From NCBI GenBank assembly GCA_024276425.1, contig JAJRXF010000024.1, positions 1 to 56,077 on the forward strand: a stretch of DNA of 56,077 nucleotides, read 5' to 3'. The position numbers and the translations under genes were made by a program. Source of the stretch: Actinomycetes bacterium (GTDB taxonomy: Bacteria; Actinomycetota; Acidimicrobiia; Acidimicrobiales; SZUA-35). Each line of letters begins with the position of its first letter. Positions within the stretch are counted from its first letter, which is position 1. The notes beneath the pieces were generated by a model. The model saw nothing but the letters and a program-made list of their open reading frames with translations, was not told where the DNA came from and ran no database searches. Positions 1 to 56,077 of this stretch are shown one piece after another.

Positions 1-2862
1 ACGGACGAGGGCACACAAGAGCTTACCGAGCGGCCTTCGTACGACCTATTTCTCGACTTCCTCTCCCAGCCCCAACCAGCGGGCACCGAAGAGTTCTGGC
101 GTGAATACTTGGAAGGAGTGAACCCGGACCAGATTCTCAGTATCGACCCCGCAACACCCGACCCAGAGACCTATCAAAGTGCCGCAAACCCCAGGTTCGG
201 ATCGGTCAGCTTTGCTCTCAACCATGTCGAAACCCAGCAACTGAACTCCGTATCCGAAACACTCGGATGCAGTATGAACACCGTGGTCCAGGCCGTTTGG
301 GCTCTACTGCTTCAACGTCATTGCCCCTCCGGTGAGGGCATCGATGGCGACCTGGTCGAGGCCGACATTGTCTTTGGTGCCACCCGAGCATGCCGACATC
401 TCATTCCCGATGCCGATCAGATGCTTGGACTTCTTATCAACACCCTTCCGGTACGAGTCAAGGTTTCGCCGACGACGACATTGGCGGAGCTTTGTGCAAC
501 GCTGAGCGAACGACAACGACGACTGCGTCCCTTTGAAGCAACACCCCTTCCCAAGGTCAAGGCCTACTCGGGGCTCGGTAACGATGCCGAACTGTTCAGC
601 ACCATCGTCATGTATGACGACGCCACTCTCGATAACCGAATGGCGGAACTCGACACCAGCCCGGTCACCGACTTCGGGTACAAAGGGCAAACCAACTTCT
701 CCCTGGCACTAATTTGCTACGGCGGCCCAGAACTAGACGTCACCCTGGAATACGATCGCTTCGCCGTGGGCGACGAAGCTGCAAACCGGTTGCTCCAGCG
801 AGTCAAGACCCTCTTTCTCGCCATTGCCAAAGCTTCGAGTGATCCCAACTTTGCATCGCATAAGGTGTCACAGCTTCGCTACCTCAGCGAGGCAGACCTG
901 GCCGATCTCCAAGCCTGGAACGCATCGGAGCGAACCTATGACCACTCGCTAACCCTGCTTGACCTGTTCGATGCCCAAGTAGAGCGAACCCCCGATGCCA
1001 CCGCTCTGGTCTTTGGCGACACCACCCTTAGCTACAGCGAGTTTCAAGCTCTAGCCCAGGCCCAAGGCCATAGACTAACTGCGCTGGGCATTGGCCCCGA
1101 AGACCTCGTCGGAGTGCTGGCCAATCGCAGTTTAGAAATGATGGTCGCCATCTATGGCGTCCTCTACGCCGGAGCCGCCTACTGCCCGCTCGACCCGGAG
1201 TACCCCGCCGACCGCCTGGGCTACATCCTGGAGCAATCCGGAGCCAAGGCCCTCCTGGTGGCCGCCGTTGCCGACGATACGCCTGCCCTCGCCAGCGAAA
1301 CTTGTTTGGCCAGCATCGACCCAGCGAGGGTGAGCACTGTCGATCTGGGTGTCCTAGCCGAAACCAGAACCAACGAGCCCCATACAACCAACAACCCAAA
1401 CGGTGTTGAAAGTAACTCCAAGCTGAAGCGGGCCAGCGCCGATCAGATGGCCTATGTCATCTACACCTCCGGCTCGACGGGCAAACCCAAGGGTTGCGTC
1501 AACGAGCACAAGGGGATTGTTAACCGGCTGCTTTGGATGCAAGAGGCCTTCCCGCTGGACCACTCTGATACGGCCATCCAGAAAACCCCCTTCACCTTCG
1601 ACGTTTCGGTCTGGGAGCTGTTTTGGCCCCTCCAGGTTGGAGCCAGGCTCAGTATCGCCCCACCTGGGGCCCACAAGGAACCGTCACGGCTGGCGACTCA
1701 GATCCGCCGGGATCAGGTCACGATTATCCACTTTGTGCCCAGCATGCTGCGCTCCTTCGTTGATGTGCTCAACGCTGGCTACGGGTCCTCGATGCGAGAG
1801 TGCGTCAGCCTGAAGCGGATCATCTGTAGTGGCGAGGCCCTGCCCAAGGACTTAGCCGACCAATGCGTGCGAACCCTGAACGTCGACCTTCACAACTTGT
1901 ACGGACCAACCGAGGCCGCGGTCGATGTGACCTGGCATCAACACCAGATCAACTCCAAGCGGGAATTCGTCCCGATCGGGGCCACTATCGCCAACACCCA
2001 GATCCTAATCCTTGATTCCCAACTGCAAACCACGCCCCCCGGAGCCATCGGCGAGATTTTTATTGGCGGCATCCAGGTTTGTCGGGGATACCTGGGCCGT
2101 CCAGAACTCACAAACGAACGCTTCCTGTCCGTGGATGGCATTCGCCTATACCGAACCGGCGATCTCGGACGTTTCCTTCCCGATGGCCAGGTCGAATACC
2201 TCGGGCGCACCGACCACCAGGTCAAAATCCGTGGTTTCCGTATCGAGCTAGGCGAGATCGAAACGGCGCTCTCCAGCCATCCTGGCGTGGCCCACTGCAC
2301 CGTGGTGGACCAGGAGATTGCCGCGGCAGGCCGCCAAATCGTGGCCTACGTGGTGCCAGTTCCCGGAGTTGAACTTGACGACGATGAGGTTGCCGCCTTC
2401 TTGGGTCAGTCTCTGACCGACTACATGATTCCCGCCCATCTGGTTCGGATGGAATCCCTTCCGCTTTCCAGCGCAGGCAAGATTGACCGCAAGGTGCTCC
2501 CGGTTCCCCGACCGGGAGGGATCCCCGGAGGAGAGCCCCCCTTAGGCGAACGAGAAGAAGCGGTTGCCTCTATCTGGTGTGAACTGATTGAAGTTCCAAC
2601 GGTCGGGCGAGACGTTCCCTTCTTCACGGCCGGTGGTCACTCACTGCTCAGTATCCAACTGGCCATCCGTCTCTCCCAACTAGCGGGCCGAGAAATCTCG
2701 GTAACCGACCTTCTCGACACCCCAACAGTTGCGGGCCAAGCAGCCCTCCTCGTCGCCGATCAGGCCCAAGAAGATCTGGCCGCCATAGTGAATGCCGGTC
2801 GGCGTCGGCCATCTCGCCGGAAGCGTACCAATGTCCCCGACCTTAAAGGCTTAGATGACTGA
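1..2862 (+). CDS. Nonribosomal peptide synthetase module, 5' truncated (C-A-PCP, predicted serine)
   Basis: The frame is open from base 1, so the start lies outside the window. The first ~270 visible residues are the C-terminal half of a condensation domain, including GLLINTLPVRV. An adenylation domain follows with YTSGSTGKPKG, NLYGPTEAAVD, YRTGDLGRFLPDG and the final lysine in SSAGKIDRK. A carrier domain has GGHSLLS with its phosphopantetheine serine intact. Reading the ten specificity positions against GrsA gives DVWHISLVDK, which matches known serine signatures (established code, my alignment by eye). There is no thioesterase; the C-terminus is short and basic. The stop overlaps the next start by 8 bp, so the chain is probably passed to the downstream PKS. 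Earlier modules cannot be seen. Confidence 0.93.
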   Translation, partial: TDEGTQELTERPSYDLFLDFLSQPQPAGTEEFWREYLEGVNPDQILSIDPATPDPETYQSAANPRFGSVSFALNHVETQQLNSVSETLGCSMNTVVQAVWALLLQRHCPSGEGIDGDLVEADIVFGATRACRHLIPDADQMLGLLINTLPVRVKVSPTTTLAELCATLSERQRRLRPFEATPLPKVKAYSGLGNDAELFSTIVMYDDATLDNRMAELDTSPVTDFGYKGQTNFSLALICYGGPELDVTLEYDRFAVGDEAANRLLQRVKTLFLAIAKASSDPNFASHKVSQLRYLSEADLADLQAWNASERTYDHSLTLLDLFDAQVERTPDATALVFGDTTLSYSEFQALAQAQGHRLTALGIGPEDLVGVLANRSLEMMVAIYGVLYAGAAYCPLDPEYPADRLGYILEQSGAKALLVAAVADDTPALASETCLASIDPARVSTVDLGVLAETRTNEPHTTNNPNGVESNSKLKRASADQMAYVIYTSGSTGKPKGCVNEHKGIVNRLLWMQEAFPLDHSDTAIQKTPFTFDVSVWELFWPLQVGARLSIAPPGAHKEPSRLATQIRRDQVTIIHFVPSMLRSFVDVLNAGYGSSMRECVSLKRIICSGEALPKDLADQCVRTLNVDLHNLYGPTEAAVDVTWHQHQINSKREFVPIGATIANTQILILDSQLQTTPPGAIGEIFIGGIQVCRGYLGRPELTNERFLSVDGIRLYRTGDLGRFLPDGQVEYLGRTDHQVKIRGFRIELGEIETALSSHPGVAHCTVVDQEIAAAGRQIVAYVVPVPGVELDDDEVAAFLGQSLTDYMIPAHLVRMESLPLSSAGKIDRKVLPVPRPGGIPGGEPPLGEREEAVASIWCELIEVPTVGRDVPFFTAGGHSLLSIQLAIRLSQLAGREISVTDLLDTPTVAGQAALLVADQAQEDLAAIVNAGRRRPSRRKRTNVPDLKGLDD

Positions 2863-5800
2863 GATAACCAGAGACCATACCGATAATGAGGAATTCGAAC
2901 GAATTGCGGTTGTTGGCCTGGCAGGGCGGTTTCCTGGAGCCAACTCGGTGGACGAACTCTGGACCAACCTGCTGGAAGAACGCGACGGTCTGCATACCTT
3001 TAGCCGCGAAGAACTGGCTGAACTGGGCATCAACCAAGACCTGATCTCCACTCCTGGCTTCGTACCCCGAGGGTCGATCATCGAGGGGTATGACACCTTC
3101 GACTACAAACGCTTTGGTTTCAGCCCGCGAGAAGCCGCCCAAACCGACCCCCAAGCCCGCCTCTTGCTCGAAACTTGCCACCAGGCACTTGAGCAAGCAG
3201 GGTATGCCCCCTTCGCTGTGGATGTATCCACCGGAGTTTTCGCTGGCTGCAACCCGGTGGACTACGCCACCCTGCTGGGTGAACCCGACTACACCGATTC
3301 GCTCACCGCCTTTGATCAGATGATTGGAAATGACCGAGACTTCCTGGCCACCCGAGTCTCATATCGACTTGGACTCACTGGACCGGCACTCAATGTCCAA
3401 TCAGCTTGCTCAACCTCACTGGTAGCGGTTCATCTGGCCGCTCAGCACCTGCTCGAATTTCAGTGCGACATGGCTTTGGCTGGCGGGGTCAGCCTCAACT
3501 TCCGGCAAGGAATCGGCTACTTCTACCAAGACGGCATGATTCTCTCACCCGACGGTCGGTGCCGGGCCTTTGATGCTGGCGCAAACGGAACCACATTGGG
3601 GCAAGGCTGCGGCGTCGTGGTCCTAAAGAGACTGTCCGATGCGCTGGCCGATGGGGATGTCATTCATGCCATCATTGACGGGTCAGCCATCAACAATGAT
3701 GGTGGCGACAAGATGAGCTACACCGCTCCCAGCCGCGCCGGACAATCCAAAGTCATCGCCATGGCGCACTCAGTCGCAGGAATCGACAGTCGCGAAGTCA
3801 CCTATATCGAAGCCCACGGCACTGGAACCAACCTTGGCGACCCGGTAGAAGTAGAAGGCCTCACACGCGCCTTTCGTCTCCACACCGACGACATTGGCTT
3901 CTGTCGTCTGGGTTCAATCAAATCCAGTATCGGCCACCTTGACGCCGCCGCCGGAATCGCGGGCTTCATCAAGGCCGTGATGTGTGTGGCCAAGGCCAAG
4001 ATCCCGACCACACTTCACTTTGAGCAAGCAAACCCAGCCATCGACTTTGCCAATAGCCCCTTCGTCGTCGCCAACTCGACCCAAGACTGGAACCCGACCG
4101 AAGTTGGCACGAGACGAGCGGGAATCAGTGCATTTGGCATCGGGGGAACCAACGCCCATGTAGTCATCTCTGAACCACCAATACCCAATGGCGACTTGAA
4201 CGTTGAGATTCGATCACCCCGACTGGTTCTCCTCAGTGCTCCTAGCGAGTCGCCCGCACACGCCACTGTCCAAGTGGCACGAGAATGGGTGAGCCCGAAC
4301 AAAACCAGAACAACGGCTGATGTTTTAGTCAGCGATCCCGCGGTCGACATTCTTTGGACCGGACGAACTCACCACAAAGTCCGACGATCCTTCGTGGTCG
4401 ACCCGGTCGGTGGACAGTCAACGCCAGTCCGCGAGGGGCTGGCAATTGGGGTCCCCGAGCAGGTTTGGCTTTTCAGTGGCCAGGGCGCCCAGTTTCCCGG
4501 AGTCGCCAACGGACTAGGCCAACTCTCGTCCCGATTCCGAAAAGAATATGACCGGTTGTCCGAGTTCTTTGCTGACGTCGAACGGGTTCGCTTTGGCGAT
4601 CTCCGTGATGGCGACCGCAGCGACAAAGATGCGGTTCTACGTCTCCGTCAGACCGAAGTGACCCAACCAGCCATCTTCACGTTCCAACTCGCCCTGGCGG
4701 CCATGCTGGATGAGCTCGGCTGCACTCCATCGGCCCTACTCGGCCACAGCATCGGTGAGTTTGGTGCCCTTGTCGTTGGTGGCGTTCTCAGCTGGGAAGA
4801 TGGGGCCCGAGCGGTCGCGGCCCGCGGCAGGATGATGGCAGGCATGGAACCCGGGGCCATGGTGGCTACTCGGCTGAGCGAATCCCAACTCCAGCCGTTC
4901 CTCGTCGATGAGGTAGAGATTGCGGCTCTGAACACCCCACAGTCAACGGTGTTGTCCGGCCCCTTCGATGCCATTGGAGAGGTACAACGAGTCCTGGAAA
5001 GGGAGGGGCATCGAACCCGCACGTTAGAAACCTCGCACGCCTTCCACTCCGCGATGATGGACGAGGCAGCGGAAGCCTTTGGGGACGTGCTCAAAACCCT
5101 CTCGTTCCAAACCCCCAACATCCCGACCCTGTCCAACGTGACAGGAGGATGGCTGACCGAGGCCGATGCCGTGAACCCCGCATTTTGGGCTAACCAAATC
5201 CGCTACCCGGTCCGTTTCGCTCAATGTCTCGACTTGCTGGGTTCGGACTCTGGCCAGCCAAACACCACTCGACCAGACCCCAACGCAGCGGACCCCAACC
5301 AGTTGATCGTCGAGCTCGGCCCAGGTTCGTCGCTGTCCAGCTTCGTTGTGGGCACCCGGGGGACCAGTGAACTCAAGGAGCCGGTGACACTGTCGCTCAA
5401 TGGTACAGATCAACGCCCACCCGAAGTGGCCGTCCTGGACGGATTGGGCGCTTTGTGGAGCGAGGGCGTCGCCTTTGACAAACCCCCCGATCTCGTTCTG
5501 GCTCAGAGGGACCTCTGCAAATCCAAAGCTGCAGCCCCGCTCTCCATACTCGACCCCCAACCATGTTGGCTCCCAAGCCGTCGTCACCTGTTGAGCCCAG
5601 CCGTTGCCGACAGCAACCGGCCAAGCCCATCCAAGCCGCTCGGCCGGGAACACCCAGACAACTGGATGTTCGGACGAAGCTGGTCCAGCGTGATTCCCCG
5701 GCCTGCCGCACCCAAAGCCAAACTGGTGGTCATCGGAAGCGACGGATGGATAGTCGACCAGGTTCTGGCCAGCCTCAGAACCCAACTTGGCGATGTGGCC

Positions 5801-8710
5801 CATGTCCCCCTTTCCGAACTCTGTGACTCCAAGGGCATCCTCGACGAAGAAGCTATGGCCGTTGCACTCCAGACCGAGCTGGCCAATCCGGTCGATTCAG
5901 CCCCTGATCCCATCCACGTTGTCCATGTGGCCAGTGGCGCTGACCCGGCGTACCCGGCCACGGTGGCTGGCCTCAGGTCCGAGCTAGACGTTGGCGCGCA
6001 CGCCTTACTTGGGTTGGCTCGTGCCCTGGCTTCGATGTCCCAAGATCGACCAGTTCGCCTTACCAGCGTCGCCTGCGGAGCATTCTCGATTACCGGTGAG
6101 GAGAAGCCACTCGCTTCCTCAGCCGCCTTGGTCGGTCCAATCAAAGTTATACCGCTCGAATACTCCGGAATCTCTACCCGCTATATAGACATCGATCGCA
6201 AGGTTCCAAGCGAGTTGCTGGCTCGGCTTTTGCTGGCCAACGACGACTCACCCCAAGTGCTAGCCGTCCGAGGGCGCCAAACACTAATGCCCGGGGTGAC
6301 CCAAGCAGAGCAGCCTGAACCAGACGATGCTGATCTACCCATCCGCCACGGTGGCCACTACCTACTGGTTGGTGGGATCGGTGGTGTTGGCCTCAGCATT
6401 GCTGGTTATTTGGCTGACCAGTTTGACGCCAAGCTCACCTTGACTAGCCGCTCGGGCCGCCCACAATCGGATGGCACCGAAGCAGACAAACGTCTGGCAC
6501 TTCTTGAAACCGTTGAGGCATCGGCAGCCGGCGTCACCATTCGAACAGCCGACGCTGCTGATCCTGAGCAGATGAGGGAGGTAGTGGAAGCCAGCGTGGC
6601 CCAATATGGGCCAATTGATGGTGTGTTCTTTGGCGCCGCAGTTGCCGACCAGGGCGGCTCCATCCACTTCCGAACTCGAGATGCCGCCGAAGAGGCCATT
6701 GCCGCCAAGGTGTACGGGGCGGTTGCGTTGGCCGAAGCTCTCAAGGGTCACAATCCTGACTTTGTCTTGCTTTCCAGTTCCATCGCCGCCGAGCTCTACC
6801 ACAATCGCTTTGGCCAGGTGGGCTACGTGACCGCCAATAGCTTCATCGAAGCCTTCGCTGAAGCCGGGTCCATTGACTGTGGACGCCTGGTGACAGTGGC
6901 CTGGGACGACTGGACCGATGTTGGAATGTCGGTGCGAGCGGCCCAACAATTCCGAAAAGACCATTCAACAACCGTCGACTTGGTCGACCAACTGCACTCG
7001 TTCTCCCCAGCTGATGGGCTTGGAATCTTCAAGCGGGCTCTCGTCAGCGAAGAGGCAGTCATCTTCGTGTCGACCACTGACCTCGTCTCACGCCTGGATC
7101 GGGACGAGTTTGAAGAGAACCCCTTCCTGGCCCAGGCCATCGCCGGGGACGATCCTTCAGACCTTGAAGCCGAGTCGCTGGATGATGCCATTCGCCAGGT
7201 CTGGATCCAACTCTTGGGCACCAGCGACTTTGCTGACGATGACGACTTCTTTGACCTTGGTGGTGACTCACTTCAGGTGGCCCGAATGGCTGACCGACTC
7301 AGCAGATTTAGTGACAAAGAGATCCCTCTGGATCTGGTGTTCGAGAACCCAAGCGTCAACAAGCTGATCCGTGCCCTGAGCGGGTCCGTTGAGGAGGCAG
7401 AGCGGCTAGGAGTCGTGCATGGGACCCTTCCGCTCGCTCCAGCCCAGCGCCGCTTCTTGCAACGTCAATCGGTCAATCCGCACTATTTCAATGTGTCTCT
7501 GATGCTGAAGACGGCTCAACCCCTTGAGTTCTCGGACTTTGAAGCGGTGGCTGAACTCTTGGTTCGACGACATGATGCCCTGCGGACTCGCTTCAGCTCC
7601 ATCGACCCAGAAACGGCTGGCCAAATAGTCGGGACTGAATCGGCTATCGCCGTTCGCCATATTGTGGCACCAGTTGCTGAGTGGTCGACCCACGCCGAAA
7701 AGCTTCAACACTCCCTCGACCTGGTGGACGGTCCGGTTGGTGTCTTCTGTCTGTTCAGCAGTCTCGATGGTGAGCAACGTGGAGTGACCGACTGCGAGCA
7801 GCGTGTGTTCTTGTTGCTCCACCACATGGTCTCTGATCGGCTGTCGCTTTTGCTTCTGGTTTCAGAGTTCGATCGTCTTGTGACTACCGGTGCTGACCCG
7901 GCGGCTCTAGGCCCAAGTCCAACAGCTTTTTCTGGCTGGAGTGTGGCTATCAACGCCATCAACGGTCCTGATCGTCCCGATGCCGCTACCGAACAGGAGC
8001 GCTGGCTAACGATTGCGGCGAAGCTTGTATCTCCGATCGAGTTCTCCCAATTCGATGATCAGCAGCATCGGCTCAATGAGCGAGCGACCGATAAGAAACT
8101 CACACTCGACCGGGAGACTTCGCAGAGGATTCTTTCCGGGGGACAAGGCAAACCCCAGGCCGTGCTCCTGCAAGGATTGGCTGCTTCCCTCGCCGACCTG
8201 GGCCAGTTTTCGGGTGGCACGTCAGATCCGAGCCGCCTGGTAAGGATCGACGTATTAGGTCACGGTCGTCGTCAGTTGGCCGGGGTAGAGACCAGCCGGA
8301 CGCTCGGGTTTTTCCTCAGCTATACGCCTGTCTGGATCTCTCCCAACGGGACCGACCAGATAGCGACCATCATCGACCAGGTCGACAACAACTGGACTTT
8401 CGACCTGTTTTCCGAGCAACTGCCCCCGACCAAACCGGCGGTCCTTCTCTTTAACTTCGTTGGGCGCCCAATCGAATCAGAACCTCTCGGTTGCTTGGAG
8501 ATCACGGCCGAAGAGAAGGGACCGGATTCTCTCCCGGAGAACACCCGTGACCACCCCTTGGCCGTGAGTGCGGCAGTCGATGTCGATGGCTGTCTGGAAC
8601 TGGTCTTTGTCTATCCGTTTAGCGCCTTAGATTCGGTTGCAGCCGATTCATTCGTTGATCGTCTTGATCGTGCCCTTCGGTCCGTCGCCGATGTCGGCGG
8701 GCCGACATGA
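2855..8710 (+). CDS. Type I polyketide synthase KS-AT-KR-ACP with terminal condensation/epimerisation-like domain
   Basis: Domains in order: ketosynthase (~14-440) with Cys185, His321 and His361; acyltransferase (~535-830) with GHSIGE Ser632 and HAFH at 728-731, the usual malonyl-CoA signature; ketoreductase (~1165-1340) with GGIGGVG and catalytic Tyr1324; carrier protein with GGDS Ser1472; then ~430 residues resembling NRPS condensation/epimerisation domains. That last domain has HHMVSDR at 1656-1662, where the usual motif is HHxxxDG, plus GHGR and FNFVGRP as in E domains. No DH, ER or thioesterase is present, so the extension should yield a beta-hydroxy unit. No clear A- or B-type KR marker is visible. 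Neighbours are an NRPS (8-bp overlap) and a glycosyltransferase (4-bp overlap). The function of the last domain is unknown; release onto an amine or hydroxyl is inference. Confidence 0.93.
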
Positions 8711-9963
8711 AAATCCTTTACCTGAGCCAGCACTTCCGTACCCTGGAACGCGGGGGAGGCACCCGAGGCTACGAACTCGGGCGGCGCTGGGTCGAGGCAG
8801 GACACAGCGTCACTGTTGTCGCTGGCGCTAGGGCCGAGCGAGGAGAGCCCGTCCGACGCGATGACTATGAGGGGATCGACGTCCACACCTTGCCCGTGGC
8901 CTACGAGCAATCGATGGGGTATCTCCGACGAGTCTGGTCTTTTGCCAGCTTTGTTTGGAAGTCCACCCAGTACGCACGAAACCTTGACCGCCACGATGTA
9001 GTTCTGGCCACCAGCGCTCCCCTGACTATTGCCATACCCGGACTCATTGCCGCCAGGAGCCACTCGACCCACCTGGTGTTTGAGGTCCGAGACTTATGGC
9101 CAGAAGTCCCGATTGCCATGGGAGTGATCCCCACTCCACCCTTGCGTTGGCTGGCAAAAGGCTTGGAAAAGCTGGTGTACCGCTCCTCCCACCACGTGGT
9201 TGCCCTCTCACCCGGAATGGCCGAAGGAGTGGTTGCCGCTGGCAAGGATGAGTCCGCGGTCTCGGTCATCCCCAACGCCTCTGATGTGGATCTTTTTGAT
9301 GTGCCGGTCCAGACTGGTTTAGGGTTTCGGGCCGAGCAGGCGTGGATTGGAGATGGACCGCTCATCGTCTACACCGGAACCCTTGGTCCGGCCAATGATG
9401 CAAGTTGGATCGTTGATCTGGCTGTTCGGGTCACAAGACAGATTCCCGAAGCGAGGTTCTTGTTAGTAGGGGAAGGTAACGAAAAAGAAGAGATAGCGGC
9501 TTACGCCGTCGAGCAGGGCGTTGGTCCGGCAGTGTTGCAGATCTGGGGACATCTATCAAAGCTTGAAATCGTTCGGGTGCTTTCTGCCGCCGACCTCGCT
9601 CTGTCCGTCTTTGCTCCACTCCGGGAGTTGCGAAACAACAGCCCCAACAAGGCCTTTGATGCCTTCGCCGCTGGAACCCCGGTGGCAATCAACAATGGGG
9701 GCTGGCTCGCTGAGGTTTTGAAAGAAAGTGGTGCTGGCATCAGCATGCCTCACGCAGATCCTGACGGAGCTGCCACCATGGTTTGTGACTTGCTGAAGGA
9801 CCCAGAAGCCATGGAGGATGCTCGCACTGCTGCCAGGAAACTGGCCAAAGGCCCGTTCAATCGGAACCGGCACGCCAAGGTGTATGTAGAGATCCTTGAA
9901 GCCGCTGCGCAAGATCGACCAGCGAAAGCGGTGCGTTTCGCTGTCGAACACGGCTCCCCGTGA
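8707..9963 (+). CDS. WbuB-like GT4 glycosyltransferase
   Basis: The 418-residue GT-B protein starts [10 protein letters not shown], has the Gly-rich GGGTRGYELGRR segment typical of WbuB-like enzymes, and carries the C-terminal nucleotide-sugar region SPNKAFDAFAAGTPVAI followed by NNGGW. Such enzymes transfer a sugar, often an amino sugar, from an NDP donor onto a lipid-linked acceptor at the inner face of the membrane. The start overlaps the PKS stop as ATGA and the stop overlaps the next start, so it is translated together with both the assembly line and a phosphoglycosyl transferase. Donor and acceptor cannot be read from the sequence. Confidence 0.9.
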   Translation: MKILYLSQHFRTLERGGGTRGYELGRRWVEAGHSVTVVAGARAERGEPVRRDDYEGIDVHTLPVAYEQSMGYLRRVWSFASFVWKSTQYARNLDRHDVVLATSAPLTIAIPGLIAARSHSTHLVFEVRDLWPEVPIAMGVIPTPPLRWLAKGLEKLVYRSSHHVVALSPGMAEGVVAAGKDESAVSVIPNASDVDLFDVPVQTGLGFRAEQAWIGDGPLIVYTGTLGPANDASWIVDLAVRVTRQIPEARFLLVGEGNEKEEIAAYAVEQGVGPAVLQIWGHLSKLEIVRVLSAADLALSVFAPLRELRNNSPNKAFDAFAAGTPVAINNGGWLAEVLKESGAGISMPHADPDGAATMVCDLLKDPEAMEDARTAARKLAKGPFNRNRHAKVYVEILEAAAQDRPAKAVRFAVEHGSP

Positions 9964-10670
9964 TTGATGCAAGCCGTCAGCCGCACGCCAGGGGCCGTGT
10001 TCCCATCTTGAAGGAGCCAGGCTGGAAACGGCCGATGGACGTGCTTCTTGCCCTCACAGCAATAGCCCTGCTTTGGCCCATCGCGCTGATCGTTTCCCTA
10101 CTGGTTCGATGGAACCTCGGTAGCCCTGTGCTTTTCCGTCAACAGCGTGGTGGGCTTGGAGGTGAAACGTTCGAGATGCTCAAGTTTCGGACGATGACCG
10201 ATGCGCAGGGTGTCAACGGGGAACTTCTTTCCAACGAGGAACGAAAACACCCATTCGGCGAACGCTTGCGATCAACCAGCCTGGACGAACTGCCGGCTCT
10301 GCTTAACGTGGTTCGAGGCGACATGAGCATGGTCGGCCCACGCCCCTTGCTCGTCAGCTACCTGGAGCGCTACTCCGATGAAGAGGCTCGACGACATTGC
10401 GTGAGGCCTGGCATCACTGGCCTGGCCCAGGTCAAGGGGCGCAACACCGTCTCCTGGGACGAGAAGTTTGCCTTCGACCTTGCCTATGTCGACAACCTGA
10501 ACTTTCGAGGCGATCTCCTCGTACTACTCCAGACCGTCACGACTGTGTTGAGCCGTAACGGAGCAGACGGCAACGAGTTGGCTACCGAGTTTTTCGGCGC
10601 CGGTTTCTCTGAAGCAGAACCTTGTACGGACGGTTTGGAGCGATCTAGTCGCCGGACAACTGAGGGGTGA
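9960..10670 (+). CDS. Monotopic phosphoglycosyl transferase (PglC/WcaJ-type sugar transferase)
   Basis: Enzymes of this family move a sugar-1-phosphate from a UDP-sugar to undecaprenyl phosphate, the first membrane step of glycan assembly. At 236 residues it is the minimal form: one N-terminal hydrophobic re-entrant segment (~27-50), KFRTM at 75-79, the catalytic pair Asp109-Glu110 in TSLDELPALLN, GDMSMVGPRPLL and PGITGLAQVKGR. The GTG start overlaps the glycosyltransferase stop. The 3' end overlaps the 3' end of the convergent gene by 26 bp. It is the first of three homologues in this locus and probably primes the glycan that the upstream genes modify. Confidence 0.92.
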   Translation: MIDASRQPHARGRVPILKEPGWKRPMDVLLALTAIALLWPIALIVSLLVRWNLGSPVLFRQQRGGLGGETFEMLKFRTMTDAQGVNGELLSNEERKHPFGERLRSTSLDELPALLNVVRGDMSMVGPRPLLVSYLERYSDEEARRHCVRPGITGLAQVKGRNTVSWDEKFAFDLAYVDNLNFRGDLLVLLQTVTTVLSRNGADGNELATEFFGAGFSEAEPCTDGLERSSRRTTEG

Positions 10671-12555
10671 GTACAACGACTCCATTTCTTGGGAGATCAA
10701 CCTGGACCGAAGCGGCGACCAGCGGGAAGGATTCTCCACCGAGTTGATCCTGCAGTTCCAAGACCCCAGACCCTTCAAAGCCCTCCAGAGTCACCCCAAG
10801 TGGCTCGTCGGCGTGATTGACCAAGAGAATCGTTCGAACTCCGTCGAGGGTCCAAGAACGCAAGCTGAACGAGGGGAAAGTCTCGACCAACCCGGGCTGA
10901 GAGATGGTCTCGATTGATAGTTCTGCCGGCCCGCGAGCGACCGAAGCGGTGATAACGGTGTCAGCTCGAGCGTATCGATACAGGTTCAGCATGTCGGTGC
11001 TGATGATCTCGGCCACGACAGTGGCATAGGCGTTGTTGTAGGCCTCGAAGTCTTCCAACCCCTGTTTGGGCGGGAAACCAGAGAACGCCAGAAATCCGTC
11101 GCTTCCATTAGCAAGAGTGGTGAAGAGGTCGTGACGGACCCAGGACTCGATTCGAGGAGAAAGCGCCGGGTCCAACGTGCCAGAATGGATCCGGTGTTCT
11201 ACCACAGGCAGGATCGAGTCGGTGGGTTGTCCGATCGCCTCACGGGCCTCCAGCGAACGGAGTATCGAGGCCTTGAGATAGACCCGCTGATTGTGGAGCC
11301 CATTGGTGGACAAGTAGTTTCCCTGACCGAGGATGTCGATCTGGCGAGAGGCCTCCTCAAACTGGAAAGCATCAGCGTTGCTGGCCAAATACATGTAGAT
11401 CGGCCGTTCAAGCGGATCGGTTCGTCGGATGGTCTCGGCGATCCGAGCCAAGAGATCACGCTCCCTACGTTGAGTCAGATTGAGTTCCTCAGGGAGAATG
11501 GCCCACACCGAGATTGAAGAATTCAACTCTGGGTCGGCCAGCGCAGCATGGAGATCGTCGAGGACCTGGCCAATAGTGCCCTCGACATCATTGATGGCTA
11601 GATCTGCGGAGATTGACGGGCCAACTGGGAAGATGGTGCACAGGCCAAGTTCGGCTGCCCGCTTCCCGCTCGACCAGCGGTCCTTGCCGTACCAAGGACC
11701 GACGTGGCTGAAGCCGTCATCAGCCAATTGGTCAACTGTGCGCGTGTCCGGGTGATCAATGGGAACCGAATAGACACTCATGACCAACCGACGGCCAACC
11801 CAGTCCTGGCACTGACTGAGGCGGTTGTCATGCGGAAATCTACGGTCCGGACGTTCCGTCGGGCTGCCAGAAGTGGCGTCAGGGGCGGCGTTGGTCTCTG
11901 GGGTAGTTTGACCATCGGATTCGGCTTCGAAGCCGGAACCGTCTTCGGGATTGAAGCGAGTCTCGTCGTTCCAGACCGATGAGACAGATCCGCCATGGCT
12001 TCCTGGGCATTCCCGGTCCACGACTAGAGCATCAACTGTTTTTAGCCATTCCCGCCCGAGGTTGGCCAAGCTGCGTCCCCCTGAGTCAACACGAGACAAC
12101 GCAACAGACGAGCAACGACTGAGCCAAAGGCTGGCTCGAGTTAGATGGGGTCCGGAGCTGACGATTACCAGATCCCCCCAGCCCCGTTCTTGAGCAATTT
12201 GAGCAAAAAGCCGAGACTCCCCAGCTGTGTCGTTGGGACTCGCAAGCCCGCAGATCACCTCGAATGTTCCGGAGCCAGCAAGGCAAAGACGCTGGACCTC
12301 AGTTCCCTGAGCCCATGTCTGATCGCCCTCGCTGACAACCAGAGTTGAGGCCACGCCCTGTTCCATGAGCTCCAAGGCCCGACCAATGCGCTCTCCTGGC
12401 TGACCTCCGGCATAGACGACAACGGCATCAGCCGACTCAGGTATGCGTTGTGATGGAAAGACAAAGGCGCGAACACTAACCGTGATTACCACAAGAACAA
12501 TCAGCCCGCCCAACGCGAGTGCACGTCGCTTTGTTAGTCGGATCGGAGCCTTCAT
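10645..12555 (-). CDS. Membrane-anchored DUF218 (YdcF/SanA-like) protein fused to a glycosidase-like domain
   Basis: From the chosen ATG the 636-residue protein has one membrane helix (~13-30). A DUF218 domain (~40-185) follows with SADAVVVYAGGQP, ERIGRALELMEQG and PHLTRASL, then an acidic/Thr linker. The ~350-residue extracellular part looks like a TIM-barrel glycoside hydrolase (WAILPEELNL and IYMYLASNADAF segments) with a C-terminal beta-sandwich. DUF218 proteins are linked to envelope polysaccharide metabolism but their reaction is not settled. The hydrolase assignment is by appearance only. The start is set by TACCCT seven nt upstream of ATG; a GTG at 12624 is the alternative. The shorter paralogue at 18656-19234 shares the DUF218 part and the promoter sequence. 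Confidence 0.75.
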   Translation of the reverse strand: MKAPIRLTKRRALALGGLIVLVVITVSVRAFVFPSQRIPESADAVVVYAGGQPGERIGRALELMEQGVASTLVVSEGDQTWAQGTEVQRLCLAGSGTFEVICGLASPNDTAGESRLFAQIAQERGWGDLVIVSSGPHLTRASLWLSRCSSVALSRVDSGGRSLANLGREWLKTVDALVVDRECPGSHGGSVSSVWNDETRFNPEDGSGFEAESDGQTTPETNAAPDATSGSPTERPDRRFPHDNRLSQCQDWVGRRLVMSVYSVPIDHPDTRTVDQLADDGFSHVGPWYGKDRWSSGKRAAELGLCTIFPVGPSISADLAINDVEGTIGQVLDDLHAALADPELNSSISVWAILPEELNLTQRRERDLLARIAETIRRTDPLERPIYMYLASNADAFQFEEASRQIDILGQGNYLSTNGLHNQRVYLKASILRSLEAREAIGQPTDSILPVVEHRIHSGTLDPALSPRIESWVRHDLFTTLANGSDGFLAFSGFPPKQGLEDFEAYNNAYATVVAEIISTDMLNLYRYARADTVITASVARGPAELSIETISQPGLVETFPSFSLRSWTLDGVRTILLVNHADEPLGVTLEGFEGSGVLELQDQLGGESFPLVAASVQVDLPRNGVVVLTPQLSGD

Positions 12556-12562
12556 CTTCGTG

Positions 12563-12568
12563 AGGGTA
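12563..12568 (-). promoter_or_regulatory. -10 hexamer TACCCT of a leaderless promoter
   Basis: TACCCT lies 7 nt before the ATG at 12555 and no ribosome binding site is visible. The same TACCCTCAC string precedes the paralogous DUF218 gene at 19234. Confidence 0.45.
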
Positions 12569-12628
12569 CCCCTCGGTAGTTTTGTAGCGGTTGGGTGGCC
12601 GACCTTTGTGTCCGTCGGCCCCACCCAT

Positions 12629-12634
12629 TACCGT
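12629..12634 (+). promoter_or_regulatory. -10 hexamer TACCGT of a leaderless promoter
   Basis: TACCGT ends 6 nt before the GTG at 12641, the spacing expected of leaderless actinobacterial transcripts. It decides the start of the unknown gene that follows. Confidence 0.4.
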
Positions 12635-12640
12635 CTGTTT

Positions 12641-13684
12641 GTGACCTTTCAAGTCGTGGACTCTCTCGTAGTTTCGTTTTTCGAGGTACCGATCGCCGTC
12701 GGCGATCCGGTTCTCGGAGGTGATTCTGGGAACGATGGCTTCACCTCCATTGAGATTCAGCGTCTGGCTAATGGAAGCAGCCAATCCGATCCGGAAGGCG
12801 AGGCTTACGTCGCTCTCATCCACACTCCCGCCGGGGTTGACCTGTATGTGGACCCGACGTACGGATTGTCCCGCGACTGGTTCGATTCGGACCCTGCCTA
12901 CGCCAATCTGCGACGATCAGTGTTCCACCTGACTCCGGTGAGTGTTCGTCACTGGGAAATCAGTTCGGATCGGGTACGAATCGAGTCCCAGTTTCAACTC
13001 GACGACGGTCGAACTGTGAGTTTGAATGTGGATCAACCAAAGGGAAACGACCGGGTTCAACGGCAGTTCATTCCGAATCCAGCAATCGAAGAACTCCAAT
13101 TGTTGCGCTTTCTTGAAGTTGATGGCTTTGGACTGATTCGCCGGTCGTCGGACCTTTCGATCAGCATAGATGGAAGGCCTCTAGCCCCTGCTCGGTTCCG
13201 TCTTCCGCTCGGAGGCAGGAGGCGCTACGCGGCTCGGTACACGCGCTCATGCCGGGTTGTCGGACTGAACCCGAGCGGGACCTACGAATTGGGCAGAGAT
13301 GGTGGGGCGAGGGAAGAAGTGGATGATGAGGCCACCCGTAGCCTGCTCTGGGAGGCAGAGCCCCCTCTGGCGGCCGAAGGGACTCCCGAAACTGAATCCG
13401 CCGGGAGCATCGTCTTTTTCATGGCGATAGGAATTGTCGGTCGGGCTCGCTATTCCCAGCGCTGGACCGGTGAGGGCCAGAGGCTTACTCTCGATGCTGT
13501 TGAGCAAAACTGGACTCCTCCCCGCCGGAGCATTCAACTTCGGGTTTTGGCCGCAATGCGACGCAGACGCAGAGCGGGACTTCGTTGGAATTGGTCCGGC
13601 TCGATTGCCCTGGCTCAAGACATGACCACATCGGTCGGTGTGATGACGGGTTCCCAGTGGGTTACCGAAGTCACTGCGAACTAG
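12641..13684 (+). CDS. Unknown protein in the glycan locus
   Basis: I do not recognise this 347-residue protein. It has no obvious signal peptide or membrane helix near the chosen start. The region from about residue 20 to 250 alternates hydrophobic and polar residues and looks mostly beta (for example the VDLYVDPTYGLSRDWFDS segment), as in lipocalin-like or jelly-roll folds. The C-terminal third is Arg-rich and less ordered. The GTG at 12641 is preferred because of the -10-like hexamer six nt upstream; longer forms would run into the divergent gene. Its place between glycan genes suggests an envelope role, but nothing in the sequence shows it. Confidence 0.6.
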   Translation: MTFQVVDSLVVSFFEVPIAVGDPVLGGDSGNDGFTSIEIQRLANGSSQSDPEGEAYVALIHTPAGVDLYVDPTYGLSRDWFDSDPAYANLRRSVFHLTPVSVRHWEISSDRVRIESQFQLDDGRTVSLNVDQPKGNDRVQRQFIPNPAIEELQLLRFLEVDGFGLIRRSSDLSISIDGRPLAPARFRLPLGGRRRYAARYTRSCRVVGLNPSGTYELGRDGGAREEVDDEATRSLLWEAEPPLAAEGTPETESAGSIVFFMAIGIVGRARYSQRWTGEGQRLTLDAVEQNWTPPRRSIQLRVLAAMRRRRRAGLRWNWSGSIALAQDMTTSVGVMTGSQWVTEVTAN

Positions 13685-13718
13685 GCCATTAGGGAAAGAA
13701 GGCGGGTAAATCACTGTC

Positions 13719-13747
13719 TTGACAGGTCTCAGGGAGTGTGTTGCAAT
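13719..13747 (+). promoter_or_regulatory. Sigma-70-type promoter for the flippase operon
   Basis: A perfect TTGACA (13719-13724) is followed after 17 nt by TGCAAT (13742-13747), a 4/6 match to the -10 consensus. It predicts a leader of about 145 nt before the flippase ATG at 13901 and marks the second half of the glycan locus as its own transcription unit. Confidence 0.5.
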
Positions 13748-13760
13748 CGTTTGCTAGCGG

Positions 13761-13795
13761 AGGAATGGCCAGAGAGCGAGGAATGGCCAGAGAGC
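13761..13795 (+). repeat. 18-bp tandem duplication in the flippase leader
   Basis: The string AGGAATGGCCAGAGAGC occurs twice with an 18-nt period (13761 and 13779), just downstream of the predicted transcription start. No protein reading is supported. Confidence 0.7.
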
Positions 13796-13900
13796 ATGGC
13801 AGGTCAGCGGTGAGTAGATGATCGGCGGGAAATCCGGTCGATGAGACTTTCACATGGCGGAATCTCGGGGTGAGTTGAACCGGGTTGAGAGTACAAAAAT

Positions 13901-15247
13901 ATGTCGCAGATCCAAGGTCAGAGCGCTGAGCAAGGGCGGGTAAGTGCTCGTTCCCAGACGTCGCACGCGGTGGTGTCTCTCGGCGTTGTTCTGGGTCTGT
14001 CGGTTCTCACCAACATCATCGCTGCTCGGACACTCGACCCTTCGGGACGAGGTCTTCTTGCTGTTGGGATCCAGGTTGCTGCGTTCCTCAGTGCCTTTTT
14101 ACTGTTTGGGGTCGAGAAGTCGACACCGGTAGTGCTCAACGAGTCTTCGATGAGCCGTACTATTCCCTTGGTCTGGTCCGCGTCTGCACGGCAAGCAGGG
14201 ATCGCTCTCCTTGTTGGGTCGGTGCTGACTGGGATTGGGCTTGCAACTGACCTTGGTTCCCTCGACACTGCCTTTGTCTTTGGGTTCCCGGTCGCACTCA
14301 TGGCGGTGGGAACCATGCTCGACGCCAGCTTTCGTGCCGTAGCCATAAACGGGCAACGGTCTCAGTTGGTACTTCTCTCAACCGCAGCCGTGAGTACGCT
14401 GATTTTGTTTGGCGTAGCTGGGCTCTCGCTGGCCGATATCAGGGTCGTGCCAATCTGGTTGCTGGCTTATGGCGTAGCGCGAACAGGCATCTCTCTGGCC
14501 CTCCACTTACGCCATGGCCGGCCAACACGTTTGGTTCCAGACACGGACCGGGCTGTCTTCGATCAGCTTCGAAGGACTGGTAGGCGGCTTTGGCCAGCAT
14601 CTTTTGCCAACTTCGCGGCGCTTCGCTCTGACCGCCTCTTACTGCCAGCTTTGGCTACGACTGCTGATTTAGGGGTGTACGTCGTGGTTTCGACTCTCAC
14701 CGACGTGTTGGCGGCGCCGACGGAGGCCCTGGCAAACGTGATGCTTCCAAGATGGCGAACCGATGCCGTGAAGGGAAACCTTCATACCGGCGGTCTCCTC
14801 GTGTTGACTCTCATCTACCTTTCGGTAAGCACCACGGCCCTCGTTCTTCTGGGACCATGGGCCACCGAACTTCTTTTTGGAAGCGCTTACCGACCCTCAA
14901 CGGCTCTGGTTGTTGTTCTCGCCTTGGCTTCCTCGGTTTTCGGGATGAACCGGCTTTTGAGTGCCCGTGTGATTGCACGAGGAGCGACAAAGGCGGTCTC
15001 AGCAGCAGAGTCCTCGGGAGTGTTGTTTGCTGTCGTTGGCTATGTCGTCCTCATTCCAATGTATGGCACGATTGGCGCTGCCCTTGGCTCGCTCATTGGC
15101 TATGGCATCACTGCTCTTGGCTTGGTCTTCACCGGCACTCGGACTCCGAATCAGCCGAACAAGGCTGGGGACGATGAAAGCCAGTGTGGCCAGTTGAGAA
15201 GCTCCAATTGCGTCGTCCAACCTGAAGTTATCGGGACTGACTCGTGA
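13901..15247 (+). CDS. Wzx-like polysaccharide flippase
   Basis: The 448-residue integral membrane protein has about twelve hydrophobic segments and matches the polysaccharide flippase branch of the MOP superfamily: VLTNIIAARTLDPSGRGLLA near the N-terminus and paired helices throughout. It should carry undecaprenyl-pyrophosphate-linked repeat units across the membrane. Its stop overlaps the next GTG start (GTGA), coupling it to the polymerase/ligase. The ATG at 13901 has only a weak ribosome site (TTGAGAG). Substrate cannot be deduced. Confidence 0.87.
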   Translation: MSQIQGQSAEQGRVSARSQTSHAVVSLGVVLGLSVLTNIIAARTLDPSGRGLLAVGIQVAAFLSAFLLFGVEKSTPVVLNESSMSRTIPLVWSASARQAGIALLVGSVLTGIGLATDLGSLDTAFVFGFPVALMAVGTMLDASFRAVAINGQRSQLVLLSTAAVSTLILFGVAGLSLADIRVVPIWLLAYGVARTGISLALHLRHGRPTRLVPDTDRAVFDQLRRTGRRLWPASFANFAALRSDRLLLPALATTADLGVYVVVSTLTDVLAAPTEALANVMLPRWRTDAVKGNLHTGGLLVLTLIYLSVSTTALVLLGPWATELLFGSAYRPSTALVVVLALASSVFGMNRLLSARVIARGATKAVSAAESSGVLFAVVGYVVLIPMYGTIGAALGSLIGYGITALGLVFTGTRTPNQPNKAGDDESQCGQLRSSNCVVQPEVIGTDS

Positions 15248-16581
15248 TCGTCTACACGGTCAACGTCGCCGTCGCCGTCGTCCTTATTGTGGCGGCGTTC
15301 TTTCGACCCGGAGTAGGTATTGGAGTTGCCCTTGTTCTCGGGCGCCACACGTTCCCCGATCGCGTGACCCCAATTATTGCTGCCGCCCCTTTGCTGTGCT
15401 TCTCCGCACTTCTGGGATACCGGCTTTCTGGTCGCAGGCTTCAGCTATCAACGGCCAGCGTTGTGGGGGTTCTCTTGACTGCTGGAGTAGTTGTTGTCGG
15501 CGGCTTCCGCCCGAGCACGAACGAGACGGTTCGTGCTCTGGCCGACGACAAATCCTTCTTCTTGGTAGCTGCGGTCGTGCCCCTGTTGTTGCTAGTCAAC
15601 ACCTTGCGAGATCGGGACGTGCGGCTGGACTTCGTTCGCTCCCTCGTTGGTATCTCCTTTTTGTTGACACTTGTTGTGATCACCAGCGGAGGTGGAGAAC
15701 GTGCTGGCGCCTTTGGTGGAGGTCCCATCACCCTGGCCACCTCAATCGGGATCTCAATCATCATCCTTGTCCACCATCACGCAAACCTCCTTCCTTCAGA
15801 ACTGTCAGCCTTTGAGAACCCGTTCCGAATCGGCGTGGGGCTCATCTTTGGGTATGGCATCATTCTTACCCAATCTCGTCAACCCGTTCTATCGCTCATA
15901 CTTGTACTAGGACTTGGTTCGGTGGCAGGCCTGTCAAGGGACAGAGCCCACTCTGCGGGACCATTAGAGTTGAAGCGGATTCGTCGGATGAGGGCTCTGT
16001 CAGTTGCGGCAATAGGTATCGCCACGATGGGCCTTGTTCAATTGATCTTTGGCAGTTCGAATAGCCGTTTTACCCTCTTGGCCGACCCGGGCCAAGAGAT
16101 CGCCCGAGGTCGGTCCATTGTTTGGGATGCTGGTCTTGAAATGGCCCGGACCGCTGGAATATTCGGCCACGGTTTCGGAGCGACGGCGCGGGTAGACGCC
16201 CCTGAAGTCATTCCCTATCCGCACAACATTTTTTTGGAACTGTTCGCCGAGGTTGGGCCGATGATGACCGTCATCGTCACGGGGGCCCTCATCACCATAG
16301 GAATTCACGCCGCCTTGTCCGGCAACCGAGTGTTCAGTTTACTGTCGGCCTACACCCTCATAGGGGCCCAGTTCAGCGGGGACCTCTACAACAGTCGGTA
16401 TGTTTTCATCTTCTTGATAGCGGCCGCCGTTGTGCCGCCACGACTCGACACGGACCGGTCGACCTTCCTGCCACAAACAACCGGGTCCGCTGTCGAGGTC
16501 TCCGCCCCCGGCCTAGCCCGACTCCGCAGTGGCACAGCAGCCGCTCCTATCGCCACCAAGATTGGCTCTTCTCGTGAATGA
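15244..16581 (+). CDS. O-antigen polymerase/ligase family (Wzy/WaaL-like)
   Basis: This 445-residue polytopic protein has ten or more membrane helices. A large extracellular loop near residues 300-335 contains GHGFGA and PHNIFLELFAEVG, the hallmark of the O-antigen ligase/polymerase family (Wzy_C). In a flippase-polymerase-Wzz cluster it most likely polymerises flipped repeat units; a ligase role attaching the glycan to a carrier is the alternative. The GTG start overlaps the flippase stop, and its own stop lies inside the start of the chain-length/kinase gene. Confidence 0.85.
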   Translation: MIVYTVNVAVAVVLIVAAFFRPGVGIGVALVLGRHTFPDRVTPIIAAAPLLCFSALLGYRLSGRRLQLSTASVVGVLLTAGVVVVGGFRPSTNETVRALADDKSFFLVAAVVPLLLLVNTLRDRDVRLDFVRSLVGISFLLTLVVITSGGGERAGAFGGGPITLATSIGISIIILVHHHANLLPSELSAFENPFRIGVGLIFGYGIILTQSRQPVLSLILVLGLGSVAGLSRDRAHSAGPLELKRIRRMRALSVAAIGIATMGLVQLIFGSSNSRFTLLADPGQEIARGRSIVWDAGLEMARTAGIFGHGFGATARVDAPEVIPYPHNIFLELFAEVGPMMTVIVTGALITIGIHAALSGNRVFSLLSAYTLIGAQFSGDLYNSRYVFIFLIAAAVVPPRLDTDRSTFLPQTTGSAVEVSAPGLARLRSGTAAAPIATKIGSSRE

Positions 16582-18574
16582 ACAAGCACCAAAGAATGAT
16601 TTCCAGACACTGGTTCAAACTCTCCGAACCCAGTGGAGAACTGTCGCCACTGTCGTCGTTCTTTTCACGGGCGTGGTGTTAGCCATAGATCTTTTTCTTG
16701 TGACGCCGATGTATCGAAGCGACGCTGAAGTTTTTGTGCGGAACCCAGCAAGTGAACTAGTTGCCGGCCAGGCCCAGTCCGACGCCGACCGGTCCATGGC
16801 AAATGAGCGTGGTCTGGCGGAGAGCCGGTCGGTCACCGACGCCGTCGAGGCCATCTATGGAGACGACATCGATGTCTCAGTTGAGATTGCTGACAACCGT
16901 GACGCACTAATCATCTCCACCGTACATGCAACGCCAGAACTGGCCCAAGAGATTACCGAGTTCTATACCACCACGTATCTTGAAGTCCGGGCCCGAGTGA
17001 TCCTTGATGACCTCCTCTCGGCGGGCAACACCATCGGTGATCGCCTCCTAGAGCTTGATGCTCGGATTGCCGCCCTCGGTGATGTTGCACCAGGATCTAT
17101 CGAACAACGCGATCTGGATCTCCTCCTCACTCAACGAGTGCTCCTCTCTGAGCGGCTGGATCAACTTGGGCTCAATTCTGACCTTGCCTCCTCGGGCACA
17201 GGCCGAATCATCTCTGAGGCGAACCTTCCGGACGAAGCGGTGAGTCCCAATCCGGCACGAGATGGAGTGCTTGCTCTAGCTGTGAGCCTTATCCTTGGTC
17301 TTGGGTTGGGCTACTTGCGAGCTTTGCTCAGCGACGCTGACGAAGAAAGGGACAGTCTCAACCGGGCACTCCATCCGCTACCACGGTTCGTTGAGTTGCC
17401 CTTGCTAGACGAAGAACCAGGTCTCTCGGTTGTCTATCGGCCGACCGCCCCCTACAGCGAGGCCGTACGGGTGCTTCGCACTTCAGTACGTTTCGTAGTC
17501 CCCAAGAACCGTGCTATCCAGATCGTGTCAGCCATGTCTGATGATGGCAAGACCACCACAACAGCCAATCTCGCATACGCCATGTCTGCGGATGGCTACA
17601 GCGTTCTGATGATCGATGCTGATATTCGAAACCGCGGGCTGAGCCGAATGATGGGATTTGAGAGCGAACAGCACGGCCTCGCGACTCTCCTGGAAAGCGA
17701 TCGCTTACCAGACACCCTCTCGCTTTGGCACGATCTGGAATCGGACGTGTGGCTTTTGCCTGCTGGCTTCTCCGGCAGCGGGGCTGCTGAGCTTCTTGGT
17801 CGAGCACTATTGGGCCAGCTCATTGCCCAGGTGCGGCCCAAATTCGACGTCGTACTTGTCGATACTCCTCCACTTATTCCAGTAACCGACGGCTTGCTCG
17901 TTGCTGGGGTCGTTGACAGCGTCTTGTTAACAGTTGGTCGGGGGAGCTCACCCGACGAGGTGAAGCGGGCCAGAGATTCTTTGGAGACAGTCGGGGTACG
18001 CGCTGAGGGATCGATTCTCAATGGCCGTTCTGGTCAGGAGTCCAGCTACCAGTATGGCTACGGTGCGGACCTCGGTACGAGACAACCACCTCTACCGGAC
18101 GTGTCAATAATTCGCAGCCGGTTCAGGGCTGCGCTTGTTGACCCCACCAAGGATGAGGACAAAATAGCACTAGTTAGTGGTCCCGTCGCGGGTGACGGTG
18201 CGTCTTCGAATGGACTATTTAGCGTCGACTCCTCAGCCAGTACCATTCCCGGTAAGGGGCGTGAGACGCCAAAGTCCCCTTCTGAAGCGAGGGGAGCGAG
18301 GCCAGATCCTCCTCCGAAGAAGAGTCACGACTCTGAAAGAGCCACCCCAGTCACGGGTCAAGCCAAGAAGGGGCCACCCGAGAAGGGTTCAGCCGACAAG
18401 GGTTCAGCCAAGAGGGGGCCGGTTGGGAAGAGGCCGGATGGTAAGGAGCCGGCTGAGAAGGGGCCAGGTAAAAAGGGGTCGCCGAAGAATGGATCGAATA
18501 GTCTTCAACGCACCAAGAAGCCCGGTGTGAATCAACGCGATCCAAATCGCCCGACTCACAGGGGGAAACCCTGA
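16574..18574 (+). CDS. Polysaccharide co-polymerase fused to BY-kinase (Wzz-CpsD-like) with basic pentad tail
   Basis: The N-terminal Wzz domain is bounded by two membrane helices (~24-46 and ~225-248). A cytoplasmic tyrosine-kinase domain follows: Walker A SDDGKTTTTANLA with Lys326, Walker A' VLMIDADIRN, Walker B VVLVDTPPLIPVTDG. This family sets chain length through cycles of autophosphorylation. The usual C-terminal tyrosine cluster is absent; only SSYQYGYG remains, near the end of the kinase domain. Instead there is a long Lys/Gly/Pro tail made of nine pentads. The start chosen is the GTG at 16574, which overlaps the previous stop by 8 bp; an in-frame GTG at 16529 would overlap more. Confidence 0.88.
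   Translation: MNEQAPKNDFQTLVQTLRTQWRTVATVVVLFTGVVLAIDLFLVTPMYRSDAEVFVRNPASELVAGQAQSDADRSMANERGLAESRSVTDAVEAIYGDDIDVSVEIADNRDALIISTVHATPELAQEITEFYTTTYLEVRARVILDDLLSAGNTIGDRLLELDARIAALGDVAPGSIEQRDLDLLLTQRVLLSERLDQLGLNSDLASSGTGRIISEANLPDEAVSPNPARDGVLALAVSLILGLGLGYLRALLSDADEERDSLNRALHPLPRFVELPLLDEEPGLSVVYRPTAPYSEAVRVLRTSVRFVVPKNRAIQIVSAMSDDGKTTTTANLAYAMSADGYSVLMIDADIRNRGLSRMMGFESEQHGLATLLESDRLPDTLSLWHDLESDVWLLPAGFSGSGAAELLGRALLGQLIAQVRPKFDVVLVDTPPLIPVTDGLLVAGVVDSVLLTVGRGSSPDEVKRARDSLETVGVRAEGSILNGRSGQESSYQYGYGADLGTRQPPLPDVSIIRSRFRAALVDPTKDEDKIALVSGPVAGDGASSNGLFSVDSSASTIPGKGRETPKSPSEARGARPDPPPKKSHDSERATPVTGQAKKGPPEKGSADKGSAKRGPVGKRPDGKEPAEKGPGKKGSPKNGSNSLQRTKKPGVNQRDPNRPTHRGKP
18362..18496 (+). 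repeat. Nine imperfect 15-bp units encoding Lys-rich pentads
   Basis: Read in frame the units are AKKGP, PEKGS, ADKGS, AKRGP, VGKRP, DGKEP, AEKGP, GKKGS and PKNGS. They make a basic, disordered tail on the BY-kinase. Confidence 0.85.
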
Positions 18575-18655
18575 TCCATGATCGATGGCTCTAGCTGGCC
18601 GGCATGCGGGCTCACCTGTTCGGGCACCGAGTAAGTGGTGTTCAGAGTGTCCTAG

Positions 18656-19234
18656 CTAGTCAAGTTCTTCGCCCGGACTTGGGCACTCTCTGTTGAGAGT
18701 TTTTGCATGGATTGTCCCCAGAATCTCATGAGGAATATTTGGCCAACCGCGTTCCCCAGTCCCAACGCGAAAGAGCTCTGCTGGCGAGCATCGTCTCAGC
18801 CATAAACTTGCCCGGGTCAGGTGATAATTCGACGTGACTATCACCAGGCTGTCCCACCCATGTTCCGCGGCGAAGTCAGCGAACATTGTTGCCTCGCCAA
18901 TAGTGCTATCCGGATCGGGGGTTGCGCACACTACCTCAAAGGAGTCTGACCCGGCCGAGCAGAGCCGCTCGAGCTCCGTTCCCCGTGCCCACACCTGGTT
19001 GCCTTCGCTGACAATCAACCTAGGAGCTACCCCTTGTTCCATCAGATCGAGTGCGCGGCCAATTCGCTCGTTGGGTTGACCTCCAGCAAAAACGACGACG
19101 GCGTCGGCTGACTCGGGGAGGTTCTCTGAGGGGACTACGAACTGCAGAAAGCTCCATGCCGCCACAATCGTCACGACCGTACTGAGGAAGGCCAGAAGGC
19201 GCACTCTCGTTCGTCGTTGCCGGATCCTCCTCAT
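18656..19234 (-). CDS. Membrane-anchored DUF218 (YdcF/SanA-like) protein
   Basis: This 192-residue protein has one N-terminal membrane helix preceded by Arg-rich residues (MRRIRQRR), then a DUF218 domain with ESADAVVVFAGGQP, ERIGRALDLMEQG and the TSNYHLTRASLWLRRC motif. It is a clear paralogue of the N-terminal half of the protein at 10645-12555 but lacks the glycosidase-like extension. The active side faces outward if the helix is an anchor. The start is the second of two adjacent ATGs, 7 nt after TACCCT; the first ATG (19237) and a far upstream ATG at 19357 are alternatives. It lies opposite in strand to its glycan neighbours, so it is transcribed on its own. Confidence 0.8.
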   Translation of the reverse strand: MRRIRQRRTRVRLLAFLSTVVTIVAAWSFLQFVVPSENLPESADAVVVFAGGQPNERIGRALDLMEQGVAPRLIVSEGNQVWARGTELERLCSAGSDSFEVVCATPDPDSTIGEATMFADFAAEHGWDSLVIVTSNYHLTRASLWLRRCSPAELFRVGTGERGWPNIPHEILGTIHAKTLNRECPSPGEELD

Positions 19235-19241
19235 CATTGTG

Positions 19242-19247
19242 AGGGTA
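19242..19247 (-). promoter_or_regulatory. -10 hexamer TACCCT of a leaderless promoter
   Basis: TACCCT lies 7 nt before ATG 19234 and is identical, with the following CAC, to the element in front of the fused DUF218 gene at 12555. Confidence 0.45.
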
Positions 19248-19482
19248 GTCGCTGCTTCTGACGGCTCTGGTTGCCAGCTAAGCCTTAGGACGGCTTTGCC
19301 TAGTCCACGAATGACAACGTTGTCGGGCGATCTGGGTTGGACTGGCCAGCGCGACATTTGCGCCTATCCCCATTGTGGTCACCCAGCATTCCTAAAGTGA
19401 TCTGCCTAGCGCAAACATTAAAGGTCATAAGAAGAAAACACTGGGCGACGAATCGAGATCAAACCAGCGGGAGGGTTTGGGA

Positions 19483-20145
19483 ATGTTCAGCCAAGGTGCT
19501 CGAGACCAAGAGTTCGTAGCGATTCAAGGCGGACCACGCGGTGAAGATGGGGACGCGCCCTATCTGGCAATAGTTCCACCTGACTATGAGTGGTCGTATT
19601 TGTCTCTTAGTGGCTACCGAACCAAAGGATTATTCGATCTTGTGGTGGGCGGCGCGGCGGCGGTGGTGTTCTTGCCCGTTGGTCTGCTCATCGGCTTTAC
19701 CATCTTCATAACTACTGGCGGGCCGGTGTGTAGCTACGAGGTTCGGATTGGGAAACGAGGACTCTTGTTTCAGCAAGCGGCCTTTCGAACCACTGTCGAA
19801 GATGACGGCCCCCGCTTGACGCTGCTTGGACGTTTCCTTGACCACACCGGTCTCTGCAAGTTGCCCCAACTGCTCAACGTGTTGCGAGGCGAGATGAGTA
19901 TGGTCGGGCCCCGGGCGCTCCGTCCGGCCGAGACGCACTTCTATGGCTCGGCGATGCCAATTGTCCTGTCGGTTCGACCTGGCATCTTGGAACCTCGACC
20001 AGTTCCCAAAGGCGAACGCTCCTATGAGGATGGCACCCTGGTCCAATCCGAACTCGACGTGGCCTATGTGGCCGATCGATCGGCGCTCCTTGATCTGAGA
20101 ATCTGCCTCGATGCACTCCGACAAAAGACCGCGGGCTGTAGCTAG
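19483..20145 (+). CDS. Degenerate phosphoglycosyl transferase homologue lacking the catalytic Asp-Glu pair
   Basis: Overall this is a bacterial sugar transferase: membrane segment ~51-78, then PQLLNVLRGEMSMVGPRAL. In the active-site motif, normally SLDELPQL, the pair is replaced by Cys125-Lys126 (GLCKLPQL). KFRTM is reduced to AFRTT, and the later PGITGLWQV stretch is altered to PGILEPRPV. It is thus probably unable to catalyse phosphosugar transfer (inference from known family chemistry) and may be a regulatory or scaffolding relative of the two intact copies. The ATG at 19483 is preferred over TTG 19477 because GGGAGG sits 8 nt upstream. No frameshift is seen, so it is maintained as an open gene. 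Confidence 0.85.
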   Translation: MFSQGARDQEFVAIQGGPRGEDGDAPYLAIVPPDYEWSYLSLSGYRTKGLFDLVVGGAAAVVFLPVGLLIGFTIFITTGGPVCSYEVRIGKRGLLFQQAAFRTTVEDDGPRLTLLGRFLDHTGLCKLPQLLNVLRGEMSMVGPRALRPAETHFYGSAMPIVLSVRPGILEPRPVPKGERSYEDGTLVQSELDVAYVADRSALLDLRICLDALRQKTAGCS

Positions 20146-20227
20146 ACGCTCCGTAGTCTTGTGCTCTCTGGTTGACGAGAATTGCTAAATTCGTTTACGT
20201 AATCTTCGACTGTCACACCCCCTCTTT

Positions 20228-21631
20228 ATGATGGCACATATGTTCGATCACAAGGCGAAACTCCTCGAACAACTTCATTCTCTACCGGCCAATCTGTCGG
20301 TCCTTTCGTCAACCGAGGTCGCGCCAGCAATGGCGGTGTTGCGGTCTGTGGAGGGGCTCGTCGCTGGCGCCATCGCCGCAGTGGCCACACGAGCGGGCGA
20401 GCTGGAAGCCGCAGGGGTTGGCGACCCCGTCATCGATGTCCTTCAGAGCGGCGGAAAGGCTTCAGCCCGTCAGGCTCGAATCCAGGCGGCAAGAGCCGAC
20501 GTAGGTAAGGAGTTCCCCCTGCTTGGTGCTGCCCTCCTAGCGGGCCAGGCCTCCGCTGAGAACGTCGATTCTCTCAACACACTTGTCCGAGGCATGACCG
20601 AGGGTGAAAAAGCGATGTTCACCGCGGCCGACGCAGAGATCGCCCACGATGCTGCAACGATGTCCCCCGAGTCTTTTCGGCGCTCTAGCACCCTTCGGAT
20701 CCGTAACATTCGTTCCGCTGCCGGCGCGAATGTCGCTGCCCAGAACGAGGCCGCTAGCTACGTCAAAACCGGGTTGTCCATGGCCGAGGGCATGCAATAC
20801 TTCCACGCCCAATTCGACCCGACCCGTGGGGCCGAGATTGCCAAGGCGCTCGATTGGAAAACTCGGTCGATCGCCTGCCGTGATGGCGCCAAGGATGAAC
20901 CGCTAGAGATTAGCGACAATCTGGCCGCCCAAGCTTTGTATGAACTGATCGTGGATGGAGTCTCTTACCACGACAACCGTGGCTCGGGCCGTTCTGGCCC
21001 TTCGGGAAGTTTGGCGGGTGGTGTTCACCGGATTCCTTCGGTGTCGGTGCTCGTCGATTGGCGGACACTCCAAACCGGTCCCCATCCGGAGACGATTTGT
21101 GAAACCTGGGCCGGGGCTCCGCTGCCTCCGGACATCGTGACCCGTCTGTGTTGCGACGCCAGAATCTCCGAGGTTGTTATTGGACCCAATGGCGAGCCAC
21201 TCAACGTTGGGCGCGAACACCGGTCGGCCACCGACGCTCAACGCAAGATGCTGAGGGCCATGTACGGGGGCTGCGCCATTAGTGGCGACTCCTTTGATCA
21301 GTGCCACGTGCATCACGTTCAGTTCTGGGAGAAGGACGGGCCGACCGATCTGGACAACCTGGTGCCTATCAGTCACCACTGGCACCGCCTAGTTCATGAG
21401 GGACGCTGGAAGTTGACAATGGAGGCCGATCGCACACTGGTGTTGCGGCGCCCAGACGAAAGCCTGTATCGGGTGATTGGGCCACCCGGTCCGCTACAGC
21501 CGAGCATTGGTCACGCCCGCGCCGGACCCGCCCGAGGCGCTTCCGTCCCAGTCGAGTCAGCCCAAGAAACTGTGTCCGAAGTCAGGTACTCAGCTGTTGG
21601 TGAGTGCCCGCCCAACGAAGGGACCTTATGA
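20228..21631 (+). CDS. DUF222 / 13E12-type HNH endonuclease family protein
   Basis: The 467-residue protein has an N-terminal alpha-helical DUF222 region (~20-250) and a C-terminal HNH fold with CAISGDSFDQCHVHHV and DLDNLVPISHHWHRLVHEG. This family is abundant and often multicopy in actinobacterial genomes; its target and role are not established. It is not an obvious part of glycan synthesis and may be a locally mobile insertion between the sugar transferase and the nucleotide-sugar dehydrogenase. No ribosome site is visible; a TTGACG at 20172 could belong to a weak promoter. It converges with the next gene, leaving 17 bp. Confidence 0.88.
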   Translation: MMAHMFDHKAKLLEQLHSLPANLSVLSSTEVAPAMAVLRSVEGLVAGAIAAVATRAGELEAAGVGDPVIDVLQSGGKASARQARIQAARADVGKEFPLLGAALLAGQASAENVDSLNTLVRGMTEGEKAMFTAADAEIAHDAATMSPESFRRSSTLRIRNIRSAAGANVAAQNEAASYVKTGLSMAEGMQYFHAQFDPTRGAEIAKALDWKTRSIACRDGAKDEPLEISDNLAAQALYELIVDGVSYHDNRGSGRSGPSGSLAGGVHRIPSVSVLVDWRTLQTGPHPETICETWAGAPLPPDIVTRLCCDARISEVVIGPNGEPLNVGREHRSATDAQRKMLRAMYGGCAISGDSFDQCHVHHVQFWEKDGPTDLDNLVPISHHWHRLVHEGRWKLTMEADRTLVLRRPDESLYRVIGPPGPLQPSIGHARAGPARGASVPVESAQETVSEVRYSAVGECPPNEGTL

Positions 21632-21648
21632 GTTGTGTTCTCGCCCCG

Positions 21649-22983
21649 CTAGATGTGTTCGATGTTGTTGCCTTGGATGCGGCGGCGAGTGTCGAGGATG
21701 TAGGTGGCGTTGTTTGTGACGAGGTCGTAGTCGGTGTTGTCGTGGTCGGTGATGATGACGACGGCGTCGGCTTGGGTGAGTTCGTCGGCGGTGAGGTCGA
21801 CGCGGGTGATCTGGTGGTCAAGTTCGTAGGATCCGACCCAGGAATCGTGCACGTGGATGTCGGCTCCGAGGTTAAGGAGTTCGGTGATGACGCCAGTGGC
21901 GGGGGTTTCTCTGGCGTCGTTGGAGTTCTTTTTGTAGGCGATGCCGAGGATAAGGATGCGGCTGCCGTTGACCGGCTTCTTGCGGTCGTTGAGGCCGAGC
22001 TGGACCCGTTTGGCCACATGGGCGGGCATGTCGTTGTTGATCTGGTTGGCGATTTTGACAAACTCGGAGACGGTGCCGAGTTCTCGTTCGAATTGCCAGG
22101 AGAGATAGGTGGGATCGATGGGAAGGCAGTGACCGCCGACGCCTGGTCCGGGGTAGAAGGGCATGAACCCGAAGGGTTTGGTTTTGGCGGCGTCGATGAC
22201 GTTCCAGAAGTCGATGCCGAGTTGGCGGGAGTTGATGGCGAGTTCGTTGACGAGGGCGATGTTGACGTGGCGGAAGGTGTTCTCGAGGAGTTTGGACAGT
22301 TCGGCTTCTTTGGTTCCTTTGGTGGCGAAGGTGCTGTCGACGAGGTTGTTGTAGAAGGTTTGCACGGCTTGGAGGGAGGGTTGGTCGATTCCGGAGACGA
22401 TTTTGGGGGTGCGTTGGAAGTTCCAGGTTTGGTTGCCGGGGTCGATGCGTTCGGGGGAGAAGCCGAGGTGGAAGTCTTTGCCTGATTTGAGTCCGGAGGT
22501 GCGTTCGATGATGGGGCCGAAGAAGTCTTGGGTGGTGCCGGGGTAGGTGGTGGATTCGAGGATGGCGGTGGCGCCGGGGGTGATGGTGCGGCCGATGATT
22601 TCTGCGGCGGATTGGATGTAGCTCATGTCGGGGGCGCCATCGCGTAGGGGGGTGGGGACGGTGACGACGATGGTGTTGTAGTTGATGAGGTCGTCTTCGT
22701 TGTGGGTGGCGCTGTAGCGGCCGGTGTCCAGAGCGTTGGCGACGTCTTGGTTGGTGATGTCGTCGATATGGCTGGTGGCGCTGTTGAGACCATCGATTTT
22801 GGTTTTGTCGAGGTCGAATCCGGTGACGGTGTAGCCGGCTTGGATGGCGCGGATGGCGACGGGGAGGCCGACGTAGCCTTGGCCGATGACGACAACCTTG
22901 TGAGCAGCCAGGCTTGGGTCAGGCTCGTTGGAAGAAGCCTCGGCATCACTTGGGGATCCTTCGGAGGAAGTACGGTCGGTCAT
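21649..22983 (-). CDS. UDP-N-acetylhexosamine (GlcNAc/ManNAc-type) 6-dehydrogenase
   Basis: The family oxidises UDP-HexNAc to UDP-HexNAcA with two NAD+, giving uronic-acid donors for acidic glycans. The 444-residue protein has VVVIGQGYVGLPVA (NAD-binding), FSPERIDPGN, the Lys/Asn helix TKEAELSKLLENTFR, catalytic Cys286 in GVGGHCLPIDP, and the C-terminal domain NSNDARETP. The PGPGVGGHCLPIDP form fits the GlcNAc/ManNAc group better than UDP-glucose dehydrogenase. Codons are strongly C-ending, leaving the coding strand poor in G through much of the gene, unlike its neighbours. GAAAGGG precedes the ATG. It is the only precursor-forming gene in the locus. Confidence 0.92.
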   Translation of the reverse strand: MTDRTSSEGSPSDAEASSNEPDPSLAAHKVVVIGQGYVGLPVAIRAIQAGYTVTGFDLDKTKIDGLNSATSHIDDITNQDVANALDTGRYSATHNEDDLINYNTIVVTVPTPLRDGAPDMSYIQSAAEIIGRTITPGATAILESTTYPGTTQDFFGPIIERTSGLKSGKDFHLGFSPERIDPGNQTWNFQRTPKIVSGIDQPSLQAVQTFYNNLVDSTFATKGTKEAELSKLLENTFRHVNIALVNELAINSRQLGIDFWNVIDAAKTKPFGFMPFYPGPGVGGHCLPIDPTYLSWQFERELGTVSEFVKIANQINNDMPAHVAKRVQLGLNDRKKPVNGSRILILGIAYKKNSNDARETPATGVITELLNLGADIHVHDSWVGSYELDHQITRVDLTADELTQADAVVIITDHDNTDYDLVTNNATYILDTRRRIQGNNIEHI

Positions 22984-23408
22984 CGCGCCCTTTCAAAAGG
23001 TGGACTGTCTCTCAACGTGGCCTGGCTATCTTGTCGGCTTGCGGAAGCAAAGAGTGAGTGGCTAAAGGTGGGTGGCTAAGGATACCGGCAGCCAAGCGCC
23101 AGCCTTGGCGGAATTCGACGATTGCCACGCGGCCAGTCGAGGCAAGAATCCGAGCTGGGCCACTGTGGCCACGGCAGGTTCCGGTCCCGTAGCACTCGCT
23201 TAGAAGATGCCGCTGTCACGCCTTGAGGCGCTGCTATTGCCGCGTGAGGCGCTGCTATTGCCGTATGGGGCGCCACTTTGGCCTCTGGAAGTGTCATCAT
23301 TGGGCCTTCGCTTGGGTCTGGGAAGAACGGAGCCATGCGGGCTGGGCGTGGATGAATAGGTCGAGTAAGCAGGACGAGTTGGGGCGCCACGAGCGGAGGT
23401 TGAATTAG
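22984..23408 (+). other. 425-bp divergent intergenic region
   Basis: This gap lies between the divergent dehydrogenase and OmpA-like genes and must hold both promoters. I see a 21-nt unit in two tandem copies (23224-23265) and GGAGG at 23395-23399, nine nt before the GTG of the OmpA-like gene. Short open frames here have no recognisable protein character. No RNA gene is evident. Confidence 0.6.
23224..23265 (+). repeat. Two tandem 21-bp units
   Basis: TGAGGCGCTGCTATTGCCG is repeated with a 21-nt period in the divergent intergenic region. It carries no clear dyad. Confidence 0.7.
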
Positions 23409-24293
23409 GTGACTGACACCTCAAGGCGGCAGGCGGCCGGAATCTTGGCCCTTTGGGTTTTTGGCGCAACGGTGGCGACCGGAGGCTGGGTGATTGCTCG
23501 CACCGAGCAGCACTTAGGCGAAGTCGCACAAACCCTTCCCGAAATAGAATTAGCCCAGGCCCAAGGGGCGACGCTGAGCTGGAGCGGGCGCACAGCGTAC
23601 CTCACTTCTGATTCCCTGAACGCTTCTCAAACCGCTGAGGTGGTAGCGGCTCTGGCCGAGATAGCGGGCGTTCGAGCGGTAAAGCTAGTTGACGTTGGCA
23701 CAAAGCCCGAAGTGGCTGATCCTGTTCCGCCGGGTACTGTTCCGCCGGGTACTGTTCCGCCGAGCACTGTTCCGCCGAGCACTGTTCCGCCGGGTACTGT
23801 TCCGCCGGGTACTGTTCCGCCGGGTACTGTTCCGCCGGGTACTGTTCCGCCGGGTACTGTTCCGCCGGGTACTGTTCCGCCGGGTACTGTTCCGCCGAGC
23901 ACTGTCCCACCCACAACGGGCCTTCAATCGAGTGCCGACGCGGTGGCTGCTTTGGCCGCCATCCTTGAGGGTCGAACGATCGAGTTCTTATTTTCCACTG
24001 CCATTCCCACTCCGGACACACAAGGCATCGTCGCCGACCTTATTTCCCTTATGGAACAATACCCCGATCTACAACTCCACATTGTTGGCCACACCGACCC
24101 GGTAGGGAACGAGGAAGCGAACCAGGAGCTCAGTAGAGCCCGAGCCCAGTCCATTGCCAACCACCTCATCCTTGCTGGCATCGACCCATCCAGGATGTCG
24201 GCTGAGGGCCGCGGATCGAGCGAACCCATCAACGATAACGAATCTTTCGCCGCCCGAGAACAGAACCGGCGAGTAACCATCGAGGCCCGGTAG
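23409..24293 (+). CDS. ArfA-like membrane protein: TM, BON-like, VPPGT repeat, OmpA domain
   Basis: The 294-residue protein has one N-terminal membrane helix (~10-30) and a BON-like segment (~50-98, LSWSGRTAYLTSDSLNASQ to GVRAVKLVD). A Pro-rich repeat follows (106-170), then an OmpA/MotB peptidoglycan-binding domain (~185-294) with HIVGHTDPVGNEEANQELS and GRGSSEP. TM-BON-OmpA is the layout of mycobacterial OmpATb/ArfA (Rv0899), whose next genes encode small membrane proteins, as here. It probably anchors to peptidoglycan from the membrane. The GTG start has GGAGG nine nt upstream. Any link to glycan export is inferred from position only. Confidence 0.85.
   Translation: MTDTSRRQAAGILALWVFGATVATGGWVIARTEQHLGEVAQTLPEIELAQAQGATLSWSGRTAYLTSDSLNASQTAEVVAALAEIAGVRAVKLVDVGTKPEVADPVPPGTVPPGTVPPSTVPPSTVPPGTVPPGTVPPGTVPPGTVPPGTVPPGTVPPGTVPPSTVPPTTGLQSSADAVAALAAILEGRTIEFLFSTAIPTPDTQGIVADLISLMEQYPDLQLHIVGHTDPVGNEEANQELSRARAQSIANHLILAGIDPSRMSAEGRGSSEPINDNESFAAREQNRRVTIEAR
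23724..23918 (+). repeat. Thirteen 15-bp tandem units encoding VPPGT/VPPST
   Basis: Units 1-2 and 5-11 read VPPGT, units 3, 4 and 12 VPPST, and unit 13 VPPTT. Several adjacent copies are identical at DNA level, which indicates recent slippage and likely length variation between strains. Confidence 0.95.
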
Positions 24294-24344
24294 AAACAAG
24301 TGCTGCAACTCAACACAGCGATTCAGAACGCAGAGGGAGTACCT

Positions 24345-24614
24345 ATGGGATGGTTCCCAGACATCGTATGGCTCATGGGGGAGTTGGTTCTCCTGTTGAG
24401 CCTGTCATCTATTGTCGGCCTGGGTGTTGGTTGGTGGGTATGGGGACGGCGCGATGATCAGGAGTTGGAGATAGCGCGCCAAGAGCGAGACCAGTTTCAG
24501 AAACAACGGGATCGGCTCCATTTCCAGCTCACGACCATCGAGTCACTTGTTGGTGACGCCGAGGTTAAAACCACCCCCAAGAACAGAATGGGTCCAGACC
24601 CGAACCAGGGCTAA
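24345..24614 (+). CDS. Small membrane protein with coiled-coil tail, partner of the OmpA-like protein
   Basis: From ATG 24345 (AGGGAG 6-7 nt upstream) the 89-residue product has one long hydrophobic helix (~8-35, with GVGWWVWG at its end), then a charged heptad-like stretch (ELEIARQERDQFQKQRDRLH) and a disordered end. No enzyme motif is present. It starts 52 nt after the OmpA-like gene and is probably co-transcribed. Its position recalls the small ArfB/ArfC proteins after mycobacterial ArfA, but sequence similarity is not claimed. A GTG at 24300 would add 15 residues. Confidence 0.7.
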   Translation: MGWFPDIVWLMGELVLLLSLSSIVGLGVGWWVWGRRDDQELEIARQERDQFQKQRDRLHFQLTTIESLVGDAEVKTTPKNRMGPDPNQG

Positions 24615-24734
24615 AATCAGCAATGAAGTGAAGTCTTGGCCAATAGTCCACCAGCTAGGCAAATCGTGTAACCTTGTCTGCCGAGAGCAAGGGCGCGGCT
24701 TTCGAAACGGCGGAACGAGAGGATTGCTAACTAC

Positions 24735-25505
24735 ATGATAGTGCTCGACCATTCGGTCGGTTGGCCAAAGATAGAGGATCTACATCGCCTGGCGGGCGAA
24801 GAGGCAGTCCTCGATCTAACAGTTGACCCTCCGGCAATCCACCTACGTTCGCAGGGGTTCACCCTCAACGAAGAAGCTCCATCTCCGGGTCAACTCCGGA
24901 TGGTCCGCGCCTTTGACCTGCTAGGAGCGAGCATTGGCCTGGCAATTCTTTCCCCCTTGTTTGTGCTGACGGCACTCATGGTTGGTCTCACCTCCCGTGG
25001 GGGCGTCATCTATCGGAGTGATCGCATCGGCCAAAGTTCCGGCCGGTTCGCCGCCCTCAAGTTTCGGTCGATGACCCGAGACGCTGAAGCTCGCCTAGAG
25101 GGCCTGCTCGACAGCGATCCTAACGCGCGCCAAGAGTACGAACGCTTTCACAAGCTTCGGGCAGATCCCAGGGTCACAAGAGTTGGACGTTTCATTCGGC
25201 GCACCAGCCTGGACGAGCTTCCTCAACTCCTGAATGTTCTTCGAGGCGAAATGAGTCTGGTTGGTCCTCGGCCCAATTTGCTGACCGAGGTCGAGCGATT
25301 CGGGCCAGCCATTGACACTGTCCTACGAGTCAAGCCCGGGCTCACCGGACTTTGGCAGGTAAATGGTCGCTCAAATCTTGGTTTCGATGAGCGGATCATG
25401 CTGGATATCGACTACGCACTGAATCGCACGCTTGGCGGTGACCTGAAGATTTGTCTTCGGACCGTAGCTCAGATGCTTTCCACCGGAGACAACGGCGCCT
25501 ACTAG
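24735..25505 (+). CDS. Phosphoglycosyl transferase (WbaP/WcaJ catalytic domain type)
   Basis: The 256-residue enzyme has an unusual ~50-residue hydrophilic N-terminus, a membrane segment (~60-85), LKFRSMTRDAE, catalytic Asp160-Glu161 in TSLDELPQLLNVLRGEM, VGPRPNLLTEVERFG and PGLTGLWQVNGR. All canonical motifs are intact. It should load a hexose- or HexNAc-1-phosphate onto undecaprenyl phosphate. It lacks the four N-terminal membrane helices of full-length WcaJ. GAGAGG lies ~12 nt before the ATG, so the start is moderately certain. It and the copy at 9960 may prime two different glycans or act under different conditions. Confidence 0.9.
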   Translation: MIVLDHSVGWPKIEDLHRLAGEEAVLDLTVDPPAIHLRSQGFTLNEEAPSPGQLRMVRAFDLLGASIGLAILSPLFVLTALMVGLTSRGGVIYRSDRIGQSSGRFAALKFRSMTRDAEARLEGLLDSDPNARQEYERFHKLRADPRVTRVGRFIRRTSLDELPQLLNVLRGEMSLVGPRPNLLTEVERFGPAIDTVLRVKPGLTGLWQVNGRSNLGFDERIMLDIDYALNRTLGGDLKICLRTVAQMLSTGDNGAY

Positions 25506-25524
25506 GGCAGCCCGTCTGGGCTAG

Positions 25525-26217
25525 TCAGGCTAGATCGACAGTCAATCGTCGGGCGAGCCGAACGGTGTCAAGTTCGGCCTCGCTGAGCAAGGTTGGCTCG
25601 CCCATGGATCGGACCCGCAAATAGATGGCACAAAGAGACTCCACTCGTAGGCCAAGTTCGAGTGCCGCCTCGGGCGAGTCGCCACAGGCCAACAGTCCGT
25701 TGTTGGCAAGTAGACAGGTCATTCGGCCGTCAAGGGCCTGAACTGCGACCTCGGCCAGCGTGTCTGACCCCGTCGGAGCGTAGGGGGCGCACCGGATTGA
25801 ATCGCCCCCGCCATCGAGGATGGCTTCGTGAAAGGGCGGGATGTCCATTCGCAGGCACGCCAAGGCAGTTGATGCTGGCGGACGTAGGTGCAAAATGGCG
25901 TTGATATCGGGCCGGGCGGCCATGATTCGATGATGGAGGTCAAGCTCGGCCGGTAGAATATGATTGCCGACCCATCCCCCGTTGGGAGAGAACACCGCAA
26001 CATCACTGGGGATCATTTCGGCTGCTTTGAGATTGACTGGGGTGATTAGTTGGTACTCACCCGAGCGGGCACTAGCCGAACCAACTGACTCGTTCGGTAG
26101 GCCACAACGCGAGGCCTCCATACAAACCTTGATTAGTCGTTGGCGAAGTTCGGTGTGCGAGGGGTCGTTGGAGTCGATCCCCTCGGAGTCACTGGTTAGA
26201 TCGATCTGATTACCCAT
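25525..26217 (-). CDS. Class II aldolase/adducin-family protein with disrupted metal site
   Basis: The fold is recognisable over ~230 residues: AELDLHHRIMAARPDINAIL (with the catalytic-position Glu, ~91), RPPASTALACL and LLANNGLLACG. In active fuculose/ribulose-phosphate aldolases zinc is held by His-x-His and a third His in NHG. Here these read H-L-R (residues 110-112) and N-N-G (Asn173), so two of the three ligands are missing; the GNxS phosphate motif is GSAS. It is therefore likely non-aldolase, or uses another chemistry (inference). ATG 26217 is chosen because TACCGT lies 9 nt upstream; TTG 26250 is possible. It is convergent with the sugar transferase. Confidence 0.82.
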   Translation of the reverse strand: MGNQIDLTSDSEGIDSNDPSHTELRQRLIKVCMEASRCGLPNESVGSASARSGEYQLITPVNLKAAEMIPSDVAVFSPNGGWVGNHILPAELDLHHRIMAARPDINAILHLRPPASTALACLRMDIPPFHEAILDGGGDSIRCAPYAPTGSDTLAEVAVQALDGRMTCLLANNGLLACGDSPEAALELGLRVESLCAIYLRVRSMGEPTLLSEAELDTVRLARRLTVDLA

Positions 26218-26226
26218 ACCCACCCA

Positions 26227-26232
26227 ACGGTA
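26227..26232 (-). promoter_or_regulatory. -10-like hexamer TACCGT
   Basis: TACCGT ends 9 nt before ATG 26217. The spacing is slightly longer than the other leaderless cases in the window. Confidence 0.3.
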
Positions 26233-26333
26233 GCCAATGTCAGACAACAAAGATGTTTCTTGATTCTTTACGCTAGAGGCACGGCTCTCTAACTCCGACT
26301 GAATTCCCTTTCTCCTCGACCGATAGGAAAGGG

Positions 26334-27491
26334 ATGATTCTCTCTAAACTTGCTCCTCGGTTTCCCTTTTTGGCCCTGGTTTTTGGTGCAGTTTTGGTGG
26401 CCAGCGGATGCAGTCTGAGAGGCGCGGACCCTCAGCAATCGGCCGATCCTCCCGCAGTTTTGGCCCGGTCCGAAACGGAAACCCGTCAACCAACTTCTCG
26501 GGGATGCGAACGCCAAGAGGTCCATTGTGTAGGCCTCGCGATCGCTCCCAGCGCAATCGAACTTCGTCAACTCGCTAGTGGCCTTGATCAAGTTTTGGAC
26601 GGTGGCGCGGACATCGTGGAGGTCTTGGAAGCCGAAGACGTCACTCAACTGGAGTACAAGATAGATGACTTCGCTCAGGAAGCCTTTGACGTGATTGTGG
26701 TGTCTGGAGATCCGAGCGGCGTTCTGGTTGCGCAAATGGCGGCCGACTTCCCGGGGCTGGAGTTCGTTTCCCTTGGAGTTACTGCGGCCCAAAGGAGCAC
26801 CGAGTTGGAGCCAACGACCGATTCGGACGGCGCCCCCAACCTCACCATCATCGAGTTCCCGACTCGAGACGCCGGGTTCCTAGCCGGCTCCCTGGCCGCC
26901 TTGACCACGAACACAGCCAAGGTGGCCCTGGTGCTCGGCGCCGGCTCCGATCCGGCAGCGGTTGAGTTTCGTGCCGGATTCGAGGCCGGTGCCCAATTTA
27001 TCGACCCTGGGATCGAACTCTTCAGCTTCTTCCATCCCGATGGTCCGGCGAGCGCCTACAACGACCCGATGTGGGCCTCGCAGCGGGTCCGGGAGGCCAT
27101 TGCCCAAGGTGTCGACGTGGTTGGGAGCTTTGGTGGAACGACCGCTGGTGCCGCCTTGGTCGAAGCCGCCCGCCACGATGGGGCTGTGCGCTGCATCGGC
27201 TCGATTGTCGATCAGGCCGGAGCAACCCCGGAGGCTGAATCTTGTTTGATTACCAGCTCCGTGATTGACATTGATGGTCCGTTACGCTCGGCCGTTCTCG
27301 ACCTGCTTGAGGCCTCGGACGACAGAGCAACCAGCGACGGAATAACCAGCGACGGAACAAATCGAGTCGATCCCGTCGCAATGGCCGACTTCAACCTGGC
27401 CTTGGTCTCGGGCGACATCGTTTCTCAGATGGATGAGATCATCCAGGGATTAGGTGAGGGCTCGATACTCGCAACTGAGCAGCATGGCTAA
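26334..27491 (+). CDS. BMP-family (PnrA-like) substrate-binding lipoprotein, orphan
   Basis: A signal peptide ends in the lipobox VASGC, so the mature protein is lipid-anchored outside the membrane. The rest matches Bmp/PnrA nucleoside-binding proteins: FDVIVVSGDPSGVLV, FPGLEFVSLG, AGFLAGSLAALTT, GVDVVGSFGGTTAGAAL. An acidic, Cys-containing insert (~45-65) follows the lipobox. No ATPase or permease runs with it, so it may feed the complete transporter at 28744-33984 or act as a sensor. Its last codons lie in a tandem-repeat array that continues past the stop. Confidence 0.85.
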   Translation: MILSKLAPRFPFLALVFGAVLVASGCSLRGADPQQSADPPAVLARSETETRQPTSRGCERQEVHCVGLAIAPSAIELRQLASGLDQVLDGGADIVEVLEAEDVTQLEYKIDDFAQEAFDVIVVSGDPSGVLVAQMAADFPGLEFVSLGVTAAQRSTELEPTTDSDGAPNLTIIEFPTRDAGFLAGSLAALTTNTAKVALVLGAGSDPAAVEFRAGFEAGAQFIDPGIELFSFFHPDGPASAYNDPMWASQRVREAIAQGVDVVGSFGGTTAGAALVEAARHDGAVRCIGSIVDQAGATPEAESCLITSSVIDIDGPLRSAVLDLLEASDDRATSDGITSDGTNRVDPVAMADFNLALVSGDIVSQMDEIIQGLGEGSILATEQHG

Positions 27492-27592
27492 CTGAGCGGC
27501 ATGGCTAACTGAGCAGCATGGCTAACTGAGCGGCATGGCTAACTGAGCGGCATGGCTAACTGAGCGGCATGGCTAACTGAGCAGCATCGCCT
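27474..27592 (+). repeat. Seven tandem 17-bp units across the end of the BMP lipoprotein gene
   Basis: ACTGAGCRGCATGGCTA is repeated seven times; the last copy is diverged. The first unit encodes the final residues and provides the stop; later units fill the gap to the convergent adenosine deaminase. Each unit carries TAA and TGA. There are no spacers, so it is a minisatellite, not a CRISPR. Confidence 0.95.
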
Positions 27593-27593
27593 A

Positions 27594-28673
27594 CTAGCTC
27601 GCTTGGATCTTGTTCAGAGTGGCCAGACGCAGCGCATCGTCGGCGAAACTGGCCTCGGCCCCATTGACCAGCAGTTGGCGGATTTCGCTGGTTGAAAGCG
27701 CAAACGTGTTGGCCACATCGTGTAGCTCGCTCGATGCACTCACCCCAGACATCAGGCGATTGTCAGTGTTGACGGTGGCCCGGATTCCAGCCCGGAGGAA
27801 CGCTCCGAGGGGATGTTCGGCCAGAGTTGGCACAGCCCCGATTTGCACGTTGCAGGACGGGCACAGTTCTAAAGGAACGCCATTGTCGAGCACGGCCTGA
27901 GCGAGGGGACCGAGCATGAGGCCAGCACTGGCTTGCTCAGTGCCTTGCCTACAGTCTTCGATAAGACGAACCCCGTGACCAACCCGGTCGGCCCCAACTT
28001 CCAACGCCTGGGAGATGAGTTCCAGGCCGGGAGGCTCCGACGCATGGATGGTCAGGTGGGCACCGCCTTGTCGGGCGGCCGTGATGGCCTCCAGGTGGTC
28101 GGTGGGCGGGAAGCCCGTCTCGGCCCCGGCTAGATCAAAGGCCACCACCTTGCCGTGCCCGTCCGTGCCCCGATCAAGCCAACGCAGGCAGGCTTGGGCC
28201 ACCTCCAGCGAACGGTCCTCCGTGCGCATGGCGCAGATGATGGTATTGATAGAGATATTCGCCCCAGAAGCAATGGCGTCAGCGAAACCAGCGCTGACAG
28301 CCTCGATCGCATCGTCAAGAGACATCGGATTGGCTTCGTCGCCAACGTGAAGCTCAGGAGCGAATCGAACCTCGGCATAGACCACACCGTCGGCGGCCAG
28401 ATCCTCGGCCGCTTCCTTGGCCACCCGATGCAGATTGTCGGCCCGTTGCAGTAGGGGAACGGTGTGGGCAAAGGTCTCCAGATACAAGATGATGTCGCGG
28501 GCATCCGCCCCCCGTCGGAAATAGGACACCAACTGATCGGGGTCGGTGCTTGGCAACGTGTGCCCAACGTCTTGTGCCAACTCCACAATGGTCGCCGGTC
28601 TCAGACCGCCATCAAGATGATCGTGTAACAGCACTTTGGGCAGACCTCGAGCCTCTTCAAATGTCAAACCCAC
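27594..28673 (-). CDS. add: Adenosine deaminase
   Basis: Hydrolytic deamination of adenosine/deoxyadenosine to inosine. The 359-residue protein has the metal motif LLHDHLDGGLRP, EVRFAPELH, LTIHASEPPG (catalytic Glu; the usual HAGE is HASE), RVGHGVRL, ELCPSCNVQIGA and NTDNRLMSG, as in actinobacterial Add. The GTG at 28673 is the start: GAGGGG lies just upstream and homology begins at once. The frame stays open further upstream, but that part overlaps the permease gene and is not protein-like. It follows the nucleoside permease after 70 bp on the same strand, so imported purine nucleosides would be deaminated directly. Confidence 0.93.
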   Translation of the reverse strand: MGLTFEEARGLPKVLLHDHLDGGLRPATIVELAQDVGHTLPSTDPDQLVSYFRRGADARDIILYLETFAHTVPLLQRADNLHRVAKEAAEDLAADGVVYAEVRFAPELHVGDEANPMSLDDAIEAVSAGFADAIASGANISINTIICAMRTEDRSLEVAQACLRWLDRGTDGHGKVVAFDLAGAETGFPPTDHLEAITAARQGGAHLTIHASEPPGLELISQALEVGADRVGHGVRLIEDCRQGTEQASAGLMLGPLAQAVLDNGVPLELCPSCNVQIGAVPTLAEHPLGAFLRAGIRATVNTDNRLMSGVSASSELHDVANTFALSTSEIRQLLVNGAEASFADDALRLATLNKIQAS

Positions 28674-28743
28674 TGCACCCCTCGATTCTTGCCTATTGTC
28701 GTTCGAAGAAAACCAAGTTGGACTCGTGAAAGCGGGGCCGCTA

Positions 28744-29985
28744 CTAGGAGCCGCCCTTGCGGTAGGGGAGGCCAACAGCGGCTGGCATACGAAGCCGTTG
28801 GCTGGCAAAAACCAAAACCAACAACACCAAAACATAGGGCATTGTCCCCGGTAACCAAGACGGAGCGGTGTTGGTGAAAAGGAAGAACAGGAGGCTCCCC
28901 ACTGCCACCGTCCCGGCCAAAATACCGTCAGCGATGTTCTGCTTGGTAAAGGCCCAAACCATGACAACAACCAAGGCAATAGCAATAACCAAGAGGAGGG
29001 ATCGGGTCGCTGTCCCCTCCAGATCACGCAGCGAAAGTCCAAACGGGTAACCGAATAGGACGGCTCCAGCCAGTACGCCTGACGCTTTCCAGTTGCCAAA
29101 GATCAGTGCCGCCAGGGCGATGAAACCTCGTCCGGTGGTCTGGTTCTGACGGTATAGCTGGGCCAGGTCCAGCACAATGAGCGATCCGGCCATACCAGCC
29201 AGACCTCCGCTGATAATGACGCCAATGAATTTCTGGCGGTAAATGTTGATGCCAAGTGACTCCCCGGCCAGAGGATTTTCGCCCGCAATTCTCAGCCTCA
29301 GGCCGAACCTAGTCTTGGTCAACAAGAAAGCCGAGATCGGAACCAGGGCTAAGCCGATGGCGGTGAGGTAGGACATCTGAAACAGAAGGCCTCGCAGAAC
29401 TCCGAAAACATCGGAGACGATGAACCAATCGAGGCGCTCGACCCGGCCGAACAGGTCCGGGCCCTTGGCCAACACCGGCCATGTAAAACCACCAAGCGAC
29501 TCCACGCGAGGTGACTGAGAGATTGAACCCCCATCCATCTGAGCGAATACCCGGTCAGATAAATAGCGAGCAGTGCCGGGGGCGAGAATGTTGATAGCCA
29601 CCCCAGACACGATGTGGTCGACGCCGAAGCCGACAGTGGCAATGGCATGCAACAGGCCACCCATTGCTCCGCCAAGAATGCCGAAGAACAGGCCCCACCA
29701 GGGAGAGCCAAATTGTAGGGTTCCCCAAGCCCCAAACCAGGTGCCCAGAATCATCATGCCTTCAAGGCCGATGTTGACCACGCCGCAACGTTCGGAAAGA
29801 AGGCCTCCCAAACCGGCGATGAGGATGGGCATGGCCCACTTCAGGGCCGTTTGGATGGTGGTGGTTGAGGTCAGTAGCCCCTGACCGGTTAGCTCCTGCA
29901 CCAAGGCGAGAACCACAATGCCAACGAAGGCCAGAATGGGCCAACGGTAGTAGGCGGGAAGCTTCTGAAACTGGGTGAAACTCAT
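28744..29985 (-). CDS. Nucleoside ABC transporter permease (BMP-associated, second subunit)
   Basis: The 413-residue protein has ~10 membrane helices and the BPD_transp_2 signature LGGLLSERCGVVNIGLEGMM. Further along are the GENPLAGESLGINIYRQKF loop, which contacts the ATPase, and ALIFGNWKASGVLAGAVLFG. It pairs with the permease at 29982-31097, whose stop overlaps this start by 4 bp. This is the NupQ/YufQ-like position in BMP-type nucleoside importers. It extends about 70 residues past the usual end with extra hydrophobic segments. Confidence 0.9.
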   Translation of the reverse strand: MSFTQFQKLPAYYRWPILAFVGIVVLALVQELTGQGLLTSTTTIQTALKWAMPILIAGLGGLLSERCGVVNIGLEGMMILGTWFGAWGTLQFGSPWWGLFFGILGGAMGGLLHAIATVGFGVDHIVSGVAINILAPGTARYLSDRVFAQMDGGSISQSPRVESLGGFTWPVLAKGPDLFGRVERLDWFIVSDVFGVLRGLLFQMSYLTAIGLALVPISAFLLTKTRFGLRLRIAGENPLAGESLGINIYRQKFIGVIISGGLAGMAGSLIVLDLAQLYRQNQTTGRGFIALAALIFGNWKASGVLAGAVLFGYPFGLSLRDLEGTATRSLLLVIAIALVVVMVWAFTKQNIADGILAGTVAVGSLLFFLFTNTAPSWLPGTMPYVLVLLVLVFASQRLRMPAAVGLPYRKGGS

Positions 29986-31097
29986 GCGTTTGCTCCCGTA
30001 GCCTCTGATGCCGCCTTGATTTCTTCTCGCTGTCGGACCTGAGCGACCATCTGATAGGCGACTACGGCGGCCAGCAGGATGATGCCTTGCATGATGGTCA
30101 CAATCTCACTAGATGCGGTCTTGGAGATCTGCAGAACCCCCGATGAGGTGTTGAGGAAGGCGAATAGCAGGGCGGCACCCACCATGCCCCCCGGATGGTT
30201 TCGACCGAGGAGGGCTACGGCGATGCCAGCGAATCCTCGGAGTTTGGTGAATCCCTGGTCATAGGAATGACTCTTGGATAAAAGATCGGGCAGGCCGACA
30301 AGGCCAGCGACCACCCCGGAGAGTCCCATGGCGAGCAAGATCATCTTCTTTGAGGGCACGCCACCGACCTTGGCGGCCAGCGGGTTCATGCCGGTGGCCC
30401 GAACATCGAAACCCAGTCGGGAGCGGTTGATAAAGAGGTGGTACAAGATGCCAACGACAATGGCGACAACCAGAATTCCGGTGAGCTTACGGCCCTTGAC
30501 GATGTCCCGAGTGAAAATTTGCACCACGCCATTTAGATTGGGGATCCAGGCTGTCTCGGCCAGCGGGGTAGTGCCCAGTCCGACGGCGCCGTCAGCCTTT
30601 TCTTCCAGGAATCGCGGAAAGAGTCCAGCAATGATGCCGAGGGTCGCAACTGAGTTCAACATGATGGTTGAGATGACTTCGTTAACTCCTCTGGTGACCT
30701 TCAACAGCCCAGCGAGGCCGGAATACAGGCCGCCAACAATCATGGCGACACCCATCACAAACAGCATGTGCAGTCCATTGGGCAGAACAACCTTGGCCCC
30801 GATTACGGCGGCGGCGAAGGCGGCCAGCTGATACTGGCCCTCAACACCAATGTTGAACAGGTTCATGCGGAACCCGATAGCGGCCGCCACACCAGAAATG
30901 TAGAGCGGCGTCGCCTCGTTCAACATGTCGATAATCGACTCAAGTTTGACGGCATTGTTAATCATCTCGCTGTAGGCGGCGATCGGGTTGTAGCTCGAGA
31001 GAATCAGTACGATCGATGAGAGGAGGAAGGCGAAGACGAAGGCCGAAACTGGTGCGGCCAGCGCCAGTACGAGTCTTCGGGTCCATGACGTGTTCAT
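29982..31097 (-). CDS. Nucleoside ABC transporter permease (BMP-associated, first subunit)
   Basis: The 371-residue polytopic protein carries FRMNLFNIGVEGQYQLAAF, VISTIMLNSVATL, and the cytoplasmic coupling segment GMNPLAAKVGGVPSKKMI, typical of NupP/YufP permeases. It forms the heterodimeric channel with the following gene. It overlaps by 4 bp both the upstream ATPase gene and the downstream permease, a tightly coupled operon. Substrate is inferred to be purine nucleosides from the linked adenosine deaminase. Confidence 0.9.
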   Translation of the reverse strand: MNTSWTRRLVLALAAPVSAFVFAFLLSSIVLILSSYNPIAAYSEMINNAVKLESIIDMLNEATPLYISGVAAAIGFRMNLFNIGVEGQYQLAAFAAAVIGAKVVLPNGLHMLFVMGVAMIVGGLYSGLAGLLKVTRGVNEVISTIMLNSVATLGIIAGLFPRFLEEKADGAVGLGTTPLAETAWIPNLNGVVQIFTRDIVKGRKLTGILVVAIVVGILYHLFINRSRLGFDVRATGMNPLAAKVGGVPSKKMILLAMGLSGVVAGLVGLPDLLSKSHSYDQGFTKLRGFAGIAVALLGRNHPGGMVGAALLFAFLNTSSGVLQISKTASSEIVTIMQGIILLAAVVAYQMVAQVRQREEIKAASEATGANA

Positions 31098-32620
31098 TGT
31101 GCTCCCCCTTGGAGTGCTGCCCCCGTCATATAGCTTCCGAGTAAGCGGGGAGTAATTTCGGCCGGGTCGAGTTCGGCCACGAGCTTGCCGTGAAACATCA
31201 CGACGATCCGGTCGGACAGGCCAATGAGTTCATCCAGGTCGGCCGAGATTAAGAGGCTGGCCTGGCCGGCGGCTCGAGCGGAGCGAATCTCGTTCCAGAC
31301 TGCGGCCTGGGCCCCAACGTCGATGCCGCGAGTTGGGTGAGCCAAAATAATAACCTTCGGATCGCCGATGAGTTCGCGTCCGATGATGAGCTTCTGTTGG
31401 TTGCCCCCGGACAGGGCGTGGGCGGCCACATCGGCGTTGGGGCTACGCACATCGAAGCGTTCCCGGATCTCATCGGTACGTTGGTGGGAGCCTTTGCGAT
31501 CAATCCACCAACCTTTGGCAAAGGGAGGTTTGGTCTGATGGCCAAGTGCTGCATTCTCCCATAGTGGGGCGACAAGCAACAGGCCTGCTTCGTGGCGGTC
31601 CTTTGGCACATAGCCAAATCCCTCATCTCGTCGCTGACGAACCGACTTGAGCGACACATCGAGGCCACCGAGGTACACCGAGCCGCTCAATGGCCTCTCC
31701 ATGCCAACAATGGCGTCGACTAACTCACCCTGGCCGTTGCCTTCGATGCCAGCGATACCCAGAACCTCACCCTGGTGGATCTTGAACGAGACATCATGAA
31801 CAACCGGTCGACCATATTCATCGAGCACGGTGATGTTTTGGACTTCCAGGGCCACCACATCGGTCACCGTGGACTCGGTTGTCTCCGGTGAGGGGAGTTC
31901 TTCACCGACCATGAGTTCTGCTAGGTCGCCGGCGGTGACATCGGCGGCATTGACGGTGGTGATGCTTTTGCCGCGGCGGATGATTGTGATCCGATCAGAA
32001 ATTTCAAGCACCTCCTGAAGTTTGTGATCGATAAAGATGATGGTGGAGCCAGCAGCCTTGAGTTCACGCAAGTTGTCAAATAGGGCCTCGACCTCTTGGG
32101 GAACCAATACCGCGGTTGGCTCGTCCAGAATCAGAATGTTGGCACCCCGATAGAGCACCTTGATAATTTCGACCCTCTGGCGTTCTCCCACTTCAAGCTC
32201 GGAGACGAAATCGTCGGGGTCGATGGTGAGTCCGTACGCGTCGCCGACCTCGGCCAGGTGGGTCTTGGCTGTGTCGAAGTCGAGTATCCCACCAACTGTG
32301 GTTGGTTCGGAACCAAGTATGACATTTTCGATAACGCTGAATTGATCTGCCAACATGAAGTGTTGATGCACCATGCCAATACCCGCAGCAATGGCGTCGG
32401 TAGGAGAGGAAAAATCAACCTCCACCCCATTGACCTTCATCACTCCTTCGTCGGCGGGCTGCATGCCGTAAAGAATTTTCATGAGGGTGGACTTGCCAGC
32501 GCCGTTCTCGCCGCAGATGGCGTGGATCTCCCCCTCTTCGACACTGAAATTGATGTTGTCGTTGGCGATGACACCAGGAAAACGTTTGGTGATCCCGATC
32601 AACTCGATGGCTGTTGACAC
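31094..32620 (-). CDS. Double ABC ATPase of nucleoside importer
   Basis: Two ABC modules lie in one 508-residue chain. The first has Walker A GENGAGKST, signature LEVGERQR and LILDEPTAVL. The second has the degenerate Walker A region GIEGNGQGE, signature LSGGNQQK and VIILAHPTRGIDVGAQ, where the Walker B Asp-Glu is replaced by Ala-His. This asymmetry is usual in sugar/nucleoside importers of the RbsA/NupO type. The GTG at 32620 is chosen: GGAGG lies 4 nt upstream and homology begins at once. It follows the terminator-like hairpin after the binding-protein gene, so its expression depends on readthrough or its own promoter. Confidence 0.92.
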   Translation of the reverse strand: MSTAIELIGITKRFPGVIANDNINFSVEEGEIHAICGENGAGKSTLMKILYGMQPADEGVMKVNGVEVDFSSPTDAIAAGIGMVHQHFMLADQFSVIENVILGSEPTTVGGILDFDTAKTHLAEVGDAYGLTIDPDDFVSELEVGERQRVEIIKVLYRGANILILDEPTAVLVPQEVEALFDNLRELKAAGSTIIFIDHKLQEVLEISDRITIIRRGKSITTVNAADVTAGDLAELMVGEELPSPETTESTVTDVVALEVQNITVLDEYGRPVVHDVSFKIHQGEVLGIAGIEGNGQGELVDAIVGMERPLSGSVYLGGLDVSLKSVRQRRDEGFGYVPKDRHEAGLLLVAPLWENAALGHQTKPPFAKGWWIDRKGSHQRTDEIRERFDVRSPNADVAAHALSGGNQQKLIIGRELIGDPKVIILAHPTRGIDVGAQAAVWNEIRSARAAGQASLLISADLDELIGLSDRIVVMFHGKLVAELDPAEITPRLLGSYMTGAALQGGAQ

Positions 32621-32643
32621 ACATCCTCCAGAAAAACGAAAAA

Positions 32644-32681
32644 AGCGGCGGGATCGGAGACAGTAGTCCGATCCCGCCGCT
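32644..32681 (-). terminator. Intrinsic terminator between binding-protein and ATPase genes
   Basis: A perfect 15-bp stem (32644-32658 with 32667-32681) with an 8-nt loop is followed on the minus strand by a run of T (32639-32643). It lies between BMP stop and ATPase start, so it likely gives more binding protein than transporter. Confidence 0.85.
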
Positions 32682-32754
32682 ACGTCATCTGTGCCAGAAT
32701 CTCTTGGCGCAACAGCGTGTGGCCTACTCAACAGGTGGGCCAGTTAATTGAGCC

Positions 32755-33984
32755 TTAGGGCTCGGTGGGAACAACAATGTCACCAGCGATGATCTGGGCC
32801 TTGAAGTCTTCGAGTTGATCGACAATGTCATCAACAAATCCGCCCGTGGTGGAGTAGCCGACTCCGTCGACGGAGAGGTCATACACGGTGTTGCCAGCGG
32901 CGAATTCGCCTGCGGCCTGGGCGTGGATGATCTGGAAGACTGCAACGTCGACCCGCTTGAGCATGGAGGTCAGGATGTACTCCTTGACCTCGTCATCGGC
33001 AGTGTTGTACTGATCGGAGTCCACCCCAATAGCCCATACCTTGGATCCGCTCGCTTCGCTGACGGACTTGGCTGCCTCAAACAGACCGCCGCCGGAACCA
33101 CCAGCAGCGTGGTAGATGATGTCGGCACCACCTTCGTACATGGCCGAGGCAATCTCGTTAGCCCGGTCCGGGGCAAAGAAGCCGTCGAAGTCGGGAAACT
33201 CGGTAATGTAGGAGGAGGTAATCTCAATGTCGGGGTTCACAGCCTTGGCACCAGCGATATAGCCAGCCTCAAACTTCTCGATGAGTCCAAAGCCCGATAC
33301 TCCGCCGATGAAGCCGATCTTGCCCGTTTCACTTTTAAGGGCAGCGGCGGCACCAACGAGGAAGGATCCCTCGTGCTCCGCGAAAGTCAGGCCGGCGATA
33401 TTGTCAGCAAAGGGTGTGGCTCCGTTGTCGAAGTCCAGCATTGGTGAGTCGATCACGGCGAAGTTCGTATCCGGGTTGTCCCCCGCGACAGTCTTGACGT
33501 CGTTTTCGAAGAGAAACCCAACCGCGATCACCAGTGGTGAGTTGTCGGCCTGAAGCTGGAGAAGCTCGGCTCGGTTGGAACCGTCGGCGTTCGGCTCGGC
33601 CTCACTCGAGCTAATTCCGATTTGGGATTCAGCCAAGTCGATACCAGCAGCGGCGGAGTCGTTGAAGGACTGGTCACCACGACCACCAACGTCGAAGGTA
33701 AGTCCAACGTTGAAGTCGCCCGTCGCCATGGCTTCGTCGTCCATGGCTTCGTCTTCCATGGCCGCCATTTCCTCGTCGTCCATGGCTTCGTCGTCCATGG
33801 CTTCGTCTTCCATGGCCGCCATTTCCTCATCGGTCATGGCTTCGTCTTCCATGGCCTCGCCTTCACCGTCGGCGGCGGCCTCGGTGGTGTCGGTACTTAC
33901 GTCATCACTCCCGCCACCGCAGGCAGCGGCGACGAGCGCAAAGGCTGCAAGCATCGAAAGCAATAATCTCCATGATCGCTTCAT
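32755..33984 (-). CDS. BMP-family nucleoside-binding lipoprotein with Met/acidic linker
   Basis: The 409-residue lipoprotein has the signal peptide MKRSWRLLLSM and lipobox VAAAC. An unusual ~50-residue linker of Glu/Asp/Ala/Met repeats (EAMDDEAM-like) follows. The Bmp domain has FDVGGRGDQSFNDSAAAG, FAEHEGSFLVGAAAAL, GKIGFIGGVSGFGLIEKFEAG, GGADIIYHAAGGSGGG and WAIGVDSDQY, all canonical for PnrA-type purine-nucleoside binding. The ATG at 33984 has AGGAG eight nt upstream. It is the first gene of the importer operon and is followed by a terminator-like hairpin. The linker contains a 54-bp tandem duplication and must hold the binding domain away from the membrane. Confidence 0.93.
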   Translation of the reverse strand: MKRSWRLLLSMLAAFALVAAACGGGSDDVSTDTTEAAADGEGEAMEDEAMTDEEMAAMEDEAMDDEAMDDEEMAAMEDEAMDDEAMATGDFNVGLTFDVGGRGDQSFNDSAAAGIDLAESQIGISSSEAEPNADGSNRAELLQLQADNSPLVIAVGFLFENDVKTVAGDNPDTNFAVIDSPMLDFDNGATPFADNIAGLTFAEHEGSFLVGAAAALKSETGKIGFIGGVSGFGLIEKFEAGYIAGAKAVNPDIEITSSYITEFPDFDGFFAPDRANEIASAMYEGGADIIYHAAGGSGGGLFEAAKSVSEASGSKVWAIGVDSDQYNTADDEVKEYILTSMLKRVDVAVFQIIHAQAAGEFAAGNTVYDLSVDGVGYSTTGGFVDDIVDQLEDFKAQIIAGDIVVPTEP

Positions 33985-34313
33985 GGTGTCTCTCCTGTGT
34001 TCGGTTAATGCTGGAGGGGCGAAGCTCGTCCCAGCAGCAGAGGCAGACAGGCTAGCCCCCCTGGCGACGAGTTTGCCTGACAGTGGCCTGTGACCACGCT
34101 TTGGCATCACAGTTGCAACACTTGGGGGCCCCGCCAGCCTCGGGCGACCCCAGATTCATCCTTTGGCCAGCGTCAGAGGGAATTCTTGGCGTCGGAGCCC
34201 CCAAGAATTTGGTCCAATGGACCCCAGATCTGGTTTGGATGTCACGCGGTTGCAATATGTTACTTCTTGGGCTGAGAAGCAAATCGGGCCCATGATTATC
34301 TCAAAGGGGCCCC
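33985..34313 (+). other. 329-bp divergent intergenic region
   Basis: It separates the nucleoside importer operon from the HAD gene. A GGTCC-AAT-GGACC dyad lies at 34211-34223 and a GACCCCAGAT string occurs twice nearby; either could be an operator, but both are short. AAGGGG precedes the HAD start. No open frame with protein character and no RNA gene is seen. Confidence 0.5.
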
Positions 34314-35120
34314 ATGAGCGACAAGATCCGGATGATCGCCACCGATATTGATGGCACGATGCTGCGAAGCGACGGCACGCTTTCGCCCCGTACCCAAAAG
34401 GCGTTGCACCTGGCTCAGGCCTCGGGCATCCATGTGGTGCCAGCGACGGGTCGGCCTCAAATGGCCGCCTATGAGGTCATCGAGGAACTGGGGCTGCACA
34501 ACTACTGGATCTTTGCCAATGGGGCACTTACCCGCCATCTGGAGCGAGGCGAAACCGTGCGGGCCTACTGGATGGATCCAGCCGTGGCCCAGGGCCTAGT
34601 GGTTGAACTGCGGGCCAAGTTTCCAGGCGCACGATTTGCCCTGGAACTTGAGAACGACGTCAGCCACGAGGCTGGCTTCAGTGATCTGATCCCCAACCAG
34701 ATTCGGGTACCGCCAATTGATGATGTGTTGGATGGCATTCATGGTCGCGTGCAAAAGGTTGTCGTGTTCCATTCGACGTTGAGTATCGACGAGCTTTACG
34801 TGGCGGTATGCGACGCGATCGGTGATCATGGTGTGGTTTCCTACACCGGGTTGCCCTTTATTGAGGTGGGGGCACAAGAGGTGACCAAGGCCATGGCCAT
34901 CGAAGGGCTGTGCGCCGATCTTGGGGTGTCTCAGTCTGAGGTGGCTAGCTTTGGTGACAACCACAATGATGTCACCATGCTGCGGTGGTGCGGACACAGC
35001 TTTGCCATGGCCAACGGCTCCGACGATGCCCTAGAAGCCGCCAAGGCGGTTATTGGTCACAATGATGAAGATGGATTGGCCGTCAAGATCGAGGAGATTT
35101 TGGCCAATCAGAGCGGGTAA
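34314..35120 (+). CDS. Cof-type HAD-superfamily hydrolase
   Basis: The 268-residue phosphatase has motif I DIDGT (Asp11 nucleophile, Asp13), motif II ATGRP, and the C-terminal GDNHNDVTMLRWCGHSFAMANG with metal-binding Asp residues. The 70-190 cap is the C2B type of Cof/YidA proteins, which hydrolyse sugar or nucleotide phosphates. Its specific substrate is not visible. It diverges from the nucleoside transporter operon, which suggests, but does not prove, a role in nucleotide or pentose-phosphate turnover. Confidence 0.9.
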   Translation: MSDKIRMIATDIDGTMLRSDGTLSPRTQKALHLAQASGIHVVPATGRPQMAAYEVIEELGLHNYWIFANGALTRHLERGETVRAYWMDPAVAQGLVVELRAKFPGARFALELENDVSHEAGFSDLIPNQIRVPPIDDVLDGIHGRVQKVVVFHSTLSIDELYVAVCDAIGDHGVVSYTGLPFIEVGAQEVTKAMAIEGLCADLGVSQSEVASFGDNHNDVTMLRWCGHSFAMANGSDDALEAAKAVIGHNDEDGLAVKIEEILANQSG

Positions 35121-35128
35121 CGGGGGCG

Positions 35129-35800
35129 TTAGCTGGCCTTGAGTTGGACCGGGTGAGTGGTTCCCACACCAGAGGTGAACTGGATGATCGGTCCTTCCTC
35201 GCCACAAGTAAATGGGGCGCTGTTGACCGGGACAGAGGAGAAGAGATCTCCGAGCGTGTCCTGGTTCACGGTGACGCCGGCCACTGTTATCTCTAGGGCC
35301 AAGTCAGAGTTTTCGACCTCGGTGGAGATAATGCCATCGGCTACCGAATAGCTGCCAGTTAGTTGACCACTGGCCTCTCCCTCACCGGAGATTCCGCCGG
35401 TGTCCAGGGAAAGTGCAAACTGTGGGGTGTAGAGGAAGCGCCCGTCGGCACCGAAACTCATTCCCGTGCTGCCGTCGATGGTGAAGGACATCTCCATGCC
35501 ACCGGCGTTGGCCGCCATCGCATTGTAGAAACCCTGCATTTCGCCTTGGTCAATAACCCAATCGCCAACGAGGCAGGTGCCGTCGCTGGCGCCCTCGCCC
35601 TCGGTGTCGATGCTGGTTGTTTCGGCTGGCCCATCGCCTTCGCTGCCAGAACCCAGGGTCACCAGCGGCGTCTCAGAGGTTGTCACATCCTCTGATGCCT
35701 CGCTGGCAGCCCCTTCGGTGTTGGTGGTGGATCCGCCACAGGCGGCCGCCATCAAGGCTAAAGCTGTACTCAAGGCCAACAGGCCCGATGGGTTCTTCAT
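35129..35800 (-). CDS. Secreted lipoprotein of unknown function
   Basis: From the ATG at 35800 (GGAGG nine nt upstream) the 223-residue precursor has a lipobox MAAAC, a Ser/Thr/Glu-rich linker (~25-75), then a ~140-residue domain starting CLVGDWVID with beta-like segments (FTIDGSTGMSFGADGRFLYT). It has two cysteines, one near each end of the domain, which probably form a disulfide. The W-D start and alternating pattern resemble lipocalin/META-like folds (visual impression only). No catalytic motif is seen. Confidence 0.75.
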   Translation of the reverse strand: MKNPSGLLALSTALALMAAACGGSTTNTEGAASEASEDVTTSETPLVTLGSGSEGDGPAETTSIDTEGEGASDGTCLVGDWVIDQGEMQGFYNAMAANAGGMEMSFTIDGSTGMSFGADGRFLYTPQFALSLDTGGISGEGEASGQLTGSYSVADGIISTEVENSDLALEITVAGVTVNQDTLGDLFSSVPVNSAPFTCGEEGPIIQFTSGVGTTHPVQLKAS

Positions 35801-35893
35801 AATTGGTTCCCTCCAACAACTGGGATTGTTCCCAAGCCCTGTCGACGCTCGGGTGCTCGACATGACTGCTGAGGCTAGCTCGGAGCCTCAGCA

Positions 35894-38311
35894 CTAGGGG
35901 ATCGTCACCGTTACAATGTTGGACCGCCAACTGAGGTTGCCTGCGGCGTCGTAGGCCTTTACGTAATAGTTGTAGTTTCCTGCCGCGAGACCACCGATGG
36001 TGGCTGTCAGTCCTGGCACATCGGCTACAACGAGCCCAGTGGCGTTGTTGAAGATTCGGTAGCCAACGACAGCGACATTATCGGTGGAACCAGTCCAGGC
36101 TAGGTCCACAAAGTCGACGCCAACCGTCGTGACAGTTAGACCAGCCGGTTTGGACGGACGTTGGGTGTCAACCGCGGGGTCAGCAATGGTTACCGAAACC
36201 GCGCCGCTCCGCCAGCTGAGGTTGCCTGCCGCGTCGTAGGCCTTGATGTAGTAGCTGTGTGTCCCCGGAGTTAGCCCGCTCAGGGTGGTAGGAGATCCAC
36301 CAATATCGGCCACAACTGTATTGGTGGCGTTGTCGTACAAGCGGTATCCGGCCACACCCACGTTGTCAGTTGAAGGCATCCAGGAGAACTCAGCAGACAA
36401 TGATCCGACGGCTACTACGGCCAGACCGGTTGGGACTGATGGCCGCTCGGTGTCGATGTTGGGATCGGCCAGGGTGACCACGACGGTGTTTGAGCGGTAA
36501 CTGAGGTTGCCTGCGGCGTCGTAGGCCTTGACGTACCATCGGTGGATGGTGAAGGGTAGACCGGTGAACGAAGCCGTCGGACCGGTAACATCGGCTACCA
36601 CCAAGCCGGTGGCGGCGTCATAGACGAAATAGCCGGTGACACCGAAGTTGTCGGTTGATGCCGTCCAGGACAAATCGACCGAGTCGCTCGCCACTACGGT
36701 GGCGGCCAGAGCGGTCGGCGTCGATGGACGAACATCATCGACCAGGGAGGTAGTGGTGATATTGGAACGCCACGACAGGTTGGATGCCGCGTCGAACGCC
36801 TTGACGTAGAAGGAGTGGGTGCCCGGGGCGAGGCCGGCGACCGAGGCCGAATTTGTCGGCGTGGTGGTCACGATCTGGTTGGTGGCGGCGTCATAGACGT
36901 TGTAGCCGGTGACGCCGAAGTTGTCGGTTGATGCCGTCCAGGACAAATCGACACTGTCGGGACCTGAGACCACGTTGGTTAGAGCCTTGGGGGTTGAGGG
37001 ACGCTGGGTGTCGATCAGGGCAGTGTCACACAGTCGGGTAAAACCCCATTGGGGGGTGCCCCCGACGCTGGAAACCGCACCTCCAGCCCAGATGCAAGTG
37101 TCGCTGGCCTGGGTTACTGCCCAGATACCCGCGCCGGAGGTGTTGATGGGTGGGGTAGAGCCCGGAACATGCAAGCCGGTGGTGGCACTGAAGGCAGTGA
37201 GCCAGCCATTGGTCACCGTATTGATGATTGGAGCGTCGCTCTCGCCTGGGGGAGGGGGACCCACCCACAGCACCCCGTTGGCACTTTCAAGTGTACTGCC
37301 GCCAAAGGAGTGGCTGCCGGCGTACACACGGTCCCCGGCCAGGGTCAAACCCTGGTAGTCGCCGCGGATACTGGACCGGTGGAATACTTGTAGCGACAAG
37401 TCGGACTCGTTCAGCACCTGGAGGTAATGCTGGCTCCCGGCCACAAACACCAGCCCATTGACTGCCAACACGTCGAAGTTGTACTGGGCGGCGGTGTTTT
37501 GGGTGTTCACGTTGAAGGGTTGTACCCCAGGAGCATTAGCCGGAGTCGATGCCTGTAGTGCCACAAACCCACCGGGCGTGGCCGCACCATTGGAGGTGGT
37601 GAAGGACCCAGCCAGATAAACCCGGTCCATGTCCGGACTCACTGCCAAACCTCGAACCGTGCCCCCTGCGATTACTGGTCGCCACGAAGAATCTTGAACC
37701 CCATTGCCGAGAGCAAAGCGGGCTACCCGCCACGCCGCGTTACCACCTGCGGCGCTGCTTATGGAGGTAAATCCACCGGCCACATACAGCCAAGAACCGC
37801 CAATATCAAAGGAGCGGACAACGTTGTAGCCGCCGATTTTTCCGGTCCAGGAAGTATCGATGGCGCCGGTGGTGGGATCGAGGGCTACCAGACCTCCCGT
37901 TGGAACACCGTTGACATTCTCAAAGTCGCCCCCGACAAACAGGCGTGACCCATCTGGTGACCCCTGGAGGGCATAGACAGCACCGTCGAGCACGGGTGTG
38001 AAGGTCGAGATCCAATCGCCGGTGTTGGCATCAAAGGCGGCGATCGCTACCTGCGGCGTGGTCGTTACGCCGTTGGTGATCTCGGTAAAGCGTCCCCCAA
38101 CGTACATGACCGATCCGACCTGTTCGAGAGCGAACACTTCGGATGGGGTGAGGTCGGTTTCGGTTCCCGTGAGCAGCCCCTGAACTCCCCAACTCGTTTG
38201 GGGAGTGGAGGAAAGCTCGGCGCCGACTGGTGGAGCGAACCCCGCTGTTCCAATGAGCAAAGAACCGATAGCCATTATGAAGGCCATCGTGGCCGTTAGC
38301 TGTTTCTTCAT
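35894..38311 (-). CDS. Secreted protein: beta-propeller-like domain plus four fibronectin type III repeats
   Basis: The 805-residue protein has a Sec signal peptide (1-~31). Residues ~40-430 form repeated blades (VMYVGGRF, RLFVGGDF, LYVAGGF, RVYLAGSF) of delta-60/NHL-like propeller type. Four fibronectin III repeats of ~93 residues start near 434, 526, 619 and 714, each opening DTxRPSxP and ending YYVKAYDAAGNLSWRS-like. No sortase signal, membrane anchor or catalytic residue is visible, so it is probably released or wall-associated through binding. The fibronectin units are nearly identical at DNA level in places, which points to duplication within the gene. Confidence 0.87.
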   Translation of the reverse strand: MKKQLTATMAFIMAIGSLLIGTAGFAPPVGAELSSTPQTSWGVQGLLTGTETDLTPSEVFALEQVGSVMYVGGRFTEITNGVTTTPQVAIAAFDANTGDWISTFTPVLDGAVYALQGSPDGSRLFVGGDFENVNGVPTGGLVALDPTTGAIDTSWTGKIGGYNVVRSFDIGGSWLYVAGGFTSISSAAGGNAAWRVARFALGNGVQDSSWRPVIAGGTVRGLAVSPDMDRVYLAGSFTTSNGAATPGGFVALQASTPANAPGVQPFNVNTQNTAAQYNFDVLAVNGLVFVAGSQHYLQVLNESDLSLQVFHRSSIRGDYQGLTLAGDRVYAGSHSFGGSTLESANGVLWVGPPPPGESDAPIINTVTNGWLTAFSATTGLHVPGSTPPINTSGAGIWAVTQASDTCIWAGGAVSSVGGTPQWGFTRLCDTALIDTQRPSTPKALTNVVSGPDSVDLSWTASTDNFGVTGYNVYDAATNQIVTTTPTNSASVAGLAPGTHSFYVKAFDAASNLSWRSNITTTSLVDDVRPSTPTALAATVVASDSVDLSWTASTDNFGVTGYFVYDAATGLVVADVTGPTASFTGLPFTIHRWYVKAYDAAGNLSYRSNTVVVTLADPNIDTERPSVPTGLAVVAVGSLSAEFSWMPSTDNVGVAGYRLYDNATNTVVADIGGSPTTLSGLTPGTHSYYIKAYDAAGNLSWRSGAVSVTIADPAVDTQRPSKPAGLTVTTVGVDFVDLAWTGSTDNVAVVGYRIFNNATGLVVADVPGLTATIGGLAAGNYNYYVKAYDAAGNLSWRSNIVTVTIP

Positions 38312-38371
38312 AGGAGCGATCGCCCTCCGCCTGGGACTTTGGACCCGCTGTCGTTTGAACGGTGCCCGCTG

Positions 38372-39220
38372 TTAGTCGCCAGTACCCGCTGCACTGACCT
38401 CGGATACAGTAGCGCCGATTTGTCGGGGGGGCAAGGGTGAATTTACTGGCTGCTGAGCCATTTGCCTGGTCAACGCTTTTGCTACCCCTTCGATGCCAGC
38501 GATGCTACTGAGCATGCCGATGTGAGAGGCGTCGATTTCGATGCTCAAGACGTCTGGATGAACGCTCAGGCGCCAATCCACGATGCCATCAGTTTTTGAC
38601 CAGATGGACACCACGTCGATGTGTGCGGGAGTAGGAACGAACCGCAGGTTTTCAATGGCTTCCTCCTGGCCTTTATCCACGGCCCCAAAGAACCCCCAGC
38701 GCCATGCCTTGTCCAGAATTTCGGCCGGAAGCTTCATCAGAAAGAATGAGGGGTATTTCACTCGGAGCGGGGTCCCGAGACCGATTACTTGGGTGACCAG
38801 GTCGGGGGATTGCACGGCCAAAATGCGAGCGAACTGCCCTCCACGGCTATGTCCGATAATGGTCGCGGGTTGGCCGCTCCGTTCGGTCAGCCGGTAGAGG
38901 TCGGCCCGAGCCGAATTGACGCTTCGGTGGGCTGGCCCGGCATTGCGGCCAATGGCGGCGGTGTGAACGTCCCAGCCTGCTTGTGACATCACGTGTGCCA
39001 ACGCGTTTGTACTTCTGGGGGAAGCCAAGAATCCTGGCATGAGCAATGCCGGGCGACCATCTCCCGCCGGAAATCCCTCTCCCTTCCAGTAGGGACTACG
39101 TCGTAGATCGCGCAACTCGAAGGGGCTTCTGGCTTCGAGCCACAGCGGACGGCCGACAAGGCCTGCGATCCCAGATGTGGGCAATGGAGGATGCGTGAGG
39201 TTATCCAAGACCGCCAACAC
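38372..39220 (-). CDS. Alpha/beta hydrolase (lipase/esterase-like)
   Basis: The 282-residue alpha/beta-hydrolase has PALLMPGFLASP (oxyanion strand), nucleophile elbow GHSRGG, acid in SKTDGIVDW and His in ASHIGML, which completes a Ser-Asp-His triad. The pattern fits actinobacterial lipase-class-2 or PGAP1-like esterases. No signal peptide is seen, so it is likely cytoplasmic. The start is GTG 39220, with neither ribosome site nor -10-like hexamer visible. It is divergent from thymidine kinase across a long inverted repeat. Confidence 0.82.
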   Translation of the reverse strand: MLAVLDNLTHPPLPTSGIAGLVGRPLWLEARSPFELRDLRRSPYWKGEGFPAGDGRPALLMPGFLASPRSTNALAHVMSQAGWDVHTAAIGRNAGPAHRSVNSARADLYRLTERSGQPATIIGHSRGGQFARILAVQSPDLVTQVIGLGTPLRVKYPSFFLMKLPAEILDKAWRWGFFGAVDKGQEEAIENLRFVPTPAHIDVVSIWSKTDGIVDWRLSVHPDVLSIEIDASHIGMLSSIAGIEGVAKALTRQMAQQPVNSPLPPRQIGATVSEVSAAGTGD

Positions 39221-39265
39221 TATCGCCTGTAGTCGCCGTCTCCGGACTCGTGTCTGTCGAGCGCG

Positions 39266-39333
39266 CCAGCCCCCTTTCGTTGTCGCGTTAGCGACCCCGA
39301 ACTGGGTCGGACTCGCGACAATGAAAGGGCTGG
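39266..39333 (+). promoter_or_regulatory. Nested inverted repeat in the hydrolase/tdk divergent promoter region
   Basis: Outer arms 39266-39287 and 39314-39333 are complementary except for one mismatch and a 2-nt bulge. They enclose an inner CGACCC/GGGTCG stem at 39292-39309. There is no T-run, so it is more likely an operator or a cruciform than a terminator. Confidence 0.55.
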
Positions 39334-39353
39334 GGGCGGGCGGGGAGACACGC

Positions 39354-39359
39354 TAGGTT
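39354..39359 (+). promoter_or_regulatory. -10 hexamer TAGGTT of a leaderless promoter
   Basis: TAGGTT ends 6 nt before the tdk ATG, with no ribosome site. Confidence 0.4.
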
Positions 39360-39365
39360 GCTCGA

Positions 39366-40052
39366 ATGGCCGCGCTACGCTTCTTCTTTGGCACCATGGG
39401 ATCGGGAAAGTCGACCCAAGCCCTCCAGATCCATCACAACCTCACTGGCCGAGGTCTCGCGTGCATGTTGGTAACCCAGCTAGATCGCCAGGACGGGGTG
39501 GTGTCGAGTCGGTTGGGTGTTTCGGCCGAAGCCTTGATCCTTGACCAAACCGTCGACCTCTATCGGTTGATCCGAACCCGCCACCACCGGGGGGAGGGGC
39601 TGCACGCTGTCATCTGCGACGAGGCTCAGTTCTATGAACCCCACCAGATTGATCAGTTGGCCCGGGTGGTTGACGAACTCGACATTGATATCTATGCCTT
39701 TGGACTATTGACTAGCTTCCAGGGATTGTTGTTCGCTGGGACCAAGCGGCTGCTTGAGGTGGCCGATGTCCGCCAAGAGATTCAGGTTGAGGCGCGATGT
39801 TGGTGTGGCGAGCGGGCTACTCACAATGCCCGATTGGTCAATGGCCGCCAGGTCTATGACGGCGAACTCAAGGTCGTTGGCGATACCACGAGCAGTGGTG
39901 ACGCCGAGCCACCGCGGGTCACCTATGACTTGCGCTGTCGTCTCCATTGGTTGGCCGGCCGGTCCGACGCTCGCCAAGACGCACTGTTTGACGATCCTGG
40001 TTTGGACTATCCTGGTTTGGGTGATCCTGGAATAGACGTTGCCGCGTTGTGA
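39366..40052 (+). CDS. tdk: Thymidine kinase (type II)
   Basis: ATP-dependent phosphorylation of thymidine/deoxyuridine. The 228-residue enzyme has the P-loop GTMGSGKST (9-17), the Mg/catalytic motif CDEAQFY, AFGLLTSFQGLLFAG, and the zinc/lasso region with CWCGERATHNARLVNG and CRLHW. The C-terminal ~18 residues are an extra tail of three pentads (DPGLD, YPGLG, DPGID). It may be transcribed as a leaderless mRNA. Together with ung and the nucleoside importer it fits pyrimidine/purine salvage. Confidence 0.93.
   Translation: MAALRFFFGTMGSGKSTQALQIHHNLTGRGLACMLVTQLDRQDGVVSSRLGVSAEALILDQTVDLYRLIRTRHHRGEGLHAVICDEAQFYEPHQIDQLARVVDELDIDIYAFGLLTSFQGLLFAGTKRLLEVADVRQEIQVEARCWCGERATHNARLVNGRQVYDGELKVVGDTTSSGDAEPPRVTYDLRCRLHWLAGRSDARQDALFDDPGLDYPGLGDPGIDVAAL
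39993..40037 (+). repeat. Three 15-bp units at the 3' end of tdk
   Basis: In-frame units encode DPGLD, YPGLG and DPGID just before the stop, beyond the conserved kinase fold. Confidence 0.85.
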
Positions 40053-40078
40053 TGGCCCACCTGGAGTTGCCCCAGCGC

Positions 40079-40084
40079 TAATGT
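40079..40084 (+). promoter_or_regulatory. -10 hexamer TAATGT of a leaderless promoter
   Basis: TAATGT ends 7 nt before the ParA ATG at 40092; no ribosome site is visible. Confidence 0.4.
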
Positions 40085-40091
40085 TCGACCC

Positions 40092-40862
40092 ATGGCGTCA
40101 ACAATCGCAGTGCTTAATCAGAAGGGCGGAGTCGGAAAGACAACCGTCACCCTTGGACTTGCCTCCGCCGCGTGGGCTCGCGGGTTGCGGACTCTGGTGG
40201 TTGACCTTGACGCACAAGCAAATGCGACTTGGTCTCTCGGAGTCAGCCCATCATTGGACACTTGGGGGACGAGCGACGCCATGCTGGCCAACAAGGCTGG
40301 CGCCGCCGGGTCCATGATTGCCCCATCGGGCTGGGGGGAGTCCATTTGGCTTCTACCCGGTTCTTCCGACCTCACGATTCGAGAGACTGACGTCAAGCGC
40401 GCCGATGCCCAAATCCGGTTGGCCAAGGCGCTCACTGGTGTCACCGACCAGTTCGACCTGGTCCTTATCGATTGTGGCCCATCGCTCGGTTTGAACACCA
40501 CTAATGGCCTGGCTGCAGCCAATGGTGCACTACTCGTGGTCGAACCGACCGTATTTGGATTGCGCGGGATCGACCCGGTTCTTGATCTTGTTGAGAACGT
40601 CTGGGAGCAACACAATCGTGGTCTAGAACTGGCAGGCATTGTTCTCAATCGGGTTCCCGGGGTCTCCAGCGACGCGGAGAAGCGCGCGGCCCAGTTGGCC
40701 AAGATGGTGGGCGCCAAGGCCATTTGGAAGCCGTCGATTCCCTTGCGGGTTCTGATTAACGAAGCCCATGCTGAACGCTCGCCGATTCACTCCTATGGGC
40801 AGCGGGCCAGCGAAATCAGCAACGCTTTTGATCGCCACCTGAGCCACCTACTGACGGCTTAG
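40092..40862 (+). CDS. ParA/Soj-family ATPase, orphan
   Basis: The 256-residue protein has the deviant Walker A LNQKGGVGKTTVTLGLA, Walker A' VVDLDAQANAT, and Walker B LVLIDCGPSLGL, all typical of ParA/MinD-like ATPases that bind DNA or membranes as ATP dimers. No ParB or parS-like repeat is adjacent, so it is probably not the chromosomal partition ParA; orphan ParA-like proteins are common in Actinobacteria. Its end overlaps the convergent PAP2 gene by 4 bp. Confidence 0.88.
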   Translation: MASTIAVLNQKGGVGKTTVTLGLASAAWARGLRTLVVDLDAQANATWSLGVSPSLDTWGTSDAMLANKAGAAGSMIAPSGWGESIWLLPGSSDLTIRETDVKRADAQIRLAKALTGVTDQFDLVLIDCGPSLGLNTTNGLAAANGALLVVEPTVFGLRGIDPVLDLVENVWEQHNRGLELAGIVLNRVPGVSSDAEKRAAQLAKMVGAKAIWKPSIPLRVLINEAHAERSPIHSYGQRASEISNAFDRHLSHLLTA

Positions 40863-41719
40863 GGTCTTGGGCGGCCGCTCGCATCGACTAACTGGTGGTT
40901 ACGGTTTTGGGAGTAGTCGAGTGGAACGAACAACCGTGGAGCGCTCAGACGTCTTTCCTTGGCTATAGCCCGGGCAACCAACTCTTGCTCTCGCCTCCAA
41001 AGCACGACCCAGGCCAACAGCACCAGGACGACGGCCACAATCACGTCGGTCCAATAGTGGTTGGCCGTAAGAACGACAACGAAGGTGGTGATGGCTGGAT
41101 GAATGAAGGCCAGGTGGCGAGCTGGGTGTTTGGCGACAGCCACCACACTCAGCGCAACGAGCAACGCCCATGCGACGTGAAGTGAAGGCATGGCAGCGAG
41201 TTGGTTGGCCGTCCTGGCGATCCCCTCGGAGAAGTACGGGCTTTGGCCAAACACGACACCGGTATCGACAAAACCTGGCAACATGCGTGGCGGTGCAAGC
41301 GGGAACACCAGGTGCAGGGCCAGGCCCGTGGCGGTCACCAGGATCAGGGTGTTGCGGACGATGGGAAAGTGGGCCCGGTGACGGAGCCAAACCCAAACGA
41401 GAAACATGAGGGTGACAGGGAAGTGAGCAACCATGTAGTAGATGTTCGCCGCCCGCACCACTTGAGGGTGCCCAAGTAGCCCGGTCTGAAGGACAGCCTC
41501 ACTTGGCATGCCCAGCGCGTTCTGGAGTTGGAGAATGCCATTGCTATGAGCAATGGCGGCAGTAAGGTCGTTGCCACTTAGATTTCGAACGAGGGTGTAG
41601 ATGGCCCACAACCCGAGAAGGGCCAGGGCATCTTTGGCGGCCAGGAACGCCAGGGAGCGGCCAGACACTGGGTGGCGATGTCCGTCGACCTTTCCCGGTG
41701 GTCGAACTTGTGCTGTCAT
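40859..41719 (-). CDS. PAP2-superfamily membrane phosphatase / phosphotransferase
   Basis: From the ATG at 41719, with a strong GGAGG five nt upstream, the 286-residue protein has six hydrophobic segments. It carries PAP2 motifs 2 and 3: AAMPSLHVAWAL (catalytic His of the SxH signature) and NHYWTDVIVAV. The form resembles the inositolphosphotransferase/IPC-synthase-like PAP2 group. Such enzymes dephosphorylate lipid phosphates or transfer phospho-head groups at the outer membrane face. An extra N-terminal frame of 41 codons upstream is unlikely given the ribosome site. Confidence 0.87.
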   Translation of the reverse strand: MTAQVRPPGKVDGHRHPVSGRSLAFLAAKDALALLGLWAIYTLVRNLSGNDLTAAIAHSNGILQLQNALGMPSEAVLQTGLLGHPQVVRAANIYYMVAHFPVTLMFLVWVWLRHRAHFPIVRNTLILVTATGLALHLVFPLAPPRMLPGFVDTGVVFGQSPYFSEGIARTANQLAAMPSLHVAWALLVALSVVAVAKHPARHLAFIHPAITTFVVVLTANHYWTDVIVAVVLVLLAWVVLWRREQELVARAIAKERRLSAPRLFVPLDYSQNRNHQLVDASGRPRP

Positions 41720-41875
41720 TTTCACCTCCGCCCTGCTATCCCCGTTGCCGCAATCCCCTTGCGCTTTGATTGCCTGACCAGCCGATTCGGCCGCCAACGC
41801 CGGTTCCAGAGCGTTGCTAAAGAAAACCGGCCCTTCTGACACGCTATTCCTATTAGGTCGAGAAATCCAGCAGTT

Positions 41876-42568
41876 TTAGGCCGTGAGAGATGTTCGGGAG
41901 CGAGAATGTGGCAGTTGCCACTCGATGGGATCTCGGCCCGATTGGACCAACAAGCGGTTGGCGTTCGAAAAGGGGCGACTCCCAAAGAAACCTCGATAGG
42001 CCGAGAGAGGAGATGGATGAGGGGCCTCAAGAATAAAGTGTCGATCGGTGTCGATAAGGGCTCGTTTTTTTCTGGCAGCGGCACCCCACAGAAGAAAGAC
42101 TGATGGCTCGATTCGATCGTTGACGGCGCCGATGACCTGGTCGGTGAAGATCTCCCAGCCACGGTTGTGGTGGGAGCCAGCCTGGCCACCTCGAACAGTC
42201 AGGCACGTGTTGAGCAAGAGAACTCCCTGCTCGGCCCAGGCCTTCAGGGAGCCATGCCCAGGATCGGTGAAACCAATGTCCTGACTGAGCTCTTTGAAAA
42301 TGTTGGCCAGAGACGGAGGCGGCGGCACTGGTGGGCGAACGGAGAAACTCAAGCCGTGGGCCTGACCTGGGCCGTGATAGGGGTCTTGACCAAGGATTAC
42401 CACCTTGACCTGGGAGAAGGGAGTGAGGTGCAAGGCAGCGAAGACTTCCTTGGCTGGAGGAAAAACGGCATGATTGGCCCGTTCCTCGGCTACGAAGGCC
42501 CGAAGCTCGGCCCAATAGGGTTTGGCAAACTCACCCCGCAAGATCGGGTTCCAGTCCGTCTTGGTCAC
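41876..42568 (-). CDS. ung: Uracil-DNA glycosylase, family 1
   Basis: Removes uracil from DNA in base excision repair. The 230-residue protein has the water-activating motif GQDPYHGPGQAHGLSFS, LLLNTCLTV, FLLWGAAARKK and the minor-groove loop HPSPLSAYRGFFG. The GTG at 42568 is chosen because TAGGCT lies 8 nt upstream; GTG 42589 would add seven residues. It is divergent from the Cys-rich gene, and their predicted -10 elements overlap. Confidence 0.93.
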   Translation of the reverse strand: MTKTDWNPILRGEFAKPYWAELRAFVAEERANHAVFPPAKEVFAALHLTPFSQVKVVILGQDPYHGPGQAHGLSFSVRPPVPPPPSLANIFKELSQDIGFTDPGHGSLKAWAEQGVLLLNTCLTVRGGQAGSHHNRGWEIFTDQVIGAVNDRIEPSVFLLWGAAARKKRALIDTDRHFILEAPHPSPLSAYRGFFGSRPFSNANRLLVQSGRDPIEWQLPHSRSRTSLTA

Positions 42569-42576
42569 GAGAATCA

Positions 42577-42582
42577 AGCCTA
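42577..42582 (-). promoter_or_regulatory. -10 hexamer TAGGCT of ung
   Basis: TAGGCT on the minus strand lies 8 nt before GTG 42568. It shares two base pairs with the -10 of the divergent gene. Confidence 0.4.
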
Positions 42583-42586
42583 CCCT
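42581..42586 (+). promoter_or_regulatory. -10 hexamer TACCCT of the Cys-rich gene
   Basis: TACCCT ends 6 nt before GTG 42593. It overlaps the ung -10 on the other strand by two base pairs. Confidence 0.4.
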
Positions 42587-42592
42587 CACGGG

Positions 42593-43273
42593 GTGGCCGA
42601 CTTCATCGAGATCGATGACCCCGAAGACTTTCAGCGGCGCTGGCGACTCCAGGTCGACTTCTTGAACTCCAATTGGACCTGTATTTGGGGTCGAGGTTGC
42701 CAGGGAATTCTGGACGATCCGGCTGAAGACCTTGGTCAGGGTTGTTGTTCGCTTGGTGCGGAGATGTTCGATGAGGACGAGGCCCGGTTGACCTCAGCCA
42801 TGGCGGCGATGATCGATTCTCGCCGGTTTCAGTATCACGCTGAGGCCGAGCGGGCAGGCATCTTTAGCGATGAGTCGGCCACAAACACTCGAGTGGTTGA
42901 TGGGGCCTGTATCTTCCTGAATCGGCCCGGGTTCGCTGGTGGGGCGGGATGTGCACTCCATCTGGAGGCGGTGACTAATAGCGAGTCGCCAACCGAGTGG
43001 AAACCATCGGTATGCTGGCAACTACCAATCAAGATCGACTGGACACTCTCCGCCGATGGCACCGAGACGGCAACCTTGCGGCAGTGGGCCAGGAAGGACT
43101 GGGGCAGCGGCGGTTCGACCATGGCATGGATCTGTACGGATGAGCCCGAGAGTTATGTCGGCACAAATCCCGTTATTGACTCGCTATCTGAGGAGCTGCA
43201 AGCCCTGATGGGCCCCAAACTTTACCGAGAGGTGCGGGTACGAATGGGCAAGTCTGGGGAAGTTCGTCCATGA
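42593..43273 (+). CDS. Cysteine-rich conserved hypothetical protein, possibly metal-binding
   Basis: The 226-residue product has eight or more cysteines in blocks: WTCIWGRGCQGIL, GQGCCSLGAEM, GGAGCALHLEA and SVCWQLP. The C-x5-C...CC pattern recalls zinc/iron-chelating YkgJ/DUF3109-like proteins, but the match is only by appearance. No membrane helix is seen. The GTG at 42593 has a -10-like hexamer six nt upstream; longer in-frame extensions run antisense through ung. Its stop overlaps the NagZ-like start (ATGA), so the two are co-translated. Confidence 0.7.
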   Translation: MADFIEIDDPEDFQRRWRLQVDFLNSNWTCIWGRGCQGILDDPAEDLGQGCCSLGAEMFDEDEARLTSAMAAMIDSRRFQYHAEAERAGIFSDESATNTRVVDGACIFLNRPGFAGGAGCALHLEAVTNSESPTEWKPSVCWQLPIKIDWTLSADGTETATLRQWARKDWGSGGSTMAWICTDEPESYVGTNPVIDSLSEELQALMGPKLYREVRVRMGKSGEVRP

Positions 43274-44604
43274 CTCGATGGGTCTTCGGTGTTCGAACAG
43301 CCCTTGTTCGAACAGCCCTTGCTCGAACAGTGCTTCTCGTGATGGCTCTGGTTGCCTCGGCCTGCACCGGCGGGAACGTGGTTCTTGATAACTCGGCCCA
43401 AGCCGCCGCCGATCAAGTCGCCGCGGATCGAACACAGCCAGCGTCAACCGTTGCGCCACCCACGACCCCGCTGGCTCCCCAAACCTCGACCCCAACGACC
43501 GGGACGACAATGCCAGAAACAAGCACCCCAAAAGATGTGGTAACTGAAGCCCTCGCTGGGATGACGGTGGACCAGAAGATCGGACAGCTGCTGATGCCCC
43601 TCGTGGCTGGAACCTCGGCCGTGGAAGTCACCGAGGCTGAGATCGAGGCCAACTTGCGGCTTGGAGGAGTTGGCTCCCCTGCGGCTCTGATTCGGGAATA
43701 CCAGCTCGGGGGAGTGCTCTACCTTGGACACAATATTGTCAACGCCGAGCAGGTCACTGGGCTTTCCACCGGGTTGCAGCAGGCGGCCGCTGAGGCTGGG
43801 GTCCCCGGGCTTTTGATTTCTGTTGATCAAGAAGGCGGGCGCGTGGCCAGAATCACTGACGGAGTAACACCGATTCCTTCGGCCCGCTCCCTGTCAGGAG
43901 ACGAGACGGCCATCCAGGCCAGCAGTCTGCTCTCGGGCCGTGAGCTTCAGGCTCAGGGCTTCAACGTGGTATTTGCTCCAGTTGCCGATGTTGCTGGTGG
44001 CGATGCTGGGGTCATTGGGGACCGCTCATACTCCAATGACCCCCAAATTGCGGCCGACATGGTGAGGGCGGCGGTGCGAGGCTTTCGTCTCAGTGGGATT
44101 GCCAGTACAGCGAAACATTGGCCTGGGCACGGGGCAACCATTGTTGATAGCCACGAATCCCTTCCGAGTGTCGATGTGAGCTATGACCAGTGGGTGCAGA
44201 GGGAACGGGTTCCATTAGCCGCCGCAATCGAGGAGGGTGCTGACCTGGTGATGGTTGGTCACCTCGCCATGCCCGGCCTTGATCCCTCTGGGGATCCGGC
44301 CACGGTTTCGCCGATACTGGTTCAGCAACTCTTGCGCGAGGAACTGGGATTTGAGGGTGTGGTGGTAACCGATGCGCTGGACATGGGGGCGGTTACCTCC
44401 ATTGATCGAGGTGAGTTGGCCGTGCGCTCGATTGAGGCTGGGGTGGACATCTTGTTAGCTCCGCCCGATCTGGTGGCCGTTCGAAGTGCTTTGCGGGCTG
44501 CGGTGGCCAATGGTCGCATTAGCGGTGAGCGTCTGGACACCTCGGTGGCGAGGATCTTGCGATTGAAAGATCGGCTAGGCCTCCCACTTGAGACGACATC
44601 ATGA
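43270..44604 (+). CDS. nagZ: GH3 beta-N-acetylhexosaminidase (NagZ-like) lipoprotein
   Basis: The family cleaves beta-linked GlcNAc from muropeptides. The 444-residue precursor has a signal peptide with lipobox VASAC, a Thr/Pro-rich linker (~40-85), and a GH3 barrel with SVDQEGGRVARI, KHWPGHGATIVDSHESLP (catalytic His/Asp region, His283) and the nucleophile Asp368 in VVVTDALDMGAV. The lipid anchor places it outside the membrane, unlike the cytoplasmic NagZ of enterics. Three 15-bp repeats lie in the signal-peptide region. It is co-translated with the Cys-rich protein upstream. Confidence 0.9.
   Translation: MTRWVFGVRTALVRTALARTVLLVMALVASACTGGNVVLDNSAQAAADQVAADRTQPASTVAPPTTPLAPQTSTPTTGTTMPETSTPKDVVTEALAGMTVDQKIGQLLMPLVAGTSAVEVTEAEIEANLRLGGVGSPAALIREYQLGGVLYLGHNIVNAEQVTGLSTGLQQAAAEAGVPGLLISVDQEGGRVARITDGVTPIPSARSLSGDETAIQASSLLSGRELQAQGFNVVFAPVADVAGGDAGVIGDRSYSNDPQIAADMVRAAVRGFRLSGIASTAKHWPGHGATIVDSHESLPSVDVSYDQWVQRERVPLAAAIEEGADLVMVGHLAMPGLDPSGDPATVSPILVQQLLREELGFEGVVVTDALDMGAVTSIDRGELAVRSIEAGVDILLAPPDLVAVRSALRAAVANGRISGERLDTSVARILRLKDRLGLPLETTS
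43291..43335 (+). repeat. Three 15-bp units in the NagZ signal-peptide region
   Basis: GTTCGAACAGCCCTT occurs twice and then once in diverged form, encoding VRTAL, VRTAL and ARTVL before the hydrophobic core. Confidence 0.9.
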
Positions 44605-44620
44605 CGCCAGAGCACCCGGC

Positions 44621-45091
44621 CTAGCAAGCACCCGGCGATGATGACTCCAAACAATCCGCACATATCGCGGGGATAGCGAAATGACCGGGGTTGATCTCAA
44701 ACCCCGTGCGTTGTTGAATTTTGCGTTTTGCGTCATCGAGCACCCCGAGATCGGCGTGGGCGACCCGATCACAAGAACTGCAAACGATATGGAGATGGTC
44801 ATGACTGCCAGCGAGGTGGTAAACGGCACTGCCATGACCCAGGTGGACGTGGCTCACTAGACCGGCTTCGGATAACGCGTCCAGGGTTCGATAGATCGTC
44901 GAGCGATGGATCTCGGGGTAGTGGCTGGCCACATTGGCTACCAGATCATCGGCCGTGGGATGAGTGTCCAGAATCAACAAGGCCTCGATAACCGCACGTC
45001 GCGGGGTGGTTAAGCGGTGTCCGGCGTCCCGCAGGCGCTGGAGAAGATCTTGGGTCTGATCAGCAAAGGCCTGGTCGCTCGGCTCGGTCAC
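44621..45091 (-). CDS. Fur-family metalloregulator (Zur-like)
   Basis: The 156-residue repressor has the winged-helix segment RLTTPRRAVIEALL and HRSTIYRTLDALSEAGLV, then the metal domain with HDHLHIVCSSCDRV and ICADC, the two Cys-x2-Cys structural zinc pairs. It is divergent from a zinc/manganese-type ABC transporter and most likely represses it; Zur is favoured over Fur or Mur by this context only. GTG 45091 is preferred because TACTCT lies 7 nt upstream. A TTG 20 codons further up is the other option. Confidence 0.88.
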   Translation of the reverse strand: MTEPSDQAFADQTQDLLQRLRDAGHRLTTPRRAVIEALLILDTHPTADDLVANVASHYPEIHRSTIYRTLDALSEAGLVSHVHLGHGSAVYHLAGSHDHLHIVCSSCDRVAHADLGVLDDAKRKIQQRTGFEINPGHFAIPAICADCLESSSPGAC

Positions 45092-45098
45092 ATCTCGC

Positions 45099-45104
45099 AG
45101 AGTA
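45099..45104 (-). promoter_or_regulatory. -10 hexamer TACTCT of the Fur-family gene
   Basis: TACTCT lies 7 nt before GTG 45091 on the minus strand, consistent with a leaderless message. Confidence 0.4.
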
Positions 45105-45185
45105 GTACACGGCTTCGATTGTCCGTTCGGGTAACTGGGCTCCGGTCTCAATCCTGCCCAGCGGCTCTACTGCGGCCCTTATGCG

Positions 45186-45230
45186 GCTCTTTTGCGCTCC
45201 TGCGACCATGTCGCAGGAGCGCAAAAGAGC
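45186..45230 (+). promoter_or_regulatory. Perfect 45-bp palindrome (21-bp arms, 3-bp centre) upstream of the metal transporter
   Basis: Arms 45186-45206 and 45210-45230 are exact reverse complements around CAT. The palindrome ends 2 bp before the predicted -10 (TATGGT) and covers the -35 zone of the transporter promoter. It is best explained as an operator, probably for the divergent Fur-family protein. The sequence does not look like the usual A/T-rich Zur box, and no T-run follows. Confidence 0.7.
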
Positions 45231-45232
45231 GA

Positions 45233-45238
45233 TATGGT
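45233..45238 (+). promoter_or_regulatory. -10 hexamer TATGGT of the metal-transporter operon
   Basis: TATGGT ends 6 nt before GTG 45245 with no ribosome site, predicting a leaderless mRNA that begins downstream of the palindrome. Confidence 0.45.
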
Positions 45239-45244
45239 TGATGG

Positions 45245-46312
45245 GTGAGGTCGCCACTGTCCCGTACTGCCGGTATTGCCCCTAGGACCCCTACTGCGAC
45301 GGCGCTCGTTCGGGTCAGCCGTCATCATGTGTTGCTGGTACTCGGATTACTCGGCTTGGCAGCCGGATGTGGCACCAAGGCACCGGTCGCGGCCACTGAC
45401 TCAGGCCCAGCCCTTCGGGTTGTAAGCACGGTTTCTCCCATCACCTCCATTGTGGACTCGATTGTGGTCGGCCGTGCGAGCGTGCAAGGCCTTGTACCCG
45501 AGGGGGCAAACTCCCACACCTTTGAGCCACTACCCAGCGCAGCCACCGCCATTGTCAATGCCGACGCAATCTTTGTGAACGGCCTGCAACTCGAAGTGCC
45601 GATCATGCGCCTGGCCGAGGCCAACAAGAAAGAAGCCACCCCCCTGGTTGCGCTGGGCGACTCGGTCCTCGACCCAGAGGACTATCGGTTCGATTTTTCC
45701 TTTCCCCGCTCGGGAGGAAGCCCCAATCCTCACCTGTGGACCGACCCCAGCTTCGTGGTGGCTTACGCCGAAGTAGTGGCCCAAACCATGACCAGTGTCG
45801 ACCCCGATGGGGCGGATATCTACCAGGCCAACCTGGACAAGTTGCGTGCGGCCGCTGAACAACTGGACGTGGCAATGACGGAGTCGTTCGCGACCATCCC
45901 TGCTGATGATCGGGTATTGCTCACCTACCACGACGCCTACGCCTACTTCGCCGACAATTATGGCTTTGAGGTGATCGGCGCCGTCCAGCCTGCCTCCTTT
46001 GGTGATCCCAGCCCTCGAGACGTCGCTGCTCTTATCGAACAGGTTCGACAAACCGGTGTTCCCGCCATCTTTGGATCCGAGGTCTTTCCTTCCCCGGTAC
46101 TGGACCAGATCGCAGTTGAAACCGGCGGGACCTTTGTCGGCTCCCTACGCGATGATGATCTTCCGGGCCTCCCCGGCGAGGAAGAACACACCTGGTTTGG
46201 ACTCCTACGTCTGAATTATGTGGTCATGACTGAAGCCCTCGGTGGTGATGCCTCGGCCCTTTTGGGCCTGCCAGCACTCATCGACCCGGGGACGGCGGAA
46301 TACCCCCAGTGA
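45245..46312 (+). CDS. Metal-binding lipoprotein of zinc/manganese ABC transporter (ZnuA/PsaA family)
   Basis: The signal peptide ends in lipobox LAAGC. Likely metal ligands are the His in ANSHTFEP, the His in NPHLWTDP and the His in TYHDAYAYF, with acidic residues in FGSEVF and SLRDDDLPG. There is no long His-rich loop, and the Glu/Asp pair is also seen in Mn2+-binding relatives, so zinc versus manganese cannot be settled. The start GTG 45245 follows a -10-like hexamer. It is first in a four-gene chain whose stops and starts overlap. Confidence 0.9.
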   Translation: MRSPLSRTAGIAPRTPTATALVRVSRHHVLLVLGLLGLAAGCGTKAPVAATDSGPALRVVSTVSPITSIVDSIVVGRASVQGLVPEGANSHTFEPLPSAATAIVNADAIFVNGLQLEVPIMRLAEANKKEATPLVALGDSVLDPEDYRFDFSFPRSGGSPNPHLWTDPSFVVAYAEVVAQTMTSVDPDGADIYQANLDKLRAAAEQLDVAMTESFATIPADDRVLLTYHDAYAYFADNYGFEVIGAVQPASFGDPSPRDVAALIEQVRQTGVPAIFGSEVFPSPVLDQIAVETGGTFVGSLRDDDLPGLPGEEEHTWFGLLRLNYVVMTEALGGDASALLGLPALIDPGTAEYPQ

Positions 46313-47073
46313 CCGATACTGGGTGGCAGCCGGATCTTCTGCTGGAAGCCAAGCAACTCTGCTGTTCTTATGGCCCCGACGAGGTGCTGACCGAAGTGAA
46401 TCTTGGCATTGCTGTCGGCGACTTTGTTGGCATCGTTGGCCCATCCGGCTCAGGAAAATCAACCTTGCTCCGGGCGCTGAGCGGTTCGTTGGCTCCTAGT
46501 TCTGGGCAAGTGAGCCGCCGCCGGGGTCTTAGCCTGGGCTTTGTTCCCCAAGTCGACCACGTAAACTGGGACTTCCCCGTCACCGTGGCCCAGTGCATCT
46601 TGATGGCCAGCCCACGCTCTGGGCGGCCCTGGACCACAAGGGTAGAACGCCACCGCCTGGCAGAGGTAACCGAACGACTCGGCATCGCCGAGTTAACCAA
46701 TCGGCACATTCGGGCACTGTCCGGTGGGCAACAACAGCGAATGTTCATCGCCCGGGCACTGATGGCCAACGCCAAACTGCTGCTTTTGGATGAGCCAACC
46801 AGCGGGCTAGATGTCCGAACTCGCCACGATGTTCTGCATCTCCTACAAGAACTCAAACAAGACGGTATTTCCGTTGTGCTAACCACCCATGATCTAAACG
46901 GCATTGCAGCACACCTGCCGACGCTGGTTTGTTTGAACCGGCGGGTTGTGGCCTGGGGGCCGACCCAAGATGTCCTGACTCCCCAAGTTCTCGAGGAGAC
47001 CTATTGTTCTCCAATGGAGGTTCTTCAACACGCGGGTTTCCCGGTGGTGGTGGACAGGCCGATAGCTCGATGA
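46309..47073 (+). CDS. Metal ABC transporter ATPase (ZnuC-like)
   Basis: The 254-residue ATPase has Walker A GPSGSGKSTLL, Q-loop VPQVDHVNW, signature LSGGQQQR, Walker B LLLLDEPTSGLD and the switch His in TTHDLNG. It drives import of the metal delivered by the lipoprotein. Its GTG start overlaps the preceding stop by 4 bp, and its stop overlaps the permease ATG. Confidence 0.93.
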   Translation: MTDTGWQPDLLLEAKQLCCSYGPDEVLTEVNLGIAVGDFVGIVGPSGSGKSTLLRALSGSLAPSSGQVSRRRGLSLGFVPQVDHVNWDFPVTVAQCILMASPRSGRPWTTRVERHRLAEVTERLGIAELTNRHIRALSGGQQQRMFIARALMANAKLLLLDEPTSGLDVRTRHDVLHLLQELKQDGISVVLTTHDLNGIAAHLPTLVCLNRRVVAWGPTQDVLTPQVLEETYCSPMEVLQHAGFPVVVDRPIAR

Positions 47074-47882
47074 GCCAGTTGCTTGATCCCTACAGCTTCC
47101 AGTTTTTCCAGAACGGGCTTGTCGTGGCCACGGTGGCTGGTGCCCTCTGCGGTTTTATTGGCTGTTATGTCGTTCTGAGGTCGATGAGTTCGATCGGCCA
47201 CGGCCTGTCCCACGCCATTTTTGGGGGCTTTGCTGCTTCGTCCTTGATCGGCATCAACGTCTATATAGGAGCCGGAGCTTGGGGGATAATGGCCGCAGTG
47301 ACGATCGCCATCATTACCCGCCGCCGACCGGTTGGATCCGATGCGGCCATCGGGGTGGTAACAACGGCCTCCTTTGCCCTTGGACTAGTTCTGGTCCAGG
47401 GCTGGGGCTCGTCCAACATCAACGCTGAAGCAGTACTTTTCGGTAACGTCCTAGGAGTGTCACGGGCTGATGTGGCCATGGTCCTTGGTGTGACGGCGTT
47501 GACCCTAGTTTCGGTATTCGCCTTCTATCGACAACTGCTCTTTGTAACCTTCGACCCTGAAGTTGCCCAAGTCTCGGGCCTTCCGGTCGCCTGGTTGGAC
47601 GCGCTGCTTATGGTTCTTTTAGGGGCCGCCATTTTGGTGACCATGAACATTCTTGGCGTCACCCTCATCGCCGCCGCCCTGGTTATCCCCGCCGTCGTAG
47701 CTCGCCTTCTAACTGCCAGCTTCCCCACCATGTTGATGATGGCTGGTGCAGTGGGAGCGATCATGGGATTTGTTGGCATGAACGTTAGTTATCACCTGGA
47801 CCTAGCCTCGGGACCCGTCATTGTGTTGGCCGGGGCAGCGATGTTTGTCGGAGCCTACGGTTGGGGCAGACTGACCGGGTGA
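47070..47882 (+). CDS. Metal ABC transporter permease (ZnuB-like, ABC-3 family)
   Basis: The 270-residue permease has about eight helices and family motifs FIGCYVVLRSMSSIGHGLSH and MNILGVTLIAAALVIPAVVA. The ATG at 47070 overlaps the ATPase stop; a longer open frame upstream lies inside the ATPase gene and is not real. It completes the lipoprotein-ATPase-permease set. Its stop overlaps the start of a thioesterase-like gene. Confidence 0.92.
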   Translation: MSQLLDPYSFQFFQNGLVVATVAGALCGFIGCYVVLRSMSSIGHGLSHAIFGGFAASSLIGINVYIGAGAWGIMAAVTIAIITRRRPVGSDAAIGVVTTASFALGLVLVQGWGSSNINAEAVLFGNVLGVSRADVAMVLGVTALTLVSVFAFYRQLLFVTFDPEVAQVSGLPVAWLDALLMVLLGAAILVTMNILGVTLIAAALVIPAVVARLLTASFPTMLMMAGAVGAIMGFVGMNVSYHLDLASGPVIVLAGAAMFVGAYGWGRLTG

Positions 47883-48736
47883 GTTGGGAATACGATACTG
47901 AATCCGCCGTAGCCGAAACGGGAGAAGGCCGCTGGTCTACGAACCTCAGCGCGGCCTGGAACATCGGAGACAACCCCAATGGGGGTTACGCCATGGCGTC
48001 ATCACTTCGGGCCATGGCCCAACTCGTTGCTGCGGCCGAAGGTGGGGCTGAGGAAAAGCCTGATCCCCTGACCATCACCACCCACTTTCTGCGGCCAACC
48101 ACTGGTGGTGCACCGGGGGAGATCCGCACCGAGTTGGTTCGCTCTGGTCGCCTCGCCGCCACTGCGACAGCCGCCCTCACCCAATTGGGAAAGGAACGGC
48201 TGCGGGTGATCGCCGCCTTCGGCAACCTTGATTCTGGTCGGCCATACGGCCACTCAAGTAACACAATGTGGGATGTAGCCCCCGAACTCAGTATCCAACC
48301 GCCGGTGATCCCGGGCCCCGAACAGTGCCGAGACCGGGTCATGTTGGAGCAAGGCGTGGAGCTCGCGATCCTTGACCGACTCGAAGTCAGGGTGGACCCC
48401 ATTCATGCCGAACCGGGAGCCGCTGGTCGGGCGCAGGTTGTCGGCTGGATTCGTTTTCGTGACGGTCGACCCGTCGATACCGCCGCCCTGGTGTTGTTCG
48501 CCGATGCGTTCCCACCCTCGCTTTACAGCCTGCTTGGGCGGGTGGGCTGGGTGCCGACCCTAGAGTTAACCGTCCAGGTGCGCCGCCGACCCGCTCCGGG
48601 ATGGGTACTTGTTCGACTGACAACGAGCGACCTGACCGGCGGGCTTCTCGTCGAAGACGGAGAGCTGTGGGATTCCGCTGGCAATCTCGTTGCCCGAACT
48701 CGCCAACTTGCCGTGCTTCTCCCCCCCGGAACCTAG
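47879..48736 (+). CDS. Thioesterase-superfamily (double hotdog) protein
   Basis: The 285-residue protein resembles actinobacterial TesB/acyl-CoA thioesterase-like proteins: NIGDNPNGGYAMASSLRAM near the N-terminus, TITTHFLRPTTGGAPGEI at the end of the first hotdog, and a second hotdog with LVLFADAFPPSLYSLLG and WVPTLELTVQVRR. It would hydrolyse acyl-CoA thioesters; chain length is unknown. The GTG start overlaps the permease stop (GTGA), tying it to the metal-transporter operon, an odd pairing without an obvious biochemical link. Confidence 0.82.
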   Translation: MSWEYDTESAVAETGEGRWSTNLSAAWNIGDNPNGGYAMASSLRAMAQLVAAAEGGAEEKPDPLTITTHFLRPTTGGAPGEIRTELVRSGRLAATATAALTQLGKERLRVIAAFGNLDSGRPYGHSSNTMWDVAPELSIQPPVIPGPEQCRDRVMLEQGVELAILDRLEVRVDPIHAEPGAAGRAQVVGWIRFRDGRPVDTAALVLFADAFPPSLYSLLGRVGWVPTLELTVQVRRRPAPGWVLVRLTTSDLTGGLLVEDGELWDSAGNLVARTRQLAVLLPPGT

Positions 48737-48775
48737 ACGATAACGCTCGTGTCTCCCCAGACGACTGGATCCTCC

Positions 48776-49468
48776 TCAGCCAATTGCCCTGCTCTGCCAG
48801 GAGGGGCCCTGCCTTGGCCGACGGGCCAGCATCCAGGCCTCGTTGGCGTCGTTTGACTGCCAGGCCTCAACGTAGAATTCAACATGGAGCCCACCAACCA
48901 GGGCTTTTAACTCGTTGTTTTTAACCAGGAATCGGGCCGATGGCCGGGAATGGCGCTCGAGGTTGGTCAGTGTTGCCACGGCAACCACTAAGACGCCCCC
49001 CGGCTTCAAGAGGGAGGCGGCGGCGGTAATGGTTGGGCGATGTAGATAGTGGGAGATGTGGATGAGATCCCAGGGGCCGCTTGGAAGAGGCTGTGTCTCG
49101 GTGTCTAGTTCGATCGTTCGGAGTGAGAGACTCCTTTGGGACGCCGCGTCGGCGGCAATCTCCAGGCCAACGGCGGAGATGTCAACCAGGGTTGTCTTTA
49201 ATCCAATGCTGGCCAGGTAAAGGGCGTCTGCTCCACTGCCGCCAGCAATGTCTAGCGCCTCTCCTGTCGTTGGCAGCAAACCCACCTGGCTCAGGTAGAC
49301 CAGACAGTGGTCAACCCCAGTGAGAAGATCATCGGGCGTCTCGCTAGCGGGATCGTTCTTGGTGTTTTCGCGGATCTCTCGGTAGCGGCGGTTCCAGCGA
49401 GTGCGGGCATCCTGCCAGCCGACGGGACGACCTTGGACGGATTCGTCCGGTGGCTTGGCTGTGCTCAT
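48776..49468 (-). CDS. Class I SAM-dependent methyltransferase
   Basis: The 230-residue protein has motif I ALDIAGGSGADALYLA, the acidic end of strand 2 in TTLVDIS, motif DLIHISHYLHRP after strand 4, and LLKPGGVLVVAVAT (motif III). The pattern is that of TehB-like or small-molecule methyltransferases; substrate unknown. ATG 49468 follows TACGAT by 6 nt. The N-terminal WQDARTRWNRRYRE segment is typical of this group. Confidence 0.88.
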   Translation of the reverse strand: MSTAKPPDESVQGRPVGWQDARTRWNRRYREIRENTKNDPASETPDDLLTGVDHCLVYLSQVGLLPTTGEALDIAGGSGADALYLASIGLKTTLVDISAVGLEIAADAASQRSLSLRTIELDTETQPLPSGPWDLIHISHYLHRPTITAAASLLKPGGVLVVAVATLTNLERHSRPSARFLVKNNELKALVGGLHVEFYVEAWQSNDANEAWMLARRPRQGPSWQSRAIG

Positions 49469-49474
49469 GTTGTG

Positions 49475-49480
49475 ATCGTA
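49475..49480 (-). promoter_or_regulatory. -10 hexamer TACGAT of the methyltransferase gene
   Basis: TACGAT lies 6 nt before ATG 49468 with no ribosome site. Confidence 0.4.
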
Positions 49481-49553
49481 GGGGAGTCTTGTCCTCAAGT
49501 TTGACTGACATTCGACTTGCCTGGTTCTGGCCTCAGGTGCCAAGCTGCCTGCC

Positions 49554-50282
49554 ATGCCAGCACAAGACCTTATGTCCAAGACCGCCTCAAATATCGATAC
49601 CGCCGGATCGGGCTTCTACTTTGCCCCCGAGACCCTAGAGAAGGGTAAGGAAGCAGGGCTTGATGGGTTCAGGCTGTACTTCCTCGGGCGTGGCGGAGTC
49701 ATGGGCGATGTGAACGCCAACGTGGTACAGAGCGCGTTCGGCTATTTCAATCCTGAACTATTGACCTCGATGTGGACCACGGGTGCCGAAACCATGCCGG
49801 CGCGTGAGGCGGCTGCCCTCTATTGGGACTGCGCCGCCGAGTATGGACGCATGAAGCTGGGGGAAGTCGAGGGCCTAGCCGAGTTCTGCGAGGCGGCCGA
49901 AACCATCCTCAATGCCACCGAGTGCGATGGCCTGCCACTCTTTGCTGGAATCATGAGCATGCCGCTGGCCGAGGACCTGCCCGCTCGCGCCTACCAATTG
50001 ACGGCGACGCTACGAGAGCTTCGCGGCAGCGCCCACCTGGCCGCCGTACGGGCCGCTGGTCTGACCCCAAGAGAGGCCCACGCCTTCAAGCGCCCCGAGA
50101 TGTTAGAGATGTTTGGCTGGACGGAAGAGTTTCCCATTGGCGACGATGTTGAGGCCAAGCTAGAAAAGGCGGAGAAGATGACCGACGCTGCCCTGGATTG
50201 TTGCTACTCAGCCTTGGATGAGGCAGCCGAGAAGGCCTTCGTGGAGGGAACTCAGGCCATCGCTGAGGCTTGCACTGCCTAG
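49554..50282 (+). CDS. SCO6745-family protein
   Basis: The 242-residue, mainly helical protein matches the actinobacterial SCO6745 family: FYFAPETLEKGKEAGLDGF, LYFLGRGGVMGDVNANVVQ, FGYFNPELL and LRELRGSAHLAAVRAAGLTPREAH. The family's function is not established. No membrane segment or catalytic motif is visible. The second Met (49572) is a possible start. Its stop overlaps the end of the convergent aminotransferase by 4 bp. Confidence 0.82.
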   Translation: MPAQDLMSKTASNIDTAGSGFYFAPETLEKGKEAGLDGFRLYFLGRGGVMGDVNANVVQSAFGYFNPELLTSMWTTGAETMPAREAAALYWDCAAEYGRMKLGEVEGLAEFCEAAETILNATECDGLPLFAGIMSMPLAEDLPARAYQLTATLRELRGSAHLAAVRAAGLTPREAHAFKRPEMLEMFGWTEEFPIGDDVEAKLEKAEKMTDAALDCCYSALDEAAEKAFVEGTQAIAEACTA

Positions 50283-51391
50283 ATCAACTGGCCCAACGCA
50301 GCCAACAGCAACTCCACATTACGCAGTCGCGCCGTATGACCCATGCACCCAATACGCCACACCTTGCCAGCGTATTGGCCCAGACCGCCACCAATCTCGA
50401 TGCCATAGTCACCCAGCAATCTGGCCCGAATCGCGGCCTCCTCAGCGCCCTCGGGCACCCAGACCGTGGTTAGTTGTGGTAGCTGGTTTCCTTCGGCGGC
50501 AAAAAGCCGGAACCCCAGATCACCAAGCCCCTCTCGCAGGCGTTTTCCGCAGGCCTCGTGTCGAGCCCAGGAGGCCTCAAGTCCCTCTTCGAGAAGCGCT
50601 CCGAGGCCTGCATGAAGACTGAAAATCATGGAGATCGGCGCCGTGTGGTGGTAGGCGCGAGCACCTTCTCCATCGACATAGCTTGAGATAAGGTTGAGGT
50701 CGAGGTACCAACTGCGCGGCCGCTCCAGAAGAAGTCCACGTGCCCGTTCTGACACGGTCACCGGAGAAAGTCCGGGAGCCACGCCCAGACATTTCTGCGT
50801 ACCGGAGTAGGCCAAATCGACACCCCAGGAGTCGATATCTACCGGGATTCCACCAAGAGAAGTGACGCAATCGGCCAGCAAAAGTGCGTCACCCTTGTTG
50901 GCCCCTAGCTCGGCAAGATCGGTTCGGGCCCCAGTAGAGGTTTCGGCGTGAACCACCCCGATGATCTTGGGGTTGGGATGGGCAGTGAGTAACTGATCGG
51001 AGTCCATTGGTTGCCCCCAGTCGGCCTCGACCTTGATGACTTCGGCCCCACAACGTTCGGCCACTTCCGCCATTCGCCCACCAAAGACGCCGTTGACTCC
51101 AACCACGACCGGGTCCCCCGGTTCGATCAGATTGACCAGACAAATCTCCATGCCCGCAGACCCCGTTGCGCTCACTGGGAAGGTCAGGCGATTGTCGGTC
51201 TGCCAGACCCGGCGGAGCCGCTCGTTCGTTTCATCGAGGATCCTGAGGAAATCGGGATCGAGATGGCCAAGCATCGGCCGACCGAGCGCAGCCGCAGCCT
51301 CCGGGTACGGGTTACAGGGGCCGGGCCCCATGAGGACCCGATCGGAGAGGGGCGGATTAGTGGACGATGGGGCTGTGGCTGGCTCGGACAT
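50279..51391 (-). CDS. Class V PLP-dependent aminotransferase (alanine-glyoxylate / serine-pyruvate type)
   Basis: The 370-residue enzyme begins LMGPGPCNPYPEA, has VSATGSAGMEICLVNLIEPGD, VVHAETSTG, the PLP-binding Asp in LLADCVTSLGGIP and the Schiff-base Lys in SGTQKCLGVAPG, and ends with GGLGQYAGKVWRIGCMGH. These mark the alanine-glyoxylate/serine-pyruvate aminotransferase family, active in glyoxylate and serine metabolism. The exact amino donor is not predictable. TACAAT lies 6 nt before the ATG. Confidence 0.92.
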   Translation of the reverse strand: MSEPATAPSSTNPPLSDRVLMGPGPCNPYPEAAAALGRPMLGHLDPDFLRILDETNERLRRVWQTDNRLTFPVSATGSAGMEICLVNLIEPGDPVVVGVNGVFGGRMAEVAERCGAEVIKVEADWGQPMDSDQLLTAHPNPKIIGVVHAETSTGARTDLAELGANKGDALLLADCVTSLGGIPVDIDSWGVDLAYSGTQKCLGVAPGLSPVTVSERARGLLLERPRSWYLDLNLISSYVDGEGARAYHHTAPISMIFSLHAGLGALLEEGLEASWARHEACGKRLREGLGDLGFRLFAAEGNQLPQLTTVWVPEGAEEAAIRARLLGDYGIEIGGGLGQYAGKVWRIGCMGHTARLRNVELLLAALGQLI

Positions 51392-51397
51392 GGGGGG

Positions 51398-51403
51398 ATT
51401 GTA
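51398..51403 (-). promoter_or_regulatory. -10 hexamer TACAAT of the aminotransferase gene
   Basis: TACAAT, 5/6 to the consensus, lies 6 nt before ATG 51391, consistent with a leaderless mRNA. Confidence 0.5.
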
Positions 51404-51572
51404 GGTGGATGAGCCCCGGAGCGACAGGCAGTCCGCCTGAATAGTGCGCCCGCTCTGGGGCCTGATCGGTGGGTCAGGCAGTCGGCCTACTGGTGTGCTC
51501 TTGGGTCTGGCACTTGCAAGTCGCCTCCTCAGGCGCGAGTGTGACCCTATTCACAATACAGGGGGAAGCGAC

Positions 51573-53339
51573 ATGGTAGAGAAGTGGATTGTTGAGACCG
51601 ATCTGAGCCAGCAGTACCCGTTCTATACCCGAGCAAACGTTGGTGAGGTTTTTCCCGACCCGGTTGCTCCGTCGTCGTTCTCCTTCGCCTTCGAATCCGA
51701 GAACGGGCCAGCGGGAGCCGAGATGGGGTTTCGACGCGCCTACGCCAAGATCGGAGTCATGGAACTCGAGGAGTTCCCTTCCGATGAATGCCTCTTCCTG
51801 GGTGTGACTGGCGGGTATGCCTACCTCAACGCCTCGGCCTTGCGGATGCTTGGTCATCGAGCCCCGGGCATGACTTACAAGGACATCGACGACGCCTTTT
51901 TTGGCGACGCCCCCGGAGTTCCGGACTTTGTGGCCAAAGAAGGAGATGACCGGCCAGACCTGACGGCCAAGATCGGTGAAACGTTCGGATGGGTGTTGAC
52001 CACGCCAGATTTACCAGAAGTTGCCGCTGAGGAGAAACTAGTCAATCAACTTCGGGCCGACCGGCCTGAGTTGTCTGCGATGTCGACCAAAGAACTCAGC
52101 GACTTTATTTGGCGGCGACTGGATGACCACTACGAGGATTTGTTCACCCAGCATATTTACATTTCGTTCCTGGCCACGGTGCCAATCGGAATTATCACTG
52201 CGGTTTGCAACGCCATTGGTCAGCCTGAAGCAGCCCTTAAGCTCATTGCCGGTGTCGGAGATGTCGAATCCGCTCAACCCTCGATGGTCATGTGGGACTT
52301 GGGCCGTCAGGTCGCCCGCTCGGAGGCCCTGACTGCGATCTTTGATGCTGGGATTGAGGGAATGGACGATCGGCTCCGGCGGGCCGCAGCGGCGGATCCA
52401 GGTGCGGACTTCGCTGGGTTTGTCGAAGACTTCGATGAATTCCTGTACCACTATGGATGTCGAGGCCCCAATGAGTGGGAAACCCGGTGCCCAACCTGGG
52501 AGACCGAACCCGATCTGGCCTTAGCCGCCATTGACCGGATGCGGCTGGCTGATGATGGCGCGGCCCCGCAGCTTTCTAACGCGGACCGAGCCGCCGAACG
52601 CGAGGCTCTGGGCGCCGGAATTGCTGAGGCCTTGGCTGCTGACCCGGAAACTCAGGGGCAATTTCTGGCCGCCCTGGGAGCGGCAACGGTGTTTATGCCC
52701 GGGCGCGAGCGGACCAAGACCAATTGCATCAAGTTGATCCACGAAGCCCGTATGGCTTTTCGTGAGTACGGCCGCCGGGCCGTGGCTGCTGGAACCATGC
52801 CGACGGTCGAGTCGATCTCGATGTTGCGCCGAGACGAGATGGAAAAATTCGAGACTGACCCCGCTGGGTTTGCTGAGGTTGTCCGCCAGCGGTGGGATCA
52901 TTTCGAGCAGGTCGCGGAACTTCAAGAACCGTTCCTCTTTGTAGGCCAGCCGCCACCCTTTGCCGACTATCCGCGGCGAGACGCCAACACCGTCGAACTG
53001 CTGAGTTCAGGTGACACTCTCCAGGGAATACCCGGCTGCACCGGCAAAGCCCGCGGCATCGCCCGGGTGATAACCGACTCGCACGACCCCACTGCATTGG
53101 AACCGGGAGACATTTTGGTCGCCCCTATCACTGACCCGTCATGGACCCCACTTTTTGTTCCGGCCGGTGCAGTTGTGGTCGACGTTGGAGCACCGCTGTC
53201 TCATGCCATTATTGTCAGTAGAGAACTCGGGATTCCCTGCGTGGTTTCGGCCACCAATGCCACCAGGTGCATCCCCGACGGCGCGGAGATTGAGGTCGAT
53301 GGCGACACCGGGGTGATCACCGTTCTGCAGAAGTCCTAG
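51573..53339 (+). CDS. PEP-utilising enzyme swivel-domain protein lacking ATP-grasp
   Basis: From ATG 51573 (GGGGGA upstream) the 588-residue protein ends in a PEP-utiliser swivelling domain with His544 in GAPLSHAIIVSRELGIPCVV. This is the phosphohistidine position in PEP synthase, PPDK and rifampin phosphotransferase. The first ~450 residues are mostly helical and resemble the middle substrate-binding part of Rph-like proteins (FGWVLTTPDLPEV, YGCRGPNEWETRCPTW). The ~300-residue ATP-grasp domain of Rph is absent and no separate ATP-grasp gene is adjacent. It may accept phosphate from another protein or have lost phosphotransfer. Substrate unknown. Confidence 0.85.
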   Translation: MVEKWIVETDLSQQYPFYTRANVGEVFPDPVAPSSFSFAFESENGPAGAEMGFRRAYAKIGVMELEEFPSDECLFLGVTGGYAYLNASALRMLGHRAPGMTYKDIDDAFFGDAPGVPDFVAKEGDDRPDLTAKIGETFGWVLTTPDLPEVAAEEKLVNQLRADRPELSAMSTKELSDFIWRRLDDHYEDLFTQHIYISFLATVPIGIITAVCNAIGQPEAALKLIAGVGDVESAQPSMVMWDLGRQVARSEALTAIFDAGIEGMDDRLRRAAAADPGADFAGFVEDFDEFLYHYGCRGPNEWETRCPTWETEPDLALAAIDRMRLADDGAAPQLSNADRAAEREALGAGIAEALAADPETQGQFLAALGAATVFMPGRERTKTNCIKLIHEARMAFREYGRRAVAAGTMPTVESISMLRRDEMEKFETDPAGFAEVVRQRWDHFEQVAELQEPFLFVGQPPPFADYPRRDANTVELLSSGDTLQGIPGCTGKARGIARVITDSHDPTALEPGDILVAPITDPSWTPLFVPAGAVVVDVGAPLSHAIIVSRELGIPCVVSATNATRCIPDGAEIEVDGDTGVITVLQKS

Positions 53340-53359
53340 GGTCAACACCGGTAGGTCCC

Positions 53360-53365
53360 TAGACT
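53360..53365 (+). promoter_or_regulatory. -10 hexamer TAGACT of the two-component operon
   Basis: TAGACT ends 9 nt before ATG 53375 and no ribosome site is seen. Confidence 0.35.
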
Positions 53366-53374
53366 CGCCTCACC

Positions 53375-54553
53375 ATGTCGCTCCCTGTCCACTTTGCACC
53401 CCGGATTAGCCAGAGTCAGCGATTTGGCGACTATCTGATTGTTGGATCCACGGCTGCATTTTCGCTTTCAGAGGCGCTGGTTGGTGGCCGCCCTGTTTCC
53501 AACTGGCTCTGGTTTGGTGGCTTAGTCATCGTGGAGTCACTGGTTCTTTTCTGGCGCCGTCAACAACCGGCCGCAGTGTTTGGTGCCACCGTTGCGGTGG
53601 CCGCATTCTCCGACATGATTGGCTATGCCACCGCCGCCAACGCAGTGGTGGTCGCCGTATATGCTGCTGCCCGGTTTGGGTCTCGCCGAGTCGCCTGGTC
53701 GGTTGGCCTCGCGGCCATTGGACTTCACCTGGGTGATATGTCACTCAGTCAGGATCGCAGCGACCTTTGGCTGGGGTTTGCCATACTCAGCCTTGCCTGG
53801 CTACTTGGCGACCGGTTACGACTACAAGCGCTTCGCCAGATGGCCATGTCTGAGAAGTTAGAAAGGTTGGAGTTAGAGCGAGACCAGCGGGCCAGGGATG
53901 CGGTGCAGCGAGAGCGCATGCGAATTGCCCGCGAACTGCACGACATAGTTTCCCACTCGCTCTCCGCCATGGTGATGCACGCCGGTGGGGCCAGGAACGC
54001 TCCCGTAGATACCCCCGCGCCGGTTCTTGCCGCGCTGAAAACCATCGAAGAAACGGGCCGCCGAGAACTGGGTGAAATCCGTCAACTTCTTGGCGTTCTG
54101 CGCGACAATGATGATGATGATGATGGTGGTGTGCTTGGCCCCGCTCCAAACTTGGACCAACTTGAAGAACTTGTGGTCGATGGCAGCCTCCAGGGGGTAG
54201 AGATTGCATTGCGAGTCGAGGCCCCAGGGCTATCTCCGGCTATGCAGTTGACCGTCTACCGAATCGTGCAAGAATCGCTGAGCAATGTGCGTCGTCACAG
54301 TTCGACTGACCGGGTGGAGATTGACGTTCGCGTCCAGGATTCGGAATTGCTCGTACAAGTACAAGACAACGGGCGACGCCATAGCGTTGGACCCACCCAG
54401 GACTCCAGTGAGGCTTGCGAAGACGAAGTTGGCTATGGACTGGTCGGAATGGGCGAGCGGGTAGGGCTTTATGGGGGAAGGCTGCTGGCCGGTTGGGCCA
54501 CGACCGGCTACAGGGTGCAGGCCACAATCCCAGTACCGTTCGATCATGGCTGA
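53375..54553 (+). CDS. NarL-type sensor histidine kinase (HisKA_3)
   Basis: The 392-residue kinase has about five N-terminal membrane helices (~20-150), a short coiled coil (~155-180), the HisKA_3 box with phospho-acceptor His189 in RIARELHDIVSHSLSAM, and an ATPase domain with VYRIVQESLSNVRRHS (N box) and YGLVGMGERVGLYGG (G box). No periplasmic sensing domain is present, so it probably senses membrane state or works with a partner. An Asp run (DNDDDDDGG) from a GAT repeat sits between the two domains. It overlaps the response regulator by 8 bp. Confidence 0.92.
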   Translation: MSLPVHFAPRISQSQRFGDYLIVGSTAAFSLSEALVGGRPVSNWLWFGGLVIVESLVLFWRRQQPAAVFGATVAVAAFSDMIGYATAANAVVVAVYAAARFGSRRVAWSVGLAAIGLHLGDMSLSQDRSDLWLGFAILSLAWLLGDRLRLQALRQMAMSEKLERLELERDQRARDAVQRERMRIARELHDIVSHSLSAMVMHAGGARNAPVDTPAPVLAALKTIEETGRRELGEIRQLLGVLRDNDDDDDGGVLGPAPNLDQLEELVVDGSLQGVEIALRVEAPGLSPAMQLTVYRIVQESLSNVRRHSSTDRVEIDVRVQDSELLVQVQDNGRRHSVGPTQDSSEACEDEVGYGLVGMGERVGLYGGRLLAGWATTGYRVQATIPVPFDHG

Positions 54554-55211
54554 ACGAATCCGACTTCTCCTTGCCGATGATCAGGCCATTGTTCGCAGCG
54601 GCTGCCGGCTGATCTGCCAGGCCGCGCCCGAGATCGATATCGTGGGTGAGGCGGCAAATGGACGCGAGGCCCGTGAATTAGCCCGAACCCTCGGTCCGGA
54701 TGTCATTGCCATGGACGTACGGATGCCAGATCTCGACGGGATCTCGGCCACCGAAGGCATTTTGTCCGACTTTGGCTCTGATGGTCCACGTATTGTCATT
54801 CTCACCACCTTCGATCTTGATGAGTACGTGTATGGAGCGCTACGGGCCGGAGCGACCTCGTTCCTGCTCAAGGATGCACCACCCGAAGATGTCATTCGTG
54901 CCATTCGACTAGCCGCCAATGGAGAAGCCATGTTTGCTCCGTCGGTTACCACCAAGTTGATTCGCCGCCATGTGCAGCCGGTGGCCAAACGGCGAGGACA
55001 GGTTTCAGACTTTGGGCTAACGGCCAGAGAGAACGAGGTTGTTCGGCTCATCGCCTTGGCCAAATCGAACGCCGAAATCGGACAAGAACTGTGTATCGCC
55101 GAACGAACCGTGAAGGCTCACATGAGTGCCATTTTGGCCAAATTGCAGTTGCGGGACCGGGTCCAAGTTGTGGTCTTTGCCTACGAACAAGGCTTGCTAG
55201 ACAGCCGGTAA
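54546..55211 (+). CDS. NarL/LuxR-family response regulator
   Basis: The 221-residue regulator has a receiver domain with DD near residue 11, phospho-acceptor Asp57 in AMDVRMPDLDG, Thr/Lys switch residues in ILTTFD and FLLKDAPP, and a LuxR-type HTH with LTARENEVVRLIALAKSN and ERTVKAHMSAILAKL. It is the cognate partner of the kinase it overlaps. Target genes are unknown; no tandem operator is apparent at its own promoter. Its 3' end overlaps the next, convergent gene by 31 bp. Confidence 0.93.
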   Translation: MAERIRLLLADDQAIVRSGCRLICQAAPEIDIVGEAANGREARELARTLGPDVIAMDVRMPDLDGISATEGILSDFGSDGPRIVILTTFDLDEYVYGALRAGATSFLLKDAPPEDVIRAIRLAANGEAMFAPSVTTKLIRRHVQPVAKRRGQVSDFGLTARENEVVRLIALAKSNAEIGQELCIAERTVKAHMSAILAKLQLRDRVQVVVFAYEQGLLDSR

Positions 55212-55903
55212 TGAATCCCAGCGCGCGAGCGATCAACCTGGTGGATTAGGCCAGCCGCCTTGAAGCAGTAGGCCAACCGCTGGGCCGAGTCACGCCGCAG
55301 GGGCCCGCAAGCGGCCAAGTCGGCGGTGGTAAATACCTCGGGCAGCTCGGTCGGAAGGAGGGCAACCAGGTCATCAAGGCTTCGGAACCGGTGGCTAGAC
55401 AGGATCTCCTCCAGAACACGATCAACGGTTCGAAACCCCCCGCGCCCGCGGCGGGCCTTCGGATCGGGCACCTGATGTTTGGCTACCCGAACTAGGACAA
55501 CTTCGAGCTCCAGGTTCGGATGATCCAACAGGGTAGGGATACTGACCAGTTCGTCGAATAGCGCATAGATATCTCCCCGCTTGGGGGAACGCCGAGGCTT
55601 GACTCCCGGCTTGTGAAGAATCGTCTCGGCCGCCACGGGATAGACCAGCAGCATCCGGCGCTCGGCCAACAAGCGATCCATCTTGTTTCCCATGGCACCG
55701 AAGGACCCAGTCTGGATTTCGATGAGTAGTTCACTCGCCGTATCGCTATGGCGGACAATGTCGATCACAAATCCCTCCAGCGGAACTTCAAATCGATCTC
55801 CCGGCTGGGCGTAGTGCCGTTTGAGCGCTGCGTGAAGTGAGCCCTCGTTCAGCACTCCAATGTGTGGCTCATGTGGCACTACCAGCGAACTCCCTTGGCC
55901 CAT
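55181..55903 (-). CDS. Unknown protein with PD-(D/E)XK-like core and possible winged helix
   Basis: I do not recognise the 240-residue family with certainty. Residues ~35-75 read FVIDIVRH then LLIEIQTGSFGAMGNKMDRL, an Asp...Glu-x-Gln pattern in the arrangement of PD-(D/E)XK nuclease cores (with Gln replacing the usual Lys). The C-terminal ~80 residues (LVALLPTELPEVFTTADLA to AAGLIHQVDR) look like a winged helix. A DNA-acting role is inference. The ATG at 55903 overlaps the end of the preceding same-strand gene; a start at residue 9 is possible. Confidence 0.6.
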   Translation of the reverse strand: MGQGSSLVVPHEPHIGVLNEGSLHAALKRHYAQPGDRFEVPLEGFVIDIVRHSDTASELLIEIQTGSFGAMGNKMDRLLAERRMLLVYPVAAETILHKPGVKPRRSPKRGDIYALFDELVSIPTLLDHPNLELEVVLVRVAKHQVPDPKARRGRGGFRTVDRVLEEILSSHRFRSLDDLVALLPTELPEVFTTADLAACGPLRRDSAQRLAYCFKAAGLIHQVDRSRAGIHYRLSSKPCS

Positions 55904-56077
55904 TCATCGGAGTCCCATGGGTTGTTGGGGAGGGAACTCTGGGTCACCTTCGGTTCTGTTGTCTGGGTCACCTTCGGTTCTGTTGTCTGGGTCGCGGTGG
56001 AATGAGAAGGATTGGCATTGGAACCTTGCTCCTTTGAATCTCCATGGCGGTAGGCCAAAACAATAGTGACCAGAACT
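55879..56077 (-). CDS. C-terminal fragment of a membrane protein running off the right edge
   Basis: The minus-strand frame is open to the window edge and ends at TAG (55879). The visible ~65 residues begin with the end of a membrane helix (VLVTIVLAYRH) and continue as a hydrophilic Thr/Ser/Asn-rich tail with two copies of TQTTEPKV, ending WDSDEWAKGVRW. A competing frame is also open here but lacks protein character. It overlaps the start of the next gene by 25 bp, suggesting co-transcription. Function cannot be told. Confidence 0.5.
   Translation of the reverse strand, partial: VLVTIVLAYRHGDSKEQGSNANPSHSTATQTTEPKVTQTTEPKVTQSSLPNNPWDSDEWAKGVRW
55938..55985 (+). repeat. Two tandem 24-bp units
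   Basis: A 24-nt unit occurs twice exactly (55938-55961, 55962-55985). On the minus strand it encodes TQTTEPKV twice in the tail of the edge gene. Confidence 0.9.

Follow-up and report, generated by a model that had tools for sequence, protein, structure and literature searches.

The closest described counterpart of the locus reported here is the Nur box of Streptomyces, which an excerpt of PMC3919588 gives as tTGCaa-N5-ttGCAA. The corresponding regulator of Streptomyces coelicolor has a solved structure, 3eyy, according to an excerpt of PMC7055735. Hairpins formed by template switching, which may bear on the outer part of our element, are described in an excerpt of PMC8794818.

We analysed a stretch of 56,077 nucleotides from an Acidimicrobiales genome, called the window below, in which a perfect palindrome separates a divergent Fur-family gene from a ZnuA/ABC-3 operon. 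The features of the locus are the following.

45186..45230, no strand: palindrome of 45 bp, perfect, with CAT between its 21-bp arms; occurs once in the assembly
45186..45200, no strand: left outer arm, 15 bp, lineage-specific, 15/15 outer pairs
45200..45216, no strand: putative core operator, a Nur-type box CTGCGA-CCATG-TCGCAG (CTGCGACCATGTCGCAG), from the published Nur box and conservation in relatives
45216..45230, no strand: right outer arm, 15 bp, lineage-specific, in the promoter spacer
45233..45238, plus strand: candidate -10 element TATGGT, at a distance of 25 bp from the centre of the operator (in relatives mostly at +26/27 or +9/10)
45245..46312, plus strand: gene for a ZnuA-family metal-binding protein, with a leaderless-type GTG start 6 nt beyond the -10
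46309..47073, plus strand: ABC transporter ATPase of the operon
47070..47882, plus strand: ABC-3 family permease (probable ATG start 47070; mechanical ORF from 46929)
44621..45091, minus strand: divergent Fur-family regulator, Nur-like (probable GTG start 45091; mechanical ORF from 45151)

Results

The palindrome and its copy number

The palindrome is real. Its two 21-nt arms, at 45186-45206 and 45210-45230, are 100% complementary across the 3-nt gap CAT, exactly as a sequence-only reading of this DNA had described them. When the window was searched with the 21-nt half-site at <=3 mismatches, these two arms alone were found (shuffles expect 0.00), and BLAST of 181 bp around the palindrome against the 3.95-Mb assembly returned the self-match only. 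The outer 15-mer (<=3 mismatches) occurred 40 times on the forward strand compared with 37 for its reversed control, which shows that the arm is not repeated. The earlier reading had suggested scanning the genome for the half-site and had named a scattered repeat as one outcome that would speak against it; the exact sequence proved not to be repeated.

Perfect palindromes with 21-bp arms and a gap of <=8 numbered two in 848,077 sampled bases, the window included, and the second is a member of a repeat family. The inner 6-7 bp of each arm are accounted for by the conserved operator box described below, and by our own estimate (~0.26 to the power 15) the remaining 15 arm pairs did not arise by chance. 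An assembly artefact is unlikely, as the palindrome lies mid-contig with normal flanks, and a viral source was dropped when the exact half-site was found in 0 IMG/VR stretches.

Other inverted repeats were seen in the course of this work. Another perfect 45-bp palindrome with 21-bp arms and a 3-nt gap, unrelated in sequence, occurs in an Acidimicrobiales genome (locus L111, 5676-5720), with a shorter inverted repeat within each arm. The window itself has a perfect 15-bp inverted repeat with an 8-nt loop at 32644-32681 (AGCGGCGGGATCGGA...TCCGATCCCGCCGCT).

A Nur-like regulator beside the transporter operon

The protein encoded by the divergent gene matched PF01475 (2.4e-25). Among solved structures, 3eyy was its best match (2.2e-33), compared with 1.2e-19 for PerR (2fe3) and 6.8e-12 for FurB/Zur (2o03); it is nearer to Nur than to Zur. 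Seven His and four structural Cys all align and are kept in the window's regulator. We take these seven His, in assignment and numbering, to be the two metal sites of Nur. By alignment, the divergent regulator would be of the Nur type with both metal sites.

In loci L050, L052, L053, L055, L059, L060 and others, a Fur-family gene lies instead downstream of the operon, ~2.5 kb from znuA. In the proteins that it encodes, H33 and several of the positions H86-H90, in the numbering that we assume, are replaced, and these loci keep the same box upstream. The downstream protein is possibly a regulator for another metal.

A conserved Nur-type box at the palindrome centre

Of the 12 half-site positions of TTGCGA-N5-TCGCAA, the window box departs from 2, the outermost base on either side, and it resembles the half-sites TTGCRA and TYGCAA at the 5-bp spacing that defines a Nur box. 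Since the pairing is perfect, its two half-sites are not independent evidence. We compared the region with related loci, 80 of them from a GTDB scan (the best 80 of 299 relatives) and 24 of 30 from an order-wide search (L140-L163); the other six were genomes already included or the window, and 22 further matching genomes had no locus and were left out. Upstream of the related ZnuA genes we found the motif TTGCGA/TTGCAA-N5-TCGCAA/TTGCAA, which has the spacing and the place of the palindrome centre. With <=2 mismatches, and with A/G or C/T allowed at one position per half, the box was present upstream of related transporter genes in 79 of 102 regions, a count in which genomes shared by both collections enter twice. 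The same search found it in 0 of 101 stretches within znuA, in 2 of 98 taken downstream and in 55 of 2,040 shuffles (2.7%). With the window counted, a box was found in 80 of 105 loci and was missing from 25 at this threshold; identical sites from the two collections were merged, leaving 67 distinct ones for the counts of layout and pairing given below. The conservation of the box and the family of the regulator are thus computational results.

These results indicate, with a probability of about three in four, that the palindrome centre is the operator of the divergent Nur-like repressor. That the site belongs to the divergent Fur-family protein had been proposed from the sequence, and the match of the centre to the Nur box and the conserved motif upstream of related operons argue for it. 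The earlier comparison of the whole 45-bp palindrome with Fur and Zur boxes needs correcting, since what would be recognised is a box of normal length, 15-17 bp, and of the Nur type rather than the Fur/Zur type. As an operator alone, this box is ordinary. It is presumably not the AT-rich actinobacterial Zur box.

A wider regulon for the box is not supported. The assembly contains TGCGA-N5-TCGCA without mismatch 2 times, as often as the reversed pattern used as control (2), and the place other than the palindrome is inside a mechanical open frame. A looser pattern with 2 mismatches gave 138 places compared with 114 in the control, and none of five 1-mismatch places checked for gene context was beside an evident metal gene.

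In seven of 66 sites (loci L058, L064, L081, L089, L092, L102 and L151) a further half-site, GDTYGC, lies beside the -10, at +18 relative to the middle of the box. This is possibly a second contact of the regulator.

Promoter layout of the transporter operon

In the window, TATGGT (45233-45238) is followed by six bases and then by the GTG at 45245. A sigma-70 consensus scan of 45050-45350 found no promoter-like site, and the promoter therefore rests on comparison with relatives. Of the 67 distinct sites, counting that of the window, 55 show a TANNNT followed 3-12 nt later by an ATG or GTG in frame, and in 46 of these 55 leaderless-type sites the -10 and the start are 6 or 7 nt apart. Measured from the box centre, the -10 is at +26/27 in 28 of the 67 and at +9/10 in 23. 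Ten TANNNT fall between +14 and +17, and +25 is seen in the window but in 0 of 66 others, which, like the negative sigma-70 scan, speaks against the operator reading. When the adjacent regulator is >=45% identical to that of the window, the -10 is at +26/27 in 5 of 6 sites, close to the +25 of the window.

The leaderless layout is conserved among relatives and the window fits it, which places the palindrome probably outside the transporter mRNA, working as DNA over the -35 region. Leaderless transcription from 45245 would leave the end of the palindrome 14 bp short of the first base of the mRNA. It would cover the -35 region because its centre is 25 bp before the -10 candidate. An untranscribed element overlapping the -35 region of a metal-transporter operon is what the sequence-only reading had proposed for an mRNA starting at the GTG, and the comparison with relatives speaks for both points.

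We infer binding by the regulator, its metal and repression as follows. A metal-bound Nur-like dimer would sit on TGCGACCATGTCGCA, over the -35 region of the leaderless promoter, and would keep RNA polymerase off the znuA-type operon. By homology to Nur of S. coelicolor the metal would be Ni2+, with Zn2+ or Mn2+ as alternatives. The regulator would probably control its own gene too, which we only infer, since no minus-strand TANNNT for that gene was found within 6-45 bp.

Lineage-specific outer arms

Contiguous pairing outward from +-3 extends over 20 pairs in the window and over <=8 at the 66 other sites. The outer pairs number 15 of 15 in the window, compared with a maximum of 10 and a mean of 4.8 at 65 other scorable sites. 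The outer arms are private to this lineage, and none was found in the relatives examined. They are what is unusual about the element, and the perfect extension is probably recent. No relative close enough to polarise the arms was found in the family (39 genomes) or in 397 genomes of the order, and the GTDB scan, which covers the best 80 of 299 relatives and so may miss genomes that are very near, gave no closer one; the ZnuA segments are 50-64% identical.

Nothing seen in the function of the operator needs 15 further perfect pairs, and we therefore favour a mutational origin of the arms. The simplest is fold-back (template-switch) copying, to which we would give roughly even odds. The 6-bp, 3-nt-loop hairpin of the operator would have primed the nascent strand to copy onto itself, so that the perfect extension arose in one event. 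Copying that produced the right arm would imply an ancestral -10 at +10, where it is often found, whereas copying that produced the left arm would have moved nothing.

An argument from a 15-bp insertion was also tried: without the right outer arm, the -10 falls at +10, as in many relatives. It is weakened because 5 of the 6 relatives with the closest regulators have +26/27 without long arms. Such an insertion is compatible with the data and not decisive.

A palindromic repeat family in the genus

From the 848,077-base census and pattern searches we identified a dispersed palindromic repeat in the genus, with the 52-bp consensus GTTCGTTGTCGCGTTTGCGACCC-N6-GGGTCGCAAACGCGACAANGAAC. A covariance model of this family, built from 8 copies with the window palindrome excluded, gave 70 matches to the genome at E <= 10, both strands, among the 150 of 705 candidates that were scored. 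From 37 places we used 33 sites, leaving out two short matches with E >1, the copy C174:71 (which duplicates the site C58:20 at the ends of contigs) and one of a pair of identical neighbours on C7. A simple open-frame caller placed 28 of the 33 outside open frames, with every orientation of the genes represented. The centre GACCC-N5-7-GGGTC is present in 25 of them and GACC...GGTC in 30. The sister genome gave 48 matches at E <= 0.01 on both strands, and the other 39 genomes gave 0 to 4. Sister-genome copies have different arms and mostly the same centre, and the arms differ between subfamilies yet stay largely palindromic. A transposase of the Y1_Tnp type (PF01797, RAYT-type) was found in 0 of 1 genome (assembly 96.1% complete), compared with 5 of 14 control genomes. 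One family copy lies in the window at 39275-39326, and further copies are L218-L249 (genome G000) and L262-L279 (genome G001).

The palindrome might be a divergent member of this family, with a shortened centre that was selected as a Nur box or replaced by one, and we consider this unlikely. The model, which was built without it, scores the palindrome at 38.3 bits, compared with 12.2 for a palindrome of equal geometry (21-bp arms, 3-nt gap) from another organism, although much of that score presumably comes from the inner TGCGAC. Both share this TGCGAC and have an equal distance of 15 nt to the GYTC end; family members also make up 5 of the 10 other strong palindromes in the 848 kb, and the family is abundant in both genus genomes searched. 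Membership would count against the operator reading, in that the inner TGCGAC would then be repeat-derived.

However, the centre of the window palindrome is GAC-CAT-GTC, in which GACCC-N5-7-GGGTC is missing and the spacing is the N5 of the operator. The likeness of the outer arms is weak as well (P 0.02-0.10): a PWM of 31 members matched the outer 15 bases with P 0.02 against 895,524 random 15-mers, with P 0.05 among 345 15-mers adjoining TGCGAC (family copies and window included), and with 0.10 against shuffles. The genome-wide model search, with its 150 of 705 candidates scored, omitted the palindrome, and a conserved operator would have to have been lost at this place and then re-supplied. 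Because the family centre is missing and the outer-arm likeness is weak, the palindrome was not filed as a family member. That a genus repeat, its inner TGCGAC being identical to the Nur half-site from the outset, was domesticated as the operator of the Nur-like sensor, losing 7 bp at its centre, gaining the N5 spacing and maintaining perfect arms as repeats do, seems to us rather improbable. The objection that the palindrome belongs to a repeat family fails for the exact sequence, but a genus family that shares its inner TGCGAC does exist, and a distant link is possible.

Two dimers or an RNA element

The sequence-only reading had offered a site for two dimers, that is, an extended operator with inner TGCGAC/GTCGCA and outer TTGCGC/GCGCAA half-sites. 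The outer TTGCGC/GCGCAA match the box half-site at 5 of 6 positions, and one extra half-site is present in the 7 of 66 other sites described above, but at +18. Half-sites at the outer offsets of the window (within 1 bp) recur in 0 of 66 other sites, which leaves two-dimer binding without comparative support. Furthermore, the outer pair is spaced unlike the box, and selection on half-sites would not require all 15 pairs to be perfect. We regard two dimers as quite doubtful.

An RNA element, either a leader hairpin hiding the ribosome site or a terminator, is extremely improbable: the strong fold (131 nt at -62.5 kcal/mol, z -5.1, equalled by 1 of 200 shuffles) is trivial because any palindrome folds by construction, the leaderless layout is conserved by comparison, no T-run follows the stem, a terminator scan gave one small stem at 45170-45186 and not the palindrome, and no Rfam family was matched at gathering score, the six hits (E up to 1) being microRNA hairpin models far below it. 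The RNA switch allowed for in the earlier reading falls away, as no leader is expected.

Discussion

The interpretation that had been made from the sequence is partly supported. The single-box operator of a Nur-like repressor is the reading that we prefer for the palindrome centre, and it would give a ZnuA-type operon that many actinobacteria possess both an operator and a regulator of the Nur type, so that the metal becomes directly testable. Among the titles and abstract openings surveyed, none describes a Nur box in front of such an operon. The extended palindrome is a candidate for a natural case in which a single mutational step lengthened an operator, or in which a repeat became one.

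Compared with known systems, the locus is related in different respects to several. With template-switch hairpins, as an excerpt of PMC8794818 describes them, it shares the perfect reverse-complement extension, a hairpin stem made in one event; the window case differs in that it would be deduced from one genome and no ancestor. The repeat family of the genus is like REP and REPIN elements in being palindromic, dispersed and mostly intergenic, whereas the window palindrome does not have the family centre and no Y1 (RAYT-type) transposase was found in the genome. With Zur boxes and znuABC operons it shares a divergent Fur-family gene beside a ZnuA-type ABC operon, but its regulator is much closer to Nur (3eyy 2.2e-33, compared with 6.8e-12 for FurB/Zur 2o03).

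The Nur box of S. coelicolor (sodF, nikABCDE; PDB 3EYY) is alike in the pattern TTGCRA-N5-TYGCAA, in being the site of the closest solved regulator and in the aligned His. The window box differs from it in standing on a ZnuA/ABC-3 transporter rather than on nik or sod genes and in arms extended to a perfect 45-bp palindrome. Collectively, the element appears to be of a known kind, a Nur-type operator, here on a ZnuA-type operon and with an unusual perfect extension.
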